Below, in pieces: positions 1 through 64,000 of a DNA stretch of 64,000 nucleotides (position 1 is its first letter; each line of letters starts with the position of its first letter). The notes under the pieces are model-generated. The model was not told the DNA's origin. It worked only from the letters and a program-made list of their open reading frames with translations, and did no database searches. The translations under genes and the position numbers were made by a program. Where the stretch lies: positions 1 to 64,000 of the forward strand of contig JARGOP010000009.1 in NCBI GenBank assembly GCA_029233965.1, given 5' to 3'. This DNA comes from Verrucomicrobiales bacterium. GTDB lineage: Bacteria; Verrucomicrobiota; Verrucomicrobiia; Verrucomicrobiales; DEV007.

Positions 1-49
1 AGAATCAAACTCCGGTCACTTTACCCTTCGCTTTAAATGGGGACATCTA

Positions 50-2104
50 CTAGTAGGAGAATCCAAAACCGAGATGCATCGTTCCCTGCGGTTCGCCGGG
101 CTGCTGGTCCGGATTGTAACCGTATTCGAGGCGGATCGGACCAATCGGAGTCAGGTAGCGCAGACCGGCCCCGACAGCATAGCGCAAGTTATCGAGACTC
201 GCGTCGTCCGCATTCTGAAGGAGGTTTCCGGCGTCTGCGAAGGTGACGAGGCTCAGCCCGTTGAAGGCGGTAATCGGGATTTCGTACTCGGCATTGAACA
301 CCGTGTAAAATTCACCGCCGATGCGATAGCCGCTTCCCGGATCAATTGCGCCAAGCGCGCGCTCTTGAAAGCTCCTCACGGTGAAGGGGCCGCCATTGAA
401 GAAGCGTAGATCAATCGGGATTGCCTGAGTGTCGCCCATGGGAGTGATCGCGCCGGCGCGGGCGCCGAGACGAAGGGTGTGGGTTCCAACCGGGAGATAA
501 TAACCGAGCTTCCCGGTTGCTTTGAAGAATTCGACCTCGCTGCCGATCCCGGAAGTGGCGACGCTGGCAGAGGTCTGCGCGATAAAGCCCTTCCGGGGAA
601 GGTTGGGATTGTCCCGCTGGTCATGGGAGATCGAAACGCCGACAAAGTGAGTGAAATATTCGGTGTCACCAAGGAACTGCGGAGCGATGTCCGATTCGGT
701 GACGTCGGTGTAGCTGGCCCGTCCAAAGAATGAGACCTGGTTGCGCTGCTTTCGTCCGAATCGTTTCGTCAGTTCATAGTTTCCGCCGGTCTCCCATTTC
801 CGGTAGCCCTCCTCTTCGCGATTCTGGGCGAAAAGCCCGGCGCGGAAACGGTTATCGGTGTTCAGAAACCAGGGGTCGGTGTAGTCGACCGCCCCGCGGA
901 CCCCCCGTTTCGAAAATTCGATCTCTGCGTCCACGGTGCGAACACTTCCGAGGAGATTCAGATTTCGGAACTCGAAGCCCCCAATGGGACCTTCGTAGTT
1001 GGTGAAACCCGCGAAGATACCGAGGGTTCGCGAGTAGGCTTCCTCCACATTGACGTCGAGCACGAAGGATCCGTCCTCCTGTTTCACCGGATCGGTCCGG
1101 ATTGTCTCGAAAGCTCCCGTCTGCAGCAATTCCTCAACCGCTTTGTTGGTGTCGTTCGGTGAATAGGGATTCTCGACGAGTCCGTCAAAGTGCCTTTCGA
1201 AAAACTCATCGTCCGTCTTTTTGTTTCCATTCACGCGAATGCCGGAGAGCTCAACGGGATCGCCCCATTCAAAGAGAGCGGCAACTTCGACGATCCGGCG
1301 ATCATCGATCATGGAGACTTCCTTTTCCTCAACGGTGACGGAGGCTTCGAAGTAACCTGCGTCAACAGCAGCAGAACGGAGACGGGACTGAATGTTCCCG
1401 CGAGTGGCGAGGTTGTAATTCTTTCCCGTGAATTCTTCGCGGGTCCTCGCGAAAACCTCCTGCAGTTTGGCCGTCGGAGCTTCGGGCAGGATGATCTCGC
1501 CGAAGACGAACTGCGGTCCCTCCGAGATCGTTACGGCAACCGTGGTGCCGGCTTGCGAGGCCTCGGCATGGAGCTCAACCGCTGCTTCGACATGGCCGAG
1601 GAGAGAATAGAATTCGATCAGTTTCTTCCTTCCTGCCTCAATGTCTGAAGGCACGTAGGGGACAGAATCAAGAGGTTTCAGGCCAAGTCGCTTTCGGGTG
1701 GTATCGGTGAGGAGTTCGACCACGGCAGGGTCCTCGAGCGCTTCATTACCGCTGATCAAAAACTGCCTCACTCCCTTGGGTCGACCTTCGATAACTTTCA
1801 GGGAAATGATTCCGCTCTCGCCTTCTCCGTCGACTCTCCAGTCCACTTCTGCACCTTCGTATCCGCGGTCGAGGAGGGCGGTTTCGAGGAAGTAGGCGAG
1901 GTCATCGGCCTTCGCCATGCTTACGCCGGAGCTGTCGATGAACTTCAACTGCGGGGCGAGCCAATCCTTTACGGTTCCCTCTTCGATCGTCTGAAGTCCT
2001 TCGATACGGACTCGGTCCCCCAGTTCGGCATACGCGCACGGAATCATGAATCCTGCCGCAAGAAGCAGGATTGAACCGATGATTCTGGATAGATGATCAG
2101 GCAT
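50..2104 (-). CDS. tamA: TamA/BamA-type outer-membrane assembly protein (Omp85 family)
   Basis: Omp85-family barrel that inserts or exports proteins at the outer membrane. The 684-residue product starts with a signal peptide ending near CAYA (about residue 26). POTRA-like repeats follow over roughly residues 28-340, including an LxxxGxFExIRTDPV-type segment, and then a 16-strand-type surface-antigen barrel to the end. The barrel lid motif, usually VRGF, reads VRSF here inside FNGGPFTVRSF. The C-terminus ends in the aromatic beta-signal HLGFGFSY. It lies 19 bases downstream of the tamB-like gene on the same strand, which favours TamA over BamA. Family membership is clear; the TamA versus BamA choice rests on this neighbour. 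Confidence 0.85.
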   Translation of the reverse strand: MPDHLSRIIGSILLLAAGFMIPCAYAELGDRVRIEGLQTIEEGTVKDWLAPQLKFIDSSGVSMAKADDLAYFLETALLDRGYEGAEVDWRVDGEGESGIISLKVIEGRPKGVRQFLISGNEALEDPAVVELLTDTTRKRLGLKPLDSVPYVPSDIEAGRKKLIEFYSLLGHVEAAVELHAEASQAGTTVAVTISEGPQFVFGEIILPEAPTAKLQEVFARTREEFTGKNYNLATRGNIQSRLRSAAVDAGYFEASVTVEEKEVSMIDDRRIVEVAALFEWGDPVELSGIRVNGNKKTDDEFFERHFDGLVENPYSPNDTNKAVEELLQTGAFETIRTDPVKQEDGSFVLDVNVEEAYSRTLGIFAGFTNYEGPIGGFEFRNLNLLGSVRTVDAEIEFSKRGVRGAVDYTDPWFLNTDNRFRAGLFAQNREEEGYRKWETGGNYELTKRFGRKQRNQVSFFGRASYTDVTESDIAPQFLGDTEYFTHFVGVSISHDQRDNPNLPRKGFIAQTSASVATSGIGSEVEFFKATGKLGYYLPVGTHTLRLGARAGAITPMGDTQAIPIDLRFFNGGPFTVRSFQERALGAIDPGSGYRIGGEFYTVFNAEYEIPITAFNGLSLVTFADAGNLLQNADDASLDNLRYAVGAGLRYLTPIGPIRLEYGYNPDQQPGEPQGTMHLGFGFSY

Positions 2105-2123
2105 TCAACAAGCAGGCCGAAAT

Positions 2124-5100
2124 CTAACGAAACCTGAAGACGTATTTCAGTAGCGCCCGGTAATCGTTTTCGGCATCAACATCGCCGACGAAAAAGAGTT
2201 GCTTCCAGAGCCTGATTCTTCCGCCGACAGTCTGCGCCCCAGTCTCAGGGTTGATCCCTCCAATATCAAGTTCTGTTCTCTCCTGCAGTTCATCGAGGAG
2301 TGAGGGTTCCGAATCGGCTGCCGCGCTTGCTTTTCGCATGTTTTTGAAGAGCAGGGTGGCTGCCTTCGAGGCGGCGAGGGAACCGGCGTCCCCTCCGATG
2401 AGGGCGTCGCGGGTGGTTCCGGTAATGAGCAGCGTGGTGAGGTCTTCCGTCGGCATGGGTGGATTGCTCGTGAGAACGTATTTCGGATCGAGGAGGCGAT
2501 TGTAGAGAAAAATATTGATCCTGTATTTGTCCGCCTTTGCCTTTGCCTTGAAATTCAGGGCTCCGTTGAAACCGGTCTGCTGATCAAATTCGATCCGCCC
2601 GGTCTCAACATCAACGGAACTGAAGGGAAGGGATAAGTTGCCTTCGTCGATTGCGAGAAAGCCGGTGGGAAGGGGAGCTGAAAGCTTGCCGTTGACGCGG
2701 ATATCGGCAACGAGGTCCGATTCGACGAGATTACTGCGAACCTGAAAGGGCGTCTTCGTGAAAAGCCTGACGTCTGCATTCCAATTCCTGAATGGTTCAA
2801 CCTGCACACCGAGATTCAGGTCGGTGTAGGCGGCCCCGCCGCCTGCCGGTGCGCGCTCAACCGTCGGCAGGACCGAGGTGTTCCGGGTTGGAAGCGTCTG
2901 CGGGAGAAGATCAAAGTTCTTGAAGAATCGGCTGTTGGTGAGGCCGATGTTTCCGGCGATTGTCGCCGCTGACCAGGGCCCTGTCAGGGTCAACTCCGCG
3001 TCGGTCCGGAGACTCAAATCCGGGGTCCTGAAAATGAGGGCTTCCTTCGCCCCGAGGCGGAGGTCGAACTTCTGCCCGGTTTCAGGAAGGAAGGAGATGG
3101 AGCCGTCAGCGGTGACCTCTCCTCCGGCAACGATTGCCTTGAGCCGTTCGATCGTAAGCCGGTTCTCAGCGAACTTTGTCTTCAGATCAACATCGTAAAA
3201 GGAGGGCGCGTCGCGGTTCGCGAGTCTGAGGCGCGATACGTCGAGCATGCCGTCACCGGAAATCAACGGGGTCTTGACCATCCCGGAAACCTCAACATCG
3301 AGAGCGATCGTTCCCTCGATGGATTTGATCGCGGGGAGTTGGCCGGAGAGAAAAGCGAGCGAACTCCGATCCATCCGGGCCGCGGCGTTGATCTTTTCTT
3401 TCTGAATGTCCCGCTCCTTCAAGGCCCAGTCTTTCGGGAAAAAGGGCAGGGAAGCGCTGATTTTCAACGGGTTGACATCGGGGTGGCGATACTCGCCGGA
3501 AAGGGTTGCCGTCGAGTTGGCGGTGTTGAGGGCGAGATCAATCGCCCCGACCTTGAGGTTGTCCTGTTCGGGGAGGGCGATGTTGGCAAGGCTCAGGGAT
3601 AAGTCGAGATCGGGTTTGGCGGGGGTTCCCTTAATCACGAGATCAAGATCGAGGTCTCCGTTCACGGCGGGAGCGTCCTTGAGAAGTCGCACGATGGTAT
3701 CTAAGGATATCGGCTCCGAGATGAGGCTGAACTCGAGGGGCTCTTCCTGCACGAACCAGCTCTCTGAGGTGAGCGTGTCTTTCGTCAAAGGAATCGATCC
3801 CTTCGCGGTGAAAAGGGGAGTTCCGCCGGAGGAACCATTGAGAGAACGCACTTCGAAACGCGAACCATCCCAGTCGAGGTTCCCCTCAAGGTCGAGTGGA
3901 TCGCTCTTCATCATAAGCTGAGTGGCGAGACTGGAATCGGAAAAACTACCGTTCACATCGAATTCCGTGATCGGGGAGGCTCCATGAGCCAACGCAAGAT
4001 CCGAACCGCTGAGGTCGAACTTGCCGGTGACGGTCTTTTCCTTTCCATTTCCTTCTGCATTGACGGCGAGTGCAAAGGAGCCGGGAAGAAGTTTCGCAAT
4101 CTCGCGATTTCCAAGGAGGCGTTTGAGCACGCCTTCGGATTTCAGATCGAGATTGAGATCGATGCTGCCGGAATAGTTTTGGTCAACGAGGTGAAGTCTG
4201 CCACTTCCATCGATTTGGCTGATCTCATCGACATGAAGCTTCAGGTCTGCGGTGACTTCGTTGGGTTTCTCGACCTTTCCGGCAAAGTTAATTTCCTTCA
4301 GAGTCTCGCCATCGATTTGAAGGGTGTCAGTGAAAAGGTCCAAATTCCCGCCGAGGAGCTCGCTTCCCTTCACCTGCGCTTTCTCCGCCCTGAGCGAGAG
4401 AGCACCCGCCAAAGAAATATTTCGCCATTCCGGAGGCGCGAACTGCTGCCAGAGCGGGGCGAGGTCGGGAGCATTGAAATCGGCATCGATTTCCACAGTC
4501 CGCTCTTGTAAGGCGGCGAAGTCACCGACACCGGATAAATCCAGACCCATGTCCGCGTTCAGGGTCGCGCCATCCTGAGTGGCCTTCAGTCCTGCATCGA
4601 TCCACTTGGCCCCGCCCTGCTCCCGTGTTGCGGCCCGGAGGTCGATGTCCCCGAGCTGAATCTCATCCCAATGCAGATTGGATAACACGGCCGCGAGATT
4701 TGCATTCCAGCTTTCGGGCCGGGAGGCGGCCCCGTTGAGTTTCATTTCAACCGTCAAAGCCGGATCACCGATCGGTTTTTCCAGCTTTGGCAGGAAGTCA
4801 AAGAGGCCGTCGGCAGTGAGTTCGTCCCAGCTTCCGGTGCCGCTGAGCGTCCCGTTGAGACGTCCGGAGACAGGGGACTCGGGATGGAAAAGCAGGATCA
4901 GTTCTTCGACGGGAAGATCGGTGGTCGAGAGTTCCAGTTTCACTTCTCCGGGTTGTTTCAGAAAGGGCTCTCCATTCTTGAGATCAAGTGGCAGCGCGCT
5001 TTGCAGGGACATCGCCGGTTGGTTGTTGACGAGGAGGTCCAGGCTATCGACGGAGAGGCGGCCATTTCTCCATCCGGCCTCGCCGCTGAGGCTCAGGTGA

Positions 5101-6824
5101 TCAGAATCGATCTTGAGGGAAGAAAGGTGCACGGCTTCATTTTCGTAATCGCCTTCGAGATTCACGTTCATGGAACGCCCGCCCTTGATGACGAGATTGG
5201 AAGCATTCACGATTGCCTTCCCCCGGTGCGCCGCAGGTTCGAGCGTTCCTTCACCATTCCATTTGATCGCGCCGGTCAAGGAAATGTCTGCCGCCTCCAG
5301 GATCGCTCCGAAGGGTCCGCCGGAATTGAACTCACCGAGGAGAGCTCCTTCATAGGAAAGGGTCTCGAGGGACACACTTCCGCCCCCTTTGAGAGAGGAA
5401 TTTCCATCCGGTTGCGCTTCGGCATCGATCCGGATCTGATCCGGCCCGGTGACTCGAGCCACCAGGTCGAGGAGGGAGAAGGGATGACTGTCCCAGGCAA
5501 GAGTATCGGATCGAAGCGAAACCTGTCCGGAGCGCAGAGAACTGCCTCCGACAAGCTGGACATTCTCAATACGACCCTCAAGGGCTCCGGTCACGGGGGC
5601 GTCGATGTCCCAGGCGGCGAGAAGCTGTTCGGCGGATTCCAGAGAAAGGTTTCCGGACAGGTCCAGAGGGAGCGTCGCAAACCCGCCCGTATCGGCCAGC
5701 TGTCCGAGGGGTGCCGAGGCGGTCGCGGTGAGACGGGCCCCCGGGGCGAGAACGTCGAGTTGAAGCCTGTTCTCAGCGATGATGAGGGCAAAAGAATCCA
5801 CGGTTGTTGATCCGACCCCGAGGCCATGACCAAGCACTTTGGCGGCGATCTCCCAGGTGGACGGGTTTTCAAAATCACCGTTGAAGCTGAGGTCAAGATC
5901 GGAGATTGTGCCCTTCCATTCCGGAACGTCCCCGGAACGCTCGATCTCGTTGAACGCGATGGTATGTCCTTCGGTCAGGGCCAGGTGGACGTCTCCGTCC
6001 GTGGAAGCCGAAACGGTGATTTCGCCGCCGCCCAGAACGAGTGCAGCATCGACGAGCCATTCGCCGGGTGTTTTTTCCGAGAGCCTGAGGAATTTGAGAG
6101 ACTCAATCGTTTTCCCTGAAAATTGATCGATCGTGAGGCGGTGATCGCCCTGCTCAAGTCTGGCGGACAGTTCGGAAAGTGGTTCTTTGCCGGGCAGGGC
6201 GATAGACCCTATCTCCAGAGCCCCGGCTTTCCCCTGAGGGAGACGCAGACTGAAGGATCCGATTTCATAGCGGTCCCCGCCGACCCGGGCCGCGACGCTG
6301 ATTTCTTCGATCCCAATCTCAGAGTTCAGGAGGTTCCAAATCGGATTGAAAGCGTCGGGCGCGGAATCGCGACGAGCCTTTCCCGGTTTTGCTTCGGCTG
6401 TTTCATCCACGATGGGGATATTGAACTCAACGACGGCCTCTTCGACTTTTAAGAGATGGAGCCAGTTCAGATCCGCCGCCGCTGTGATCAATGAAGGCAG
6501 GTCGTAGGACACTTCGACGGATTTCAGGGAGAGGGAAACGAGGGGGGAGTCTTTGCCTTCGAATTCGATCTCGCGGATCGAGAATCCTGAGAAGAGAGAA
6601 CCCTCCACTTTGAGATCGCCTTCAATGCCCTGGGAAGCAGCCGCCCTGAGTGCCGCGAGTCTGGCCGCGGCGGGAAAGGCGGGACCTGCAATAATGAGAA
6701 CGAGGAGGAGCGAGAGACCGAGTAATGCCCCGGCGAGGAGAAGGGCATGCTTCAATCGCTTCGGCGTCTTTCGGTGATTTGCTGCCGCGGGAGCTTGAGT
6801 GGTTGGAGCGTTGTCAGGAAGCAT
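2124..6824 (-). CDS. tamB: TamB-like translocation/assembly module protein (DUF490)
   Basis: A 1566-residue, mostly beta-strand protein anchored by one N-terminal membrane segment (about residues 27-50, LLLAGALLGLSLLLVLIIAG). The body is a long series of AsmA/TamB-like repeats (SVEVSYDLPSL, DLSFNGDFENPSTWEI, DLDLVIKGTPAKPDLDL). The last 350 or so residues match the TamB C-terminal domain, ending in the typical GGRIRLWKQLFFVGDV and KYVFRFR. TamB-family proteins span the periplasm and are thought to move lipids or aid barrel assembly together with TamA, which here follows 19 bases downstream. Several long ORFs on the opposite strand are codon shadows. Confidence 0.85.
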   Translation of the reverse strand: MLPDNAPTTQAPAAANHRKTPKRLKHALLLAGALLGLSLLLVLIIAGPAFPAAARLAALRAAASQGIEGDLKVEGSLFSGFSIREIEFEGKDSPLVSLSLKSVEVSYDLPSLITAAADLNWLHLLKVEEAVVEFNIPIVDETAEAKPGKARRDSAPDAFNPIWNLLNSEIGIEEISVAARVGGDRYEIGSFSLRLPQGKAGALEIGSIALPGKEPLSELSARLEQGDHRLTIDQFSGKTIESLKFLRLSEKTPGEWLVDAALVLGGGEITVSASTDGDVHLALTEGHTIAFNEIERSGDVPEWKGTISDLDLSFNGDFENPSTWEIAAKVLGHGLGVGSTTVDSFALIIAENRLQLDVLAPGARLTATASAPLGQLADTGGFATLPLDLSGNLSLESAEQLLAAWDIDAPVTGALEGRIENVQLVGGSSLRSGQVSLRSDTLAWDSHPFSLLDLVARVTGPDQIRIDAEAQPDGNSSLKGGGSVSLETLSYEGALLGEFNSGGPFGAILEAADISLTGAIKWNGEGTLEPAAHRGKAIVNASNLVIKGGRSMNVNLEGDYENEAVHLSSLKIDSDHLSLSGEAGWRNGRLSVDSLDLLVNNQPAMSLQSALPLDLKNGEPFLKQPGEVKLELSTTDLPVEELILLFHPESPVSGRLNGTLSGTGSWDELTADGLFDFLPKLEKPIGDPALTVEMKLNGAASRPESWNANLAAVLSNLHWDEIQLGDIDLRAATREQGGAKWIDAGLKATQDGATLNADMGLDLSGVGDFAALQERTVEIDADFNAPDLAPLWQQFAPPEWRNISLAGALSLRAEKAQVKGSELLGGNLDLFTDTLQIDGETLKEINFAGKVEKPNEVTADLKLHVDEISQIDGSGRLHLVDQNYSGSIDLNLDLKSEGVLKRLLGNREIAKLLPGSFALAVNAEGNGKEKTVTGKFDLSGSDLALAHGASPITEFDVNGSFSDSSLATQLMMKSDPLDLEGNLDWDGSRFEVRSLNGSSGGTPLFTAKGSIPLTKDTLTSESWFVQEEPLEFSLISEPISLDTIVRLLKDAPAVNGDLDLDLVIKGTPAKPDLDLSLSLANIALPEQDNLKVGAIDLALNTANSTATLSGEYRHPDVNPLKISASLPFFPKDWALKERDIQKEKINAAARMDRSSLAFLSGQLPAIKSIEGTIALDVEVSGMVKTPLISGDGMLDVSRLRLANRDAPSFYDVDLKTKFAENRLTIERLKAIVAGGEVTADGSISFLPETGQKFDLRLGAKEALIFRTPDLSLRTDAELTLTGPWSAATIAGNIGLTNSRFFKNFDLLPQTLPTRNTSVLPTVERAPAGGGAAYTDLNLGVQVEPFRNWNADVRLFTKTPFQVRSNLVESDLVADIRVNGKLSAPLPTGFLAIDEGNLSLPFSSVDVETGRIEFDQQTGFNGALNFKAKAKADKYRINIFLYNRLLDPKYVLTSNPPMPTEDLTTLLITGTTRDALIGGDAGSLAASKAATLLFKNMRKASAAADSEPSLLDELQERTELDIGGINPETGAQTVGGRIRLWKQLFFVGDVDAENDYRALLKYVFRFR

Positions 6825-6894
6825 TCAGGAGGGCCGGGGCACCATCGTGGATACGCCCCCGACAACCTACGGGAACATTGAATCCGTGCAAGAC

Positions 6895-9800
6895 TCAGCC
6901 ATTTTTCAGAAAAGCCAGAAGATCGGCCATTTCTTCAGTGGATATAGCTGCTTCAAGGCCTTCCGGCATGAGCGAGTGTCCGGAAGAGGTCATTTCACTG
7001 ATTTCGGCGCGACTGATGGTCTCCTCAATGCCTCCGGGGAGGCGCAAAGTGACACTCTCGCTGTCCTCCGCATGCACAAGTCCGCTGAGGATTCTCCCAT
7101 CTTTGGATTTCACGGAGACTGAGATCCAGCGTTCTTCGATCGCCCGGTTCGGGTCGAGAATATCGGAGAGCAGAGCCTCAGCCGGTTTGATTTTTACGTC
7201 GTCGAGCGGTGGACCGACGGCAGCGCCTTTGCCTCCGACCTGGTGGCAAAGTGCGCAGGTTGCCCGTTCAAAAATGACCTTTCCGTTTTCAGGATTGCCG
7301 ACATGATCGGTTTGGGCATCCCGGTAGCGGGTCACGACTTCGGTGCGATTCCCGGCCGCCGCCCCGAAGAGTTCGTTCGCGAGATTCTTGATCTCTTCGT
7401 TGGTGGAGCGCCCGTAGGACCATCGTGTCATCGGAGGCATCAGCGATGGACTGATCTCCCCGGCCTTCATGCGCTTCATCAGGGCGAGACCTGACTTAGT
7501 GTTTCCGGTAATGAGGGCGAGCGCTTCACGAAGGGGAGTGGGGGCAAGACCGTTCCATCGTTCAAAGAAAAACTCAGCAACCGTTTCACGGTCGTCACGG
7601 GTCAGAGTTCGGCAGGCCGCCGCTTGAATCGTGGGAGACTCGGTCGCCGAGATGAGCTGATCGACAACTGCTGTCTTTTCCTCCCAGGGAAGTTGAGCGA
7701 CGAGGCTGAGGGCGACGATCCGGTCCGCCTCCGGTCGCATCGAATCCAAAGCGATTGCGGAAGCGCTGGCGACGATCGCCTTCAAGCGGGTGGCTTCCTT
7801 TTGAAAACCCTCCGGTGGAGAGGCCATAAGCGCGGCAAGGCTTTTCGTTTTGAGCGGGCTCCTTCCGAGTCCTTCGGAAATCCCGGAGATGACCGCGAAG
7901 TGCCACCACCCGGGTTCGCCCTGCAACGTATTCACAACCGTGGAAAGCTCTTCGAGGGATCCGGATGCTGTCGTGAGTCGGGCTATATCAGTGAGCACCT
8001 CCGGGGCAGACTCCGCTGAGGCCTCGAGGAACTCTTTGGACTCGAGGAGCTTCACGAGGAGTGCGGGCACGAGTTCCGGCGAGGAACTAAAGATCGCTTT
8101 GCGGAACCATGTGTCGTCGGGATCGGCCGTGATCTTTGCCACCAGATTCGCGATTCCGGGCTTCTGACCGGGGAAGAGGGCGAGCGCAAGGAATCGGGTT
8201 CTCGCATCCTCAGACGTTTGAGAAGAGGCAATGAAGTCGGAAAATTCCAATTCCCATCCCAGTTCCGCGATGACATGGAGTTTGTTTTCGACCAGACCGG
8301 AATCGGATGATGAAACGGATCGAAGAATCTCAGGCGTCAATTTTTCGAGACCTTCAAGGGTTCGAAAAGCTAGCGTGACCGCCAGGGGGGACGGAGCCTC
8401 AGCAATCAAGGCTTCGAGCAAAGGCGCTGCGGCGGCGTCACCGCGCTCGACGAGAAGTCGCTGGGCGTTGGTCCGATGCCAGGCATTCGGGTGATTGAGT
8501 AACCGGACGAGGGAGGGCAAATCCCCGGGCATGAACTCGATCTTTTGGTGTTTTGCCCCCCTCGGAACCACACGCCAGATTCTGCCCTGATCGAGCCCGG
8601 CACGCATGTAGTGGGATTTTGCGAAATCCTCGGGAAAGAACCGGGAGTGATCAATGAAGCGGCGATACATGTCCACGATATAGAGCGCTCCGTCGGGACC
8701 GTTGCGGGCCTGAACGGGGCGGGCCCACTCGTCGGAGGAAGCGAGAAATTCCTTTCCCATACCAACCCGCTCAGCGACGAAACTGGGGCCTTTTGCGATG
8801 AGGCGATTGCGCGTCACGAGCTGGGCGGTGGGGTCACAGACGAAAATATCGCCGCTCAGATCTTGCATCCTGTCTCCGGTGTAGACAGCAATACCGCAGG
8901 CGGCAGTGTGGGTTCCGGCATGGGCGGACGAGGTGGTGTGACTCAGGAGAAGAGGGTGAAGGGGCGCCCCCGGCTCCTGAATGTCTTCGTGTCCCTGAGT
9001 AATGCCGGCGAGCGGATTGCGTTTTACGACTGCCAGCGGCATCACCGCGAAGATCGCGGGGTTCCGGTTGCTGCAGAAGAAGTGACGGCCCCAGGCGTCG
9101 AGAGTTCCACCGTATTGGCCGACACCGGTGGACGGTTTCATCTCACCGGAACGGGGATCGTAGCGGAGGTTCAAACGGGAAAATGCGGTGACTGAGTCGG
9201 GCTTGCCCTCGGGGTAGATCTCCTTGCCGTCGAGGCCATTGCTCAGGTAAATATGATTGTCGAGGCCGTAGCGTGGGCTGGAAACCTGGAGCTGGTTGTG
9301 ACGGGGTTCGTTGCTGTGAAACAGGGTCGCCCGGACGTCAGCGCGATTGTCGCCGTCGGTATCTTTGAGGAAAAGGATCGCCGTTCTCGTCGTCGCAAGA
9401 AGGCCTCCATTCATCGGAAGAAGCCCCTGGACGTGATCCAGTTCGTCCGCCCAGGTCACGGCTTCGTCCATACGCCCGTCCCCGTTGTGATCCATGAGGA
9501 GACGAATCCGCGAAAGGAACGGCATCCCTTCACTTGGCAGCGGATAGTCTCCCATTTCGGCCACGAAAAGCCGACCCTTCTCGTCCCAGACAATATCGAC
9601 CGGATCACAGGTGAGAGGCTCGGCGGCGACGAGCTGGATTTCGTAATCCCCATCCAACTGCCACGCGGCGGCACTCGCTTCGGGAGAGAGCGGGAAGCGC
9701 CGGGGGAGGATGCTTTCCCCGGTGATGGCGTAGCCCATGTCGGTCGATCTTTTTTCTTCGGTCCATGACTCGGTGAAGTCTCCCGGCGCATGGACTTCGA

Positions 9801-10563
9801 CTCTCCGGACTTCGTAGGAGGAAAATTCTGTTTGGAAGCCGATGTTTCCGCTCGCGGGAAATACCCGGGTCGCGCGGTTCACAATTTCGCCGTTGAGTCG
9901 GAGTTCCACCGTGTCCCCGATCGCGATCACTTCGAGTCGATTCCATTCCCCGACCGGATTTTCGACGTCGAGTTCGCCCCGGAAACCTTTCACATTCTTC
10001 CAGTTTTCGCTGCGGTCTTTCCATCCGAGATGCCCTGACTTTTTTCCGGGGCGGGGAAATGCGTAGGTCTCTCCATCCGGAGCCCAGAGGGGTGGGTCCT
10101 GGAGGCTCGCGGTAGCCGTGAAAGTGGCCGGTGTTTCTTCGGTGGGAAGGCAGACCAGATCTCCGGAGCCACCTTCAAGCAACTGCGCCTGGAGACAGGC
10201 AGGCCAGGTTCCGCCGAATGCGGCATCTGTTCCCGTCATGTGAAAGAGGACACCTCCATCGCGGGCACGATCTTCACGGCCCCCGAAGGTGTATTCGGTC
10301 CAGCGGTATTCGACGACGAGGTGATAGTCCTCGAAAGAAGCCTTTGATCTCAGGTAGCCGAGACCCTTTCCGGTAGTGCGAAGCACTCCGTCCTCTCCTT
10401 TCTGCCAAACCTGATCGAATCCGGTTTCGAGGGAGGCCGATTCGTTGAGATGCTGTGTGAAAGTTTCCTGAAGCGGTGCTTCGAGTAGATCAAGAGGCTC
10501 TGCAATGGAGGGAACGGGCAGGAAAATGCCGAAGGCAAAAAGGACACAGAGGGAACGCGACAT
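6895..10563 (-). CDS. DUF1080 - PVC-type membrane-bound dehydrogenase - HEAT - cytochrome c fusion
   Basis: A 1222-residue secreted multidomain protein. The order is: signal peptide (about 1-21, ending SIAEP); a DUF1080/3-keto-disaccharide hydrolase-like concanavalin fold (about 30-255, with GGVLFHMTG and WNRLEVIAIGDTVELRLNG); a PVC-type dehydrogenase beta-propeller (about 300-690, with DIVWDEKGRLFVAEMGDYP and NGPDGALYIVDMYR); a helical HEAT-like region (about 690-1010); and a C-terminal haem domain with CALCH at 1103-1107. DUF1080 proteins bind or cleave sugars, and the propeller and haem suggest oxidation of a carbohydrate in the periplasm. The substrate cannot be read from the sequence. 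It is separated from tamB by about 70 bases and is probably a separate unit. Confidence 0.8.
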   Translation of the reverse strand: MSRSLCVLFAFGIFLPVPSIAEPLDLLEAPLQETFTQHLNESASLETGFDQVWQKGEDGVLRTTGKGLGYLRSKASFEDYHLVVEYRWTEYTFGGREDRARDGGVLFHMTGTDAAFGGTWPACLQAQLLEGGSGDLVCLPTEETPATFTATASLQDPPLWAPDGETYAFPRPGKKSGHLGWKDRSENWKNVKGFRGELDVENPVGEWNRLEVIAIGDTVELRLNGEIVNRATRVFPASGNIGFQTEFSSYEVRRVEVHAPGDFTESWTEEKRSTDMGYAITGESILPRRFPLSPEASAAAWQLDGDYEIQLVAAEPLTCDPVDIVWDEKGRLFVAEMGDYPLPSEGMPFLSRIRLLMDHNGDGRMDEAVTWADELDHVQGLLPMNGGLLATTRTAILFLKDTDGDNRADVRATLFHSNEPRHNQLQVSSPRYGLDNHIYLSNGLDGKEIYPEGKPDSVTAFSRLNLRYDPRSGEMKPSTGVGQYGGTLDAWGRHFFCSNRNPAIFAVMPLAVVKRNPLAGITQGHEDIQEPGAPLHPLLLSHTTSSAHAGTHTAACGIAVYTGDRMQDLSGDIFVCDPTAQLVTRNRLIAKGPSFVAERVGMGKEFLASSDEWARPVQARNGPDGALYIVDMYRRFIDHSRFFPEDFAKSHYMRAGLDQGRIWRVVPRGAKHQKIEFMPGDLPSLVRLLNHPNAWHRTNAQRLLVERGDAAAAPLLEALIAEAPSPLAVTLAFRTLEGLEKLTPEILRSVSSSDSGLVENKLHVIAELGWELEFSDFIASSQTSEDARTRFLALALFPGQKPGIANLVAKITADPDDTWFRKAIFSSSPELVPALLVKLLESKEFLEASAESAPEVLTDIARLTTASGSLEELSTVVNTLQGEPGWWHFAVISGISEGLGRSPLKTKSLAALMASPPEGFQKEATRLKAIVASASAIALDSMRPEADRIVALSLVAQLPWEEKTAVVDQLISATESPTIQAAACRTLTRDDRETVAEFFFERWNGLAPTPLREALALITGNTKSGLALMKRMKAGEISPSLMPPMTRWSYGRSTNEEIKNLANELFGAAAGNRTEVVTRYRDAQTDHVGNPENGKVIFERATCALCHQVGGKGAAVGPPLDDVKIKPAEALLSDILDPNRAIEERWISVSVKSKDGRILSGLVHAEDSESVTLRLPGGIEETISRAEISEMTSSGHSLMPEGLEAAISTEEMADLLAFLKNG

Positions 10564-10658
10564 GCCCGCAAAATAGCGGGATTAAGGAACAGGGAAAAGC
10601 AGGAAGACGGCGCGGACGCGCTAACCGCTTCTTCGACAAAGCCCGGGAAAGGCGCTGG

Positions 10659-11369
10659 TCAATTCACATTGGTGAACACGGCCTGAACGTCTTCGTCGTC
10701 TTCGAGCTTGTCGATGAGTGCTTCAATCTCAGTCATCTCCTCCTCGGAAAAGTCCTGAGGATTGTTCGGGATGCGTTGCGGGCTCGCCTTCTTGATCTCG
10801 ATACCGAGAGCTTCGAAAGCCGAGGTGAATTGACCGAAGTCGGTGAAATCGGCATAGGCGTAGGCAACACCATCGACGACCTCGAGTTCCTCGAGTCCGG
10901 CATCAATAAGACCGAGTTCAATCTCGTCCATCTCCATTTCGTCCGTCACTTCAAACTCGACCACGGTTTTGCGATCAAAGAGAAAGTCGAGCGCACCGCT
11001 GGGGAGCATCTGGCCGCCGGACTTGTTGAAAATTGTTTTGATGTTGGCGACGGAACGGTTCGTGTTATCGGTCGCGCATTCGACGAAAACCATGACTCCG
11101 TGAGGTCCTTTGCCCTCGTAATTGATTTCGGTGATTTCCGCTGAGTCCTTGCCGTCGGCGCGTTTGATCGCAGACTCGACATTGTCTTTAGGCATGTTCG
11201 CCGCCTTGGCGTTTTGAATGAGAAGACGGAGCTTCGGATTCGAGTCAGGATCCGGGCCGCTTTCTCTAACCGCCATCGTGATCGCCTTTCCGATTTTCGG
11301 AAAGATTTTCGACATCTTGTCCCAACGCGCTTCTTTCGACTTCCGTCGATATTCAAATGCTCTGCCCAT
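10659..11369 (-). CDS. yebC: YebC/PmpR family protein
   Basis: A 236-residue member of the YebC family (TACO1-like), variously described as transcription regulators or ribosome-associated factors that relieve stalling. The start was placed at MGRAFEYRRKSK because family members begin MAGRAF or MGRAFE; an upstream in-frame ATG would add 13 unconserved residues. Family blocks seen are FPKIGKAITMAVRESGPDPDSN, NMPKDNVESAIKRA, NYEGKGPHGV, ECATDNTNRSVANIKTIFNKSGG and the final LIDKLEDDEDVQAVFTN. It has full length with no visible defect. It is flanked by a REPIN-like palindrome upstream and the PVC dehydrogenase downstream. Confidence 0.93.
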   Translation of the reverse strand: MGRAFEYRRKSKEARWDKMSKIFPKIGKAITMAVRESGPDPDSNPKLRLLIQNAKAANMPKDNVESAIKRADGKDSAEITEINYEGKGPHGVMVFVECATDNTNRSVANIKTIFNKSGGQMLPSGALDFLFDRKTVVEFEVTDEMEMDEIELGLIDAGLEELEVVDGVAYAYADFTDFGQFTSAFEALGIEIKKASPQRIPNNPQDFSEEEMTEIEALIDKLEDDEDVQAVFTNVN

Positions 11370-11467
11370 AGTGAGGCAATTCTTGGCGTAGAATGGCAAA
11401 AATCGCAAGAGAGATTGTTCGAGTCAACAGGGTTGGGTGGGTGAGGCAACAGAGTTAGGGGCCACAA

Positions 11468-11541
11468 GGAGAGGCGGTTTTCTACCGCCTGCATCAGTAC
11501 CGAGGGCGCGGGCTTCGCAGGCGGTAGAAAACCGCCTCTCC
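11468..11541. repeat. REPIN-like double palindrome
   Basis: Two perfect 25-base inverted arms (11468-11492 and 11517-11541) surround a 24-base spacer. Each arm is itself a small hairpin: AGGCGGT, a 4-5 base loop, ACCGCCT. Two REP-like units in inverted orientation form a REPIN. It lies between the end of the ceramidase-like gene and the start of yebC. As RNA it would fold into one very stable stem and might also stop transcription from the ceramidase gene, but there is no T tract. I saw no second copy in the window. Confidence 0.7.
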
Positions 11542-11566
11542 CTGAGCTTCACGGGGCGCGTTCTAT

Positions 11567-13684
11567 TCACTCCTTTTCAGCCGGGCTCTTGCGGTAAATC
11601 TCCGCAATATTTTCATCGTCGAGCGCCCGGTCGAAGACGACGATCTCGTCGAGGCGCCCTTCGAATCGATTCCCCCGGGCTCCATCCCCGGCGAAGAAGA
11701 AGGTCGCGGGGAAAGATCCGTCAAGGTCAATGACAAAGCCGCCGATTCGCTTGCCGTTGAGATAGAGGTAAGTGCTGTCTCCGTGACGAATGAAGGCGAG
11801 GTGGTTCCATTTCCAGCGTTCGATGGAGTCAGCTTCGAGGGGAGACGCTTCGAATCCGGGGCCATTGTAGACCAGGGTCCGTTTTCGATCTTCCGTGACG
11901 ACGATGCCGATTTGATCGAACAAGCCACTCCCGGCGAAATCATGACCCCGCGAAAAGATCCACTCGGGTTCATCGAGCGAAGCGTTCGCCGATCCACTCC
12001 AGAACCAAAGAGAAACGGTGTAGTCGTTGCCGGTGAGCTCGGGAATGCGGGCGGAGAGTCGATCTCCCGCAAAATGCGCCGAGCGATTCAGGCCGCCTTC
12101 CGAGAACTGTCCGGAGGCGGGGCCGGGGAGATAAAAAAGCACCTGCGGCTCGTAGATGGCGTCGTTTCCGAATCTGGAGGCGTCAATCGCCCGCGGGCCG
12201 GAAAACTCGTCAAGTCTCCAGTAAGCTTTCGGATTGAGGGACAGGATGTGTTTGGCCGCCGGGCCGTGAGCGGGGCGGCGATCGGTCCTTCGCTTTCCGG
12301 TGACGTTCTCCAACAGGCTGATCGCCGCGCCGACAATCTTCGGCTCGGCCTGAACTTCGAGACCGGCGGAGCGCGCGGCCCAGGTGTTGTAGCCGCCGAG
12401 GAGATGCTGCTCGGGCGGAGGAATGTAGCCATCGCCACCGTTGGCAAGTTCGATCACCATGGTATGAGGAGCGGGGCTGGCGTTTTTGATTTTCAAGCCG
12501 GAGATCGCGTAGGTTTCATTGGGCGTCGTCGCGATGGCGATGTCCTCGCCGAGGCGGAGGGCCTGAACCACAATCTCGGTGCGTTGTTTCTCGTGGAGAA
12601 TGATTTGCTCGCGGGCGTAGATTTCCGGCTTCGTTTTGGGGAGGCGATCGCCCATTTCAGCGACGATGCGCTGTGCCCATTCGAGACGCTGCTGATCGGG
12701 GACACGATAATCGAGCGTCATTCGCGTCTCCGCCATCGCGATCGTCCCGGGGCGTTTGTAGCTGATGGCACCGTAGGCCTTCATCGCGAGATCGATCATC
12801 CCTTCGCTGTAGTCTTCGATCGTGGTTTTGTTCCCGGCACGGTCGTTGGATTTTTCGTAGTCGTGCCTCCAAATGTCACCGCTGCAGCCGTGGGACATCA
12901 TCGCGACGAATGTGTCACTGTCAGGAGCGATCTTCTCCTTCAACCCGTCGGAGAAGAGACCGAAATAATCGGGGCTTATGTCCTTGTCGCCGAAGTAGTG
13001 CATCGAGAAGTTGGCGAGGAGTCCGATTGGTTCGCCTTCAACGCTCTCGACGGAAATCATCGTGAGCATGGGATCCTCCGGTCCACTCTTTCCCGTGACG
13101 TGATCGTAGTTGGTGGCGGCGTGCATGTTGGCGCGGACGGTCCGGTTGCCGAAGGGATCCTCCTGCATGTGGTCAGGGTGAATCACCCAGCGACGCAGCG
13201 CCGTGAAATCGCCTGCGTCGATTTCACCCCAGCCGAGGCGGGCCGGCTGCATCTTTTCGAGTGGAGCGAGGATGGCTTCAACGAGCTTCTTGGTAAGAAA
13301 AAGGGAGTAAACCGGGTCGGCGTCGGTCCCGAGGGCACCCATGCAGGAGGGTGCGGTGTGCGTGTGAGTCGCGGAGATAAGGATGTGCTCACGCGGGATG
13401 CCACCTTTCTCTGAGGCCATTTCCTTCGCCTTGTCGAGTAGCTCCCGTGGCATCATGCAGCTGTCGACGACAACGATGACGAGTGTTTCACTACCGTCAG
13501 AAAAGGCGAGGGAGCGCGCGTGGATGGGACGCTTCACCACGTCGATCGATCGACTCGTCATGCCTCCGTTCACCAGCACAGGAAGCTGCTTCGGGGTCAC
13601 GTCAGTGAGGGCACTCGCCGCCGTGAACTCGGCGGTGGCGAGTGCGGGAAAGATACATGAAAGAACACAAACAAGCGCACGCAT
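11567..13684 (-). CDS. Neutral/alkaline ceramidase-like hydrolase with C-terminal LamG domain
   Basis: A 705-residue secreted protein with a signal peptide of about 18 residues. Residues about 20-430 resemble the N-terminal domain of neutral/alkaline non-lysosomal ceramidases: LTDVTPKQLPVLVNGG, VVVDSCMMP, and the metal-site motif ISATHTHTAP with His107 and His109. MMSHGCSGDI and ATTPNETYAISG are further family-like blocks. About 470-700 is a LamG/concanavalin-like fold (AYWRLDEFSGPRAIDAS, NDYTVSLWFWSG, HLAFIRHGDSTYLYLNGKRI). This architecture is common in PVC bacteria, where the substrate is generally unproven, so ceramide hydrolysis is only a family inference. The 543-residue antisense ORF over it is a shadow. 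Confidence 0.8.
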   Translation of the reverse strand: MRALVCVLSCIFPALATAEFTAASALTDVTPKQLPVLVNGGMTSRSIDVVKRPIHARSLAFSDGSETLVIVVVDSCMMPRELLDKAKEMASEKGGIPREHILISATHTHTAPSCMGALGTDADPVYSLFLTKKLVEAILAPLEKMQPARLGWGEIDAGDFTALRRWVIHPDHMQEDPFGNRTVRANMHAATNYDHVTGKSGPEDPMLTMISVESVEGEPIGLLANFSMHYFGDKDISPDYFGLFSDGLKEKIAPDSDTFVAMMSHGCSGDIWRHDYEKSNDRAGNKTTIEDYSEGMIDLAMKAYGAISYKRPGTIAMAETRMTLDYRVPDQQRLEWAQRIVAEMGDRLPKTKPEIYAREQIILHEKQRTEIVVQALRLGEDIAIATTPNETYAISGLKIKNASPAPHTMVIELANGGDGYIPPPEQHLLGGYNTWAARSAGLEVQAEPKIVGAAISLLENVTGKRRTDRRPAHGPAAKHILSLNPKAYWRLDEFSGPRAIDASRFGNDAIYEPQVLFYLPGPASGQFSEGGLNRSAHFAGDRLSARIPELTGNDYTVSLWFWSGSANASLDEPEWIFSRGHDFAGSGLFDQIGIVVTEDRKRTLVYNGPGFEASPLEADSIERWKWNHLAFIRHGDSTYLYLNGKRIGGFVIDLDGSFPATFFFAGDGARGNRFEGRLDEIVVFDRALDDENIAEIYRKSPAEKE

Positions 13685-13763
13685 CCCGCAATTTTAGCCA
13701 GATGCGGCCGCTCGTGGCAATCGCAGGGCTGGCGCAAACAGGGGGGCGATCAGGGGGGCGAAA

Positions 13764-15272
13764 TCAGTTCCCGTCTTTAAACTGATCGTATTCCGGATTG
13801 ACGTCCGCGTTGGAGAAAATGGGCCTGTCTTTCCAAAGATCGTAGGTGGCCTTCAGCTGGATGGGAGACTCGGGATATTGGCCCTGGTCATCGGTGTCCT
13901 GAATCCACTGATTCAGAATCTCGCGATGCTGCTTCAGCACTTCTGCGAACGCGGGATCATCGGCGAGATTGTTGATCTGATGCGGATCTTTTGCGATGTC
14001 GTAGAGTTCCTCTTCGGGACGGACTCCGAACCAGTGTTCCTCCTGATAGGGGGTGAGTCCGCCTTCGTTGCGGAGCCGCTTGATTTCGGTTACCGGTGGT
14101 CGATTGTCGCGGTACTGGGCCTGGAGCATGGGACGGTCCGGGAAGAAGTTCCGAATGTAGCGATATTGGTCGGTTCGCACGGTGCGAATCCGGTCAATCG
14201 TGTAGTCGCAGCGATCCCGGGCCGAAACTACGAAGTCGACGGGCTCATAGGTCTCGCCGAAGAGATTCTGCCCGTCGAGGTAGTCAGGCATTTCGGCACC
14301 GCCGAAGGCGAGGGTCGTAGCAGAGATGTCGAGGCCGCTGACGAGTTCATCGCGAACCGTTCCCGCTTTCAGCGCGGAGTGATTCCCTTTGACCATGAGA
14401 GGCACGTGAACACCGCCCTCGTAGCAGAACTGCTTGTGGCGGATTGACTGGTTGTTTCCGTGATCGGAGAAGAAGAAGACGATCGTATTCTCCAGTTCCC
14501 CGTCTGCCTCTAACAGGGCAAGAATCTCTTCGACCTGCACATCGGCGCCCCGGGCCGCGTTGTAGTGGGTTGTCCATTCCTTCCGGTAGGCGGGGGTGTC
14601 CGGGAAATAGGGGGGGATCGGCACATCATAGTCGTCGAGATTCTCTCCGTCCCTCACGTGGCGGTCGCCGGTCTTTCCTCCCCAGATCATGATTTGTCCG
14701 AACCAGGGCTGGTCTTTGTCAGGCCGTTTCGCCCAGGTATTCTCGATGTAGATGCGCTTCGCGTCCGTCTGCGCAAAGTTTCCCTGCCATCCGTTCATTC
14801 CGGGCACGTAGTCGTCCTTCGTTCCGTAGGAGTAGAGATTGAGGCGGTTATAGTGAAAGTTGTAGTCATCTTTTCCGGTGTTGAAAGTGAAGTATCCTTC
14901 TTCGCGCATGAGTTCGGGAATCGTCTTCATGCCTTCGGGGAGATGGATGCGGATGTCTCCGGGGACGACGCTGCCGTCCGCGGCACGGCTCGAGCGATGC
15001 TGGTGGGTTCCGGTGGTGGTCTGCATGACGCCGGTGATCATCGCGGATCGAGCAGCGGAACAAACCGGGGCCGGCATGAAAGCACGAGTGAAAAGGACGC
15101 CGTCCGCAGCGAGCTGATCGATGGCCGGAGTGTGACCCGCGTTGACGGGATCGTCGTAGCAGCCGAAGTAGGGAGAGAGGTCTTCGGAAAATATCCAGAG
15201 GATGTTCGGTTTCTCTGCTGACTGGACCGAGCCGGCGAAGAGGAACGCGGCGAGAAGGAGGGCGTTTTTCAT
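13764..15272 (-). CDS. Type I sulfatase (CSAAR motif), secreted
   Basis: A 502-residue sulfatase/alkaline-phosphatase superfamily enzyme. The start at MKNALLLAAFLFAGSVQSAEKPNIL gives a clean signal peptide; the reading frame is open for 93 codons further upstream, but those lack sulfatase features. PNILWIFSEDLSPYFGCY supplies metal-binding acidic residues. The formylglycine motif CxAxR is CSAAR with Cys71. Other blocks are ELMREEGYFTFNTGKDDYNF, VFFFSDHG and CYEGGVHVPL (the activating region). It probably removes sulfate from polysaccharide in the periplasm and needs a formylglycine-generating enzyme that I do not find here. It lies 79 bases upstream of the ceramidase-like gene on the same strand. 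Confidence 0.9.
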   Translation of the reverse strand: MKNALLLAAFLFAGSVQSAEKPNILWIFSEDLSPYFGCYDDPVNAGHTPAIDQLAADGVLFTRAFMPAPVCSAARSAMITGVMQTTTGTHQHRSSRAADGSVVPGDIRIHLPEGMKTIPELMREEGYFTFNTGKDDYNFHYNRLNLYSYGTKDDYVPGMNGWQGNFAQTDAKRIYIENTWAKRPDKDQPWFGQIMIWGGKTGDRHVRDGENLDDYDVPIPPYFPDTPAYRKEWTTHYNAARGADVQVEEILALLEADGELENTIVFFFSDHGNNQSIRHKQFCYEGGVHVPLMVKGNHSALKAGTVRDELVSGLDISATTLAFGGAEMPDYLDGQNLFGETYEPVDFVVSARDRCDYTIDRIRTVRTDQYRYIRNFFPDRPMLQAQYRDNRPPVTEIKRLRNEGGLTPYQEEHWFGVRPEEELYDIAKDPHQINNLADDPAFAEVLKQHREILNQWIQDTDDQGQYPESPIQLKATYDLWKDRPIFSNADVNPEYDQFKDGN

Positions 15273-15525
15273 CAGGTTCAATTCTCTGCGAAGAGAATGG
15301 TTTCGCCATTCGTTTTCCAACGCAATCGGGGGATTCGGGAAGAGGGCGATCAATTCATTCGACGCAGGGGAGAGGGGGGCGTATCCTCGCTCGACGAGGA
15401 AAGAGAGATGATGAATTGGAACGAGATGAAAAGACTTCTTTTCCGGGGCGCGGGTCGTGCACGCTCGATCCTCGGGGCGCCGTGTCTGCAGAGGGCAATT
15501 CAGGGGGGGCCTGATTCCCGGTGGA

Positions 15526-16594
15526 ATGGCAACCCTGCTGACGGTCGTCATTCTTTTCCTGAATCAACGGGGCGAGCTTTCGGTCTGGCATGAAGTGAAG
15601 CTGGAAAATCAATTCAGAGCCGTCGATGAGGTGTTCAGCTTCGCCGAATATCTCGATCTCGAAGCAGCGCTTTTCGAGGAAGTTGAGCAGAAAGTCTACG
15701 CAGTCGGGACAAAGGAAGGCAGTGAAGGGATTGCCCGCTATCTCCCGGGAAGTCCGGCGAATCCCTCGAGCTACGGGACGGATTGAAATCGCACTTTTGA
15801 ATGGGCGGTCGAGGATGGGGAGGCAAAAAGGGGGGCTCCTCCTTCATGGCATGTCAGACTCCCCCTACAGTCTTCGACATATCGGCAAGTCGCTACATGA
15901 GCGGGGCATGCGCGTGATCGGGTTGCGACTCCCCGGTCATGGGACCGCTCCTTCCGGGCTCAAGTATTTTGACTGGAAGGACATGGAGGCGGCGGTGAAT
16001 CTCGCGGTTCAGCATCTCAAGGGGGAGGTCGGCGATCTGCCTCTCTATCTGATTGGCTATTCAAACGGCGGGGCTCTTGCGGTGCATTACGGCGGAGAAT
16101 CGCTGAGAAATCCGGAGATTCCGAGAGTCGACAGGATTGTTCTCCTCTCCCCCGCTGTGGGGGTAACTCCGGCAGCTGCTCTTGCCATTTGGCAGCGGCG
16201 ACTCAGCTTTGTTCTGGGAATGGAGCCGTTGGCGTGGAATGGGATCTCGCCTGAGTATGATCCCTTCAAGTATGTTTCCTTTGCGGTGAATGCGGGGGTT
16301 CAGGTTCATGATCTCACCGTGGAAATTAAGAAGGACCTTGCCGATCTCAAGCGAAGGGGATTGCTGGAGGAGTATCCTCCGGTGCTCGCTTTTCAATCGA
16401 TCGTTGATGCGACGGTCTCCACCCCGGCCTTGATTGATGTTCTTTTCAGAGAGCTTCCGGAAAATGGACATGAGTTGGTCCTCTTTGACATCAACCGGAC
16501 CGGTCGCATTGAAAGCCTCGTGAAGAAGGACCCCTACCCGGCGATTCACTCGAAAGTGCCCCGGCGCACCTCATCCCGTCCAGGGCGGCACTGA
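15526..16594 (+). pseudogene. Broken alpha/beta hydrolase (in-frame TGA, +1 frameshift, truncated 3' end)
   Basis: The remnant begins at ATG 15526 with a membrane segment (TLLTVVILFL) and a family-like VWHEVKLENQF / AEYLDLEAALFEEV region. The frame then meets TGA at 15784-15786 exactly where the family's NWNR tryptophan is expected: the read-through is GTD-stop-NRTFEW. A second lesion is one extra base in the A5G6 run at 15825-15835; removing it restores AKRGLLLHGM. The next frame carries the hydrolase core: LLLHGMSDSPYS, the GYSNGG nucleophile elbow and LLSPAVGV. The C-terminus degenerates after HELVLFDINR and runs antisense over the 3' end of the neighbouring FAD-protein gene, so the expected catalytic His region is missing. 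Decay is likely; sequencing error cannot explain the lost 3' end. Confidence 0.75.
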
Positions 16595-18128
16595 CAATGC
16601 CTCCGGCAAATCCGGCTCCCTCGCCGCATGGGTAGAGTCCGGAAATTTCCGGATGCTGTAGCGTGTCAGGATCCCGGGGGATGCGAAGCGGGGAACTGGT
16701 CCGGGTTTCGAAGCCAATGAGGTTGGCTTCTTCGGTGACGTAGCCGCGCATTTTTCGGCCGAAAAGCTGGAGTCCTTCGATCATGCGCTCGACGATGAAG
16801 GCGGGCATGAGTTCGTCGAGTCTCGCTGGGTTGAGGCCCGGTTTGTAGCTTGTGTCAGGCAGCTGGGTTGAGTCTTTGCGTTTCAGGAAATCGAGAACCC
16901 GCTGGGCCGGAGCGACCTGCCCGCCTCCGCCTGCTACTTTGGCAATTTTTTCGAGATCTTTCTGAAAAGCGATCCCGGCGAGGACACCATGTTCAGCTTC
17001 CAAACGGGCGACATCCTCCGGCTCCACCGTCACGACCATGCCGCTGTTCGCGAAAGGGGAGTCACGCTTCGAGAGGCTCATGCCGTTGACGACGACCTCA
17101 TCGTTTTCCGTCGCGGCAGGGACGATGAACCCTCCGGGGCACATGCAAAAAGAATGGACGCCACGCCCCCGGATTTTCGTGGCGAGACTGTAGCTCGCGG
17201 CGGGGAGGAGGCGGGGGCGTTCGAGACCCCGCTCGTAGTGATACTGAAGACTGTCGATGAGCGGCTGCGGATGCTCGATGCGGACACCGACCGCAAAGGG
17301 CTTCTTCTCCATGAGGATCTCTTTCGCACGAAGCAGCTCATAGATGTCCCGCGCCGAATGCCCCGTCGCGAGAATGACGGCGTCGGCAGTAAGCTCTTCG
17401 TCACCATGGATGACGACGCCTTTTATCGTTTTTCCGTCGAGGAGAAAATCGGTGACTTTGGCGCCGAAGCGAACTTCACCTCCGGCTTCGATGATGCTCT
17501 GCCGGATTGCTTTGACCACATTCGGGAGCAGGTTGGAACCGATATGAGGATGCGAATCAATCAGGATTTGAGCGGGAGCCCCGTGCGCAACAAGCGTTTC
17601 GTAGACCTTCCGGACCGGTCCGCGCTTGGTCGCGCGAGTGTAGAGCTTCCCGTCGGAAAAGGTTCCTGCACCGCCTTCGCCGAAGCAGTAGTTCGAGTCT
17701 TCAATCACGGTCCCGTGACGGAGAATCGGGGCAAGGTCGAAGCGTCGCGCCGAGGCGTCCTTGCCCCGCTCGAGAACGATAGGGCGCCATCCTTCTTCAA
17801 TCGCGGTGAGAGCGGCAAACATGCCGGCGGGCCCGCTGCCGACGATAATGACTTCGCGGCTGTTTTGCTTAAGCCGCGGAAGCCTCACTGAGATTTCCGG
17901 CCCGGTGGGGAGTGGCTCATCCACTCCGACCTCAAACCGCAACTGAACTTTGATCTCCGGTTTTCGCGCATCAAGCGAATGCTTTACGAGTCGGAGTTCT
18001 TTGATCCTTGCGGGATGAACCCTGAGCTTTCTCGCCACTGCCTTCAGCTGAGCGGTTTCGTCCTCCGATTTCTCCAGCGGAAGAATGACATCGACCGAGA
18101 CAGGATCGGGCTGCGACGGTTCGCTCAT
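16491..18128 (-). CDS. FAD-dependent dehydrogenase (COG2509-type)
   Basis: A 545-residue flavoprotein of the NAD(FAD)-utilising dehydrogenase group. An N-terminal ferredoxin-like domain (about 1-90, KLRVHPARIKELRLVKHSLDAR) precedes the Rossmann motif VIIVGSGPAGMFAALTAIEEGW (about 93-115). Further family blocks are YCFGEGGAGTFSDGKLYTR, GHSARDIYELL, SFCMCPGGFIVPAAT and the C-terminal YPCGEGAGFAGGIVSAALDGMR. The final 25 or so residues (SSESPGRGPSS to the stop) look unconserved and are antisense to the broken hydrolase, so the original stop may have been lost. Electron acceptor and substrate are unknown. thiG starts 9 bases upstream on the same strand, so the two are probably co-transcribed. Confidence 0.88.
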   Translation of the reverse strand: MSEPSQPDPVSVDVILPLEKSEDETAQLKAVARKLRVHPARIKELRLVKHSLDARKPEIKVQLRFEVGVDEPLPTGPEISVRLPRLKQNSREVIIVGSGPAGMFAALTAIEEGWRPIVLERGKDASARRFDLAPILRHGTVIEDSNYCFGEGGAGTFSDGKLYTRATKRGPVRKVYETLVAHGAPAQILIDSHPHIGSNLLPNVVKAIRQSIIEAGGEVRFGAKVTDFLLDGKTIKGVVIHGDEELTADAVILATGHSARDIYELLRAKEILMEKKPFAVGVRIEHPQPLIDSLQYHYERGLERPRLLPAASYSLATKIRGRGVHSFCMCPGGFIVPAATENDEVVVNGMSLSKRDSPFANSGMVVTVEPEDVARLEAEHGVLAGIAFQKDLEKIAKVAGGGGQVAPAQRVLDFLKRKDSTQLPDTSYKPGLNPARLDELMPAFIVERMIEGLQLFGRKMRGYVTEEANLIGFETRTSSPLRIPRDPDTLQHPEISGLYPCGEGAGFAGGIVSAALDGMRCAGALSSESPGRGPSSRGFQCDRSG

Positions 18129-18137
18129 GAGAAGAGA

Positions 18138-18938
18138 CTAGCCTTCCTTTCCGTCTTCGAAAAGAAATCCCGTGAGCGGACTCGTTGCCGAGGCCCCGGT
18201 CGAAATTTCGTGAACGCCTCCTGATTCGAACGCCATGCGACCGGCTTCAACGGCCATCTTAAAGGCGGTCGCAATCGCGACGGGATCAGAGGCAATCGCG
18301 ATCGCGGTATTCACGAGGACGGCGTCGGCGCCCATTTCGAGAGCTTCGGCGGCGTGGCTTGGGCGTCCGATTCCGGCATCGACGACGACCGGGACAGTGG
18401 CCTGGTTGATGATGATTTCGATCTGGCGCCGGGTTTCGATCCCCTGATTGGAGCCGATCGGTGCCCCGAGGGGCATTACCGTTGCCGTGCCGACATCCTG
18501 CAGTCGCTTCGCGAGAACGGGATCGGCATTGATGTAGGGAAGAACCGTAAATCCCTCTTTCACGAGGATCTCCGCAGCGGCGAGGGTCTCGATCGGATCA
18601 GGAAGGAGATAGGTAGGATCAGGATGGATCTCGAGCTTCACCCATTTCGGCAAGCCTGCTGACGCTGCGAGGCGGGCGAGACGCACTGCTTCTTCCGCAT
18701 TCATCGCCCCGGAGGTGTTCGGAAGGAGCAGATATTTATCCGGATCAATAAAGTCGAGAATGTCGGCGTAAGGGTCATTGCCGCCGGTGAGATCGGCGCG
18801 CCGCAAAGCCACCGTAACAATCTCAGTGCCAGACGCTTCGAGGGCGTCGCGCATGGATTCGTTGGAAGAAAACTTTCCGGTCCCAATCATGAGGCGGGAT
18901 TGGAAAGTGCGATCGGCAATGGTGAGTGGTTCAGGCAC
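18138..18938 (-). CDS. thiG: Thiazole synthase ThiG
   Basis: A 266-residue TIM-barrel enzyme that forms the thiazole phosphate of thiamine from deoxyxylulose-5-phosphate, dehydroglycine and ThiS-thiocarboxylate. Family blocks are [58 protein letters not shown] with the Schiff-base Lys101, [45 protein letters not shown] and the final [10 protein letters not shown]. No thiS, thiF, thiE or thiH is adjacent. I see no TPP riboswitch pattern in the short upstream region. The gene ends 9 bases before the FAD dehydrogenase gene. Confidence 0.95.
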
Positions 18939-18994
18939 GGCTTTTCTGATTCGTCAGGGAGGTCGGACTCTAGCTTCGGCTTTCGATTACTCCA

Positions 18995-19032
18995 CAAAAA
19001 AACCTCTCCGTTTCGGACGGAGAGGTCTTTTT
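18995..19032 (-). terminator. Intrinsic terminator, likely for the mscL remnant
   Basis: A 9-base stem ACCTCTCCG/CGGAGAGGT (19002-19010 and 19018-19026) has a 7-base loop, with an A tract on its left (18995-19002) and a T tract on its right. It can work in both directions. On the minus strand it would end transcripts from the mscL locus and separate them from thiG. Confidence 0.8.
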
Positions 19033-19102
19033 GAATTTGTGTTCCGTGCAACAACACACTTTCGACAACAACAACCAAGCAATGAAATTATCGGGTCAAC
19101 AA

Positions 19103-19635
19103 CTACCCTTTAATTACCTTGGGGAAGAGTAAGCGGAATTTTGAAATCTGTCCAGCAGTTATTGCAAATTTTAGAGTGAAATTTAAAACTATTCTCAATA
19201 TTGATCCGGCTTGCTTGGAGAGAAGGTTCCGAATCTCCTGCAAGAGCACGACCTCGTCACTTGGCTTGGGTTCTTCGACCGGTGCTTCTTCCTCTTTCTC
19301 CTGGGCGGCCATGAACTTCTTGATCACGAGGAAAAGCACAAAAGCAAGAATGAGGAAGCTGATGAAGGCGGTCACGAAGTTCCCCCAGGTCATGACGGTT
19401 TCGCCTGCTTCGGCGGCAGCCGCCGCATAGACGGCTTCTTAGGCACCTTCGGGGCGTTTCAGGATGGCAAAGCGATCGCTGAAATCAACACCACCGGTGA
19501 TCACACCGATGATGGGCATGAAAATATCATCGACAAGGCTTTTGACGACGGTTCCGAACGCACCGCCGATAATGATGCCGACGGCCATATCCACGAGGTT
19601 CCCTTTGAAAGCGAATTTTTGAAGTCTTCCAGCAT
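19103..19635 (-). pseudogene. mscL: Large-conductance mechanosensitive channel MscL, broken
   Basis: The start is MLEDFK at 19635. One base is missing from an A5 run (plus-strand T5, 19616-19620); with six A the frame gives [17 protein letters not shown] followed by [24 protein letters not shown] and [15 protein letters not shown], a perfect MscL N-terminal half. A TAA then interrupts at 19439-19441. After it the frame resumes with EAVYAAAAAEAGE and the second membrane helix FVTAFISFLILAFVLFLVIKKF, a charged stretch and EIRNLLSK, where MscL normally ends. The normal stop is also gone, adding 36 unconserved residues. Three lesions argue for a dead gene; the A-run slip alone could be a read error. 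Confidence 0.82.
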
Positions 19636-19704
19636 CGCGGCGCCAGATTGCGCTGCTTCCGCGACGGCGACAAGATCAAATATTCCCCGTTAGTAAGAAT
19701 TCAA

Positions 19705-21108
19705 TCAATTGGCTCCGGTGAACTTCTCGACCGCCTTCCAGACGGCGATAACTGCCAGCAAGGCGATAGAAAGAGCGCTCACCCAGAGCCCGACGTCATA
19801 TCCTCTGGAAGGAGTGAGTGACTTGGGAAGGCGGCGGTAGCGGAAATGCAGTGCCGCGAGGACGACGAGAATGAGAATCGCCGCCGTGATCGCTCCGCCG
19901 ACCAGAACCATGAAGACAGGATCCTCGAAGAAGAAGAAGAGGAGAGCCCAGAGTGCGGGGAAGAAAAAAGCAAAGGAGGCGATGGCCCGGGAACGTGACT
20001 TGGGCTCCTGATAATTGATCCAGCCTACGGCTCCAAAGGCATCTGAAAAGAGGCGACTCCACGCGGCGAGTGCCGAAAAAAGCGTGGAGAAGAGAACGAA
20101 AAAAGCTCCGATGAGGAATGCCGTCTCTGCCCATGAACCCAGAGAATCCGTGTACATCCGCGAGAGAGTTTTGACGGTTTCGAATCCTTCCGGGACAAGA
20201 CCCTGGGCATTCAGGATCGCTGCGCCAAGAATGTAGAAAGCGAGCGTCATGAAGGTGTAGACGAGCATGGAGAGGAACGCGTCCCAATACATTACTTTGA
20301 TCCATCCTTTGGCGCGGCGGTTCCACTCGGGGGAATCATCGCGAGGACCGGTCTTGGAGGCGTAGCCTTTTTCGAGAAGCCAGTAGTTGTAGGCCATGAC
20401 CTCATCGCCACCGACTCCGGTGATGCCGAAGGCGGCAATCGCCACGCCGAGGTAGGCGACGGGAATGCCATTCCAGAAAGAGAGGCCCTCTTTGAGGTCC
20501 GCACGGTTAAAGGCAAACTCGGTGAATTGAACTCCAATCACACAGGCAACGGTGAACAGTGCAAAGAGCCCGATCATGACGAGGGACACCTTTTCCACGA
20601 AGCGGTATTTCCCACGGAAGATCATGAGGGACACGACCGGGGCGCAGAGCGTCACCCAGACCCAAACGGGCACTGAGGGAAGAAGAATGTTCAGGACGAG
20701 GCCGACTCCGCCGATAATCCCACCGACCTGAAGCGGCTTGACCAGCATCATGAGAAGCCAGAGCCACGTGGCCCAGCTGCCTTTCCCGAACTTCGGACCG
20801 GGCAGCTGGTTCATCGCTTCGAATGTCGTTTCGCCCGATTGGATTGCGTGTTTCCCAAATTCGAGCTGCACGAAGACTTTGATGAGACAGCTTACGAGAA
20901 TGACCCACATCGCAACAAAACCGGCCTCGGCTCCGAGAGCGGTGGTCGCAATGAGTTCTCCCGACCCCACGATCGAGGCCGAGAGGATGAATCCAGGCCC
21001 GAGATATTTGAGCATCCCGCTGAATCGAGTCGGTGGCTCTTCAATGGAACTGACGTCCCGGACGTAGGGATTGGACACGATTCGCAGGGATCGAAGTGGG
21101 GGAAGCAA
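19705..21108 (-). CDS. Nramp-like divalent metal transporter
   Basis: A 467-residue integral membrane protein with about 11 hydrophobic helices. It begins LKYLGPGFILSASIVGSGELIATTALGAEAG, which aligns with Nramp helix 1 (usually GPGxxxxxxxxDPGN). Here the metal-site DPGN is replaced by VGSGE, as in an atypical Nramp subgroup. GGVGLVLNILLPSVPVW and YLGVAIAAFGITGVGGDEVMAYNYWL correspond to helices 3-4 and 6. Divalent-metal transport is therefore uncertain; it may carry another substrate. The acetylesterase gene ends 14 bases upstream, so co-expression with sugar-degradation genes is likely. Confidence 0.75.
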   Translation of the reverse strand: MLPPLRSLRIVSNPYVRDVSSIEEPPTRFSGMLKYLGPGFILSASIVGSGELIATTALGAEAGFVAMWVILVSCLIKVFVQLEFGKHAIQSGETTFEAMNQLPGPKFGKGSWATWLWLLMMLVKPLQVGGIIGGVGLVLNILLPSVPVWVWVTLCAPVVSLMIFRGKYRFVEKVSLVMIGLFALFTVACVIGVQFTEFAFNRADLKEGLSFWNGIPVAYLGVAIAAFGITGVGGDEVMAYNYWLLEKGYASKTGPRDDSPEWNRRAKGWIKVMYWDAFLSMLVYTFMTLAFYILGAAILNAQGLVPEGFETVKTLSRMYTDSLGSWAETAFLIGAFFVLFSTLFSALAAWSRLFSDAFGAVGWINYQEPKSRSRAIASFAFFFPALWALLFFFFEDPVFMVLVGGAITAAILILVVLAALHFRYRRLPKSLTPSRGYDVGLWVSALSIALLAVIAVWKAVEKFTGAN

Positions 21109-21122
21109 CGGCCCGAGCCGAT

Positions 21123-22676
21123 TCAGTTCGCCGGATCGGGATCAGGCTTGTTCGCTGGATCGGTGATTTGCGGCCAGTCGTCGGTGCGGAAAGGAATAAC
21201 CGGCAGGCCTTCCCGGCTCATGAGATTGGCGACCGGATTGTCGGACCAGGCATAGCGAACCGCGACGGGCTCTGCGACAGCATCGCTTGTGACCACGACC
21301 TTATCCTTACCCTGGAGGATTCCGGTACCCCAGTGCCAGATTTTGTCTTCCCCGGCAACAGCGAAGCCAACGGCTTCTTTGGTGTCGAAGGTGTAGAGAG
21401 TGCTGCCGACATTTTCGAAAGTGAGGATGGCCTTGTTTCCCTGGACTTCCATGGCACTGAAGCTTGGGCTGAGGTAGGGGATTTCCATTTCGTAGTTCTC
21501 CGCCAGCGCGATTCTCGCAAGACGCTTCGCGACGTTTTGTTTGTCGCGCGGATGAATGTCGCGGCCTTCGCCGATGTCATAAATGACCGCCTGTCCGGTG
21601 TTGGGGAGGGAGAGGGTGTTGGACTGCGCCTCGCGAAGTTCGGCCCAGTCACTCTCGCCGGGTTCGGCAACTTCATCGCGGAAGTCAGCCAGCTGCACCC
21701 AGTAGAATGGGAAGTCGCCCTGACCCCAGGCTTTCCGCCATTCGGAAATCATAAGGCTGAAAAGATCGTCATACTGATAGGCGCGTGAAGAATTGCTTTC
21801 ACCCTGGTACCAGATCGCTCCGCGAATCCCGTAGCCGATGATGGGATTGAGGACGCCGTTCCAGAGGTTTCCGGGACGGTGCTGTCCGGCGAGAACGTTT
21901 TGCGGGTAGCGGGGAGCCGGCTTTCCTGCCGCTTTCGCTTCGTCGGCTTTGATTTTCCAGGCAGCGACCGCTTTGTCCCAATCGAAAGTTGCCTCGGTCT
22001 TCTCCCACTGCTGAATGTAATCCGCATACTTAGGGTCTGCTTCTAGGACGGAGCGATCGACCCAGGCTTCCGCGGCGGAACCACCCCAGGCATTGTCGAT
22101 CAATCCGATCGGTACTCCGAGCGTCTGGTGAAGTTGTCTTCCGAAGAAATATCCGACAGCCGAGAAATCGCCGACCGTGTCCGGCGTGCAGATTTCCCAC
22201 TGGCCCACGAAATCGTTCTGCAGTTCCTGGGTTCCCACCTGAGGCACTGAGATGAGGCGGATGTTCGGATAGTTTGCAGTCGGAATTTCGAGATCGGGAT
22301 CGTAAGACTGGGACACGGCCCACTGCATATTCGACTGGCCCGAGCAGACCCAGACTTCGCCCATGACGATGTTGGAAAGGATGAGTTGTTCGGATCCGGA
22401 AGCGATCTTCATTTGCAGTGCATGACTGGATCCGGGAAGCGGGGCGAGCCTGGTGCTCCAGTAGCCCTCGCCATCCGCCTTCGCGGTGACGGTGTTTCCG
22501 GCGAAGGTGACAGAGACATCGGCATTGGGCCCGGCCCATCCCCAGACGGGAATATCCGCGTCCCGTTGCAGGACCATGTGATGACCGAAGATAGAGGGGA
22601 GTTTCAGTCCGGCATGGGCAAAAGTGCCCGCCAGTGAGAAAACAGCGGTGAGAGTGAGAATAGCAAGGCGATTCAT
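21123..22676 (-). CDS. Sialate O-acetylesterase family protein (SASA), secreted
   Basis: A 517-residue esterase. The start at MNRLAILTLTAVFSLAGTFAHAG gives a good signal peptide; the frame continues upstream without family features. LPSIFGHHMVLQRDADIPVWGWA and a beta-sandwich come first, then the SASA nucleophile motif VCSGQSNMQWAV with Ser115, IGLIDNAWGGSAAEAWV, IRGAIWYQGESN and the DIHPRDKQNVAKRLA block with the catalytic His. The family removes O-acetyl groups from sugars such as sialic acid or xylan. It lies 75 bases downstream of a sugar-type alcohol dehydrogenase gene and 14 bases upstream of the transporter. A pyrimidine-rich leader precedes the ATG. Confidence 0.88.
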   Translation of the reverse strand: MNRLAILTLTAVFSLAGTFAHAGLKLPSIFGHHMVLQRDADIPVWGWAGPNADVSVTFAGNTVTAKADGEGYWSTRLAPLPGSSHALQMKIASGSEQLILSNIVMGEVWVCSGQSNMQWAVSQSYDPDLEIPTANYPNIRLISVPQVGTQELQNDFVGQWEICTPDTVGDFSAVGYFFGRQLHQTLGVPIGLIDNAWGGSAAEAWVDRSVLEADPKYADYIQQWEKTEATFDWDKAVAAWKIKADEAKAAGKPAPRYPQNVLAGQHRPGNLWNGVLNPIIGYGIRGAIWYQGESNSSRAYQYDDLFSLMISEWRKAWGQGDFPFYWVQLADFRDEVAEPGESDWAELREAQSNTLSLPNTGQAVIYDIGEGRDIHPRDKQNVAKRLARIALAENYEMEIPYLSPSFSAMEVQGNKAILTFENVGSTLYTFDTKEAVGFAVAGEDKIWHWGTGILQGKDKVVVTSDAVAEPVAVRYAWSDNPVANLMSREGLPVIPFRTDDWPQITDPANKPDPDPAN

Positions 22677-22751
22677 AAGAAGCGGTTTGTAATGAAAACC
22701 CTGTTCCATGGCAACAGATAATCCCGCCGCCTTCACGGAAGGCTGAACGAA

Positions 22752-23774
22752 TTAGTCGTCGAGATGGATCACCGCCTTGCGAAGCGAGAGGTCTTCGATC
22801 ATGGAGGCAAACCGGGAGGGAATGTCGACCAGGTTGAGTCGATGGGTGATCCACGCAGCAGTGTCAATCGCGCCCGATTCCATCGCGCGGATGACTTCCC
22901 CAAACTCGGAGGAGGTCGCATTGCGACTGGAGAGAAGACTGATCTCCTTCCGGTGAAAGGTGGGATCATGGAAGCTGACTTCACCCTGGAAGAGACCGAC
23001 AAAAACAATACGGCCTCCGTTGGCGATCAAGTCGATCGTGGAATGCATCGACTGCGAGTTGCCGGTGGCGTCAAAAATGAGATCCGGGAGTTCGCCGCCG
23101 AAAGAATTTTTCACCATCGAAACGAGGTCGGAATCCGGCGTGATCAGAAGGGGCCGTTCGACGCCAAAGGCCGTCCGACAAAAATCGAGTCGAGCTTCGT
23201 CAAGGTCAGCAACGGCGATTTCAGGACCCTGAAGTTGCAGAAACGAAAGCACACTGAGCCCGATCGGGCCGGCTCCGAGGATGAGTGCCTTGTCCTGAGG
23301 TGCGGCGCAGGAGCGGTTCACGGCATGGCGTCCGATGCCCAGCATTTCAACGAGTGCGAGCTGATCAGCGGAGCTTCCGGCCGCGCGATGCAGTTTATTG
23401 ATCGGGACATTCAACTCATCGCGCATCCCACCGTCGCAGTGAACTCCCAGAACCCGGAGCGATTCGCAGCAGTTCGGTTTTCCCTTCTGCGATGCCGGTG
23501 AAGTAGGATCGTTTAGGTAAGGCTCGACCGCGACCATTTCGCCGACCTGGAAACTTGAGTCGCCATTAAGGGCCACGATTTCGGCGGCCAACTCGTGCCC
23601 GAGGATGCGGGGATATTCGAAAAAGGGCTGACGGCCATGAAAGGCGTGGATATCGGTGCCGCAAACGCCGATGCGGCGGATGCGGACGCGAGCTTCACCG
23701 GGAGCCGGATCAGGAAGAGTATCCGGGACGGCGGAGAATGTTCCCGGCTTCTCCAGTCTGATCGCAGTCTGCAT
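22752..23774 (-). CDS. Zinc-dependent alcohol (polyol/sugar) dehydrogenase
   Basis: A 340-residue medium-chain dehydrogenase. The catalytic zinc ligands are in GVCGTDIHAFHG (Cys38) and RILGHE (His60, Glu61). The NAD-binding motif is LILGAGPIGLSVLSFLQL, with the acidic coenzyme residue in AVADLDEARLDFC. The structural-zinc lobe is reduced: the usual four cysteines appear only as KPNCC, so that zinc is probably not bound. Family resemblance is to sorbitol/threonine/galactitol dehydrogenases; the substrate is unknown. It lies between the fumarase and acetylesterase genes, all on minus. The ATG follows a CCTCTCTCCTT leader. Confidence 0.85.
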   Translation of the reverse strand: MQTAIRLEKPGTFSAVPDTLPDPAPGEARVRIRRIGVCGTDIHAFHGRQPFFEYPRILGHELAAEIVALNGDSSFQVGEMVAVEPYLNDPTSPASQKGKPNCCESLRVLGVHCDGGMRDELNVPINKLHRAAGSSADQLALVEMLGIGRHAVNRSCAAPQDKALILGAGPIGLSVLSFLQLQGPEIAVADLDEARLDFCRTAFGVERPLLITPDSDLVSMVKNSFGGELPDLIFDATGNSQSMHSTIDLIANGGRIVFVGLFQGEVSFHDPTFHRKEISLLSSRNATSSEFGEVIRAMESGAIDTAAWITHRLNLVDIPSRFASMIEDLSLRKAVIHLDD

Positions 23775-23802
23775 AAGGAGAGAGGTTCAACATCGAACCT
23801 CC

Positions 23803-23830
23803 AGCGTTGAAAGTTGAGCGTTGAAAGTTC
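23803..23830. repeat. Two tandem 14-base repeats in a spacer
   Basis: AGCGTTGAAAGTTG (23803-23816) is followed directly by AGCGTTGAAAGTTC (23817-23830), differing by one base. A 6-base hairpin AGGTTC/GAACCT lies just to the left (about 23783-23800). The spacer separates the fumarase and alcohol dehydrogenase genes. The function is unknown. Confidence 0.6.
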
Positions 23831-23841
23831 GCCCCGGGCGC

Positions 23842-25467
23842 TCAGCTTACAGGGCACGAATTCAGATCGCGGAAGAAGTCGTGGCCCTTGTCATCAACAA
23901 GGATAAAGGCCGGGAATTTTTCGACTTCGATTTTCCAGACCGCTTCCATGCCGAGTTCCTCGAAATCCTGTACTTCGACTTTTTTGATGTGGTTCTGGGC
24001 GAGAATCGCGGCGGGACCGCCAATCGAACCGAGGTAAAAACCTCCGTATTTCTTGCAGGAATCGGTGACCTGCTGACTGCGGTTCCCTTTTGCGATCATG
24101 ACCATGGACGCTCCATGAGACTGAAACAGTTCCACGTAGGGGTCCATGCGTCCGGCCGTAGTCGGGCCGAAGGATCCGCTCGCCATTCCTTCCGGCGTCT
24201 TCGCGGGGCCGGCGTAGTAGATGGGGTATTGCTTGAAGTAGTCGGGGAGTTCCTCGCCGTTATCCATCATCTCCCGCAGTTTCGCGTGCGCGATGTCGCG
24301 GGCGACGATGATTGTCCCCGAAAGCTCGAGTGCAGTGGTGACCGGGTATTTTGAAAGCGTCTTGAGCGTCTCTTCCATCCCCGCGTTCAGGTCGACAGGG
24401 ACACCATGGAATTGATGGTCCTTCCATTTCTCGGGAATGTACTGGCCGGGATTGGTTTCGAGCTGTTCAAGGAAGATACCGTCTTTCGTGATTTTGGCTT
24501 TGGCCTGGCGGTCAGCGGAACAACTCACGCCGAGTCCGACCGGGCAGCTCGCGCCGTGTCGCGGGAGGCGGATGACCCGGACATCGAGGGCGAAGTATTT
24601 CCCACCGAACTGGGCGCCAATCCCGATTTCGCGGGCGTGCTTGAGAAGGGTCTGTTCCATCTCGAGATCACGGAAGGCCTGAGCGTTTTCGCCACCTTCA
24701 GTCGGGAGTTCGTCGTAGTAGCGCGTCGAGGCGAGTTTAACCGTCTTCAGGGTCGCTTCAGCGCTGGTTCCGCCCACGACAAACGCCATGTGGTAGGGAG
24801 GGCAGGCTGAGGTTCCCAGGGTGGCCATCTTGCCCACCGCCCAGTCGACGAATGTCTTTTCGTTGAGAAGTGCTTTCGTTTCCTGATAGAGAAAAGTCTT
24901 GTTCGCGGATCCACCGCCTTTCGTGATGAAGAGAAACTCGTAGGCATCCCCATCGGTCGCGTAAACCTCGATCTGTGCAGGCAGGTTGGTTTTGGTGTTC
25001 TTCTCCTCAAACAGGGTGAGGGGAGTCATCTGGGAGTAGCGGAGATTCTCGTCCTGATAGGTTTTCCAGATTCCGGTCGCGATGGCTTCTTCGTCACCGC
25101 CGCCGGTCCAGACCTGCTGTCCCTTTTTTGCCATGACGATGGCCGTCCCTGTATCCTGACACATCGGGAGAATGCCCCGGGCGGCGATCTCGGCGTTCCG
25201 GAGGAGGGTTAGCGCGACCATTCGGTCATTGTCGGTCGATTCCTCGTCGTCCAGAATCGCGGCGACCTGCTTGAGGTGCCCGGGGCGGAGCATGAAAGAG
25301 ATATCCTTGATCGCCTCGTTGGAGAGACGGGTGATTGCTTCGGACGAGACCTTGAGAATCTCTTTCCCTTCGAATTCAGTGACCTCGATTCCTTCCGTGG
25401 AAATGAGTCGGTATTCGGTTTTGTCGGGGCCGAGAGGGAAGGGCTTATGATAGGAAAAATCGCTCAT
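23842..25467 (-). CDS. fumA: Class I fumarate hydratase (iron-sulfur, FumA type)
   Basis: A 541-residue [4Fe-4S] fumarase that interconverts fumarate and malate in the TCA cycle. It has both halves of the family fused in one chain, as in FumA/FumB. The cluster cysteines are likely Cys103 ([10 protein letters not shown]), Cys222 (TSACPPYH) and Cys315 (GVSCSADRQ). Other blocks are [61 protein letters not shown], and [26 protein letters not shown] in the C-terminal domain. It is full length. The gene lies between the DUF3500 gene and the dehydrogenase gene. Confidence 0.95.
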
Positions 25468-25547
25468 GGGAACAGTCGTGAGGGGTGCACGGGGAGATTC
25501 CCATTGAGACGTCGGAATTGCAAATTCCTATCGCTCAGGATCTCCGA

Positions 25548-26516
25548 CTAAGCACGGGGTTCCCGGGGGGCGTCAGGATCTGAGATGTGAACCCAGGTGT
25601 GGACATGAGGGGCACCGCGGAAATACCAAACCATGTGCGGGCCTTCCAGTCGCCAGTTGTCCCAGACCCCATCGTCTCCAATGTCGTTTTCCCGATAAAA
25701 GGAGAGATGCAGATCGTCGATGCCGGCCTTTTCGATGAGTGCCAGTGACTCCTTTCGATCCTCTTCGCGAAAAGGAAGAAGGAGGTCGTCGAGGACCGCG
25801 CGGACTTCGTCTTTTTGATCAGAGGTCATGTCGGCGAAGGAGAGTCCGGGAAGATCCCCGGCGGCACGCTTCAATTTCACGGTGGATGCTTCATCCGCAG
25901 GTTCGTAGTCGAGCAGGGCCTGCTCACGCTGTTTGCCGTCGAGCATCTCGAAAACTCCGTTCGCCCGTTTCGCCTGATACCAGTAGGCGTTGCCGGGGTG
26001 GTTGGGTCCCTCGTAGAATCCATCAGCGGCGTGTCCGTAGAAGATGGGTCCTCCAAATGCTTTCCCGTCAACCGAGTCGCCATCGATCCGCCGCGTGCAA
26101 TGACGGCCGGTCAGAACGAACTGGAAATCGCCGGAGCCGGGATCGCCGAACAAGGCAACGGAGGAGTCTTCGAAGCCTTTCTTTCCCGAGTCATGAATGA
26201 CCTGATTGAGAACCGTTTCCGCATATTCCCCGCTGTGGGCTTTGAGGAAAATTTCACGCACCATCGCATTCTGATCGGCATCGAGAAAAGAGCCGATCCG
26301 TGGTTCCGTGATGTGCCAGTTATTCGAAATTTTTGTTCGCAGTGGGTTGTCGAAGGCAAAATGGATTTCGGAACGCTGGGCTTCCGACAAGGAGTCGAAG
26401 AGGCTCTTTACCAGGGTCTCCGCCGCCGGAGGGGAAGGGGCGGCTTCGGCAAGATGAGGAACGGTGAGCGCCGATGCTGCGAGTGAGGTGCGTGTCAGGA
26501 AGTCGCGTCGATTCAT
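25548..26516 (-). CDS. DUF3500 protein with a Tat-like signal
   Basis: A 322-residue exported protein. The start was chosen at MNRRDFLTRTSLAASALTVPHLAEA, a Tat-type RRDF signal. The rest matches DUF3500 throughout: LSEAQRSEIHFAFDNPLR, NNWHITEPRIG, FQFVLTGRHCTRRIDGD, GGPIFYGHAADGFYEGPNHPGNAYW, LSFYRENDIGDDGVWDNWRLEGPHMVWYFRGAPHVHTWVHIS. The many conserved His residues suggest metal binding, but the activity is not known to me. The gene begins 13 bases after a small cytochrome c gene, so the two are probably one operon and may work together in the periplasm. Confidence 0.88.
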   Translation of the reverse strand: MNRRDFLTRTSLAASALTVPHLAEAAPSPPAAETLVKSLFDSLSEAQRSEIHFAFDNPLRTKISNNWHITEPRIGSFLDADQNAMVREIFLKAHSGEYAETVLNQVIHDSGKKGFEDSSVALFGDPGSGDFQFVLTGRHCTRRIDGDSVDGKAFGGPIFYGHAADGFYEGPNHPGNAYWYQAKRANGVFEMLDGKQREQALLDYEPADEASTVKLKRAAGDLPGLSFADMTSDQKDEVRAVLDDLLLPFREEDRKESLALIEKAGIDDLHLSFYRENDIGDDGVWDNWRLEGPHMVWYFRGAPHVHTWVHISDPDAPREPRA

Positions 26517-26529
26517 GTTGAAACAGGGA

Positions 26530-26961
26530 TTAGTTGGTGATGCTCTCAAGAAAAGTCGTGAGATGGATGAGGTCGGAAATGGTCAACATATCGTTGAACC
26601 CCGGCATGGGTGAGTTCTCCGCTTTCAGGTTGTCTCCCAGTGTCATCATGATCTTCCGGTATTCCTCCGAGACGGTGTGATTCGGATTCATGATCGAGCG
26701 GGCGAAATCATCGCGGGACCAACCGGCATGATCAGATCCTCCCAGATCAATCGTTAGGTTCTCGTCGAGTTCGGACGCGGGAGTCCTGATCCCGTCGGCG
26801 ACGTGGCATTGGTAGCAGCCCTTGCCCACAAAAAGCGTTTTACCGGCATTCTCACTCCCTTTGGGAATGATGGTCTTTTGCTGAGGAACCGGCTCCGCGA
26901 AAACGAGAGTGGCTGCCACGGAGATGAGGAATACAGGAAGAAGAAGGGGGCGGAACGTCAT
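26530..26961 (-). CDS. Small secreted c-type cytochrome
   Basis: A 143-residue monohaem protein. The start at MTFRPLLLPVFLISVAATLVFAE gives a signal peptide; the frame is open 32 codons further up but without signal-like content. The haem motif is CYQCH (residues 49-53) in GKGCYQCHVADG, and the axial Met is probably in NSPMPGFNDM. It likely passes electrons in the periplasm. The stop lies 13 bases before the DUF3500 start, which suggests a functional pair. A TATACTCTCCTC leader precedes the ATG, with no Shine-Dalgarno. Confidence 0.83.
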   Translation of the reverse strand: MTFRPLLLPVFLISVAATLVFAEPVPQQKTIIPKGSENAGKTLFVGKGCYQCHVADGIRTPASELDENLTIDLGGSDHAGWSRDDFARSIMNPNHTVSEEYRKIMMTLGDNLKAENSPMPGFNDMLTISDLIHLTTFLESITN

Positions 26962-27172
26962 GAGGAGAGTATAGCGGTTTTCCAAAGGCATTGTAAACGA
27001 CGCACTTGTGCATCTGGGGGGATCCGGAGGAAAGATTCTCTCACAAAACAACCGCACCGGAGGCGTTCGAAAAAGAATCGGAAACCGCCGCCGAGGCGTA
27101 AAATTGTGTACTGATTAGGCGGGATTCTCTCGTGAATTGCAACGATCCTGTGCGCCCCTCCTCTTTCCCTCC

Positions 27173-29488
27173 ATGAACAAGTCTTCCAAGGAATCCGATT
27201 CCATTCTCGCGCGGCCTCCCGCAACCCACACGGGGATTAAGGTGAAGAAACCAAAGTCGTATGCGGCAGGAGTCGAAGCCGTCACTTCGTCCTTCAAGCA
27301 TGTGTTTGGTCTCGCGGGTCTGAAGCGCGGAGCCGAAGGGATGGCGAAGTTGAATCAGACGAACGGTTTTGATTGTCCCTCCTGCGCCTGGCCTGATCCG
27401 GATGATCATCGCGCCTCAACCGAGTTTTGTGAGAACGGTGCGAAGGCGATGGCATCGGAAACCACGAAGCGCCGCGTTGATCCCGCCTTCTTCAGGAAAT
27501 TCAGCGTCGAGGAAATTTCTCAGCAGTCTGATTACTGGATGGAGCAGCAGGGAAGAATCACGGACCCGATGGTATTGAAAGAGGGCGCATCCCACTACGA
27601 ACCCGTTTCCTGGGACGAGGCCTTCCACCTGATCGCTGAGGAACTGAATGGACTTCCCGATCCGGATGAAGCGATCTTCTACACTTCGGGAAGGACCGTG
27701 AACGAGAGTGCCTTTCTCTACGGGCTCTTCGTCAGGATGTACGGGACCAACAATCTGCCTGACTGCTCCAACATGTGTCATGAATCCAGCGGTGCGGCGC
27801 TTGGCGATGCGATTGGAATCGGGAAGGGAACGGTTTCTCTGAAAGACATTGAAGAGGCCGATTGTGTTCTCGTGGTGGGGCAGAATCCCGGGACGAATCA
27901 TCCCCGGATGCTATCGGCGTTGCAGGAAACGGTTCGGAACGGAGGCGAGATCATTGCGGTCAATCCGATGAAAGAAGCGGGGCTCATCGGTTTCGCGCAT
28001 CCTCAGGAAATCACGGGGATGATGGGCGCCTCGACCCCACTCTCTTCCGAGTACCTGCGGGTGAAGATCAACGGGGATCAGGCCCTTTTTCAGGGCTTGA
28101 TGAAGTCTCTCTTTGATCTGGAACGAGAGTCTCCCGGTGAAGTGATTGATCCGGCCTTCATTGATGAATACACCACTGGATTTGAAGCCTTTGTGGAAGA
28201 GATCGAAGCGGTTGAGTGGGCGGAGATTGAATTGAGGTCAGGTATCGATGAGGAGCAGATCCGCCATGTTGCAAGGCGATTGATCCGGAGGGATAAGAAA
28301 CTCATCACGTGTTGGGCGATGGGGCTTACGCAGCATCGAAACGCCGTTTCGACGATTCGGGATGTTACGAATCTTCATCTCATGCTCGGAGCGATCGGAA
28401 AGCCGGGAGCGGGTCTATGCCCGGTGCGTGGGCACAGTAACGTGCAGGGAGACCGGACCATGGGGATCTTTGAAAAGATGCCCGCAGAATTTCACGATTC
28501 GATTGATCGTGTTTTCAAATTCGAGTCGCCGAGAAAAGTGGGCTACGATGTCGTCAACTCGATTCTGGCGATGCATGCGGAGAAGGCTTCGGTCTTTTTT
28601 GCGATGGGCGGGAACTTTCTTCAGGCAACACCGGATACTGATTTCACCGCCGAAGCACTGCGTAAGTGCTCTCTCACGGTCCATGTCTCGACCAAGTTGA
28701 ATCGCAGCCATGTCGTGACGGGTAAGACAGGTCTGATCCTGCCATGCCTCGGACGAAGCGAAGCGGATCTGGATGAAAAGGGGGAGTTGCAGTTTTCCAC
28801 AGTCGAGAACTCCATGGGAGTTGTACATCAAAGTCAGGGAACGCTTGAGCCTGCCTCCCCGAATCTTCTCAGCGAAATTGAAATTGCAGCCCGGCTTGCA
28901 ACGGCGACACTTGGGGAGGAGGCGACCGTCGACTTCAGAAGTCTCGCGAAGAACTATGACCGGGTTCGTGATTTGATCGAGGAGACCATCCCCGGATTTG
29001 AGAACTTTAACGAACGGGTCAGGGAGCCGGGAGGGTTCTACCTTGAAAATCCGGTGAAGCGTCGGATCTTTCCCACCGCTTCAGGAAAGGCGGAGTTCTC
29101 GGCCGAGCGACTGACTTCCGCAGATCTCGCTGAAGGGGAACTCATGCTCATGACGATTCGCAGTCACGATCAGTTCAACACTACGGTCTATGGTCTCCAT
29201 GATCGTTACCGCGGAATCAGCAACGAGCGCCGCATCCTTTTCATGAACCCCGATGATATGAAGGACCGCGGAATCGGACCTCTTCAGGAAGTCTCGATTC
29301 GGAACGAAACAGGGGGCCGCGTTCGCGAAGTCGACGGCTTCCTCGCGATTCCCTATGAGTTGCCGCGAGACGCAGTCGCCGGCTACTTTCCGGAACTCAA
29401 TCCTCTCGTTCCCATTGAGTCGACCGCGGATATTTCCAATACACCGACATCAAAATCGATTCCGGTTACGGTCTACCAAAAGTTCTAA
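27173..29488 (+). CDS. FdhF/YdeP-family molybdopterin oxidoreductase
   Basis: A 771-residue molybdenum-bis-MGD enzyme. The start at 27173 (MNKSSKESD) was preferred to the ATG 12 codons upstream. The N-terminal cluster region is GFDCPSCAWPDPDDHRASTEFC, with Cys68, Cys71 and Cys86; only three cysteines are obvious, as in the YdeP group. Later blocks are YTSGRTVNESAFLYGLFVR, DCSNMCHESSGAALGDAIGIGKGTVSL, VVGQNPGTNHPRML, HSNVQGDRTMGI and the C-terminal MTIRSHDQFNTTVYGLHDRYRGI. E. coli YdeP is linked to acid resistance; the substrate is unknown. No fdhD or Mo-cofactor gene is adjacent. A pyrimidine-rich leader (27152-27172) precedes the ATG. Confidence 0.9.
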   Translation: MNKSSKESDSILARPPATHTGIKVKKPKSYAAGVEAVTSSFKHVFGLAGLKRGAEGMAKLNQTNGFDCPSCAWPDPDDHRASTEFCENGAKAMASETTKRRVDPAFFRKFSVEEISQQSDYWMEQQGRITDPMVLKEGASHYEPVSWDEAFHLIAEELNGLPDPDEAIFYTSGRTVNESAFLYGLFVRMYGTNNLPDCSNMCHESSGAALGDAIGIGKGTVSLKDIEEADCVLVVGQNPGTNHPRMLSALQETVRNGGEIIAVNPMKEAGLIGFAHPQEITGMMGASTPLSSEYLRVKINGDQALFQGLMKSLFDLERESPGEVIDPAFIDEYTTGFEAFVEEIEAVEWAEIELRSGIDEEQIRHVARRLIRRDKKLITCWAMGLTQHRNAVSTIRDVTNLHLMLGAIGKPGAGLCPVRGHSNVQGDRTMGIFEKMPAEFHDSIDRVFKFESPRKVGYDVVNSILAMHAEKASVFFAMGGNFLQATPDTDFTAEALRKCSLTVHVSTKLNRSHVVTGKTGLILPCLGRSEADLDEKGELQFSTVENSMGVVHQSQGTLEPASPNLLSEIEIAARLATATLGEEATVDFRSLAKNYDRVRDLIEETIPGFENFNERVREPGGFYLENPVKRRIFPTASGKAEFSAERLTSADLAEGELMLMTIRSHDQFNTTVYGLHDRYRGISNERRILFMNPDDMKDRGIGPLQEVSIRNETGGRVREVDGFLAIPYELPRDAVAGYFPELNPLVPIESTADISNTPTSKSIPVTVYQKF

Positions 29489-29501
29489 CCGCGCCCGGAA
29501 A

Positions 29502-29537
29502 GAAAAAGCCCGCCTTGAGGATGGCTCAAGACGGGCT
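29502..29537 (-). terminator. Bidirectional hairpin terminator
   Basis: A 13-base stem (29507-29519 and 29525-29537, one mismatch) has a 5-base loop. An A5 tract on its left gives a U tract on minus-strand RNA, so it mainly ends the DUF2853 transcript. It also lies between the convergent FdhF-type gene and that gene. Confidence 0.8.
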
Positions 29538-29568
29538 GGATTAGAAACGAAAACAGGTTTCCGAAAAT

Positions 29569-29904
29569 TTATCCCATGATCGCTGCGCGCTTTTTGAAGT
29601 GCTTCGCGAGAAGGTAGTAAAAAACGACACGATACTTGCTGCGCTTGGTGTACTTGGCCTTTGCTGCGGCAATGCCCTCATCAAGCTTTGGTGTGTCCTT
29701 GAGGCCCAGCTTGCCGATGAGGAAGTTGGTGCGAACGCGCTCAACTTCCTTTTTGTCGGAAAGAGCGACAAGCGAAGCGTCGGCACGGTAGATGGCAGGG
29801 CCGCATGATTTGGCAACAGCGCGGAGGAAGGCTGCGTCAACTTTTTCACCGGCACTTTCAAGGTCCGCTGTGTATTTTACGAGGAGATCGTCAAGTTTGC
29901 TCAT
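29569..29904 (-). CDS. DUF2853 family protein
   Basis: A 111-residue helical cytoplasmic protein. It matches DUF2853 along its length: LLVKYTADLESAGEKVDAAFLRAVAKSCGPAIYRADASLVALSD, NFLIGKLGLKD and KYRVVFYYLLAKHF. The function of the family is not known to me. It is a single gene with its own terminator, placed between two plus-strand genes. The start is preceded by CCACCACTACT rather than a Shine-Dalgarno. Confidence 0.88.
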   Translation of the reverse strand: MSKLDDLLVKYTADLESAGEKVDAAFLRAVAKSCGPAIYRADASLVALSDKKEVERVRTNFLIGKLGLKDTPKLDEGIAAAKAKYTKRSKYRVVFYYLLAKHFKKRAAIMG

Positions 29905-30053
29905 AGTAGTGGTGGTTGGAAGGCAATGGAGTTTCCTAAGTGCTCTTTATTATCACTGTGAACGAGAATTCGGCAAGATTTTAATTGATAAAGTCCGTCA
30001 TTGGGCCAGTGGGCGAGCTTTACAAGATATGGTGAACACGCCACCTTCCGGGA

Positions 30054-31496
30054 ATGAAGTTCTTGCCTACCGTTTTTTCCGCATTGTTTATTAGTGGCTT
30101 GTTAGGGGTTGGCGCGGAGAAGCCGAACATCCTTTTCATCTTCGCTGACGACCAGTGCTTTGATACGATCGGTTCTCTGGGACTGACGGATATCGAGACG
30201 CCTCACCTGGATCGTCTTGTTGAAAGAGGGATGACATTCACTCATGCCTACAACATGGGAAGCTGGAGCGGGGCCGTCTGTGTCGCGAGTCGACACATGC
30301 TGAATACCGGAGCCTTCGTCTGGCATGCTGAGAAGATCTCGCAAAATCTGAATACAAATAAGCCGGGCAATACCGAATGGCCTGACTTTCAGAAAGAGAA
30401 CTTGATGTGGTCGCAGCTCATGAAGTCCGGAGGATATGACACATATTTTACCGGGAAGTGGCATGTGCGGGCAAAGCCCGAATCCATCTTTGATGTGGCG
30501 ACGAACGTGAGAGGGGGGATGCCGAAACAGACGGAAGCAGGATATGACCGTCCCACTCAGGGGGTTCCTGACAAGTGGAGTCCCTTTGATCCGCAGTTCG
30601 GTGGATTCTGGGAAGGCGGGAAACACTGGAGTGAAGTAGTGGCAGACGATGCCGGGAATTTCTTCGAGCGGGCAGCGGAAAGCGAGAACCCGTTTTTCAT
30701 GTATATCGCTTTCAATGCACCGCACGATCCGAGGCAGGCGCCAGAGGAATTTATTGACCGGTATCCATTGGACCGCATTGAAGTACCGGCCAATTTCCTC
30801 CCGGAGTATCCCTACAAGGACCAGATCGACAACCCGGCCAGCCTGCGTGATGAACGCCTCGCACCTTTTCCAAGAACGAAATACGCCGTTCAGGTTCACC
30901 GGCAGGAATACTATGCGATTATCACTCACATGGACGAGCAGATCGGACGGATCCTGGATCAACTCGAGGCGGCCGGAGAATCAGAGAACACTTACATTGT
31001 ATTCTCGGCTGATCACGGACTCTCGGTCGGTCATCACGGTCTCATCGGAAAACAGAACCTTTTCGAGCACAGCGTGAAAGTCCCGTTCCTCATGGCGGGG
31101 CCGGGAATTCCTGCCGGATCGAGAAATGACTCTCTCATTTACCTTCAGGACGTAATGCCGACCACCCTCGAGTTGGGTGGAATCGAGAAGCCCGCGCATG
31201 TGCAATTCCAGTCCCTGCTGCCGGTCATCAAAGGGGAATCGTCCGGGTATGAGGCAGTTTACGGAGCGTATCTGAAAAGCCAGAGGAGCGTGATTCAGGA
31301 GGGCTTTAAGCTCATCCTTTACCCCAAGGTTCCGAAGGTTCTGCTGTTTGATTTGGAAGACGATCCTCTGGAAATGAATGATGTTTCAGGAATTCATCCG
31401 GAGAAAGTGAAGGCGATGTACCAAACGCTGAAGGAACTTCAGGCTGAGACAGGGGACACGGTAGATCTCGACCCGATCTTTCCGGAACTGCTCTGA
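30054..31496 (+). CDS. Type I sulfatase (CVASR motif), secreted
   Basis: A 480-residue sulfatase with a signal peptide ending near GVGA (about residue 21). Metal ligands lie in PNILFIFADDQCFDTIG (Asp32, Asp33). The formylglycine motif is CVASR with Cys76. Other blocks are SGGYDTYFTGKWHV, NPFFMYIAFNAPHDPRQAP, YIVFSADHGLSVGHHGLIGKQNLFEHSVKVPFLMAGPGIP and the closing LYPKVPKVLLFDLEDDPLEMND. It belongs to the choline-sulfatase/heparan-type sulfatase group in appearance; the substrate is not readable. It is not obviously in an operon. Confidence 0.9.
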   Translation: MKFLPTVFSALFISGLLGVGAEKPNILFIFADDQCFDTIGSLGLTDIETPHLDRLVERGMTFTHAYNMGSWSGAVCVASRHMLNTGAFVWHAEKISQNLNTNKPGNTEWPDFQKENLMWSQLMKSGGYDTYFTGKWHVRAKPESIFDVATNVRGGMPKQTEAGYDRPTQGVPDKWSPFDPQFGGFWEGGKHWSEVVADDAGNFFERAAESENPFFMYIAFNAPHDPRQAPEEFIDRYPLDRIEVPANFLPEYPYKDQIDNPASLRDERLAPFPRTKYAVQVHRQEYYAIITHMDEQIGRILDQLEAAGESENTYIVFSADHGLSVGHHGLIGKQNLFEHSVKVPFLMAGPGIPAGSRNDSLIYLQDVMPTTLELGGIEKPAHVQFQSLLPVIKGESSGYEAVYGAYLKSQRSVIQEGFKLILYPKVPKVLLFDLEDDPLEMNDVSGIHPEKVKAMYQTLKELQAETGDTVDLDPIFPELL

Positions 31497-31557
31497 TCCC
31501 GGGTGGGGGGACTCGCTGATCCGCCTCGATCAGCGTCGACGATCTCTAAGTCGAGGC

Positions 31558-31614
31558 TTGAAGACGGTTTTTATTTTACAATAAATACTAGAACTATTAG
31601 AATTTTGAGATAAT
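31558..31614 (+). promoter_or_regulatory. AT-rich promoter region of the kinase operon
   Basis: The 140-base gap before the histidine kinase contains a strongly AT-rich stretch with -10-like hexamers TACAAT (31577-31582) and GATAAT (31609-31614) and a TTGAAG -35-like hexamer at 31558-31563. The spacing is not ideal for any pair. Just upstream, competing hairpins (CGCTGATC/GATCAGCG at 31514-31535 and GCCTCGA/TCGAGGC) may end the sulfatase transcript. Confidence 0.4.
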
Positions 31615-31636
31615 TAATGGTATTTTCAGCTGAAAA

Positions 31637-33130
31637 ATGCTGTTTTCCACCATCATGTCATTACCGGGAGTCTTTGACCCGGTCGATGATTCGAGCTTTA
31701 GCGAGCACTCGCGTATGCGATTCCTCGCCGAAGGTCGCAGGAGGGTCTTGGGTTCATTCAAGATTTTGGTGTTTTTCTCGTGCCTGATTTTTCCTCTCTT
31801 CAGCGTCGTTGATTACTTTGAGTATCCGGAGCTCTTCGGGAAGTTCCTGAATCTTCGTTTCATTTGTGTCGTCTCCATGTTGGTGACCCTCTTCATCTGC
31901 CTTAAGACACGGTTCGGCCGACGTTTCTTTCGAGCCCTCACCATCGCCTTTCCACTCATTCCGGCGTTCTTTGTCGCCCTGATGATTTACCTGTCCGGTG
32001 ATCCTCACACAACTTACTACATCGGGATGATCCTTTGTCTCAATGTGATCGGATTCACTTGCCAATGGAGTTTTTCAGAGGCACTCATCAGTTCGGCGAT
32101 GGTGTTGCTGTTGTATTTTCTGGCAATCACTCCCCCGATTTTCAATGGCCTCGACACGAAGGGAAAAGTGCTCCTTCTGAGCAACTGTTTCTTTGCCTCT
32201 GCCTTCGGCCTCACGGTCACTCTCGGGGCATTGATCCAGCAGCGATTTTCTCGTGACGAGTTCCTTTCCCGTGAGAAAGTGCGAAAGCAGAAGATCGACA
32301 TTGTCGCGAAGAACAACGAACTGGCGATGACGATGAGGGAACTCCACCATACTGAGAGCGAGCTCATCCAATCGGAAAAGATGGCTTCGATGGGACAGCT
32401 CAGCGCGGGCGTTATTCACGAGATCGGGAATCCTCTAAACTATTCGAATCAGGCACTCTTCCTCCTTCGAAAACTTCTTCGAAACCACGAGGACGACGGG
32501 AATGTGGAGGAGGCAATTAATGATATTCAGGACAGCTTTGATCGAATGAAAACGATCGTGACAGATCTTCGCGAGTTTTCGCACAAGAGCGCGGAAACCC
32601 GTATGGAGTTTGCCGTGATCGACTCGGTGAAAGTGGCCATGAGAATGCTTGGCAAGGAGATATCGGATTCCGGCGTGAACGTGCAGGTCCAACTCAATCC
32701 TGATTTGAGAGTCGAAGCCGTGAAGAACCAGATCACTCAGGTATTTGTGAACCTCATTCACAACGCCCTGCAGGCTATCACCTCAAATGCCCTCCCGAAG
32801 CGGGAGGCTGAGATCCGAATCATTGGGCACAGCAATGGCAGTTTCCTTGAAGTGAGCGTGATTGATACCGGGCCTGGAATTCAAAAGGAAATCATGAAGC
32901 AGCTCTTCGATCCTTTCTTCACCACGAAAAAAGCAGGTGATGGCACCGGCCTCGGCCTGAGCATCTGCTTCCGAATCCTCGAGTCTCACGGTGGTGAGAT
33001 TACCGTGAAGTCCGAGCCTGATATCTCTACGAAGTTTACAATCCGACTTCCGTCCGTCTGTCAAAAACATCACAGGCTTTCAGAAACCAGAACCGAAGAA
33101 AATGCTTCCTATCAACATGCAATTTCCTGA
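31637..33130 (+). CDS. Membrane sensor histidine kinase, six-helix N-terminus
   Basis: A 497-residue sensor kinase. Six hydrophobic helices occupy about residues 41-200 without a sizeable extracytoplasmic domain, so the signal is probably sensed in the membrane. A coiled-coil linker (205-248) leads to the H-box SAGVIHEIGNPLNYSNQALF with phospho-acceptor His261. The ATPase domain is complete: the N-box VFVNLIHNALQAI, DTGPGI, FDPFFTTKKAGDGTGLGLSIC. It overlaps the following receiver-pseudokinase gene by 29 bases, so translation is coupled and that protein is the obvious partner. An AT-rich promoter-like region lies upstream. Confidence 0.9.
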   Translation: MLFSTIMSLPGVFDPVDDSSFSEHSRMRFLAEGRRRVLGSFKILVFFSCLIFPLFSVVDYFEYPELFGKFLNLRFICVVSMLVTLFICLKTRFGRRFFRALTIAFPLIPAFFVALMIYLSGDPHTTYYIGMILCLNVIGFTCQWSFSEALISSAMVLLLYFLAITPPIFNGLDTKGKVLLLSNCFFASAFGLTVTLGALIQQRFSRDEFLSREKVRKQKIDIVAKNNELAMTMRELHHTESELIQSEKMASMGQLSAGVIHEIGNPLNYSNQALFLLRKLLRNHEDDGNVEEAINDIQDSFDRMKTIVTDLREFSHKSAETRMEFAVIDSVKVAMRMLGKEISDSGVNVQVQLNPDLRVEAVKNQITQVFVNLIHNALQAITSNALPKREAEIRIIGHSNGSFLEVSVIDTGPGIQKEIMKQLFDPFFTTKKAGDGTGLGLSICFRILESHGGEITVKSEPDISTKFTIRLPSVCQKHHRLSETRTEENASYQHAIS

Positions 33131-34340
33131 CTACGGAATTCTCTACATTGACGATGAAGAGAAGTCGTTGAAGTATTTCGAGGCTATTTTCTCGGATTTA
33201 GCTCCGATCTATGTTGCCCAGTCACCAGCTGAGGGATTCAGGTTGTTTTCAGAGAATCACGAGAGGATCGGGCTGGTTCTCAGTGATAAAAAAATGCCGG
33301 ATGAATCCGGGATTGATCTGCTCGGGAGAATCAGGGAGGTTGATCCAAGGCCGCTTCGCGTTCTCGTTACCGCGTTTTCGGATCTCGGTCTTGCCGTAGA
33401 TGCCTTTAACGACAGGTTGCTCTACTCCTACTTTTCGAAACCGTGGGATCCTTCCGACCTTGAACATCATATGATCAAAGCATTGCGGCATTTCAGTCTG
33501 GAGCGCGAAAGGGAGAAGATCCTCGGGGAGAAGAGTGAAATCATTGAGCAACTCCTCATGGCTGATAAAGTGGCCAGTATCGGGATTCTCTCGACGGGCC
33601 TGAATCACCACGTCAGAAATGCGCTGACTGTTTTCAGGACATTTTACGATATGCTCCCCTTGCAGTTGGAGGAGGAAATTGGAGGGCCGCCGCGGGATGA
33701 GTCCTTCTGGACTGAGTTTTATGGAGAGGTCGGCGGACAGATCACTCGTATCACCTCAATGCTGTCGAGTCTCTCCGACGGGAGTGATCTGGCCCTGGTT
33801 CCTGAATCCGAGGAATTCTGCATGAAATCTCTTGTCGAGTCGGCTGCCGAAGTGGTATTCGGCCAAAACGGTCCCCATTCCACTTCCATCAAGGTGGGAG
33901 AAGATGTTCCCGACGTGAAAGGGGATCCCGGGCGAATCAGCCAAATGGTTCGGATACTTCTCCAGGAGGCGAAAATGGCGATGCCGGAAAGCGGCGAAAT
34001 CGAAATAGAATTGGTAAGCAGGCAGGACTCTGCCGGTATCAAATTGACGATTCTGGACAATGGCGAGTTGATCCCCGAGGAAGACCTGAAGCATCTCTTC
34101 GAGCCTTTCTACGTGAGGGCGCAGCGACCTGAGGATCTCGGCTCGAATCTTCTTGCCTGTTATCTGACGGCCTTCAGCCACGGGGGAACGATCCGCGCCT
34201 ATCGAAGTCAGGATCAGCGGAACGCGATCGAAGTCTGCCTTCCTTTGGTTCCTCCCGGGAAGGAACGCGTTGATATGATCCGCCAGGTTCGTGACTTCAG
34301 CAGTCGTCATCTCAGCGATAGCAATATCCTGACACGATAA
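33102..34340 (+). CDS. Response regulator with degenerate histidine-kinase module
   Basis: A 412-residue cytoplasmic protein. Residues about 10-125 form a receiver: ILYIDDEE, the phospho-acceptor Asp62 in VLSDKKMPDESG, Thr90 and Lys113 (FSKPWD). A coiled linker leads to a kinase-like DHp with His170 in GLNHHVRNALTVF. The ATPase fold is degraded: the N-box reads LLQEAKMAM, the DxGxG motif is DNGEL, and the GxGLG loop is GSNLL, so ATP binding is doubtful. I read it as a receiver controlling a pseudokinase scaffold or phosphotransfer domain. It is coupled by a 29-base overlap to the sensor kinase gene. A DNA-binding domain is absent. Confidence 0.83.
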   Translation: MLPINMQFPDYGILYIDDEEKSLKYFEAIFSDLAPIYVAQSPAEGFRLFSENHERIGLVLSDKKMPDESGIDLLGRIREVDPRPLRVLVTAFSDLGLAVDAFNDRLLYSYFSKPWDPSDLEHHMIKALRHFSLEREREKILGEKSEIIEQLLMADKVASIGILSTGLNHHVRNALTVFRTFYDMLPLQLEEEIGGPPRDESFWTEFYGEVGGQITRITSMLSSLSDGSDLALVPESEEFCMKSLVESAAEVVFGQNGPHSTSIKVGEDVPDVKGDPGRISQMVRILLQEAKMAMPESGEIEIELVSRQDSAGIKLTILDNGELIPEEDLKHLFEPFYVRAQRPEDLGSNLLACYLTAFSHGGTIRAYRSQDQRNAIEVCLPLVPPGKERVDMIRQVRDFSSRHLSDSNILTR

Positions 34341-34375
34341 AAAAAGCCCCTCCCGCACAAAGCGAAAGGGGCTTT
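34339..34375 (-). terminator. Intrinsic terminator of the aldolase gene
   Basis: A 9-base stem AAAGCCCCT/AGGGGCTTT (34343-34351 and 34367-34375) is followed on minus-strand RNA by seven U. It sits between the convergent receiver-pseudokinase and LsrF-type aldolase genes and may work for both. Confidence 0.85.
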
Positions 34376-34402
34376 GAAAGATCACTCGTTGTATCGAGAG
34401 AA

Positions 34403-35284
34403 TCAGGCGTTTTCAGCCTTGAGCGTCTCGAAGAGGTCGAATGCCTCCTGCGGCTTGAGACCGTCGTGGACCACGCCTCCCACCGCTTTGATCATCGCAA
34501 GGGGAGCTTCGGACTGGAAGACATTGCGTCCCATGTCAACACCGGAAGCTCCGCACTGGATCGCATTGTAGGCAAGCTCAAGAGCCTCGAGCTCAGGAAG
34601 CTTTTTGCCTCCGGCAATCACGACCGGCACAGGGCAGGCGGCGACGACGTTTTCAAATCCTTCACAGTAGTAGGTCTTCACGATGCTGGCACCGTTCTCG
34701 GCGCAGACACGCGAGGCAAGACCGAAGTAGCGGGAGTCACGTGCCATGTCCTTACCAACGGCGGTTACACCCATCACCGGAATGCTGTACTTGTTCCCGA
34801 TGTCGACGAGGCGGCTGAAGTTCGCAACGGTGGAAGCTTCGGTGGCGGCATCACCAATCGCGAGCATCGCGGCCATGGCGGCAGCGTTCATGGAAATCGC
34901 CTCCGCCTCGTCGATGAGCACGTTGTGGTTCATCTCCGTGAGAATCGTGGTGCCGGTATCGGTGCGGAGACAGATTGGCTTGGTGTTGTCCGCAGGGATG
35001 CTGGAACGAATCATGCCGCGGGTTCCCATGAGGCAGTCAGCGTGCTCGGCAAGAGGAGCAATGTTCAAATCAATGCGCTCGAGGCCGGAAGTCGGTCCCA
35101 TAAGGAAGCCGTGATCAAAGGCCAGCATCACGGTGCGACCGGACTTGCGGTTGAAAATACGGGACATGCGGTTCTTGATGCCCCAGTCCGTGCTGTTGAG
35201 CCCCTTCAGGTAAAAGGAGCTGGTGTCTGCGGGAGTGTTGAGACCAAAATTGTCTCCGTCTCTGATGTCGTCTAAATCTGCCAT
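34403..35284 (-). CDS. LsrF-type class I aldolase/thiolase
   Basis: A 293-residue TIM-barrel protein closely resembling E. coli LsrF, which degrades phospho-AI-2 (3-hydroxy-5-phosphonooxypentane-2,4-dione thiolase). Matching blocks are MADLDDIRDGDNFG, LSRIFN-like MSRIFNRKSGRTVMLAFDHG, GPTSGLERIDLNIAPL, VTAVGKDMARDSRYFGLASR, Schiff-base Lys203 in IVKTYYCEGFE, PVVIAGGKKLPE and GASGVDMGRNVFQSEAP. No lsrK, lsrR, lsrB or lsrG is adjacent, so AI-2 catabolism is not supported by context. It could serve as a fructose-bisphosphate-type aldolase. It is a single gene with a terminator. Confidence 0.85.
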   Translation of the reverse strand: MADLDDIRDGDNFGLNTPADTSSFYLKGLNSTDWGIKNRMSRIFNRKSGRTVMLAFDHGFLMGPTSGLERIDLNIAPLAEHADCLMGTRGMIRSSIPADNTKPICLRTDTGTTILTEMNHNVLIDEAEAISMNAAAMAAMLAIGDAATEASTVANFSRLVDIGNKYSIPVMGVTAVGKDMARDSRYFGLASRVCAENGASIVKTYYCEGFENVVAACPVPVVIAGGKKLPELEALELAYNAIQCGASGVDMGRNVFQSEAPLAMIKAVGGVVHDGLKPQEAFDLFETLKAENA

Positions 35285-35395
35285 AATTAATCCGGGTTTT
35301 GTAGGATAGGGAAAGCTTGCTGGCGATGAAGGAAAGGGTCAATATCGAATTGAGCAGCCTTTGAGTCGATTTGGTGGGAAAGCGGGAAAAACAGG

Positions 35396-36241
35396 CTACA
35401 GAAGCGTCTCGACGAAGGTCGCCGGATCGAAGCGGGCAAGATCTTCCTGCTTTTCGCCGGTTCCGATGAATCGGGTCGGGACCCCGAGATCGTGCTGGAT
35501 CGCGACAACACTTCCGCCTTTGCCTGAGCCGTCGAGCTTCGTGACAATGACGCCGTTGAGATCAAGGGCTGATTGAAACTCCCGCGCCTGATTCAAGGCA
35601 TTGGATCCTGTCGTGGCATCGACGACGATCCAGCGCTCGTGCGGTGCGGATTCATCCTGCTTCGCGATGGTCCGGCGAATCTTCTTCAGCTCCTCCATCA
35701 GATTGTGACGGGTATGAAGACGTCCCGCCGTATCACAGATGAGGTAATCAGCACCCATCGCAATTGCTTTGGCGTGGGCATCGTAGCAAACCGCAGAGGG
35801 ATCACCCTGATACTGAGTCGTGACGATGGGGACATCAATGCGCTCCGCCCAGATTTTGAGTTGCTCAATCGCGGCGGCGCGAAACGTGTCAGCGGCAGCG
35901 AGGACGACCGATTTCCCCTGCGCTTTGAGATAGGCCGCCAACTTTGCGACTGAAGTGGTTTTCCCCACTCCATTCACCCCCGCGACTAGAATCACCGCCG
36001 GCATGCCATCTTTTGGCTCCGGGAGCGGTTGCGGTTCCGTGCCGAGAATTCCGACGATCTCTTCGCGGCAGGCTGCGGCTACGGAGTCGGCGTCGAGTTT
36101 CCCTTTTCTCTCCCGAAGGCTGTCCACCAACTCCGTGGTGAGATGAATACCGAGATCACCACCAATGAGGGTCTCTTCAAGATCTTCCCAGTCGATATCG
36201 GAACTGCGGAACCGGTCGATGATGGATTTGAATAGTGCCAT
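35396..36241 (-). CDS. ftsY: Signal recognition particle receptor FtsY
   Basis: A 281-residue SRP GTPase that docks ribosome-nascent chain complexes at the membrane. It has a short N domain (about 1-78) and the G domain: the P-loop GVNGVGKTTSVAKLA (88-102), DTFRAAAIEQL, DTAGRLHTRHNLMEEL, TKLDGSGKGG and GTGEKQEDLARFDP. The acidic A domain of proteobacterial FtsY is absent, which is common. It begins 3 bases after nusB ends, so the two are one operon. Confidence 0.95.
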   Translation of the reverse strand: MALFKSIIDRFRSSDIDWEDLEETLIGGDLGIHLTTELVDSLRERKGKLDADSVAAACREEIVGILGTEPQPLPEPKDGMPAVILVAGVNGVGKTTSVAKLAAYLKAQGKSVVLAAADTFRAAAIEQLKIWAERIDVPIVTTQYQGDPSAVCYDAHAKAIAMGADYLICDTAGRLHTRHNLMEELKKIRRTIAKQDESAPHERWIVVDATTGSNALNQAREFQSALDLNGVIVTKLDGSGKGGSVVAIQHDLGVPTRFIGTGEKQEDLARFDPATFVETLL

Positions 36242-36244
36242 GGG

Positions 36245-36706
36245 TCAGTCTGTTTCCTGCGTTTTCCGGAGGTTGTCGAGAATTCCGTTAATGAAACCGG
36301 GCGATTCCTCGCTGCCGAAGCGTTTCGCGATTTCGACGGCTTCGTTGATTGCGACCTGCCAGGGAATATCGTTCGCGAAAATCACTTCATAGGCACCGAC
36401 ACGAAGAATATTCCGGTCGACCGGAGTGAGCCGCTGAAAGGCGAAATTTTCCAATGTCCCGCGAATCGCGTCATCGATTTCGCTGAGGTGGTCACGAACC
36501 CCGCCGATGATGAGAGTGGCAAAATCCTGAGCCGCCGGCTTAGCAAAACGAAGCAGCCAGAAGGCTTCGAGCGTCTCATCCGAAAAGTCGATCTCACCCT
36601 GGATGTCGTTTCCGTAGAGATACTGCACGGCAGCCTCCCGGCCATCACGGCGCGGAGACGGGGCTTTTTTCTTCGGCTTTTTTTTCTTCGAATCGGGAGA
36701 ATCCAT
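36245..36706 (-). CDS. nusB: Transcription antitermination factor NusB
   Basis: A 153-residue all-helical RNA-binding factor of the rRNA antitermination complex. The start was placed at MDSPDSKKKKPKKKAPSP; the frame runs 29 codons higher inside apbE without family similarity. A Lys/Pro-rich leader precedes RRDGREAAVQYLYGND. Later blocks are FAFQRLTPVDRNILRVGAYEVIF, DIPWQVAINEAVEIAKRFGSEESPGFINGILDNL, typical of NusB. It overlaps the 3' end of apbE by 62 bases and is 3 bases upstream of ftsY. Confidence 0.93.
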   Translation of the reverse strand: MDSPDSKKKKPKKKAPSPRRDGREAAVQYLYGNDIQGEIDFSDETLEAFWLLRFAKPAAQDFATLIIGGVRDHLSEIDDAIRGTLENFAFQRLTPVDRNILRVGAYEVIFANDIPWQVAINEAVEIAKRFGSEESPGFINGILDNLRKTQETD

Positions 36707-37694
36707 CGGTTCGGATCGCCACCTCCTGACCATTCCGGAGGGCGACGATTTGGCACTCGATTTCTCGTTTATTCCTGATGAATTGCAAGCCATCCTTTTC
36801 CCCGAGCAGGGTCACGGCGGTGGCATAACTGTCAGAGGTCGTAGCATTCGGGGCAATGACGCTGGCTCCGATTCTTTCAGTCAGCCCCATCCCGGTGCGG
36901 GTTGACACAATGTGCGAATAGCGGATGCCATCCAGTTCAAAGTATCTTCTCGTATCGCCGGAGGTGGAGATAGCCCTGTTCGCCAGCGTTACGGTCTGGA
37001 GGTCGGCGAGTTTGTCCCCGAGATGGAGCGTTTCGATTCCGATGCGCCATCCTTTTTCATTCGGTGGCGGGTCGCCCACGACGATGTCTCCGCTCGCGCC
37101 GACGAGAGCACGGGGAAAGCCGCCTTCGCGAAAGATCGCGAGAGCGGCGTCTGCGGCGTAGCCTTTGGCAATTCCGCCAAGATCAAAGAGCATGCCATCG
37201 CTGAGTTTGGTAATCGTCCGTGCGACAGGATCGAAGCGCAGGAGTCCTGCTCCGGTCCGGGCCCGGGCACTGGCGAGTTGCTCCGGGGTGGGGAGGCGGC
37301 GGTTCTTTTTGGTCATCCGCCAGAGACGGATCAAAGGCCCCGCCGTTGCATCGAAAGCCCCGTCGGTTTCCCGCGAAAGCTGGGCGGAGAGATCGAGGAG
37401 ACGATAGAGGTCCCTGCTTACCGGAACGGGTTCTCCGGAAGGGGCCCGCGCGAAGTCGTTGATCTCCGATTCGGGGAGATAGTCCGACGCGATCTGATTC
37501 AATTCCGCGACGCGGGCGAATGCCTTTTCACTCAACAGGGTCAGGTCCTCGACCTGACCCTGTTCCGCCCAGACCCGGAAAGTGAATTCCGTGCCCATGT
37601 GGGGCTGCTTGTAGGTGAAGAGATTGAGATCTTCCCCGCGGGCGGAAACTAAGAACCCGAGCAGGATGAGCCCGGTGAAAAGGCGTTGCGTCAT
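36645..37694 (-). CDS. apbE: FAD:protein FMN transferase ApbE
   Basis: A 349-residue flavin transferase that attaches FMN to Thr of exported redox proteins. The start at MTQRLFTGLILLGFLVSARGE gives a signal peptide. Family blocks are HMGTEFTFRVWA, LNQIASDYLPESEINDFA, ETDGAFDATAGPLIRLWRM, FDLGGIAKGYAADAAL, ALVGASGDIVVGDPP, TLANRAISTSGDTRRYFELDGIRYSHIVSTRTGMGL and TSDSYATAVTLLG (metal site). No flavoprotein substrate such as Rnf/Nqr is in the window. It overlaps nusB by 62 bases and lies 78 bases after the FGE-like cytochrome gene. Confidence 0.93.
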   Translation of the reverse strand: MTQRLFTGLILLGFLVSARGEDLNLFTYKQPHMGTEFTFRVWAEQGQVEDLTLLSEKAFARVAELNQIASDYLPESEINDFARAPSGEPVPVSRDLYRLLDLSAQLSRETDGAFDATAGPLIRLWRMTKKNRRLPTPEQLASARARTGAGLLRFDPVARTITKLSDGMLFDLGGIAKGYAADAALAIFREGGFPRALVGASGDIVVGDPPPNEKGWRIGIETLHLGDKLADLQTVTLANRAISTSGDTRRYFELDGIRYSHIVSTRTGMGLTERIGASVIAPNATTSDSYATAVTLLGEKDGLQFIRNKREIECQIVALRNGQEVAIRTDGFSRFEEKKAEEKSPVSAP

Positions 37695-37772
37695 GAATGG
37701 TGGAGACGAAAAAGGCGAACCCGAAGGCCCGCCTTTTGTATGTTTCATCGAACGAAAAGAAGAGTCACTGTC

Positions 37773-39323
37773 TCAATCCGCCCCATTGCGGCCGAGATTC
37801 CACATCACGTCCATAGCCTCGGGCTCGGGAACGTTGAGCGGGCGGACGATGCGGAAGCCAAGCCAGTGGGCGTCGGTGTGATACCAGATTGATTTCGGCA
37901 GCTGGGGGTCCTGCACCTTCCAGTTCTCGTCAGAGAAAATCCGGCGGGCGGAACGGAGCTCCTCAGGAGGGTCATACCAGGAACCGCCCCGGGCGACGCG
38001 GGGATAGAGTGTGGCCGGAATTTCCAGAGGATTTTCGGTGACCCCGGTCCGCTTGCTGTAGGCGTCTTCGATGTATTGATCGAGAACCCACTCCATGACG
38101 TTTCCATGCATGTCGTAAAGACCGAAGGGATTCGGCTTCTTCGTGCCGACTTTCTCGTAACCGACCCGGATCTGCTCGGGGTCCATCACGGCGTAGTCGG
38201 CGAGTTCAGATTCAGGGACCGAAAAAGGACCTGTCGTTCCGGCGCGGCAGGCGAACTCCCATTCGGCTTCGGTAGGAAGGCGATAGTAGTGGCCGGTCTG
38301 GGCGCTGAGCCACTGGCAGAACTTGTTTGCCGCATGCTGCGTCATGCAGATGGCAGGGTAGCCGTCGGTGCCCATGCCGAAACTCATCTCGGTGTAAGGA
38401 GTGGTTGGGCTGGAAACAACGTCGAGGGGCTCGGCGTCTGCCGGGATGTTTTCCGGGGATCCATCCTTGTTCCGGGCTACTCCGGTGATCATGAAGGGCT
38501 CATACATGTTCCAGGTCACCTCAAACTTGCCCATCCAGAAAGGCTCGACCTTCACCTTGTGTTGAGGCCCTTCGTTGTCGAAGCGTCCTGCTTCGTTGTC
38601 AGGGCTCCCCATGAGGAATTCCCCCCCGGGGATCGGAACCATATCGTATTTCACGCCGGTCTTTGGAATGGTGCCGGTGTATTCCTTCATCTCATCGACC
38701 GTTTTCTCTTTCGATGTTTCAAGAATCTTTTCCCGGATCGTTTTCACGAGGCTGAGGTTGTCGCCGAGAGCGTCTTCATCCACGGTCACACCGCCGAGGG
38801 TGACACCTTCAGGCCAGTCTGCGCCCTGTTCGGCCCAGAGGTTGAGCATCTCGATCTGCTTCGCATTGAAAGGGCCGCCCTTCATGAGAAGCTGGCGGAC
38901 ATTTTGAAAGGTCACGCGCGGCTTCTCGGTGAGAACCACTCCTTCGGGCCACTCAGCTCCCTGGTCGATCCAGTCTTTGATGATCTGCTGCTGATACTCG
39001 TTGAGCGGCTTTTTCGGAGGCATCGCTTCGGGATCCTCGGGATCGTCGAGGTGAATCGTCGTCATCCAGTAGACCGGACTGTCATTGCCGTCCCCGGGCC
39101 GGATGACATCCTCGCCGTAGCTTTCACCGCCGATGAAGCTGGCTTCTTTCGTGGTCATGTCATACTCGGCCCCTTCGGATTTGGCATCCTCAGGATTGTG
39201 ACACTGGATGCAGGCCCCTTCGAAGAGCGGCTTGATCTGGGTCATGAAGTCCACTTCAGCGGCCGCTGCAGGGAGGGCGCTGAGTGAGGCGAGGGTCAAA
39301 ATGGAGAGAAAATTTCTTCGCAT
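37773..39323 (-). CDS. Planctomycete-type cytochrome c with SUMF1/FGE-like domain
   Basis: A 516-residue secreted protein. A signal peptide (1-22) precedes a haem-binding domain with CIQCH (38-42) in FEGACIQCHNPEDAKSEG, followed by YQQQIIKDWIDQGAEWPEGV, a planctomycete cytochrome signature that recurs as LNLWAEQGADWPEGV. From about residue 205 to the end it is SUMF1/FGE-like: MVPIPGGEFLMGSPDNEAGR, QHAANKFCQWLSAQTGHYYRLPTEAEWEFACRAGT, NPFGLYDMHGNVMEWV, RVARGGSWYDPPEELRSARR, WLGFRIVRP. The region that holds the catalytic cysteines of true FGE lacks them, so it is unlikely to activate the sulfatases. I take it as a redox or ligand-binding protein. Confidence 0.85.
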   Translation of the reverse strand: MRRNFLSILTLASLSALPAAAAEVDFMTQIKPLFEGACIQCHNPEDAKSEGAEYDMTTKEASFIGGESYGEDVIRPGDGNDSPVYWMTTIHLDDPEDPEAMPPKKPLNEYQQQIIKDWIDQGAEWPEGVVLTEKPRVTFQNVRQLLMKGGPFNAKQIEMLNLWAEQGADWPEGVTLGGVTVDEDALGDNLSLVKTIREKILETSKEKTVDEMKEYTGTIPKTGVKYDMVPIPGGEFLMGSPDNEAGRFDNEGPQHKVKVEPFWMGKFEVTWNMYEPFMITGVARNKDGSPENIPADAEPLDVVSSPTTPYTEMSFGMGTDGYPAICMTQHAANKFCQWLSAQTGHYYRLPTEAEWEFACRAGTTGPFSVPESELADYAVMDPEQIRVGYEKVGTKKPNPFGLYDMHGNVMEWVLDQYIEDAYSKRTGVTENPLEIPATLYPRVARGGSWYDPPEELRSARRIFSDENWKVQDPQLPKSIWYHTDAHWLGFRIVRPLNVPEPEAMDVMWNLGRNGAD

Positions 39324-39486
39324 GGTCTATTTCGGCTAAGCCCACAGCAAAGCAGAGAAAATGCCCCGAATCAAGCGCCGCATTCAGGACCTGATCTTTC
39401 GACAGGAACCGGGAAAGTTAGACAGGAATGACCGCCTGGGTGTTCGATTCTGTTGACGTTGCAGTCTCTTCTGCGTTTGTTCCCCT

Positions 39487-40716
39487 GTGTTTCAACGAGT
39501 CGCTGCAGTTTTCCTCATTCTTTTCCCCGGTTTCGTCGCCGGGGAAGATCCCATCCGTGGTTTCGTAAGTGTCGAACCTTTCGAGCTCCGTCTCGAAGCG
39601 ATCGTTGAAGTGGCTCCGTTCCGGGAAGCATGGCGTCTCGAAGAGGGAGCGATTGATTTATCGGAGCGGCAGGCTGTGCTCGACAATATCGCGACGCTGT
39701 TCGAATCGGGCGTGAATCTGTCTGCTCCGGGAAAAGAAATCACCTACACGGGCCGATCAATTCGTTTTATCGTACCGGATCCGGAAACGGGGTATGTCAC
39801 CGATGAACGCCCGGAAATTCCGCTCGAGGAGGCTCTCGTGGGAATCACTCTGTCAGCGGACGTTCGCGGCATTCGTGAACTCCGGGGCGAATGGCTCTGG
39901 TTTGCGCCGGGACAGGAAAAGCTGGTCCTTGAAATTGCAAGCCGGGGTAAGCCTTCGGCCCGGCTTCTGCGGCCGAAAGAGGAGCGGTTCGACTGGAAGC
40001 TTGAGGAGGAGATCGCGATGCCGGGGATGCTCAAGGTTCCTGAGGTGGAGCGTTTTCAAAGTCAGCCCCTTCGTCATCTCATCTTTCTCGGGCTCGTAAT
40101 GCTCGGAGCCGCTGCGGTGGTGGTGATTCGCCTGAAACAAAAATCCCCTGCGTGGGTCGGGTGGCTCACCGTGGGAGGGATTGCCTGTTGCGTGACTTCG
40201 TTTCAGGTTCGGATTGATCGCGTTGAGCCGCTCGATGATGCCGCGATGGAGGAGTTGGTCTATGCCTCGCTCAGAAATATGTATCATGCTTTCGATTTCA
40301 GGGACGAGTCATCGATTTACGATATTCTGGAGAAAACCGTGACGGGACCGCTTCTGGAAGAGGTCTATCTTGAGATTCGCCAGTCTCTCGAGCTGGAGAG
40401 TCTTGGCGGACCGAGGGTGAAGGTCTACGAGATCGCCTTGCGTGACTGGAGAAGGAGCGAAGAGGCCCTCCCCGGAGATGTCAGGGCCGATGATTTACTC
40501 CGTGTTCTCGCCAACTGGGCGACGATCGGGGAGGTGACTCACTGGGGGCACACCCACGAACGGACCAACCGATATGAAGCTGAGGTGACTTTTCTGGCCG
40601 TGGAGGAGCAATGGAAAGTCTCGGAGTTGGAGCTTCTCAATGAAGAAAGGGTTCAGAAAATTTCCCGCCGGGAAGCAATTCCCGTCGAAGGTGATACACT
40701 TCCTGAGTCACCATGA
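39487..40716 (+). CDS. Uncharacterised membrane protein coupled to an ABC transporter
   Basis: A 409-residue protein I do not recognise. It has a signal peptide (1-19), an extracytoplasmic region of about 175 residues rich in beta-strand, two hydrophobic helices (about 196-217 and 222-240), and a second soluble domain of about 170 residues. That domain contains YASLRNMYHAFDFRDESSIYDILEKTV, LLEEVYLEIRQSLELESLGGPRVKV, and VTHWGHTHERTNRYEAEVTFLAVEEQWKV, which look like a compact conserved fold. The stop overlaps the ATPase start by 4 bases (ATGA), and the ATPase in turn overlaps the permease. It is probably the accessory or substrate-handling subunit of that transporter. Confidence 0.8.
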   Translation: MFQRVAAVFLILFPGFVAGEDPIRGFVSVEPFELRLEAIVEVAPFREAWRLEEGAIDLSERQAVLDNIATLFESGVNLSAPGKEITYTGRSIRFIVPDPETGYVTDERPEIPLEEALVGITLSADVRGIRELRGEWLWFAPGQEKLVLEIASRGKPSARLLRPKEERFDWKLEEEIAMPGMLKVPEVERFQSQPLRHLIFLGLVMLGAAAVVVIRLKQKSPAWVGWLTVGGIACCVTSFQVRIDRVEPLDDAAMEELVYASLRNMYHAFDFRDESSIYDILEKTVTGPLLEEVYLEIRQSLELESLGGPRVKVYEIALRDWRRSEEALPGDVRADDLLRVLANWATIGEVTHWGHTHERTNRYEAEVTFLAVEEQWKVSELELLNEERVQKISRREAIPVEGDTLPESP

Positions 40717-41381
40717 TTTCCTGCCAGGATTTGAAATTCAGCTACCCGGGAGAATCCTTTGATCTCCGGGTGAAATCGTTGGCGGTGGAGAAGGGGGAAT
40801 CCGTCGCCCTCGTCGGCCCGAGCGGCTGTGGAAAGACGACCCTCCTGAATCTCATTGCGGGGATTCTCCTGCCGGGCGAAGGCTCTGTTGAGGTTGAGGA
40901 CGTTCGGGTGAACGGGATGAATCTCACTCAGCGGCAGGCATTTCGACTCGGGAACATGGGCATGGTTCCGCAGAACTTCGAACTTCTCGACTACCTGACA
41001 GTGGCGGAGAATATTCTCACTCCGATCCGGCTCTCGGGGAGAGGCATCGTTCAGAGTGAACACCGCGAGCGGTTGGCGGAACTCGCGGGGAGGACCGGGA
41101 TGAGCGATTTGCTGCAAAAATTCCCAACCGGACTTTCGCAGGGGGAGCGGCAACGAACGGCATTGTGTCGCGGGCTTGTCGGAAACCCGGCGCTGATTCT
41201 TGCGGACGAACCGACTGGAAATCTCGATCCCGGGAACCAGGATCGCATTGTCAGCCTTCTCCTCGAAGAAGCGAGGAGGCTTGAAGCTTCGGTCCTCATG
41301 ATCACGCATGAACCCGGCCTGCTCGGCCGTTTTGACAGGGTTGTCGATTTGGTGGAATTGAGGAAAGGAGCCGATTCATGA
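40713..41381 (+). CDS. ABC transporter ATP-binding protein (LolD/MacB-like)
   Basis: A 222-residue ATPase. It has Walker A GPSGCGKTT (35-43), Q-loop MVPQNFELLDYLTVAENI, signature LSQGERQR, Walker B LILADEPTGNLDPGN and switch His in MITHEP. This set is typical of the LolD/MacB/FtsE group that powers lipoprotein release, efflux or envelope remodelling without moving a substrate through the membrane. It is coupled by 4-base ATGA overlaps to the upstream membrane protein gene and the downstream permease gene. Confidence 0.92.
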   Translation: MISCQDLKFSYPGESFDLRVKSLAVEKGESVALVGPSGCGKTTLLNLIAGILLPGEGSVEVEDVRVNGMNLTQRQAFRLGNMGMVPQNFELLDYLTVAENILTPIRLSGRGIVQSEHRERLAELAGRTGMSDLLQKFPTGLSQGERQRTALCRGLVGNPALILADEPTGNLDPGNQDRIVSLLLEEARRLEASVLMITHEPGLLGRFDRVVDLVELRKGADS

Positions 41382-42556
41382 ACCGGGCAGGGCTTCTTCA
41401 TCTTGGACTGCGTTATCTGGCCGGCAACCGGGCGAAGACATCGCTTCTCGTCGCGGCTTTTACTCTTGTCTGGCTCCTTCCCTCAGCGATTGGGATACTC
41501 GTCGGGAAAGTGGAAACTCATCTGCGGTCGCGTGCGATGGACACCCCTCTGGTGCTCGGCAGTGCGGGGAGCGCCCTCGAATTGACCTTCAACGCTCTCC
41601 ATTTTACGAAACCGGAGATTGCGACATTGACCTACCGGGATGCTCTCGATGTTTCAGAGACCGGACTGGGAGAGGCGATCCCGGTCTATGCGCGCTTCAC
41701 TGCGGGGGACAATCGGATTGTCGGGACGACCTTTGATTATTTTCGCTTCCGTGATTTCAGCTTTCAGGAAGGCCGGGCCTTCCTTCGCATGGGGGAATGT
41801 GTGATTGGTTCCGCAGTTGCGACGGCGAACGGCATTCGTGAGGGCGACGCCATCATTTCCTCTCCCGAGACTCTCTTTGATCTGGCGGGAGTGTACCCAC
41901 TGCGTATGACGGTTTGCGGGATTCTCGATCCAACCGGGACGCCGGATGATGATGCGGTTTTCGTCGATCTGAAAACAACCTGGGTCATCGAGGGCCTCGG
42001 TCACGGGCACAAAAAGGCGGCGGAAGCAACAGAGGAAGAGCGGCTCACGACCGACGAGGGAGGGGTGGTTCGATTGAATGCCTCGGTCCTTGAGTATAAT
42101 GAGATCACGCCGGAGACGATCGACAGCTTCCATTTTCATGGCGAACCCGAAGACAATCCGATCACCGCTGCAATTGTGATTCCTGCCGGAGTGAAGGAGC
42201 AGGCCCTGTTGAAAGGACGATACACTTCGTCCAAGTCGCTTCAGCTCGTGACCCCGACGGAAGAGATGGATGAACTGTTCGCCACTGTTTTCAGCGTGCA
42301 GCGGGCTGTGATCTGGATGCTCATCATCGTGGGGGGCGCGACCCTGGCGCTGGGGGCATTGACCTTCATGTTGTCATACCGCCTCAGGCACCGCGAGTTT
42401 GTCTCGCTGCGTCACCTCGGGGCATCACCGGGGATGTTAAGGGGCCTTATCGCATTCGAGGCGGTCTTCGTTCTCGCCGCGAGCCTCCTCCTGAGCGGCG
42501 GGCTGCTTCTCCTGATCGAATGGATCGCTCCGATCATGATCGAGCGATATTGGTGA
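41378..42556 (+). CDS. ABC transporter permease, FtsX/LolE-like
   Basis: A 392-residue permease with the MacB/FtsX topology: a first helix at about 23-45 (SLLVAAFTLVWLLPSAIGILVG), a large extracytoplasmic domain (about 50-300), then three helices in the C-terminal 100 residues (VIWMLIIVGGATLALGALTFMLS, LRGLIAFEAVFVLAASLLLSGGLLLLIEW). The FtsX-domain mark is RHREFVSLRHLGASPGMLRGLIAFE. It starts inside the ATPase gene (ATGA overlap), so the two subunits are translationally coupled. It probably forms a homodimer. The substrate is unknown. Confidence 0.88.
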   Translation: MNRAGLLHLGLRYLAGNRAKTSLLVAAFTLVWLLPSAIGILVGKVETHLRSRAMDTPLVLGSAGSALELTFNALHFTKPEIATLTYRDALDVSETGLGEAIPVYARFTAGDNRIVGTTFDYFRFRDFSFQEGRAFLRMGECVIGSAVATANGIREGDAIISSPETLFDLAGVYPLRMTVCGILDPTGTPDDDAVFVDLKTTWVIEGLGHGHKKAAEATEEERLTTDEGGVVRLNASVLEYNEITPETIDSFHFHGEPEDNPITAAIVIPAGVKEQALLKGRYTSSKSLQLVTPTEEMDELFATVFSVQRAVIWMLIIVGGATLALGALTFMLSYRLRHREFVSLRHLGASPGMLRGLIAFEAVFVLAASLLLSGGLLLLIEWIAPIMIERYW

Positions 42557-42570
42557 CGTCTTCCCGCAAA

Positions 42571-43092
42571 CTAGCGAGGGTTGAGGGCCTTTGGCTTGTC
42601 GAGAATCTCTTTAAGAATCAAAGCAGTTTTCAAATTGCCGCCGTTACGCAGGGTCTTGACGAGATGGCCCCCGGTATTGCGGTTGCTGCGTTTCCTTGTC
42701 GTCGCCGGAACAGGAGGCGCGACTTTGACAGGTATCGCTGCCACCGGAAGTTGGAAGGAGTTATCCGTTTCCGGAAGGGGCGGCGGTGTCGGCGCTCTTT
42801 CGGGCGGGGACCCGGGGGGCGAGTCGGGTTCGGAGAACTGGCGCTCAAGTTCCTGAAAAACCTCCCGAAAGGACTTCGGTGTCGCGACCTCTTCGGCACT
42901 TTCAGGAACTCTCTCCGTGCGGTAGGGCGATTCGAACCCGGCAGGTTCGGTCGCGCGGCGGGCGCGTGCCGCTTTCTCCTTCTCGATTTTTCTCGCCCGA
43001 CGATACTCCTTTGCCTCCTGGATCCGGTTGTGTATCCAGCTGACAAAGGCGATGAAAATCATCGCTACATAGAGCCAGGGGATATCGTCCAT
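42571..43092 (-). CDS. Small membrane-anchored protein downstream of floA
   Basis: A 173-residue protein of unknown function. It has one N-terminal membrane helix (about 6-22, PWLYVAMIFIAFVSWI), a charged coiled-coil stretch (IQEAKEYRRARKIEKEKAARARR), and a long disordered, Pro- and acid-rich tail (EPDSPPGSPPERAPTPPPLP). The last 40 residues, GGHLVKTLRNGGNLKTALILKEILDKPKAL, are likely helical and may bind a partner. It is 34 bases downstream of floA, the position often held by other membrane partners in flotillin loci, so a scaffolding role is a reasonable guess. It converges with the permease gene. Confidence 0.72.
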   Translation of the reverse strand: MDDIPWLYVAMIFIAFVSWIHNRIQEAKEYRRARKIEKEKAARARRATEPAGFESPYRTERVPESAEEVATPKSFREVFQELERQFSEPDSPPGSPPERAPTPPPLPETDNSFQLPVAAIPVKVAPPVPATTRKRSNRNTGGHLVKTLRNGGNLKTALILKEILDKPKALNPR

Positions 43093-43126
43093 TTCCGTGG
43101 TTTAGAAGAAGGATTCGGAAAGACTC

Positions 43127-44146
43127 TTAGTGCTTGTGATGAGGATCATTCCCGTCGTCATCCTCCTCGCTCACCTCATCGGCGATGCTCTGGCGCATTT
43201 CAGTATCGGCGACGATGTTCTTATAGTTCGTGTAATCCATGACGCTGAAGTTTCCGCTGCGGAAAGCATCGGCAATCGCCATGGGGATCTGTGATTCAGC
43301 TTCGACGAGCTTGGCGCGCATCTCCTGCGTCCGGGCTAACATCTCCTGCTCTGTGGCAACGGCCGCAGCGCGGCGTACTTCGGCTTTCGCCTGGGCAACC
43401 TGCTTGTCGGCTTCCGCCTGACTGGCTTGAAGGGTCGCTCCGATATTCTGGCCGACGTCAACATCAGCAATATCGATCGAAAGAATCTCAAACTGAGTGT
43501 TTGCATCGAGACCGCGCTCAAGGACGCGGTGGGAGATATGATCGGGGTTCTCAAGGACGTCTTTGTGAGATTGAGCGGAACCGATCGAGGTCACGATTCC
43601 TTCGTTGACGCGGGCAATGATGGTCTCTTCGGTGGCACCACCGACAAATCGGTCCAGGTTGGTGCGGACCGTCACGCGGGCGCGGGCCTGGAGCTGGATG
43701 CCATCGCGGGCAACCGCATCAATCTTGCCGCCGCCGCCGGGGCAGTCGATCACGGCTGGATTAATGGAAGTCCGGACTGCCTCAAGAACAGTCTTGGTCG
43801 TGCCCTTGACTGCCAGGTCAATGGCGCAGGCACGATCAAAGGAGAGCGGGATTGATGCTTTGTCAGCGGCAATCATGGAGAGAACGACGTCGGCGACATG
43901 GCCGCCGGCGAGGTAGTGAGCCTCCAACTGGTCGGTGGTGAAGATCAATCCGGCCTTGGCGGCGGTGATGCGGCTGTCGACAATCAGAGCAGGTGGAACT
44001 TTCCGGATCCACATCGCGACGAGATTGAAGAGCCCGACAGGAGTGTTTGAAACGCGGGCGCGAATCCAGAGTCCAATAAATTTGGCGAGGACCAGAAAGA
44101 TAATGATCGCGACGAGAACCGCGATTCCGATGAAGATGAATTTCAT
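43127..44146 (-). CDS. floA: Flotillin-like protein FloA
   Basis: A 339-residue membrane-scaffold protein of the FloA (YqfA/UPF0365) type. It has an N-terminal helical hairpin ([28 protein letters not shown]) and conserved [29 protein letters not shown], then an SPFH-type domain ([62 protein letters not shown]), and a coiled coil rich in Ala/Gln/Glu ([31 protein letters not shown]). No nfeD gene is seen next to it. It lies 35 bases after the SGNH hydrolase gene. The start has a CCACCCTACTC leader without a Shine-Dalgarno. Confidence 0.93.
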
Positions 44147-44181
44147 GAGTAGGGTGGGGCTGATTGAGAGGGGTAGGGGGG

Positions 44182-45291
44182 TTAGTTCAGCTTGAGAGCC
44201 TTCTTCAAAGCAGGTTCAAAGGCGTCGGCCTGTCGCATAAAACCGAGATCGCTGGGATGGGAGCCATCCGTCGCGCCTTCGGTATCATCACCGAGAAGTC
44301 CGTCGCCTTCCAGATAATAAAGAGATTTCACTCCGGATGATACGAGACTGTCGAAAGCACGGATGAGAGAAGCACGATTTCCTTCGTGCCGATCCCTTCG
44401 CGCTTTGAAAATCCACGCGTTTGTGAAGCTTCTGTCCTCGACGAGAAGGATGGGCGTGTCAGGACGAATCTCCCGGATTTGCCGTACGAGCGGCTCCGCC
44501 CGTTCCGCAACGGTGGCACCGTCCATATTCGGGAGGCAGTCGATAACGTAAAGGGCGGCATCGATTTCAGCGACGAGGGCCCCCACTTCCGGTTCCATTC
44601 TCCCGTTCCCGGAAAATCCCAGATTCACGACAGGCATATTGAGGCGGCGACCGAGGATGGCAGGGTGGGTCATGCCCGGGCGTGAGGCGGAGGCACCGTG
44701 CGTGATCGAAGTGCCATAGAAGACGACGGGCTTTTCCCCGCGCGGGGCGATCGGTTCAAACGCGGCTTCCGGAGAGAGCCCGATCTTGACGAACTTCGTC
44801 GTATTATAGAGCGGCAGGTAGGCCATGTAGCTGCGCATGCCGGGATCGAGACCGCTGATGGTGTGCTCCGTCGCTACCCCGGTTGGGCGCGTCACATCGA
44901 CCCATTTCCAGATTCCTTCATCGAAGGCGTAGAGATCGATCCCGCTTTTTCCGGTGGGTGGCATATTCGTCATTCCGAGTGTGGCGCTCCCCACTTCGTA
45001 GCTGATCTTGATTTCCGTGGCATCCGTGTTGAAGCGGAAGGAAATTCCGGCACTGTGCCGACTCAGATTCCAGACCGCATCGCGAACGATCCCTTCGGCC
45101 TTTGCCGGGAGCCTGTCATATCTTGACTTGAGATCTGCCGCTTCCCAGCCCTGTCCTTCGACTCCCCAGGAATCGACATCATACCAAACGACCGGTTTTT
45201 CTTTTGTCTCTTCGGCGATAGCGGAAAGAGAGAGTCCTGCCGACAGGATGAGGGCAATAAGTGAGTTTCCGAAGCGTCTCATGAAGGCCAT
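44182..45291 (-). CDS. SGNH/GDSL-type hydrolase with N-terminal jelly-roll domain, secreted
   Basis: A 369-residue secreted esterase-like protein. The start at [26 protein letters not shown] gives a signal peptide; the next Met, 3 codons on, is an alternative. An N-terminal beta domain (about 40-170, [20 protein letters not shown]) precedes the SGNH hydrolase core. That core has the nucleophile block [18 protein letters not shown], the GFSGNG oxyanion block, YVIDCLPNM, and the catalytic Asp-His in DGSHPSDLG. The family removes acyl groups from carbohydrates. The gene is between cca and floA on the same strand. Confidence 0.87.
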
Positions 45292-45345
45292 TGGCTCTGG
45301 AAATGGAATGGATGGCGGTGTCAGCGTCAACCATCAATGATGACA

Positions 45346-46671
45346 TCAACGAGTGATCCTGGAATCGAGCCAATCGAGGGAAGCCTTGCGGGAGGGAAGC
45401 GTCCCCTCGAGTTGAAGGTCCTGCGCTTCGCGCAGGAGCGTTTTGAACTCAGGTCCCGGGCGAAGTCCCCGCTCGATGAGGTCTTTGCCCGAAAGGAAAG
45501 GGGGCGGCACGAGTGGTTCTGAAGAAAACTCTTCCGCTTTTTCGATGAGAAACCGGTAGTTATCGAGGTTCCCGCTGCTTCCAAGACAATCGACACGATG
45601 GAGCTCGAGTTCGTCCTCAAAGTGTTTGCGTGCCATGAAGCGTTTCAGCTTGGCTTTCCGCATCTTCGTCACGTCCTTGAACCTCATGTGAACCGAGACA
45701 GCATCGACGGTGGCATCGATGATTTGGTTCGAATACTTCAGTCGTCTCAGAATCCGGCCCGTCATTTCCGCGCCCAACTTGTCGTGTCCATTGAAGCGGA
45801 TCCGATCGGCTTCCTTGTCATAGCAGAAGGTGTCCGGCTTCCCGATATCGTGGAAGAGAGTGGACAGCACGAGCGGGAGACTCGCTTCATCGGGAAGAAG
45901 GCTCAACATCAGTCGGGTGTGCACAAAAACATCGCCCTCGGGATGCCATTGCGGCGGTTGCTCGCACCCTTGAAGGTTCATAATTTCCGGCAGGAGGATC
46001 CTCATGAGCCCGGATTCGACAAGAAGATCAAATCCTTTCAGGCGATTCGGATGCTTCCAGATTTTATCGAGCTCCTCGCGGATCCGTTCGGGCGGAAGGC
46101 TGGTAATCGCGGGAGCCTGCGTCTTGACCGCCTGCCAGGTCTCTTTCTCGATTTTAAAATCCAGCACGGTGGCGAAACGTATTGCTCTGAGGAGGCGGAG
46201 GTGGTCCTCGCGAAAGCGTTCGAGAGGATCTCCGATCGCACGGATGAGTTTTGCCTCCAGATCCTCCTGACCATTGACGTAGTCGATCAGCGCTCCGCGG
46301 ACCGGGTCAAAGAACATTCCGTTCACCGTGAAGTCACGCCGACGGGCATCCTCTTCCGCCGTCGTGAAAACGACCGAGTCCGGGTGGCGCCCGTCGCTGT
46401 ATTCGCCATCGCTCCGGAAGGTGGCGATTTCGAAATGCTCATTCTTTTCGCGAACCAGGATCACACCAAAGTGAGCGCCGATTGATTCGCCCCTTTCAAA
46501 CAGGGCGAGGATCTGCGCGGGGGTTGCCGACGTGGCGATGTCGAAGTCTTTGGGCGTTGCCCCGGAAAGACGATCGCGGACGCAGCCACCGGCAAATAGA
46601 GCCTCGTATCCGGCGTCGTGAAGCCTCCGGACGATTCGTTCTGCCGAGGCCTCGATAGAGGAGCGGTTCAT
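45346..46671 (-). CDS. cca: CCA tRNA nucleotidyltransferase
   Basis: A 441-residue enzyme that adds or repairs the 3' CCA of tRNAs. The start is the ATG whose last bases overlap the stop of the dipeptidase gene (ATGA at 46668-46671); upstream codons in frame lack similarity. Family blocks are EALFAGGCVRDRLSGATPKDFDIATSA with catalytic Asp42 and Asp44, RRRDFTVNGMFFDP, DPLERFREDHLRLLRAIRFA and RIREELDKI. The HD domain reads LFHDIGKPDTF. The tRNA-Lys in this window has no encoded CCA, so this enzyme is probably essential here. Confidence 0.95.
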   Translation of the reverse strand: MNRSSIEASAERIVRRLHDAGYEALFAGGCVRDRLSGATPKDFDIATSATPAQILALFERGESIGAHFGVILVREKNEHFEIATFRSDGEYSDGRHPDSVVFTTAEEDARRRDFTVNGMFFDPVRGALIDYVNGQEDLEAKLIRAIGDPLERFREDHLRLLRAIRFATVLDFKIEKETWQAVKTQAPAITSLPPERIREELDKIWKHPNRLKGFDLLVESGLMRILLPEIMNLQGCEQPPQWHPEGDVFVHTRLMLSLLPDEASLPLVLSTLFHDIGKPDTFCYDKEADRIRFNGHDKLGAEMTGRILRRLKYSNQIIDATVDAVSVHMRFKDVTKMRKAKLKRFMARKHFEDELELHRVDCLGSSGNLDNYRFLIEKAEEFSSEPLVPPPFLSGKDLIERGLRPGPEFKTLLREAQDLQLEGTLPSRKASLDWLDSRITR

Positions 46672-47366
46672 CGCGGCATTTTGATGCCGAGATCGGCAGC
46701 GGTGACATTGCGGATGCCACCCCGGGCCTTCATGTCGTCGAAATGCCACCACTCGGATTTGATGGTTCGGAATCCGGCGTCGGTCATCGCCTTTTGGAGC
46801 AGGGCGACGCGGCGGGCGATCTCGTGATCTCCCCCCTGATAGTCCGAAGCGGCACGAGGTGAAAATTCGTCGAAGTCAGAAGGCATCGCAACGGCGGTTC
46901 CGTCGAGTTTCACGAGGGTGAGATCAATGGAAATCCCGTAGCAATGCCACGAGAGCCCCTTGCTCGGGGGGACCACAAAGTTGGGATCCTGAACGGCATC
47001 CCACAAAGCCTGATGTGCCTCCGGCGGGCGCCAGGCATCCCAGACTTTCAGGGCGTAGCCATGGGTGTTCATCTCACGGTGCACTCTCTTGATTTTCTCT
47101 CCGGTGGAACGATTTACGAGGCAGGGCATCCCTTCGAGATAAAGGGGCTTTCCTGAGGCGGAAGTGATTTTGTAGCGCATGTCGATGAAGACGCCGGGGG
47201 CTGCATCCTCGAGAGCGACGAGATTGTAGCGCTTTGCTTTCCGGATAATCGAATCTTCGGCGCTGCGTTTGAAGAGGCTGAATCCCCCGTTCTGAGCTCC
47301 TGTCATAAGAGGGGCACACAGGAGAAAGGCAAAGAGAAGGGCGATGGCGAGAGGCGGGAGCTTCAT
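46668..47366 (-). CDS. D-alanyl-D-alanine dipeptidase (VanX/DdpX family)
   Basis: A 232-residue zinc dipeptidase with a signal peptide (1-24). The active site is complete: WDAWRPPEAHQ with Arg113, the zinc motif SWHCYGISID with His141 and Asp148, and EWWHF with the general base Glu205 and zinc ligand His208. The family splits D-Ala-D-Ala, either for peptidoglycan recycling (DdpX) or glycopeptide resistance (VanX). No vanH, vanA or vanRS is nearby, so recycling is the more likely role. It is coupled to cca by an ATGA overlap. Confidence 0.88.
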   Translation of the reverse strand: MKLPPLAIALLFAFLLCAPLMTGAQNGGFSLFKRSAEDSIIRKAKRYNLVALEDAAPGVFIDMRYKITSASGKPLYLEGMPCLVNRSTGEKIKRVHREMNTHGYALKVWDAWRPPEAHQALWDAVQDPNFVVPPSKGLSWHCYGISIDLTLVKLDGTAVAMPSDFDEFSPRAASDYQGGDHEIARRVALLQKAMTDAGFRTIKSEWWHFDDMKARGGIRNVTAADLGIKMPR

Positions 47367-47496
47367 GGCTTACTGAATCCTACCCCGAAACTGCAAGGGT
47401 GCAACGAAGCGGCGGCGGGGTTGGAGAGCTCTAAAAAATACATTTAGGCGTTATTGAAACTTGCCTGACTCTCCGACATTGATAGCCTCACCCGAC

Positions 47497-47892
47497 ATGA
47501 GTTTATTCTCCAGACTAAAAGACAAGATCTTCGCAACAAAAGAGGAAGAAGCCCCCACTCCGGCTCCTGAGCCGGGTGCCGAGGTTGCAACAGAAGAAGC
47601 CGCTGCTGAAGTGGCTCCCATGGAGCCGGTAGATGTGGAAGCACAACTGGTCGAAATGGAAGCAGCACATCCTGAAGACCTCGATTGGAGACGCTCCATC
47701 GTTGACCTCATGAAGCTCGTCGATATGGACAGCAGCTATGGCGCCCGCAAGGAACTGGCTCTTGAGCTCGGTTACAGCCAGGCGGAAATCGACAGCAAGG
47801 GCAGCGCAGAAATGAATATCTGGCTCCACAAGCGTGTCATGCAGGCTCTCGCGGAGAATGGCGGCAAAGTTCCCGCTGAATATCTCGACTGA
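47497..47892 (+). CDS. DUF3597 family protein
   Basis: A 131-residue cytoplasmic protein. The start was taken at MSLFSRLKDKIF, the usual DUF3597 beginning. A Pro/Ala/Glu-rich spacer (about 15-50) leads to the conserved C-terminal helical domain: DLDWRRSIVDLMKLVDMDSSYGARKELALELGYS, MNIWLHKRVMQALAENGGKVPAEYLD. The domain is annotated as lipoprotein-associated or stress-associated in other bacteria; the function is not known to me. It is a lone plus-strand gene between two minus-strand units. Confidence 0.88.
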   Translation: MSLFSRLKDKIFATKEEEAPTPAPEPGAEVATEEAAAEVAPMEPVDVEAQLVEMEAAHPEDLDWRRSIVDLMKLVDMDSSYGARKELALELGYSQAEIDSKGSAEMNIWLHKRVMQALAENGGKVPAEYLD

Positions 47893-47950
47893 TCTTTTTG
47901 GCGGTGGGATTCACTGCCGGTCAAGAGATGGTATCCATGAGCCGACTCTC

Positions 47951-49315
47951 TTAGCGGGGGGCGGCTTTTTCGTTCTCCGCTCCGAAAGTCGGCTTTCGAT
48001 GGATTGTGTAGAAAACCGCATTGCTGAGAAGAGGAGCGCCTTGCGCGGAGGGAAGTCGATGGCAGAGAATGCGGATCACGGTTTCCCCCGGAAGTGAGTC
48101 AGTGTTCAACACGACGGTATGACCGTCAGAGACGATCGTGGGAACGACGCGGAGATCGCGCTCGCCGCCATTCAGTGAAACCGCCTGCACCAGGTAGTTC
48201 TCCGGCTTCACGGCTTGAAAGCGATCCACTTCATCATTGAGCGTGAGTTCGATTCCACTGGGAACAATCTCCACCTGTGTGATCCTGAATTTCTCATCGA
48301 TCCCGTTGAGAGGAACGAAACCATTTGCGCCACCGGCGAGCAATTCTCCGGCTTTCATTTCGACGACTGTCTCGATCGGTTCTTCGATGATTTGCCGAAG
48401 CAGAATCGAGCCTCCCCAGGCACCGTCCACTTCGACCGGCACAATCTCAATGACCTGCCTTGAACCCGGACAAACGACGGCGAGCTTCTCTGAACCGGAT
48501 TCGTTGAAAAAGGCCAGTTCCGTGGGGCTCTGATTCCGGGTGAGCTCTGCCGGGATCACGAGCGAGGGAAGGGTGAAAGGCATCGGGTCGGGGATGGTTG
48601 ACGGAGCTTCCGGATCGAACGCGGGTAATTGCGTGAGAGAAACGAAGAACCCGCCCTTGTATTCGGGCATCACCAGCCGGGCGGCAAGAAGCCCGCGCCG
48701 GTTCACGGCAAATGCGGCAACTGGAAGGGTGCTTTCTGTAATCGTGATCAATTCCCCGGAGGCGGGATGCCAGGCCACAATCCGGGATTTTTCGGGAGCC
48801 TGCTCAGTGCCTTCTTCGGCCGGGATGGGTTCCGGAGCCGATACGGCGAAGAGTAAACGGCCATGAGGGCCCGATACGGGACCTGCGGTAATGATCGAGC
48901 CGCGGTCTTTGCCGGGCCAGTCGGTGATCAATGACTGAAAGAAGTCGAGTTCGACATCCTCATCGGTATCAAAAGCCTGCGTGACTTCGTCCGGGGAACA
49001 GAGAATGATCGAGTAGTTCGGCCCCGGGGCGAGCGAGGGGAGGGCGTTCCACTTGATCTCGGAGTAGTACTCCCAGCCAATGAGACTGAGACCGGGGGAA
49101 AATTTGGCGACTCCCACCTGACCTCGTTTGTTCAGAAAGAAGGCATTGGAGTCATCGATCGGAATGATCGAAACAGCGGAAGGCCTCTCCGTCTGCGGAG
49201 TGATCTCGATAACGGATCGATCCGGCTGTCCCCCCGCATCCTGTCCGGTCACCACGGGGTGGGTTCCTCCGAAAAGGGATGCGAGAATGAGCATGGACAG
49301 AAGGCGCCGGTTCAT
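47951..49315 (-). CDS. Secreted protein with a PVC-type C-terminal domain
   Basis: A 454-residue protein of unknown function. The start at MNRRLLSMLILASLFGG overlaps the upstream gene's stop by 4 bases (ATGA). A signal peptide is followed by beta-rich, propeller-like repeats (VSIIPIDDSNAFFLNKRGQVGVAKF, LPVAAFAVNRRGLLAARLV). The last 110 residues (ITQVEIVPSGIELTLNDEVDRF, AVKPENYLVQAVSLNG, TIVSDGHTVVLNTDSL, ILCHRL, VFYTIHR) look like the closing domain of large PVC haem proteins. No CxxCH motif is present. It pairs with the overlapping upstream gene. Confidence 0.75.
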   Translation of the reverse strand: MNRRLLSMLILASLFGGTHPVVTGQDAGGQPDRSVIEITPQTERPSAVSIIPIDDSNAFFLNKRGQVGVAKFSPGLSLIGWEYYSEIKWNALPSLAPGPNYSIILCSPDEVTQAFDTDEDVELDFFQSLITDWPGKDRGSIITAGPVSGPHGRLLFAVSAPEPIPAEEGTEQAPEKSRIVAWHPASGELITITESTLPVAAFAVNRRGLLAARLVMPEYKGGFFVSLTQLPAFDPEAPSTIPDPMPFTLPSLVIPAELTRNQSPTELAFFNESGSEKLAVVCPGSRQVIEIVPVEVDGAWGGSILLRQIIEEPIETVVEMKAGELLAGGANGFVPLNGIDEKFRITQVEIVPSGIELTLNDEVDRFQAVKPENYLVQAVSLNGGERDLRVVPTIVSDGHTVVLNTDSLPGETVIRILCHRLPSAQGAPLLSNAVFYTIHRKPTFGAENEKAAPR

Positions 49316-50064
49316 TCGGCATCCTCCTTTTCGGTCTCTTCGGGAAGAGGGCTGTCGAGGCGATAATGCAGCGTGACCTCTGAAATTGAATCCGCTGAGG
49401 CGCTCAGCACGTTTCCCTTCCATTCGCCGAGACTGGGAGTGATCAGAGGAATCCAGTTTTCGGGAAATGTCAGTTTCAACTCCGACACTCCTTTTCGAAA
49501 TGAGAACCGCTGCTTCATGACCATCCCCTCATCTTCCAGCCAAATCATTTCAGCAACGGCAAGAGAACCGTGAGTGTAGAGGAACTCGGGTTTCCCTCCA
49601 ACGATACGAACTCCGAAATAAGCGGGGTTACCAGTCGCACCGCTCATCGCCGATGTGGGATTCAAACCTGCGGCAAGAAGGCGATAAGGGGCGCCCGTTG
49701 CCGGCGCCCCGTCTTTTGCCACAGGGTCCTTCTGCGGACTCTGGAGATCAAGCACACCGACAAGGCGGCAGCTGAGGGGTTCCCAGATCGGGACAAATCT
49801 GGCTGTAGGGGCTCCCAAAGTGAAGGCCCCGGTGAAGTCGGTTAAACTGCCGTCCCCGGTCAGGTAGGGCTGTTGTGCGGTCTCATCCGTCGGGAAATCC
49901 TTTAGAAAGCGCCTGGAAATATCCAGCTTCACGGGAAGGACCCGGGGAAGCCCGGTCGCGCCCTCGACCGGATCAGCATCCGGAATGACGGGGGATTCCT
50001 GAGCCGATGCCCGGCTCCCGGAAAAAAGCAGCACGAAGACCGCAATGGTAAAGATCAAACGCAT
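49312..50064 (-). CDS. Secreted beta-rich protein paired with the next gene
   Basis: A 250-residue exported protein I do not recognise. The start at MRLIFTIAVFVLLFSGSRASAQ gives a signal peptide. The body is beta-rich: GDGSLTDFTGAFTLGAPTARFVPIWEPLSCRLVGVLDL, AYFGVRIVGGKPEFLYTHGSLAVAEMIWLEDEGMVMKQRFSF, KLTFPENWIPLITPSLGEW. The segment from GDGSLTDF onward resembles the N-terminal part of PVC-type secreted enzymes. The stop overlaps the start of the 454-residue protein (ATGA), and yaaA ends 16 bases upstream, so the order is yaaA, this gene, partner. The function is unknown. Confidence 0.72.
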   Translation of the reverse strand: MRLIFTIAVFVLLFSGSRASAQESPVIPDADPVEGATGLPRVLPVKLDISRRFLKDFPTDETAQQPYLTGDGSLTDFTGAFTLGAPTARFVPIWEPLSCRLVGVLDLQSPQKDPVAKDGAPATGAPYRLLAAGLNPTSAMSGATGNPAYFGVRIVGGKPEFLYTHGSLAVAEMIWLEDEGMVMKQRFSFRKGVSELKLTFPENWIPLITPSLGEWKGNVLSASADSISEVTLHYRLDSPLPEETEKEDAE

Positions 50065-50080
50065 GGAAGCAGAGCACAAC

Positions 50081-50866
50081 TCAGGATTTAGCAGGAACTT
50101 CGTCCCTCGTAAACACCCAGTTGTTACCTTCCGACAACTCAGGGGCAAAGCGATAGCCTTCGCGGGAAAATTTCTTCAGCTTGTCCGGAGACTCGATTCG
50201 CTCGCGGATAATGAAATCAGACATCATTCCGCGGGCTTTCTTTCCGTAGAAACTGAGAAACTTGTAGGTTCCGTTCTTAAGCTGCTTGAACTGAGGTGTG
50301 ATTACTTCCGCCTGTAGCGCATCCGATTGGATGACTGAAAAATACTCCTGAGATGCGAGATTCACGAGGAACTCGGCCCCGGACTTTTTGATTGCTGCGT
50401 TCAGCGCTTTGGTGATTTGATCGCCCCAGTAGTCGTAGAGGTTGGCTCCCTTTGTCGTCTTCAGTGAGGTCCCCATTTCAAGACGGTAGGGCTGAATCAA
50501 ATCAAGAGGTCGCAGGATGCCGTAGAGGCCGGAAAGAATCCGAAGATGCTGCTGTGCGTAGCTCAGGTCTTCCCTGCTGTATTCGTCGAGTTCGAAGCCC
50601 GTGTAAACATCTCCGCGAAAGGCAAAGAGGGCCGCACGGGCATTGTCGTCGCTCGCGTCGGGCGTCCACGTGCGATAGCGTTCGAAGTTGAGGTCGGCGA
50701 GCTTTTCGCTCAGGCCCATCAGCTCGCGGAGTTGAGGTCGGGTTTTCTTTCTGAGGGTGGAGACAAGTTCCGCCGCGTTATCCTGATAGGCCGGCTTCGT
50801 GGGACGATGAGATGGCAAAGCGCATTCAAAATCGAGAGTCTTGGCGGGCGAGATAACAGCAAGCAT
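50081..50866 (-). CDS. yaaA: Peroxide-stress protein YaaA (UPF0246)
   Basis: A 261-residue DNA-binding protein that limits iron-driven damage under peroxide stress in E. coli. The start MLAVISPAKTLDFE is the family's usual beginning. Conserved blocks are LSEKLADLNFERYRTW, ALFAFRGDVYTGFELDEYS, HLRILSGLYGILRPLDLIQPYRLEMGT, YWGDQITKAL, NLASQEYFSVI and FLSFYGKKARGMMSDFIIRERI. It lies 16 bases upstream of a secreted-protein pair. A CCTCCTCACTTGCCCC leader precedes the ATG. Confidence 0.95.
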   Translation of the reverse strand: MLAVISPAKTLDFECALPSHRPTKPAYQDNAAELVSTLRKKTRPQLRELMGLSEKLADLNFERYRTWTPDASDDNARAALFAFRGDVYTGFELDEYSREDLSYAQQHLRILSGLYGILRPLDLIQPYRLEMGTSLKTTKGANLYDYWGDQITKALNAAIKKSGAEFLVNLASQEYFSVIQSDALQAEVITPQFKQLKNGTYKFLSFYGKKARGMMSDFIIRERIESPDKLKKFSREGYRFAPELSEGNNWVFTRDEVPAKS

Positions 50867-50950
50867 GGGGCAAGTGAGGAGGGATCGCAGAACATTAGGT
50901 GGGAAAAGCTCCGGCTCAAGAACGCAACTGAAATTTCGGAGCAAAAACAA

Positions 50951-51013
50951 ATTTTAAATTAATTAAAATAAAAGTTTAAAATTAAATAAATTTTGTTAGA
51001 ATTTAACTGAAGC
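50951..51013. promoter_or_regulatory. AT-rich divergent promoter region
   Basis: The spacer between yaaA (minus) and the small membrane gene (plus) is almost pure A/T, with repeated TTTAAA and AATTAA words, in a GC-rich setting. Its base composition and position between two start codons suggest a shared promoter or a nucleoid-protein site. I cannot assign exact -35 and -10 hexamers. Confidence 0.4.
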
Positions 51014-51014
51014 T

Positions 51015-51323
51015 ATGAAATTTATCGAAGATGCATCTTTTCCGGTGGGCGAGGTTTACCTCGGATTCTTCGTGATTTCGTTTTTGATTCTGGCATTGAT
51101 CCTTCTTTCGGGGTTGCCGGGTGGCATGAGGAAGCTGGTTCACGCAGTACGCCTCATCGGGGCGCGGCGCCGACGCAATGTGAGGATGCTTGCGGATCGC
51201 GATCAGCTTGAAGAGGCGGGCGAGACCCTCGTCGGGATGACTCTCTTCGAAGAGGAAGCGGGGGAGTCTGCCGGAGATCAGGATGTCGGCGAGACCAGTA
51301 GGTTCGTATCCGACGCCGCTTGA
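51015..51323 (+). CDS. Small single-span membrane protein (hypothetical)
   Basis: A 102-residue ORF with one membrane helix (about 14-34, VYLGFFVISFLILALILLSGLPGG) followed by a basic patch (RLIGARRRRNVR) and an acidic tail. I do not recognise a family. It begins directly after the AT-rich spacer and overlaps the 3' end of dusB by 46 bases on the other strand. The helix and charge pattern suggest a real protein, but the overlapping tail may be incidental. Confidence 0.5.
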   Translation: MKFIEDASFPVGEVYLGFFVISFLILALILLSGLPGGMRKLVHAVRLIGARRRRNVRMLADRDQLEEAGETLVGMTLFEEEAGESAGDQDVGETSRFVSDAA

Positions 51324-52300
51324 GCGTGAGCGAGGTGTTCAGCCGCGAGATCCTCGAGTTCAGCGATCGAGTTGACTGTCGCAAAACGGGCTCTCAGCAC
51401 CTTTCCTCCGGGGAGGCCTTTTGAATAAGCCATGAGGCGTGACCTGAGTGACTGAATCGCAAATTTTTCATGGGAAAACTTTCCCCATTCGATGAGCATG
51501 CGTGCGTGGCGAAGAATGAAGGTCCAGCGTTCCTCGAGCAGGAGTGGTTCGGGGTGTTGGCCGGTCTCCAGGTAGCGTTTCGCATCCCGGAAAATCCAGG
51601 GGTATTGCATCGCGGCGCGACCGATCATGACACCCTTGACTCCGGTGGTGTTCCTTCTCCGCGCAACATCTTCACCGGTTGAAATGTCGCCGTTCCCGAC
51701 AACGGGGATGTTCACTTCACGGCTGCACTGATCAATAACTTCCCAGTCCGCTTCGCCGGCGTAGCCCTGCGCCCTCGTCCGTCCATGGATCGCGATAGTT
51801 TGCATCCCGCAGTCTTCAAGGATATGGCAGACCTGGGGGGCGTTGATGAGATCCTGATCCCAGCCGATCCGGATTTTCGCGGTGACCGGCACCTGATCGC
51901 CGACGCCTTTGGCAATGGATTCCGCTACGCTGGCGAGGACGGGGCAGTCGCGGAGGAGGGAGGAGCCGCCATTCTTCGAGACGACCTTCTTCACCGGGCA
52001 GCCGAAGTTGATGTCGATGAAATCCGGGCGTTTCCAGTCGATGATCTTTTTCGCCGCTTCGGCCATGCGGGGGCCATCTGCGCCGAAGAGTTGGACTCCG
52101 ACCGGGCGCTGCTCTTCGTCGAACTCGGTGTAGACCCTCGTGCGTTCGTCCGCCTGCATAATGCCCTCGGCTGAGACAAATTCGGTTACCATGACGTCGG
52201 CTCCTAATTCCTTGCAAAGGCGACGAAATACCAAATCCGTCACCCCCGCCATCGGCGCGAGGTAGAGGGGAAATTGATCGTTCTGGAACCAGGGGAGCAT
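51278..52300 (-). CDS. dusB: tRNA-dihydrouridine synthase (DusB type)
   Basis: A 340-residue FMN enzyme that reduces uridines in tRNA. Blocks are LAPMAGVTDLVFRRLCKELGADV, PVGVQLFGADGPRMAEAAKKI, DFIDINFGCPVKKVVSKNGGSSLLRD with catalytic Cys101, TAKIRIGWD, IAIHGRTRAQGYAGEADWEVI, IPVVGNGDISTGEDVARRR, VMIGRAAMQYPWIFRD. It lies 106 bases after the radical SAM gene on the same strand, so co-transcription is possible but not evident. It overlaps the small membrane ORF at its 3' end. Confidence 0.93.
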   Translation of the reverse strand: MLPWFQNDQFPLYLAPMAGVTDLVFRRLCKELGADVMVTEFVSAEGIMQADERTRVYTEFDEEQRPVGVQLFGADGPRMAEAAKKIIDWKRPDFIDINFGCPVKKVVSKNGGSSLLRDCPVLASVAESIAKGVGDQVPVTAKIRIGWDQDLINAPQVCHILEDCGMQTIAIHGRTRAQGYAGEADWEVIDQCSREVNIPVVGNGDISTGEDVARRRNTTGVKGVMIGRAAMQYPWIFRDAKRYLETGQHPEPLLLEERWTFILRHARMLIEWGKFSHEKFAIQSLRSRLMAYSKGLPGGKVLRARFATVNSIAELEDLAAEHLAHAQAASDTNLLVSPTS

Positions 52301-52406
52301 GAGCCGCTATCGTAAGCCCTGTCTTCAGGAACGGCAAGCGGAGCGCTTGTTCTGCAGGTGCAGGTTGGAAAAAGGGGAGCCGGCCGCTTCGCCTGCCACC
52401 GGATGC

Positions 52407-53627
52407 CTACCGGTTTTGTTCCATGCCGTCGTAGGCTCCGAAATCGTTGAACCAGACCCGCTTAGCCCAGCGATAAACCGGGTGTTTTTCGGGAATCTCG
52501 TCGCCGGTGGGGAGCCACTGGCTGTTGCGGGGAGTCATTGCTTCGAGCTCAGCAATCGCCGTTTTCCGGATCGTGGTATCAGTGGCGCTGTGCTTTTCGA
52601 CGAGGGCCTTGACGACATCAGGGCGCTCTAGAACAACGCAGCCTCGAGTGTGTTTTGCGGATGTCTCGCGAAAGTCTTTGAGGAACTCGGATTTCGTCAA
52701 GGACTCATAGATTGAGCCATCGCGAACGTTCTCGGTCGCAAATTGAATGATGGGGCAGGGCTCGATGCCGCCGGAAGGCCCGATATGGTGGGAAATGCCG
52801 TTCGACATCGGGCAAAGCGCTTTACCTTCTCCGTCGTAGTAGGCGTCAATGATGCCGAGCGGCAGTTTGGTCCGCATATTGACCACGAATTCACGGACTC
52901 GGCGTGCCTGCTCCGGCGTGAGTGCGAGGTCTTCATTCGGCTGAGGGCCGACAGGACGATACGTGTGATACCAGGCATAGTGAACGCCACGATTAATAAG
53001 GGTCCGTAACCACTTCTCGGTCAGTAGGTCATCGATGTTGGTCCGGCAGAGGCTGGTCGCCACGCCGGTGAGGATCTTGTTCTCGAGACAGTGATCGAGT
53101 CCGCGAAGGGTGCGGTTCAAGACATCCTTCCCGCCCCGGCGTTCATTGGCGACCACTTCGGTTCCCTCGATGGAGATCAGGGGCGTGGCATTGCCGAGTT
53201 GGCGGAGCTGCTTCGCCTTCTTCTCTGTGATCATCTGCCCGTTGGTGAACACCTGGAAGAAGCAGTCCTGGTGCTCCCCTAGAAAGTCGAGGAGGTCGGG
53301 GTGCATGAACGGCTCGCCGCCGAGGATGCCGAAAAAGGAATTCCCGTGCGATTTCGCGTCATTGACAATCTTGTTGAGGTCTTCGAGGTCGATCTTGACC
53401 TGCGGTTTATCCACGTCGACCCAGCACCCCTGACAGCGGAGGTTGCAGCTGTTGAGGATGGAGATGTAAATGAAAGGAGGGAAATAGATCCCTTCTTTCA
53501 TTCGTTTCTTAAAGAGATTCACGGAGCGGACGCCTTTGACCCCGAAGTTCCACATAAACTTCCCGAGGTGCCGCTTGTCAGCCGTCTTGAGAATGCGACC
53601 GGCGTATTGGAGGGAGGGGACGATCAT
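52407..53627 (-). CDS. Radical SAM protein with C-terminal cysteine cluster region
   Basis: A 406-residue radical SAM enzyme. The cluster motif is CNLRCQGC (Cys61, Cys65, Cys68) in YISILNSCNLRCQGCWVDVDKPQ. The SAM-binding GILGGEPFMHPDLLDFL and FQVFTNGQMIT follow. A second cysteine group, CPMSNGISHHIGPSGGIEPCPIIQF and RGCVVL, suggests a SPASM-like auxiliary cluster. The substrate is unknown; family members in PVC bacteria are often described as HpnH-like or peptide-modifying, but no peptide gene is visible. It lies 58 bases downstream of an aldolase gene. The ATG follows about 30 bases of almost pure pyrimidine. Confidence 0.85.
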   Translation of the reverse strand: MIVPSLQYAGRILKTADKRHLGKFMWNFGVKGVRSVNLFKKRMKEGIYFPPFIYISILNSCNLRCQGCWVDVDKPQVKIDLEDLNKIVNDAKSHGNSFFGILGGEPFMHPDLLDFLGEHQDCFFQVFTNGQMITEKKAKQLRQLGNATPLISIEGTEVVANERRGGKDVLNRTLRGLDHCLENKILTGVATSLCRTNIDDLLTEKWLRTLINRGVHYAWYHTYRPVGPQPNEDLALTPEQARRVREFVVNMRTKLPLGIIDAYYDGEGKALCPMSNGISHHIGPSGGIEPCPIIQFATENVRDGSIYESLTKSEFLKDFRETSAKHTRGCVVLERPDVVKALVEKHSATDTTIRKTAIAELEAMTPRNSQWLPTGDEIPEKHPVYRWAKRVWFNDFGAYDGMEQNR

Positions 53628-53685
53628 GGGGAGAAGGATAAGGAGGAAAGAAGGCGGGAAGCAGAGAATACTCTCGTAATGATGA

Positions 53686-54468
53686 CTAAACGAGCTTCAA
53701 GGCTGATTCGACGCTCGCGTCATCATGGACGATGGCGTTGATCGCCGCAGCGATGTTGGCGGGTCGCGGGTGCTCGAAAATGTTCCGACCGATCGCGGTT
53801 CCAATCGCCCCGGCGTCGATCGCGTTTTTCACCATCGTGAGAAGGGCGGCATCGTCGCCCATCGCAGCGCCACCTAGGACGATCACGGGCACGAAGCAGG
53901 AGTCGACGATCCGCTTGAAATCTTCGGTCGTGCCGTTGGTCGGGAAGGCTGTTTTGACGATGTCGGCCCCGAGCTCAGCGGCGGCCCTGACTGTGAAAGC
54001 AATATTCTCGACGGTGTAATCGTCAGGACGGCCAATGCTGAAGGGCAGGGCTTCAAGGATCACGGGAACGTCGGTTTCGTGGCTCTCGGTGATGAGTTCC
54101 GCAACTTCGCGTGTGATGCTCGCCTCGTTGCTGTGGTGGCTGTAGAGCATGTTCATCATCGCATGCGCTCCAACGGTGAGGGCATCGTCAGCGCCGTAGA
54201 GGCGGTAGCTGCCCTCATCGAGATTATCGCCGTAGACCGGCTTGTAACAGTCGGTACGAAGGCAGATTCCCTTGCCTTCGAGTACATCAGCCGCCGCGAG
54301 CGCGACACCGAGATTCACGACATATCCGTCGATGACGGGATTCAGTGCTTCGATGATTTCGACCGGATTCAGAGTCGGCACCGGAATGATGGTGCCATGG
54401 TCGATCGGGAGGATGACGGTTCGACCGTCTGATTGGAGAAAGCGGGAGAGATTTTGATCACGATCCAT
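53686..54468 (-). CDS. Class I aldolase of the DeoC/FbaB/LsrF family
   Basis: A 260-residue TIM-barrel aldolase. It has VILPIDHGTIIP (Asp-His in the family position), the Schiff-base Lys172 in ADIVKTAFPTNG, PVIVLGGAAMGDD and AIGTAIGRNIFEHPRPA, which bind the phosphate. It is a paralogue of the LsrF-type protein at 34403-35284 but shorter and quite diverged. The reaction could be fructose-bisphosphate cleavage or a related aldol/transaldol step; I cannot tell which. It lies directly upstream of the radical SAM gene (58-base gap). Confidence 0.82.
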   Translation of the reverse strand: MDRDQNLSRFLQSDGRTVILPIDHGTIIPVPTLNPVEIIEALNPVIDGYVVNLGVALAAADVLEGKGICLRTDCYKPVYGDNLDEGSYRLYGADDALTVGAHAMMNMLYSHHSNEASITREVAELITESHETDVPVILEALPFSIGRPDDYTVENIAFTVRAAAELGADIVKTAFPTNGTTEDFKRIVDSCFVPVIVLGGAAMGDDAALLTMVKNAIDAGAIGTAIGRNIFEHPRPANIAAAINAIVHDDASVESALKLV

Positions 54469-54501
54469 AGACGGAGAATGGACAGCGGAATCAGGAAAGA
54501 A

Positions 54502-55410
54502 TCAAGGTGCGTAACGTTCCCGGTCCGTTTCTCTTCCCTGAGGAGTTACAGCGATGAGGTAGGGCTTTACTTTCTCTAGTGTCTTGGGCCCGATCCCTTT
54601 GACCCGGATAATATCTTCGACCCTTTCGTAAAAACGATTTTGAATGACGCCATCAGCGAGTCCTTCCCTGAGACCGGCCCGCATCAGGTCCTCGAGCGAG
54701 CCGGAGTTCACATCGATGGGTTCCTCCGGGGGGCGCACGGCGACGGCGGCATCAATGGCTTCCAGTTCCCGGGCCTCACGCCTCTCGTCGGCTCTCATCG
54801 CCACAAGAGCTTCAGGATCGCTGTGGGCCCAGAGCCCGTTTCGCTTCATCGCGGCCGAGAATTCGACATCTTCGAGAAAGGCTTCGTATTCGTCACGGGA
54901 GGTGCCTGACGGGGTTTCTCTGCCCACTCCGAAAGCTCTCGCAAGGCCTTCTTCGACGAGGACGCGCGCCAGATCCCGACCGTCATGGGTCCGGATGAAC
55001 GCGTAGTAACGGGGTTTCCCGGAGCGACCTCTCGCGTCTGCGAAGGCGGTATGAACGGTAAAAGGTTTCTCAAGGAGTTTCGCCGTAAACGCGGCGGCGG
55101 CTTCGCCATGCTCCACGGCAATGCGATAGTCCTCAGTCCCAAAGTGCCGGGCCTGCTCCCGGAGGCGATCCTTGTCGGAATCTGTTTGTACGGTCTGCTC
55201 GACACAATCGATATAGTAGAGCCGCAGAACGCGCTTCTTCCCATCCGGGAAGAAGACATGAAAGGAGTCTCCGTCTGCCCAGGACTCAGGAAGGTAAATG
55301 CAGTTCTCAAATTCCTGAAGTCCTTCTGCGCCTGCGAACGAAGCGCTGGCTATGCCCAGGAGCGCAGGCCACAGTATGCTAATCTTGAACGCCGGGGAAG
55401 CTTTCCACAT
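54502..55410 (-). CDS. Secreted thermonuclease-like protein with helix-hairpin-helix domain
   Basis: A 302-residue protein with a signal peptide (to about residue 28). Residues about 38-205 are a staphylococcal-nuclease fold: WADGDSFHVFFPDGKKRVLRLYYIDCVE, HGEAAAAFTAKLL, FADARGRSGKPRYYAFIRTHDGRDLARVLVEEGLARAFG, NGLWAHS. The last 70 residues carry IDVNSGSLEDLMRAGLREGLADGVIQNR and VEDIIRVKGIGPKTLEKVKPYL, a ComEA-like helix-hairpin-helix that binds DNA. It probably degrades extracellular or periplasmic DNA for nutrients. It overlaps the repeat-protein gene by 32 bases. Confidence 0.87.
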   Translation of the reverse strand: MWKASPAFKISILWPALLGIASASFAGAEGLQEFENCIYLPESWADGDSFHVFFPDGKKRVLRLYYIDCVEQTVQTDSDKDRLREQARHFGTEDYRIAVEHGEAAAAFTAKLLEKPFTVHTAFADARGRSGKPRYYAFIRTHDGRDLARVLVEEGLARAFGVGRETPSGTSRDEYEAFLEDVEFSAAMKRNGLWAHSDPEALVAMRADERREARELEAIDAAVAVRPPEEPIDVNSGSLEDLMRAGLREGLADGVIQNRFYERVEDIIRVKGIGPKTLEKVKPYLIAVTPQGRETDRERYAP

Positions 55411-55690
55411 ACTTCACTGTAAAATCAGGAAAGCTCTCTACAATCTGAATTTTGAAATCAGGGAAACTGGTCACGATTTGCCACTTGCCCGGTTTGTCAG
55501 GGAAGGAGTGCACACGTTGAACGTGCAGGTCGGCAAAGGAGTCAACAACCTTCACCTTGAAATCAGGAAAGGCATTCACCCATTGAATGCGACCAAAGAT
55601 CCTCGCGGGTTCGGGTTTTTCGCCGGCTGAAGGCGAAAATGTCCAAACTGTCGGCAGGAAGAGGGCTCCATATACGCTTCGTCGAGTCAT
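55379..55690 (-). CDS. Small secreted protein of short SFPDF repeats
   Basis: A 103-residue protein with a possible signal peptide (about 1-25). Residues 33-101 consist of six tandem 11-13-residue units with consensus (K/T)-(V/I)-(Q/K)-x-V-x-(S/A)-F-P-D-(F/L): GRIQWVNAFPDF, KVKVVDSFADL, HVQRVHSFPDKPG, KWQIVTSFPDF, KIQIVESFPDF, TVKYVESFPGV. The pattern of alternating charged and hydrophobic residues suggests a small beta-solenoid or stacked sheet. Its stop lies inside the first codons of the nuclease gene (32-base overlap), so both are translated from one message. I cannot name the family with certainty. Confidence 0.8.
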   Translation of the reverse strand: MTRRSVYGALFLPTVWTFSPSAGEKPEPARIFGRIQWVNAFPDFKVKVVDSFADLHVQRVHSFPDKPGKWQIVTSFPDFKIQIVESFPDFTVKYVESFPGVQD

Positions 55691-55797
55691 CCTGAATTCG
55701 ACGGTTCACCCGGGGTCGATAGTCACGGATAATCAAAATTACGATCCTGAGCTGAATGATCGTTTGATTCTGTGTGGTGCGGCTTCAACAGTGAGAG

Positions 55798-57186
55798 ATG
55801 CCGTCCGGGGAAGAAGTCCTGACACACGAAGAAACCGAGCGCCCCTGGATCGCGCTGGGTGATGCATTTCGTGATGGGGATGAGGCTGCGGTCACGGAGA
55901 GTTTGAAAAACCTCTCTCATGAGGAACAACGGCACGCCATGGCTCACCTCACGGGAGGAGAACAGGCGGGAATTGTGGAGCTGATCACGGCGAGCGAGGC
56001 GGCGCAACTGCTGAAGCATCTGCCTGAAGCTCAGGCCGCTGATATTCTCGAGGAGATTTCTCCCGAAAACGCGGCCGACATTATCGAAGCGATGCCGGAG
56101 GAGGTCAGTGCCGACCTTCTTCGCGAAATGCATCAGTCAGAGTCCGAGGCCTTGCTTGCTGAACTCGATGACGCGGATGAGGCCGATCACCTCAGGGAGC
56201 TGACTTCTTACGCGTGGGACACTGCGGGCGGATTGATGACTCAGTCCTACGCCGCATTTGTTGATGATGCCAAAGTCGGCGACGTCCTCTCCGAGCTGAG
56301 TGGTGAAGCTGAGCGCTATGGGGACATGGATGTGCAGTATGTCTACGTCACGAATGCGAGCGGACAGCTCAGAGGCGTGCTGCGCTTGCGGGATTTGGTG
56401 CTTACTCCGAGAAGTCGACCGGTGCAGGATATTATGCAGGGCGAGCCGGTCTCGGTGAGCGTGAATGATGATTTTGAAACCCTCACGCAGGTCTTTGATG
56501 ATCGAAGCTATATTGGTCTTCCGGTCATTGATGAGCAGGGGATCATCATCGGGGTGGTGACGAGGCAGGCTGTCCGCGAAGCGAATGCAGAGCACCAGAC
56601 TGAAGATTATCTCCACTCTGCCGGTATCCTCGGAGGGGAAGAGTTGCGAAGCATGCCGATGCTGGCCCGATGTGGGCGTCGCCTCGCCTGGCTCGGACCG
56701 AATATCGTCCTCAACCTTATCGCCGCGAGCGTCATTGCGATGTATGAGGACACGCTTCAGGCGGTCATCGCTCTTGCCGTTTTTCTTCCTATCGTCTCGG
56801 ACATGAGCGGTTGCTCGGGAAACCAGGCCGTGGCAGTGAGTATTCGTGAGCTGACTCTCGGCTTGATTCGTCCGACCGAGTACATGCGGATTGTCTGGAA
56901 GGAGGGGATTCTCGGGATGTTCAACGGATTCGTTCTCGGGTGTCTCCTCGGGCTGATTGCCGGCATCTGGAAAGACAATGTCTACCTCGGTCTCGTCGTT
57001 GGTGGAGCTCTTTTCCTGAATACGATGCTTTCCGTTCTTCTGGGAGGTTGCGTGCCTTTGTTTCTGAAGCGCTTGAAAGTGGATCCTGCGCTCGCCTCAG
57101 GGCCGATTTTGACGACTTGCACCGACATGTGCGGATTTTTTCTTGTGCTCAACCTGGCTTCGCTCGCGCTGTCGAAGCTTGTCTAG
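55798..57186 (+). CDS. mgtE: Magnesium transporter MgtE
   Basis: A 462-residue Mg2+ channel. The N domain of short helical repeats (LKNLSHEEQRHAMAHL, AAQLLKHLPEAQAADILEEISPENAADIIEAMPEEVSADLL) is followed by two CBS domains (about 140-265, TAGGLMTQSYAAFVDDAKVG, VQDIMQGEPVSVSVNDDFETLTQVF) that sense cytoplasmic Mg2+. The membrane domain has five helices, WLGPNIVLNLIAASVIAMYE, FLPIVSDMSGCSGNQA and LTTCTDMCGFFLVLNLA, with the pore-lining acidic residues. It diverges from the repeat-protein gene. I see no Mg2+ riboswitch upstream. Confidence 0.94.
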   Translation: MPSGEEVLTHEETERPWIALGDAFRDGDEAAVTESLKNLSHEEQRHAMAHLTGGEQAGIVELITASEAAQLLKHLPEAQAADILEEISPENAADIIEAMPEEVSADLLREMHQSESEALLAELDDADEADHLRELTSYAWDTAGGLMTQSYAAFVDDAKVGDVLSELSGEAERYGDMDVQYVYVTNASGQLRGVLRLRDLVLTPRSRPVQDIMQGEPVSVSVNDDFETLTQVFDDRSYIGLPVIDEQGIIIGVVTRQAVREANAEHQTEDYLHSAGILGGEELRSMPMLARCGRRLAWLGPNIVLNLIAASVIAMYEDTLQAVIALAVFLPIVSDMSGCSGNQAVAVSIRELTLGLIRPTEYMRIVWKEGILGMFNGFVLGCLLGLIAGIWKDNVYLGLVVGGALFLNTMLSVLLGGCVPLFLKRLKVDPALASGPILTTCTDMCGFFLVLNLASLALSKLV

Positions 57187-57213
57187 GGTGCTTCCCCGGG
57201 GCGGGGAGAGGAG

Positions 57214-57286
57214 TGGAAAGACTGGGATTCGAACCCAGGACCAATTGGTTAAAAGCCAACTGCTCTACCAACTGAGCTACCTTTCC
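57214..57286 (-). tRNA. tRNA-Lys (UUU)
   Basis: On the minus strand the sequence folds into a complete cloverleaf: acceptor GGAAAGG/TCTTTCC (last pair G-U), D arm GCTC/GAGC, anticodon arm GTTGG-CTTTTAA-CCAAT with anticodon UUU, TTCGAAT T-loop with CTGGG/CCCAG, and discriminator A. CCA is not encoded (ACTC follows), so it must be added by the cca product. It lies between mgtE and the HAD gene. Confidence 0.97.
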
Positions 57287-57345
57287 GTTGAGAGCATCCG
57301 AAGGCGGATTCGCCGACGGGCGCGCAATCTATTCACCGAGTCGGG

Positions 57346-58032
57346 TCACGCAAGTGAAAGTTGCCTTAATAATTCATTCAGTGTCGATTGACCCTTTCCA
57401 ACACGGAAGCTGGCGAAGCCGGCATTCGCGGCCCCCTCCCAATCGCAGACGGGATCATCACCGACATGGAGGATTTCACTGGCCGGTAGATTGAGCGCCT
57501 TCTGAGCGGCGGCAAAAACCGACGGATCAGGCTTCGAGGCACCCAGTTCGCAGGAAAGCAGAATCGCGTCGAAGGGCGCGATGAGATCGAGGTCAGCGAG
57601 AATTCGGCGAAGTCTGCCATCGAAATTGGAAAGCACGATGCAGGGGTAATCAGCAGCGATCCGTTCCAGGGCCGCGTGCGCACCGTCCACTGCCCGCCAG
57701 GTGCCGGGCTCCTCAAAATGCCCGTACAGGGCTTCGAAAAAAACGTCGAACGTGGAATCGGTAGGAAGGGTTGCCCCGGATTCCGCGAAAACCTCTTTAA
57801 CCAGGCGATGCCACCAGGACTTCTCATCGGGGTCGTTCACGGGAGACTCTGCTGAGAAAGCGGACGGCGTTCTCCGCCATACTGACTTGAAGGCTTCCGC
57901 GAGGGCTTCGGGGCATGCCTCGATTCCATGATTTTGCGCAACGCGGTGATACGACACTCCAACCGGTTCAGAGAGCTCAATCAGAGTGCCGGCAGCATCG
58001 AAGCTGAGGGCTTTAACCAAAGGGACGGACAT
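57346..58032 (-). CDS. HAD-superfamily hydrolase
   Basis: A 228-residue phosphatase-like protein. The start at MSVPLVKALSFDAAGTLIEL places the nucleophile Asp11 at the standard distance from the N-terminus; the frame runs 38 codons higher without similarity. Motif I is DAAGTL (the second Asp is replaced by Ala, as in the HDHD3-like group), motif II CIVLSNFDGR, motif III Lys in GASKPDPSVF, and motif IV HVGDDPVCDWEGAANAGF. The missing general acid in motif I makes normal phosphatase activity uncertain. It diverges from nusA. Confidence 0.87.
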   Translation of the reverse strand: MSVPLVKALSFDAAGTLIELSEPVGVSYHRVAQNHGIEACPEALAEAFKSVWRRTPSAFSAESPVNDPDEKSWWHRLVKEVFAESGATLPTDSTFDVFFEALYGHFEEPGTWRAVDGAHAALERIAADYPCIVLSNFDGRLRRILADLDLIAPFDAILLSCELGASKPDPSVFAAAQKALNLPASEILHVGDDPVCDWEGAANAGFASFRVGKGQSTLNELLRQLSLA

Positions 58033-58109
58033 CGTTTGAATTGGCTTGATTTCGGCCTTGCCTAACCAAGGACGCCGCGATATGTTCGCGATCCTGCAAT
58101 CTTGAGATG

Positions 58110-58162
58110 CCGGGTTCTTGAAATCCCGGTCGATTGAAGTGGGCATGTCCCACTTTTTTTTG
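58110..58162 (+). terminator. Leader hairpin and intrinsic terminator just upstream of nusA
   Basis: Two hairpins lie in the 159-base gap before nusA. The first is CCGGG/CCCGG (58110-58129). The second, AAGTGGG-CATGT-CCCACTT (58137-58155), is followed by nine T (58154-58162), a typical intrinsic terminator. No plus-strand gene ends here: the neighbour on the left runs the other way, and mgtE is almost 1 kb upstream. It therefore looks like an attenuator in the nusA leader. Confidence 0.65.
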
Positions 58163-58191
58163 TCTCAACATAAGAGGGTTAGCTGGAGAAT

Positions 58192-59547
58192 ATGACAAAC
58201 GAACTGTTAGCACTTTTCGAATATTACGAGAAGGAAAAGGGAATCAAGCGCGAGACCATGGTCGAAGCGCTCGAGACTGCTTTACTTTCTGCTTCGCGGA
58301 GAAGTATCGGCCCTGCAAGGGAGATGCGGATTCAGATCGATCCTGAAAAGGGCGACATTAAGGCGTTTGCAACCCTCGTCGTCGTCGACCGGGTGGAGAA
58401 TCCCTACGATGAGATCGATATTTTTACGGCTCGTCGCATGGACACGAATGCCTCTGTCGACGACGAAATCGAAGTTGATATCACTCCGGCTAATTTCGGT
58501 CGAATTGCCGCCCAGACGGCGAAGCAGACCATGATGCAGCGTCTTCGTCAGGCAGAGAAGGAGCTGATCTATGAGGAATTTAAGGATCGCGCCGGTGACA
58601 TTGTCAGCGGCACGGTGCGGCGCTTCGAAAGAGGGGATGTTTTCGTCGATCTTGGAAAGTTCGAGGGCATCATGAACCAGCGTGAGCGGGTGTCCACGGA
58701 GGAATACAACGTGGGTGATCGCATCCGCGCCTATGTCGTCGCCGTGGAGAACGGCTCACGAGGTCCTGAAATTATCCTTTCCCGCAGCCATCCAAATTTT
58801 GTTCGTCGTCTCTTCGAGTCAGAGGTAAGCGAAATTGCGGACCGCACCGTTGAGATTCGTTCGCTCGCACGTGAGGCCGGATATCGCACCAAAGTTGCCG
58901 TTTACAGTGCTGATGAAAAAGTGGATCCCGTGGGGGCCTGCGTTGGGCTCCGGGGCGCCCGGGTCAAAAACATCGTTCGCGAACTGAACAATGAGAAAGT
59001 GGATATTATCCGCTGGAGTGATGATATCAAGGCCTTTGTCACCGAGGCCCTGAAGCCTGCGGAGATCAAGTCGATCATCCTTGATGAGGAGGCTAAATCT
59101 GTTCTCGTAAAGGTCGACGAGGAAGAGCTTTCCAAAGCGATCGGTCGTCGTGGTCAGAATGCCCGGCTCACCGCTCGCCTCGTCGGATGGGATGTTCAGG
59201 TCCAGAAGGATGAGTCGGCTCATGAGGCTTTCGAGGCCCAGGTCACGAAGGCTGCCTCCGCTATTTCCGATGCTGCCGGCATTGAAATGGAGACTGCCGA
59301 GGGCCTTGTTCGCGGCGGTTTGAACAGTCTCGAGATGATTTCGCAAGGCGTCGACGAGGTCGATATTGCTGATGTGCTTGAGATCAGCGTCGAAGAAGGT
59401 GCCAAAATTCTCAGCAAAGTTCAGGCTGCCGTTGGTGGGGAGGAAGCTGCAGCAGGGGAAGCACCGGTAGTTGCGGATGAGGTAGTCCCGGCTGAATCCG
59501 ATGATGAGACACCTGAAGAAGTCGAAGAGGCTTCTGTCGAGTCTTAG
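58192..59547 (+). CDS. nusA: Transcription termination/antitermination factor NusA
   Basis: A 451-residue RNA-polymerase-binding factor. It has the N-terminal domain (about 1-130, YYEKEKGIKRETMVEALETALLSA), the S1 domain (about 135-200, GTVRRFERGDVFVDLGKFEGIMNQRERV) and KH1/KH2 (about 200-345, REAGYRTKVAVYS, PVGACVGLRGARVKNIVRELNNEKVDIIRW, VDEEELSKAIGRRGQNARLTARLVGW). A helical tail and an acidic end (ESDDETPEEVEEASVES) follow. A GGAG sequence sits 7 bases before the ATG, one of the clearer Shine-Dalgarno sites in the window. rimP is not upstream, unlike in many bacteria. Confidence 0.96.
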   Translation: MTNELLALFEYYEKEKGIKRETMVEALETALLSASRRSIGPAREMRIQIDPEKGDIKAFATLVVVDRVENPYDEIDIFTARRMDTNASVDDEIEVDITPANFGRIAAQTAKQTMMQRLRQAEKELIYEEFKDRAGDIVSGTVRRFERGDVFVDLGKFEGIMNQRERVSTEEYNVGDRIRAYVVAVENGSRGPEIILSRSHPNFVRRLFESEVSEIADRTVEIRSLAREAGYRTKVAVYSADEKVDPVGACVGLRGARVKNIVRELNNEKVDIIRWSDDIKAFVTEALKPAEIKSIILDEEAKSVLVKVDEEELSKAIGRRGQNARLTARLVGWDVQVQKDESAHEAFEAQVTKAASAISDAAGIEMETAEGLVRGGLNSLEMISQGVDEVDIADVLEISVEEGAKILSKVQAAVGGEEAAAGEAPVVADEVVPAESDDETPEEVEEASVES

Positions 59548-59583
59548 CCATCCATCTTCTCCGAGAAGAGTTTCTTTCCTCCA

Positions 59584-59611
59584 TTGACAACACCTTTTCC
59601 CATCTCAGAAT
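59584..59611 (+). promoter_or_regulatory. Possible internal promoter for infB
   Basis: The 122-base nusA-infB gap holds a perfect TTGACA (59584-59589) and, 16 bases on, CAGAAT (59606-59611), four of six matches to the -10 consensus. It would give infB and downstream genes a promoter independent of nusA. Confidence 0.45.
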
Positions 59612-59669
59612 AAAAACACTCGAATGACTGGAGAACGCTTCCAGTTCATGAATCGCTCAACTCTTTCCT

Positions 59670-61745
59670 ATGCCTAAAACAACTACTGCTCCCGAAAACG
59701 ACGATAACGGGGCGAAATCTTTGGACGAAAAGAAAGCGGAAGCTTTGAACCTCTTCGAGAAAGAGGAAAAGAAAAGCGCCCGCAAGCCAAAGACTTCGGC
59801 CAGCGAATCGGAGCAGGGTTCTGTCTTCGGGCATTTAGGGAAGGATGATCCGGTGCCAAGGAAGAAGGAGATCAAGAAAGAAGAGGAGCAAGCCCCTGTT
59901 GAAGAGGCCGCCGCTGAAGAATCTGTCTCTGAGGAGTCGTCCATTGAAGAGGTGGACGGGAAGAAGATTATTCATATCAAACCCCCGATCATCGTCAAAG
60001 AGTTGGCGGTGATGATGGACCTGAAGCCGTTTAAGCTCATCCAGGACCTGATGGATATGGATGTCTTCGCTAATCTGACTCAGTCTATTGAGCCGGAGGT
60101 TGCTTCGAGAATCTGCGAAAAACACGGATTTATTTTCGAGAAGGAACGCCGTGAAAAAGGTGGCGGAGTCCATAAGGTCGAGGAAGTTATTGAAGTTCCG
60201 GAAGTGCAGGATCTTGAAGAGGTGGAGGAAGATCAGCTTTCGATTCGTCCACCTGTGGTGACCTTTATGGGCCACGTTGACCACGGCAAGACTTCTCTCC
60301 TCGATGCGTATCGGGGGTCCCGCGTTGTCAAGGGGGAGGCCGGCGGTATCACCCAGCATGTGGGGGCCTACCAAGTCACTCGCAATGATCAGACGGTGAC
60401 GTTCATTGATACTCCGGGCCATGCCGCCTTCTCGGAAATGCGGGCGCGCGGTGCCGACATTACCGACATTGTGGTTCTCGTTGTCGCGGCTGACGATGGC
60501 CTCATGCCGACGACGTTTGAGGCTATCGACCACTGCAAGGCAGCAGGAGTCACCATTATCATTGCGATCAACAAGGTTGATCTCGACCGGGCTGACGTGA
60601 ACAAGGTGAAGGGTCAGCTCCAGGAAAACGGTCTGGCGCCGGAAGATTGGGGTGGTGAAACGATCTGCGTCGAAGTCTCCGCTAAGGAGGGGACCGGCCT
60701 TGATGATCTTTTTGAAATGATTCACCTCCAGTCCGAAGTGCTGGAGCTGAAGGCGAACGACGATGGTCCAGCCCGGGGAACAGTGATCGAGGCCCGCACT
60801 GAGGCGGGTAAAGGGCCGACTGCGACGGTGATTATCCAGAGCGGGACGCTTTCTGCGGGCGATGCGTTCATTTGCGGAAGCCAGTATGGCAAAGTGAAGG
60901 CTCTGATTAACGATCTCGGGGAACGTATTCCTTCTGCGGGACCCTCTGTGCCTGTCGAAGTCGTGGGTTATTCAGGAGTCCCGAATGTCGGGGATGAGCT
61001 GATTGAGATGGAGAACGAGCGCAAGGCCAAGAAGCTGAGCGAGGAACGCCACGATCAGAAGCGTCAGGACAAGCTTCAGCCTCAGCAGAAGTCTGCACTT
61101 GAGACCCTGTTTGCAAACATTGAGCAGGGCAGGAAAAACACGCTCAAACTCATTATTAAGGCGGATGTTCAGGGGTCGCTTCAGGCGATTGAGAAGTCTC
61201 TTATGGAGATCGAGTCCGACAAAATTTCCCTGGAAATTCTTCGGCAGAATGCAGGCCCGATTTCCGAAGCTGATGTCCTGCTTGCCAGTGCTTCCGATGC
61301 GATTCTGATCGGCTTTAACACCAAGGTGGAAGCCAAAGCTCAGCCGATCGTGAAGCGCGAAGGCGTTCAGGTAAAGCTCTTCTCCATTATCTACGAACTG
61401 ATCGATCAGGTCAAAGAGGCGATGCTTGGCATGCTTGAGCCTGAAACCCGTGAGAAAATCATTGGGCATGCGAAGGTTCTTGAAGTGTTCAAGCTTTCTT
61501 CAGGAAGGGTGGGCGGATGTGTTGTGACCGACGGCGTGATACGCCGCACTGCACGTGCCCGGGTCCTTCGTGATAAGGTCCCGATTTATGATGGCGGTTT
61601 CACCACTTTGCGTCGCTTCAAGGATGATGTGAAAGAGGTGAAGAACGGCGTCGAATGTGGTATCAAGTTGGGCAAGTTCAACGACTACCAGAAAGACGAC
61701 GTCGTCGAGTGTTACGAGCTTGAGAAGCTCGAAGTGGAGTTGTAG
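59670..61745 (+). CDS. infB: Translation initiation factor IF-2
   Basis: A 691-residue GTPase that brings initiator tRNA to the ribosome. A charged N-terminal region (about 1-95) is followed by the N2-like domain ([39 protein letters not shown]). The G domain starts at GHVDHGKTS (201-209), with [35 protein letters not shown] and [11 protein letters not shown]. Domains II-IV end with [30 protein letters not shown], and [25 protein letters not shown], typical of IF-2. It is full length and between nusA and rbfA. Confidence 0.97.
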
Positions 61746-61795
61746 GTGACTCCACCGTGTCGATCTGAAAAGTGGTCGATTCCTTTTTCCTTCCC

Positions 61796-62179
61796 ATGAG
61801 TCAGCGGATTTCAAGAGTCAACGAGCTGCTCAAGCGTGAGATCAGTTCCTGTATCGAAAAGAATTTCGAATTTCCTGAAATCCTTGTCACCATCCACGAC
61901 GTGAAGGTGGCTCAGGACTTGCGGACGGCTCAGATTTTCATTGGTGTGATTGGATCTGCCGAGCAGAAAGCGAAGGTGTTGCAAAAGCTCAATGCCAAGC
62001 ATGGATTCATCCAGAACATGGTGATGAAACGGGTTGTACTTCGAAACACGCCGCGCTTTTCTTTTGAATCGGATGATTCAGTCGAGCGCGGTGTTCGTGT
62101 GCTCAATATCCTCGAAGAAATCGGTGAGATTGAATTACCTGAGGAACCGGAAGCCGATGGCAGGAAGCCTCGACTCTGA
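61796..62179 (+). CDS. rbfA: Ribosome-binding factor A
   Basis: A 127-residue KH-fold factor for 30S maturation. The start at MSQRISRVNELLKREISSCIE is the usual RbfA beginning; the frame opens 8 codons earlier without similarity. EILVTIHDVKVAQDLRTAQIFIGVIG, QKLNAKHGFIQNMVMKRVVLRNTPRFSFESDDSVERGVRVLNILEEI follow the family pattern. It lies 50 bases after infB. The ATG is preceded by CCTTTTTCCTTCCC, not a Shine-Dalgarno. Confidence 0.95.
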   Translation: MSQRISRVNELLKREISSCIEKNFEFPEILVTIHDVKVAQDLRTAQIFIGVIGSAEQKAKVLQKLNAKHGFIQNMVMKRVVLRNTPRFSFESDDSVERGVRVLNILEEIGEIELPEEPEADGRKPRL

Positions 62180-62183
62180 TCTG

Positions 62184-62216
62184 TAACAGGGTCGAATCCC
62201 TGATCCAACCCTGTTA
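62184..62216 (+). promoter_or_regulatory. Hairpin between rbfA and the TTG-start DHH gene
   Basis: An 8-base perfect stem TAACAGGG/CCCTGTTA (62184-62191 and 62209-62216) with a 17-base loop fills the 42-base gap. It is five bases before the TTG start and holds the only purine-rich AGGG. No T tract follows, so it is more likely a translation or RNA-stability element than a terminator. Confidence 0.5.
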
Positions 62217-62221
62217 GTTTC

Positions 62222-63220
62222 TTGGACCTTTCGTTTCAGCCCGTCATCTCCCGAATCGCAGCGGCGAAGCGGGTTCTGATCTTGAGCCACGACCGGCCTG
62301 ATGGCGATGCGATTGGTTCAGCCGTCGGCCTGGGGCTGATCCTTGAGGCCGCAGGCAAAGAGATCCAGGTCGTGAACCATGATCCTGTCCCGGAAGCGCT
62401 TCGATTTCTTCCCCGGGTATCCCGGATCGATTCGGGCGATGCAATCCGTCCGTCCGATTTGGTCATCGCGCTTGATTCAGCAGGACGGGATCGGATCAGC
62501 GCTTCGGTTTGGGATCGCATTGCTGATGAGCTTGATGTCATCAATATTGATCATCATGTCAGTAATTCGGGATATGGCGTCATTAATTACGTGGATCCGC
62601 GCTCGCCCGCGACTGGGCAACTCATCTCCCAACTGGCGATGGAGGCAGGATGGGAGATTTCTCAGGATGCCGCCACTCATCTCTATGCCGCTATTTCGAC
62701 CGACACGGGGAGCTTTCGTTATCCATCGACTTCCTCTGACACGATGCGCATTATCGCTCATTTGATTGATCTCGGGGTGGATGTGGGCCGCATCAACCAG
62801 GAGCTCTACGAGAGTTACCCGATGCGGCGGGTCGAGGTGCTTTCGTATCTGTTGAAAGACCTTCGTTTGGATTGTGAAAATCGTTGCGCCAGTGTGCTGT
62901 TACCCTACAGGATAACTGAGAAGCTGGGGCTCGGTCCGGGCGATACGGAAGGGGTAATCGATGTGATCAGGTCGATCGACTCTGTCATCGTCGCTGTCTT
63001 CTTTGAAGAGTTTGCCGATGGTCGCATCCGTGTCAGTTCGAGGTCGAAATCTGTCGAGGTGAGCGTCGGGAGTATCTGCGAATTTTTCGGAGGGGGCGGG
63101 CACACTCTCGCTGCCGGAGCTCGATTGCCGGGCCCGTTGAGCGAAGCGGCAGATCGATTTATCAATCGAGTTTGTCACGCAATTCGGGAGAATGTTGATT
63201 GCCAAGCAACGGCAACCTGA
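62222..63220 (+). CDS. DHH/DHHA1 phosphoesterase (NrnA-like)
   Basis: A 332-residue phosphoesterase. The N-terminal DHH domain has LILSHDRPDGDAIGSAVGLG, VIALDSAGRDR and INIDHHVSNSGYG, giving the metal-binding Asp/His set. The DHHA1 domain ends with CEFFGGGGHTLAAGARLPG. NrnA proteins degrade short RNAs (nanoRNAs) and pAp; this fits its place after rbfA. The start is TTG: an in-frame stop lies 21 bases upstream, no ATG lies near, and residues from DLSFQPVISRIAAAKRVLI match the family's beginning. Confidence 0.93.
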   Translation: MDLSFQPVISRIAAAKRVLILSHDRPDGDAIGSAVGLGLILEAAGKEIQVVNHDPVPEALRFLPRVSRIDSGDAIRPSDLVIALDSAGRDRISASVWDRIADELDVINIDHHVSNSGYGVINYVDPRSPATGQLISQLAMEAGWEISQDAATHLYAAISTDTGSFRYPSTSSDTMRIIAHLIDLGVDVGRINQELYESYPMRRVEVLSYLLKDLRLDCENRCASVLLPYRITEKLGLGPGDTEGVIDVIRSIDSVIVAVFFEEFADGRIRVSSRSKSVEVSVGSICEFFGGGGHTLAAGARLPGPLSEAADRFINRVCHAIRENVDCQATAT

Positions 63221-63234
63221 ATTACAGTACAGGT

Positions 63235-63753
63235 ATGTGGAAATCGTCTGCAATTATTGTAACTCTGATTTTCCTGCATTTTGCTGCCACTGGAGAGGAA
63301 CTTGTCTCTCAATCTTTTTTTAAGTCTATTTCCGGTCACTGGCTTGGAGCCGGTCAGTTGGTGAATGCGGAGGGCGAAGTCACCGGGATTCAGGAGGACT
63401 GGACCGGATCCTTTCTTGATGACGCATCATTTGAAATGAAGGGAACCCGGCTCTGGGGGGGTGAGCAGCAGGAATTTTATTGGCGGTTCACCCACAACGA
63501 TTCGCTCGATCTTTTTGAGTGTGAGTATTGGCATACGGGAATTCAAGAGCCTGTCAGATTTGAGGTATCACTCACTGAGACTTCCGTTGAGATGAGGCGT
63601 CCTTTCGGTGAACCGGGTGGTGAGTTGAAGATTTCCAATACCCTGGTCGGAGATAAGATAGATGGAAAGATCTCACTGACGCAGGGAAATGGAACTGAAG
63701 TGCTTTCGGGGAAGGTTGAGCATTCGAAAGCGGAGGGGGGAGTGAATGAATAA
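63235..63753 (+). CDS. Small secreted protein with DUF1579-like features
   Basis: A 172-residue protein. The start at MWKSSAIIVTLIFLHFAATGE gives a signal peptide; a possible AGG lies close upstream. The body is beta-rich: FKSISGHWLGAGQLVNAEGEV, DWTGSFLDDASFEMKGTRLW, YWRFTHNDSLDLFECEYWHTG, RFEVSLTETSVEMRRPFGEP, which looks like a lipocalin-type barrel. The function is unknown. It lies 14 bases after the DHH gene and overlaps the following gene by 8 bases. Confidence 0.72.
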   Translation: MWKSSAIIVTLIFLHFAATGEELVSQSFFKSISGHWLGAGQLVNAEGEVTGIQEDWTGSFLDDASFEMKGTRLWGGEQQEFYWRFTHNDSLDLFECEYWHTGIQEPVRFEVSLTETSVEMRRPFGEPGGELKISNTLVGDKIDGKISLTQGNGTEVLSGKVEHSKAEGGVNE

Positions 63754-64000
63754 ACAGCCTGCCTCCATGATCGCTAGTCTGCTTATCCCGTTAGCGGTCT
63801 TATTGATCGGAGTTTCGATCTCCGCGACGATTGCGGTGAAGAAGATCCTGCCACTGCTCACTGAAGTTGAACGGGGACTGCTTCCTCCGGGCTTTGAGGT
63901 GAAACTTCCCATGAGGGGGAATCTACGCTGTGGCTCCACATGAAAGGACGGCTCGGAAATGAGCTCTATCATGGCAGCGGTGAGCTTCCTCCCGGCGGAA
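63746..64000 (+). pseudogene. Membrane-anchored protein gene with a one-base slip, cut by the window end
   Basis: The ATG lies inside the previous gene's end (8-base overlap). The product starts with a membrane helix (MIASLLIPLAVLLIGVSISATIA) and continues LLPPGFEVKLPMRG. A G5 run at 63915-63919 then throws the frame into a stop at 63941. One more G would give PMRGESTLWLHMKGRLGN and ELYHGSGELPPGG, reading open to position 64000. I take the continued frame as the real protein. Whether the slip is real or a sequence error cannot be seen, and the family is unknown. Confidence 0.55.

Follow-up and report, generated by a model that had tools for sequence, protein, structure and literature searches.

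The locus lies in a 64,000-nt window, that is, the whole stretch of DNA that was analysed (Verrucomicrobiales bacterium, assembly GCA_029233965.1, contig JARGOP010000009.1, positions 1-64,000, forward strand). Three open reading frames, all on the + strand like every feature of the cassette given below, encode proteins of 409 (39487-40716), 222 (40713-41381) and 392 amino acids (41378-42556): an unrecognised protein, an ABC ATPase and a permease, here called M, A and P, respectively. As the original prediction stated, the genes are joined by two ATGA overlaps, one between M and the ATPase (40713-40716) and one between the ATPase and the permease (41378-41381). These overlaps are not universal, and some relatives show short gaps instead. 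The divergent upstream gene (37773-39323, - strand), which according to our own reading of its sequence encodes a planctomycete-type cytochrome/SUMF1-like protein, is conserved beside the cassette in the genus; conservation of this gene and of the downstream genes was found at the genus level only.

The ATPase (PF00005, 1.1e-30) carries Walker A (GPSGCGKT), signature (LSQGE) and Walker B (LILADEPT) motifs and is of the LolD/FtsE/MacB type, with scores under every equivalog cut-off of NCBIfam. The permease matched MacB_PCD (2.5e-9) and came close to the FtsX model with 24.6 bits against a cut-off of 25.5. A P family profile, built from 69 permeases, was used to score ZrgB and the FtsX-superfamily members of E. 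coli. ZrgB from a Burkholderiales MAG that carries a complete zrg operon (G149) reached 101.9 bits (E 1.6e-27), whereas the E. coli proteins YbbP, MacB, LolE, FtsX and LolC obtained 26, 19, 18.6, 11 and 8.3 bits, respectively. P and ZrgB have in common the blocks around 'VGA.GS' and 'GI..TGTP.D', and we classify P as a ZrgB-type FtsX/MacB permease. All 69 permeases (69/69) share two invariant histidine pairs in the periplasmic part, HGH (H209 and H211; 42002-42010) and HxH (H252 and H254; 42131-42139), both of which are absent at the aligned positions in ZrgB and in the E. coli proteins. FtsX-type permeases encoded on Rhizobium, Paracoccus and Thermus plasmids were matched by the profile at 91-99 bits. 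They represent another ZrgB-like branch (loci L162, L163 and L164), with the gene order alkaline phosphatase, small unknown protein (90-158 amino acids), ABC ATPase and FtsX permease, and with a His-rich insert in the Paracoccus and Rhizobium permeases.

M, which starts with GTG and has a signal peptide, gave no Pfam or NCBIfam match at E<1, in agreement with its initial description as unrecognised, and thus represents a protein family held by neither database. A Pfam scan of 38 M homologues returned sub-threshold noise only, including DUF6702 at 0.029, and searches of the PDB by sequence with the M profile and the permease gave no significant match. An AlphaFold model of M (pLDDT 91, pTM 0.82) reproduced the predicted layout of an N-terminal helix, a beta-rich domain, two helices and a compact C-terminal domain. 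The beta-rich domain (residues 19-170; 39541-39996) has the fold of ZrgA: it superimposed on V. cholerae ZrgA (8f1b_F) with a VIA Z of 11.9 over 128 aligned residues (rmsd 3.7; Foldseek E 2.1e-6), on PA4063 (7ahw) with a VIA Z of 10.8, and on the Cu-bound Ang-1 domain of HupE/UreJ-2 (9gce) with a Z of 9.5 (Foldseek E 2.9e-6). This domain of M contains no histidine whatsoever, so that it shares the ZrgA fold but not the ZrgA zinc site. The two transmembrane helices (residues 198-219 and 223-240; 40078-40206), assigned from AlphaFold/DSSP and from their hydrophobic sequence, would insert in the membrane as a hairpin and, together with the signal peptide, should leave both domains of M facing the periplasm, making M a predicted membrane-anchored periplasmic protein.

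The C-terminal domain of M (residues 246-394; 40222-40668) is NTF2/VirB8-like, with VIA Z values of 11.5 (5cnl), 11.3 (CagV, 6iqt) and 10.9 (ARC6, 5had). It includes the motif HWGHTHER (H352, H355, H357 and R359; 40540-40563), a putative metal site in which, in the AlphaFold model, the three histidines sit where two long strands meet. In an alignment of 49 homologues collected by whole-protein similarity, where the motif had not been used (A1), each of the three histidines was kept in 48 proteins and the whole triad in 47; both M proteins that break the triad come from genomes where neither P nor Z, the ZnuA-like protein described below, was found (G040 and G077). In two further alignments (A2 and A3) the loci had been gathered with the pattern HWGHxHxR[TVL]N, and histidine invariance there is by construction; the evidence for the histidines of M is that of A1 and of the form HAAHVHER, found in the M protein of a Paracoccus plasmid, which has only 166 amino acids and consists of a helix and the C-terminal domain. 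Outside Verrucomicrobiota, M usually has about 580 amino acids and an additional N-terminal domain of about 190 residues, and a separate model of one such distant 580-residue homologue again recovered the ZrgA-fold and NTF2/VirB8-like matches.

When 84,980 species genomes were scanned for HWGHxHxR[TVL]N, tblastn confirmed 323 loci, and the 80 best of these were taken further. According to the record titles, these 80 include Myxococcota, Proteobacteria, Planctomycetes, Gemmatimonadetes, Acidobacteria, Bacteroidetes, Dadabacteria and Sumerlaeota. The M-ATPase-permease order was present in all 26 informative loci of the type found in the genus of the window, and of 51 other informative loci, 40 had A and P in the same order within the available flank of M; the distance between M and the ATPase gene did not exceed 120 nt in 56 of 62 loci within the 80-locus set. 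M homologues therefore mostly adjoin the ATPase and permease genes, and their grouping goes beyond chance. Of the fixed new complex originally proposed, the unrecognised subunit and the fixed gene order stood, and the three proteins probably form one functional unit; the restriction to Verrucomicrobiota did not stand, since the family occurs in the phyla named above and in others. Among 96 relatives, M homologues were found in 61, and only 8 of 288 sampled Verrucomicrobiota genomes held the system, which is thus broad and patchy and no invention of this phylum. We found no description of an M-A-P operon in the literature searched.

In a Methylomagnum plasmid, the gene after M-A-P carries the annotation of a zinc ABC substrate-binding protein; a TonB receptor and NikR are encoded close by, and CopC is encoded upstream. 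When this protein and its counterpart from the Paracoccus plasmid, both PF01297 proteins, were used as queries, a ZnuA-like protein (Z) proved to be encoded next to P in every one of the 19 loci from outside Verrucomicrobiota whose sequence extends 1.5 kb or more past that gene. No other neighbour gene recurred beside the operons across phyla. On the Paracoccus liaowanqingii plasmid, M-A-P-Z comes directly after type II secretion genes, with a DUF4198 gene on either side. A gene cluster found beside unlinked M homologues in Verrucomicrobiaceae was considered as a partner and rejected, its sequence being read as an unrelated Gfo/Idh/MocA oxidoreductase.

Z is not adjacent to M-A-P in the genus of the window. 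The window genome encodes three ZnuA-type proteins, two of which share operons with ABC-3 permeases; the third is an orphan, with no permease or ATPase gene nearby, on a contig outside the window (C65, 2771-3673). This orphan reached 394 bits with the Z profile, a value that is partly by construction as the orphan is among the 19 rows of the profile, compared with 73 and 53 bits for the two ordinary ZnuA proteins of the same genome. It shares the Z motif and 32-44% identity with other Z proteins, and is the likely functional partner of the cassette in the window. Across the 96 relatives, M, P and Z co-occurred (Fisher P values of 4e-21, 6e-12 and 1e-15, which ignore shared ancestry), including cases where the genes are unlinked: Verrucomicrobiaceae hold M, P and Z apart, and some genomes have P and Z together and M elsewhere. 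In several MAGs of the genus with 91-93% completeness, M and P were present and Z was not detected, which suggests that some carriers may do without Z.

Relative to E. coli ZnuA, His60 was replaced in all 29 Z proteins, His143 was kept in 4 and His207 in 27, and a new motif, HxHG..HxH, was present in 28; this motif is absent from E. coli ZnuA and from the other two ZnuA proteins of the window organism. Judging from these replacements, the metal site of Z seems to have been rebuilt, and with two of the three canonical histidines lost, Z may have a metal complex, or something different, as its ligand. No Zur-like palindrome was found upstream of M or Z, in a lineage whose Zur box is itself a candidate only: TGCAAT..ATTGCA palindromes located in the intergenic stretch (L169, 6600-7060, on contig C38) between a znuABC-type operon and the divergent gene for a His-rich outer-membrane-like protein. 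The second ZnuA/ABC-3 operon of this genome is preceded by TATCTTGA-N4-TCAAGATA (L168, 7600-7640, on contig C113), which resembles an MntR/DtxR-type operator.

The ZrgB-type permease, the ZrgA-fold domain of M and the ZnuA-like Z all point to metal handling, and we are fairly confident that the system is involved in it. The cassette is probably a variant, so far uncharacterised, of the ZrgBC-type metal ABC systems, namely an ATP-driven relay that would pass a transition metal among Z, M and P in the periplasm. Two copies of the permease, as a homodimer, would combine with the ATPase into a motor of the MacB/FtsX fold (type VII), and M would sit beside it in the inner membrane with its ZrgA-fold and NTF2-like domains toward the periplasm. 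Z, whose gene adjoins that of the permease in most phyla and is an orphan in the window genome, would deliver the metal or a metal complex; the HxxHxH of the NTF2-like domain of M and, in P, both invariant HxH pairs would serve as transfer sites, and hydrolysis of ATP in the cytosol would drive the periplasmic conformational changes by which the metal is passed between Z, M and the permease. Zn2+ would be the most likely metal, with Co, Ni or Cu as possible ones. Because of Z, our analysis slightly favours uptake as the net direction. The histidine-free ZrgA-fold domain of M, the failure to find Zur-like palindromes upstream of M or Z, the lost ligands of Z and the MAGs in which M and P occurred and Z was not detected count against this metal-handling reading. 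The narrower proposal that a MacB-fold machine, loaded by a ZnuA-derived protein with a rebuilt site and working via M, moves or relays metal in a mode distinct from those of both ZnuABC and MacAB is put forward as a possible rather than a probable one.

The direction of ZrgBC-type systems is disputed. V. cholerae ZrgABC is needed for zinc-limited growth and has been read as a zinc importer (PMC9820375), and the Zur-regulated PA4063-PA4066 system of P. aeruginosa, where the loss of PA4065 leads to higher intracellular cobalt and pyochelin, was taken to export cobalt-pyochelin as a MacB-type transporter (PMC11481552). If the latter model applied here, the cassette would export a metal, either by itself or complexed with a metallophore, and M and Z would act as adaptors in the periplasm. 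The homology of P to ZrgB and the P. aeruginosa phenotype are consistent with such a direction, as is the fact that transporters of the MacB fold generally work as exporters or as mechanotransmitters. We nevertheless consider export somewhat unlikely, given the zinc-limited growth supported by the V. cholerae zrg genes, the lack of a MacA-like adaptor or TolC gene adjacent to the cassette within the window, and the identity of the usual partner Z as a ZnuA-type protein (cluster A-I). To our knowledge, binding proteins of this type serve import in all characterised cases. Type VII ABC proteins are known from the literature to perform mechanical work in the periplasm, M has two periplasmic domains, and its conserved histidines, like those of the permease, are expected to face that compartment; the system could thus load a periplasmic metalloenzyme or signal metal status, no metal crossing the inner membrane. 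Since the operons of different phyla have no recurrent metalloenzyme gene as a neighbour, we regard this reading as doubtful, a little more so than export.

The role in lipoprotein or lipid trafficking or in envelope remodelling that had originally been suggested, in which the ATPase and permease would extract envelope components and M would hand them on, did not hold up and is now improbable. It had in its favour the LolD/FtsE-like ATPase, the MacB_PCD and FtsX-like parts of the permease and the resemblance of the NTF2-like domain of M to VirB8-type envelope domains. These are outweighed by the permease profile, which gave 8-19 bits on E. coli LolC, LolE, MacB and FtsX versus 102 on ZrgB, and by the ZrgA-fold domain in M, the invariant histidines of the permease, the conserved ones of M and the presence of a ZnuA-like fourth gene in the operon. 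An accidental neighbourhood at the level of the genus, devoid of functional link, might be supposed as the flanking region is likewise conserved in the genus; with the same gene order in many phyla and co-occurrence of the genes even when unlinked, it is the least probable reading.

The ATP-driven metal relay preferred here would bear on how ZrgBC-type proteins work, as their fold argues against a simple importer and a sister system across many phyla pairs a permease of the ZrgB kind with a ZnuA-type protein. The invariant or nearly invariant histidines of the permease, M and Z offer concrete sites that can be mutated in order to probe metal handling by mechanotransmission ABC proteins.

Compared with known systems, the cassette resembles LolCDE and MacAB in its ATPase and in the FtsX superfamily of its permease. 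The difference from both that had been claimed at the outset was borne out: there is a single 392-residue permease, which lacks an NCBIfam lolCE match and for whose profile LolC, LolE and MacB are at noise level, ATPase and permease are separate genes unlike in MacB, M did not match any MacA-type model, and the neighbouring gene clusters show no recurrent adaptor. With ZnuABC and AztABC (cluster A-I) the system shares the PF01297 (ZnuA) family of Z; however, P is of the FtsX/MacB type, with MacB_PCD and FtsX matches only, and not of the ABC-3 type. Of the canonical histidines, Z has lost the first and in most cases the second, and it has HxHG..HxH. The N-terminal domain of M is similar to Ang-1 of HupE/UreJ-2 (9GCE, PMC12537917) in its fold and in being a membrane-tethered periplasmic domain, Ang-1 being metal-binding, but Ang-1 binds Cu via an N-terminal histidine that M lacks and is fused to a secondary permease (PMC12537917).

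The closest likeness is to ZrgABCDE and PA4063-PA4066, with a permease of the same superfamily (24.7% identity of P to a ZrgB, besides the profile match given above), a separate ATPase (33.6% identity of A to the ZrgC that accompanies it) and a first gene for a periplasmic protein with a ZrgA-fold domain. Unlike ZrgA, M is predicted to be membrane-anchored, has the extra NTF2-like domain, shows no PF10986 sequence match and lacks both the zinc ligands of ZrgA (N-terminal HxH and Glu66) and its His-rich loop. The ZnuA-like Z stands in place of the small ZrgD and ZrgE, and the HGH and HxH of P align to no histidine pairs in ZrgB. PF10986 was detected in none of 59 Verrucomicrobiota genomes; the control set gave no match either, but the model did match in G149. 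In this Burkholderiales MAG, M-A-P-Z exists alongside a zrgA-type operon that has two ZrgE-like genes (L128 and L172), so that neither system simply replaces the other. The cassette would work like ZrgBC but, judged by the absence in M of the ZrgA sequence family and zinc ligands, both of which were tested, it should not be filed as ZrgABC.
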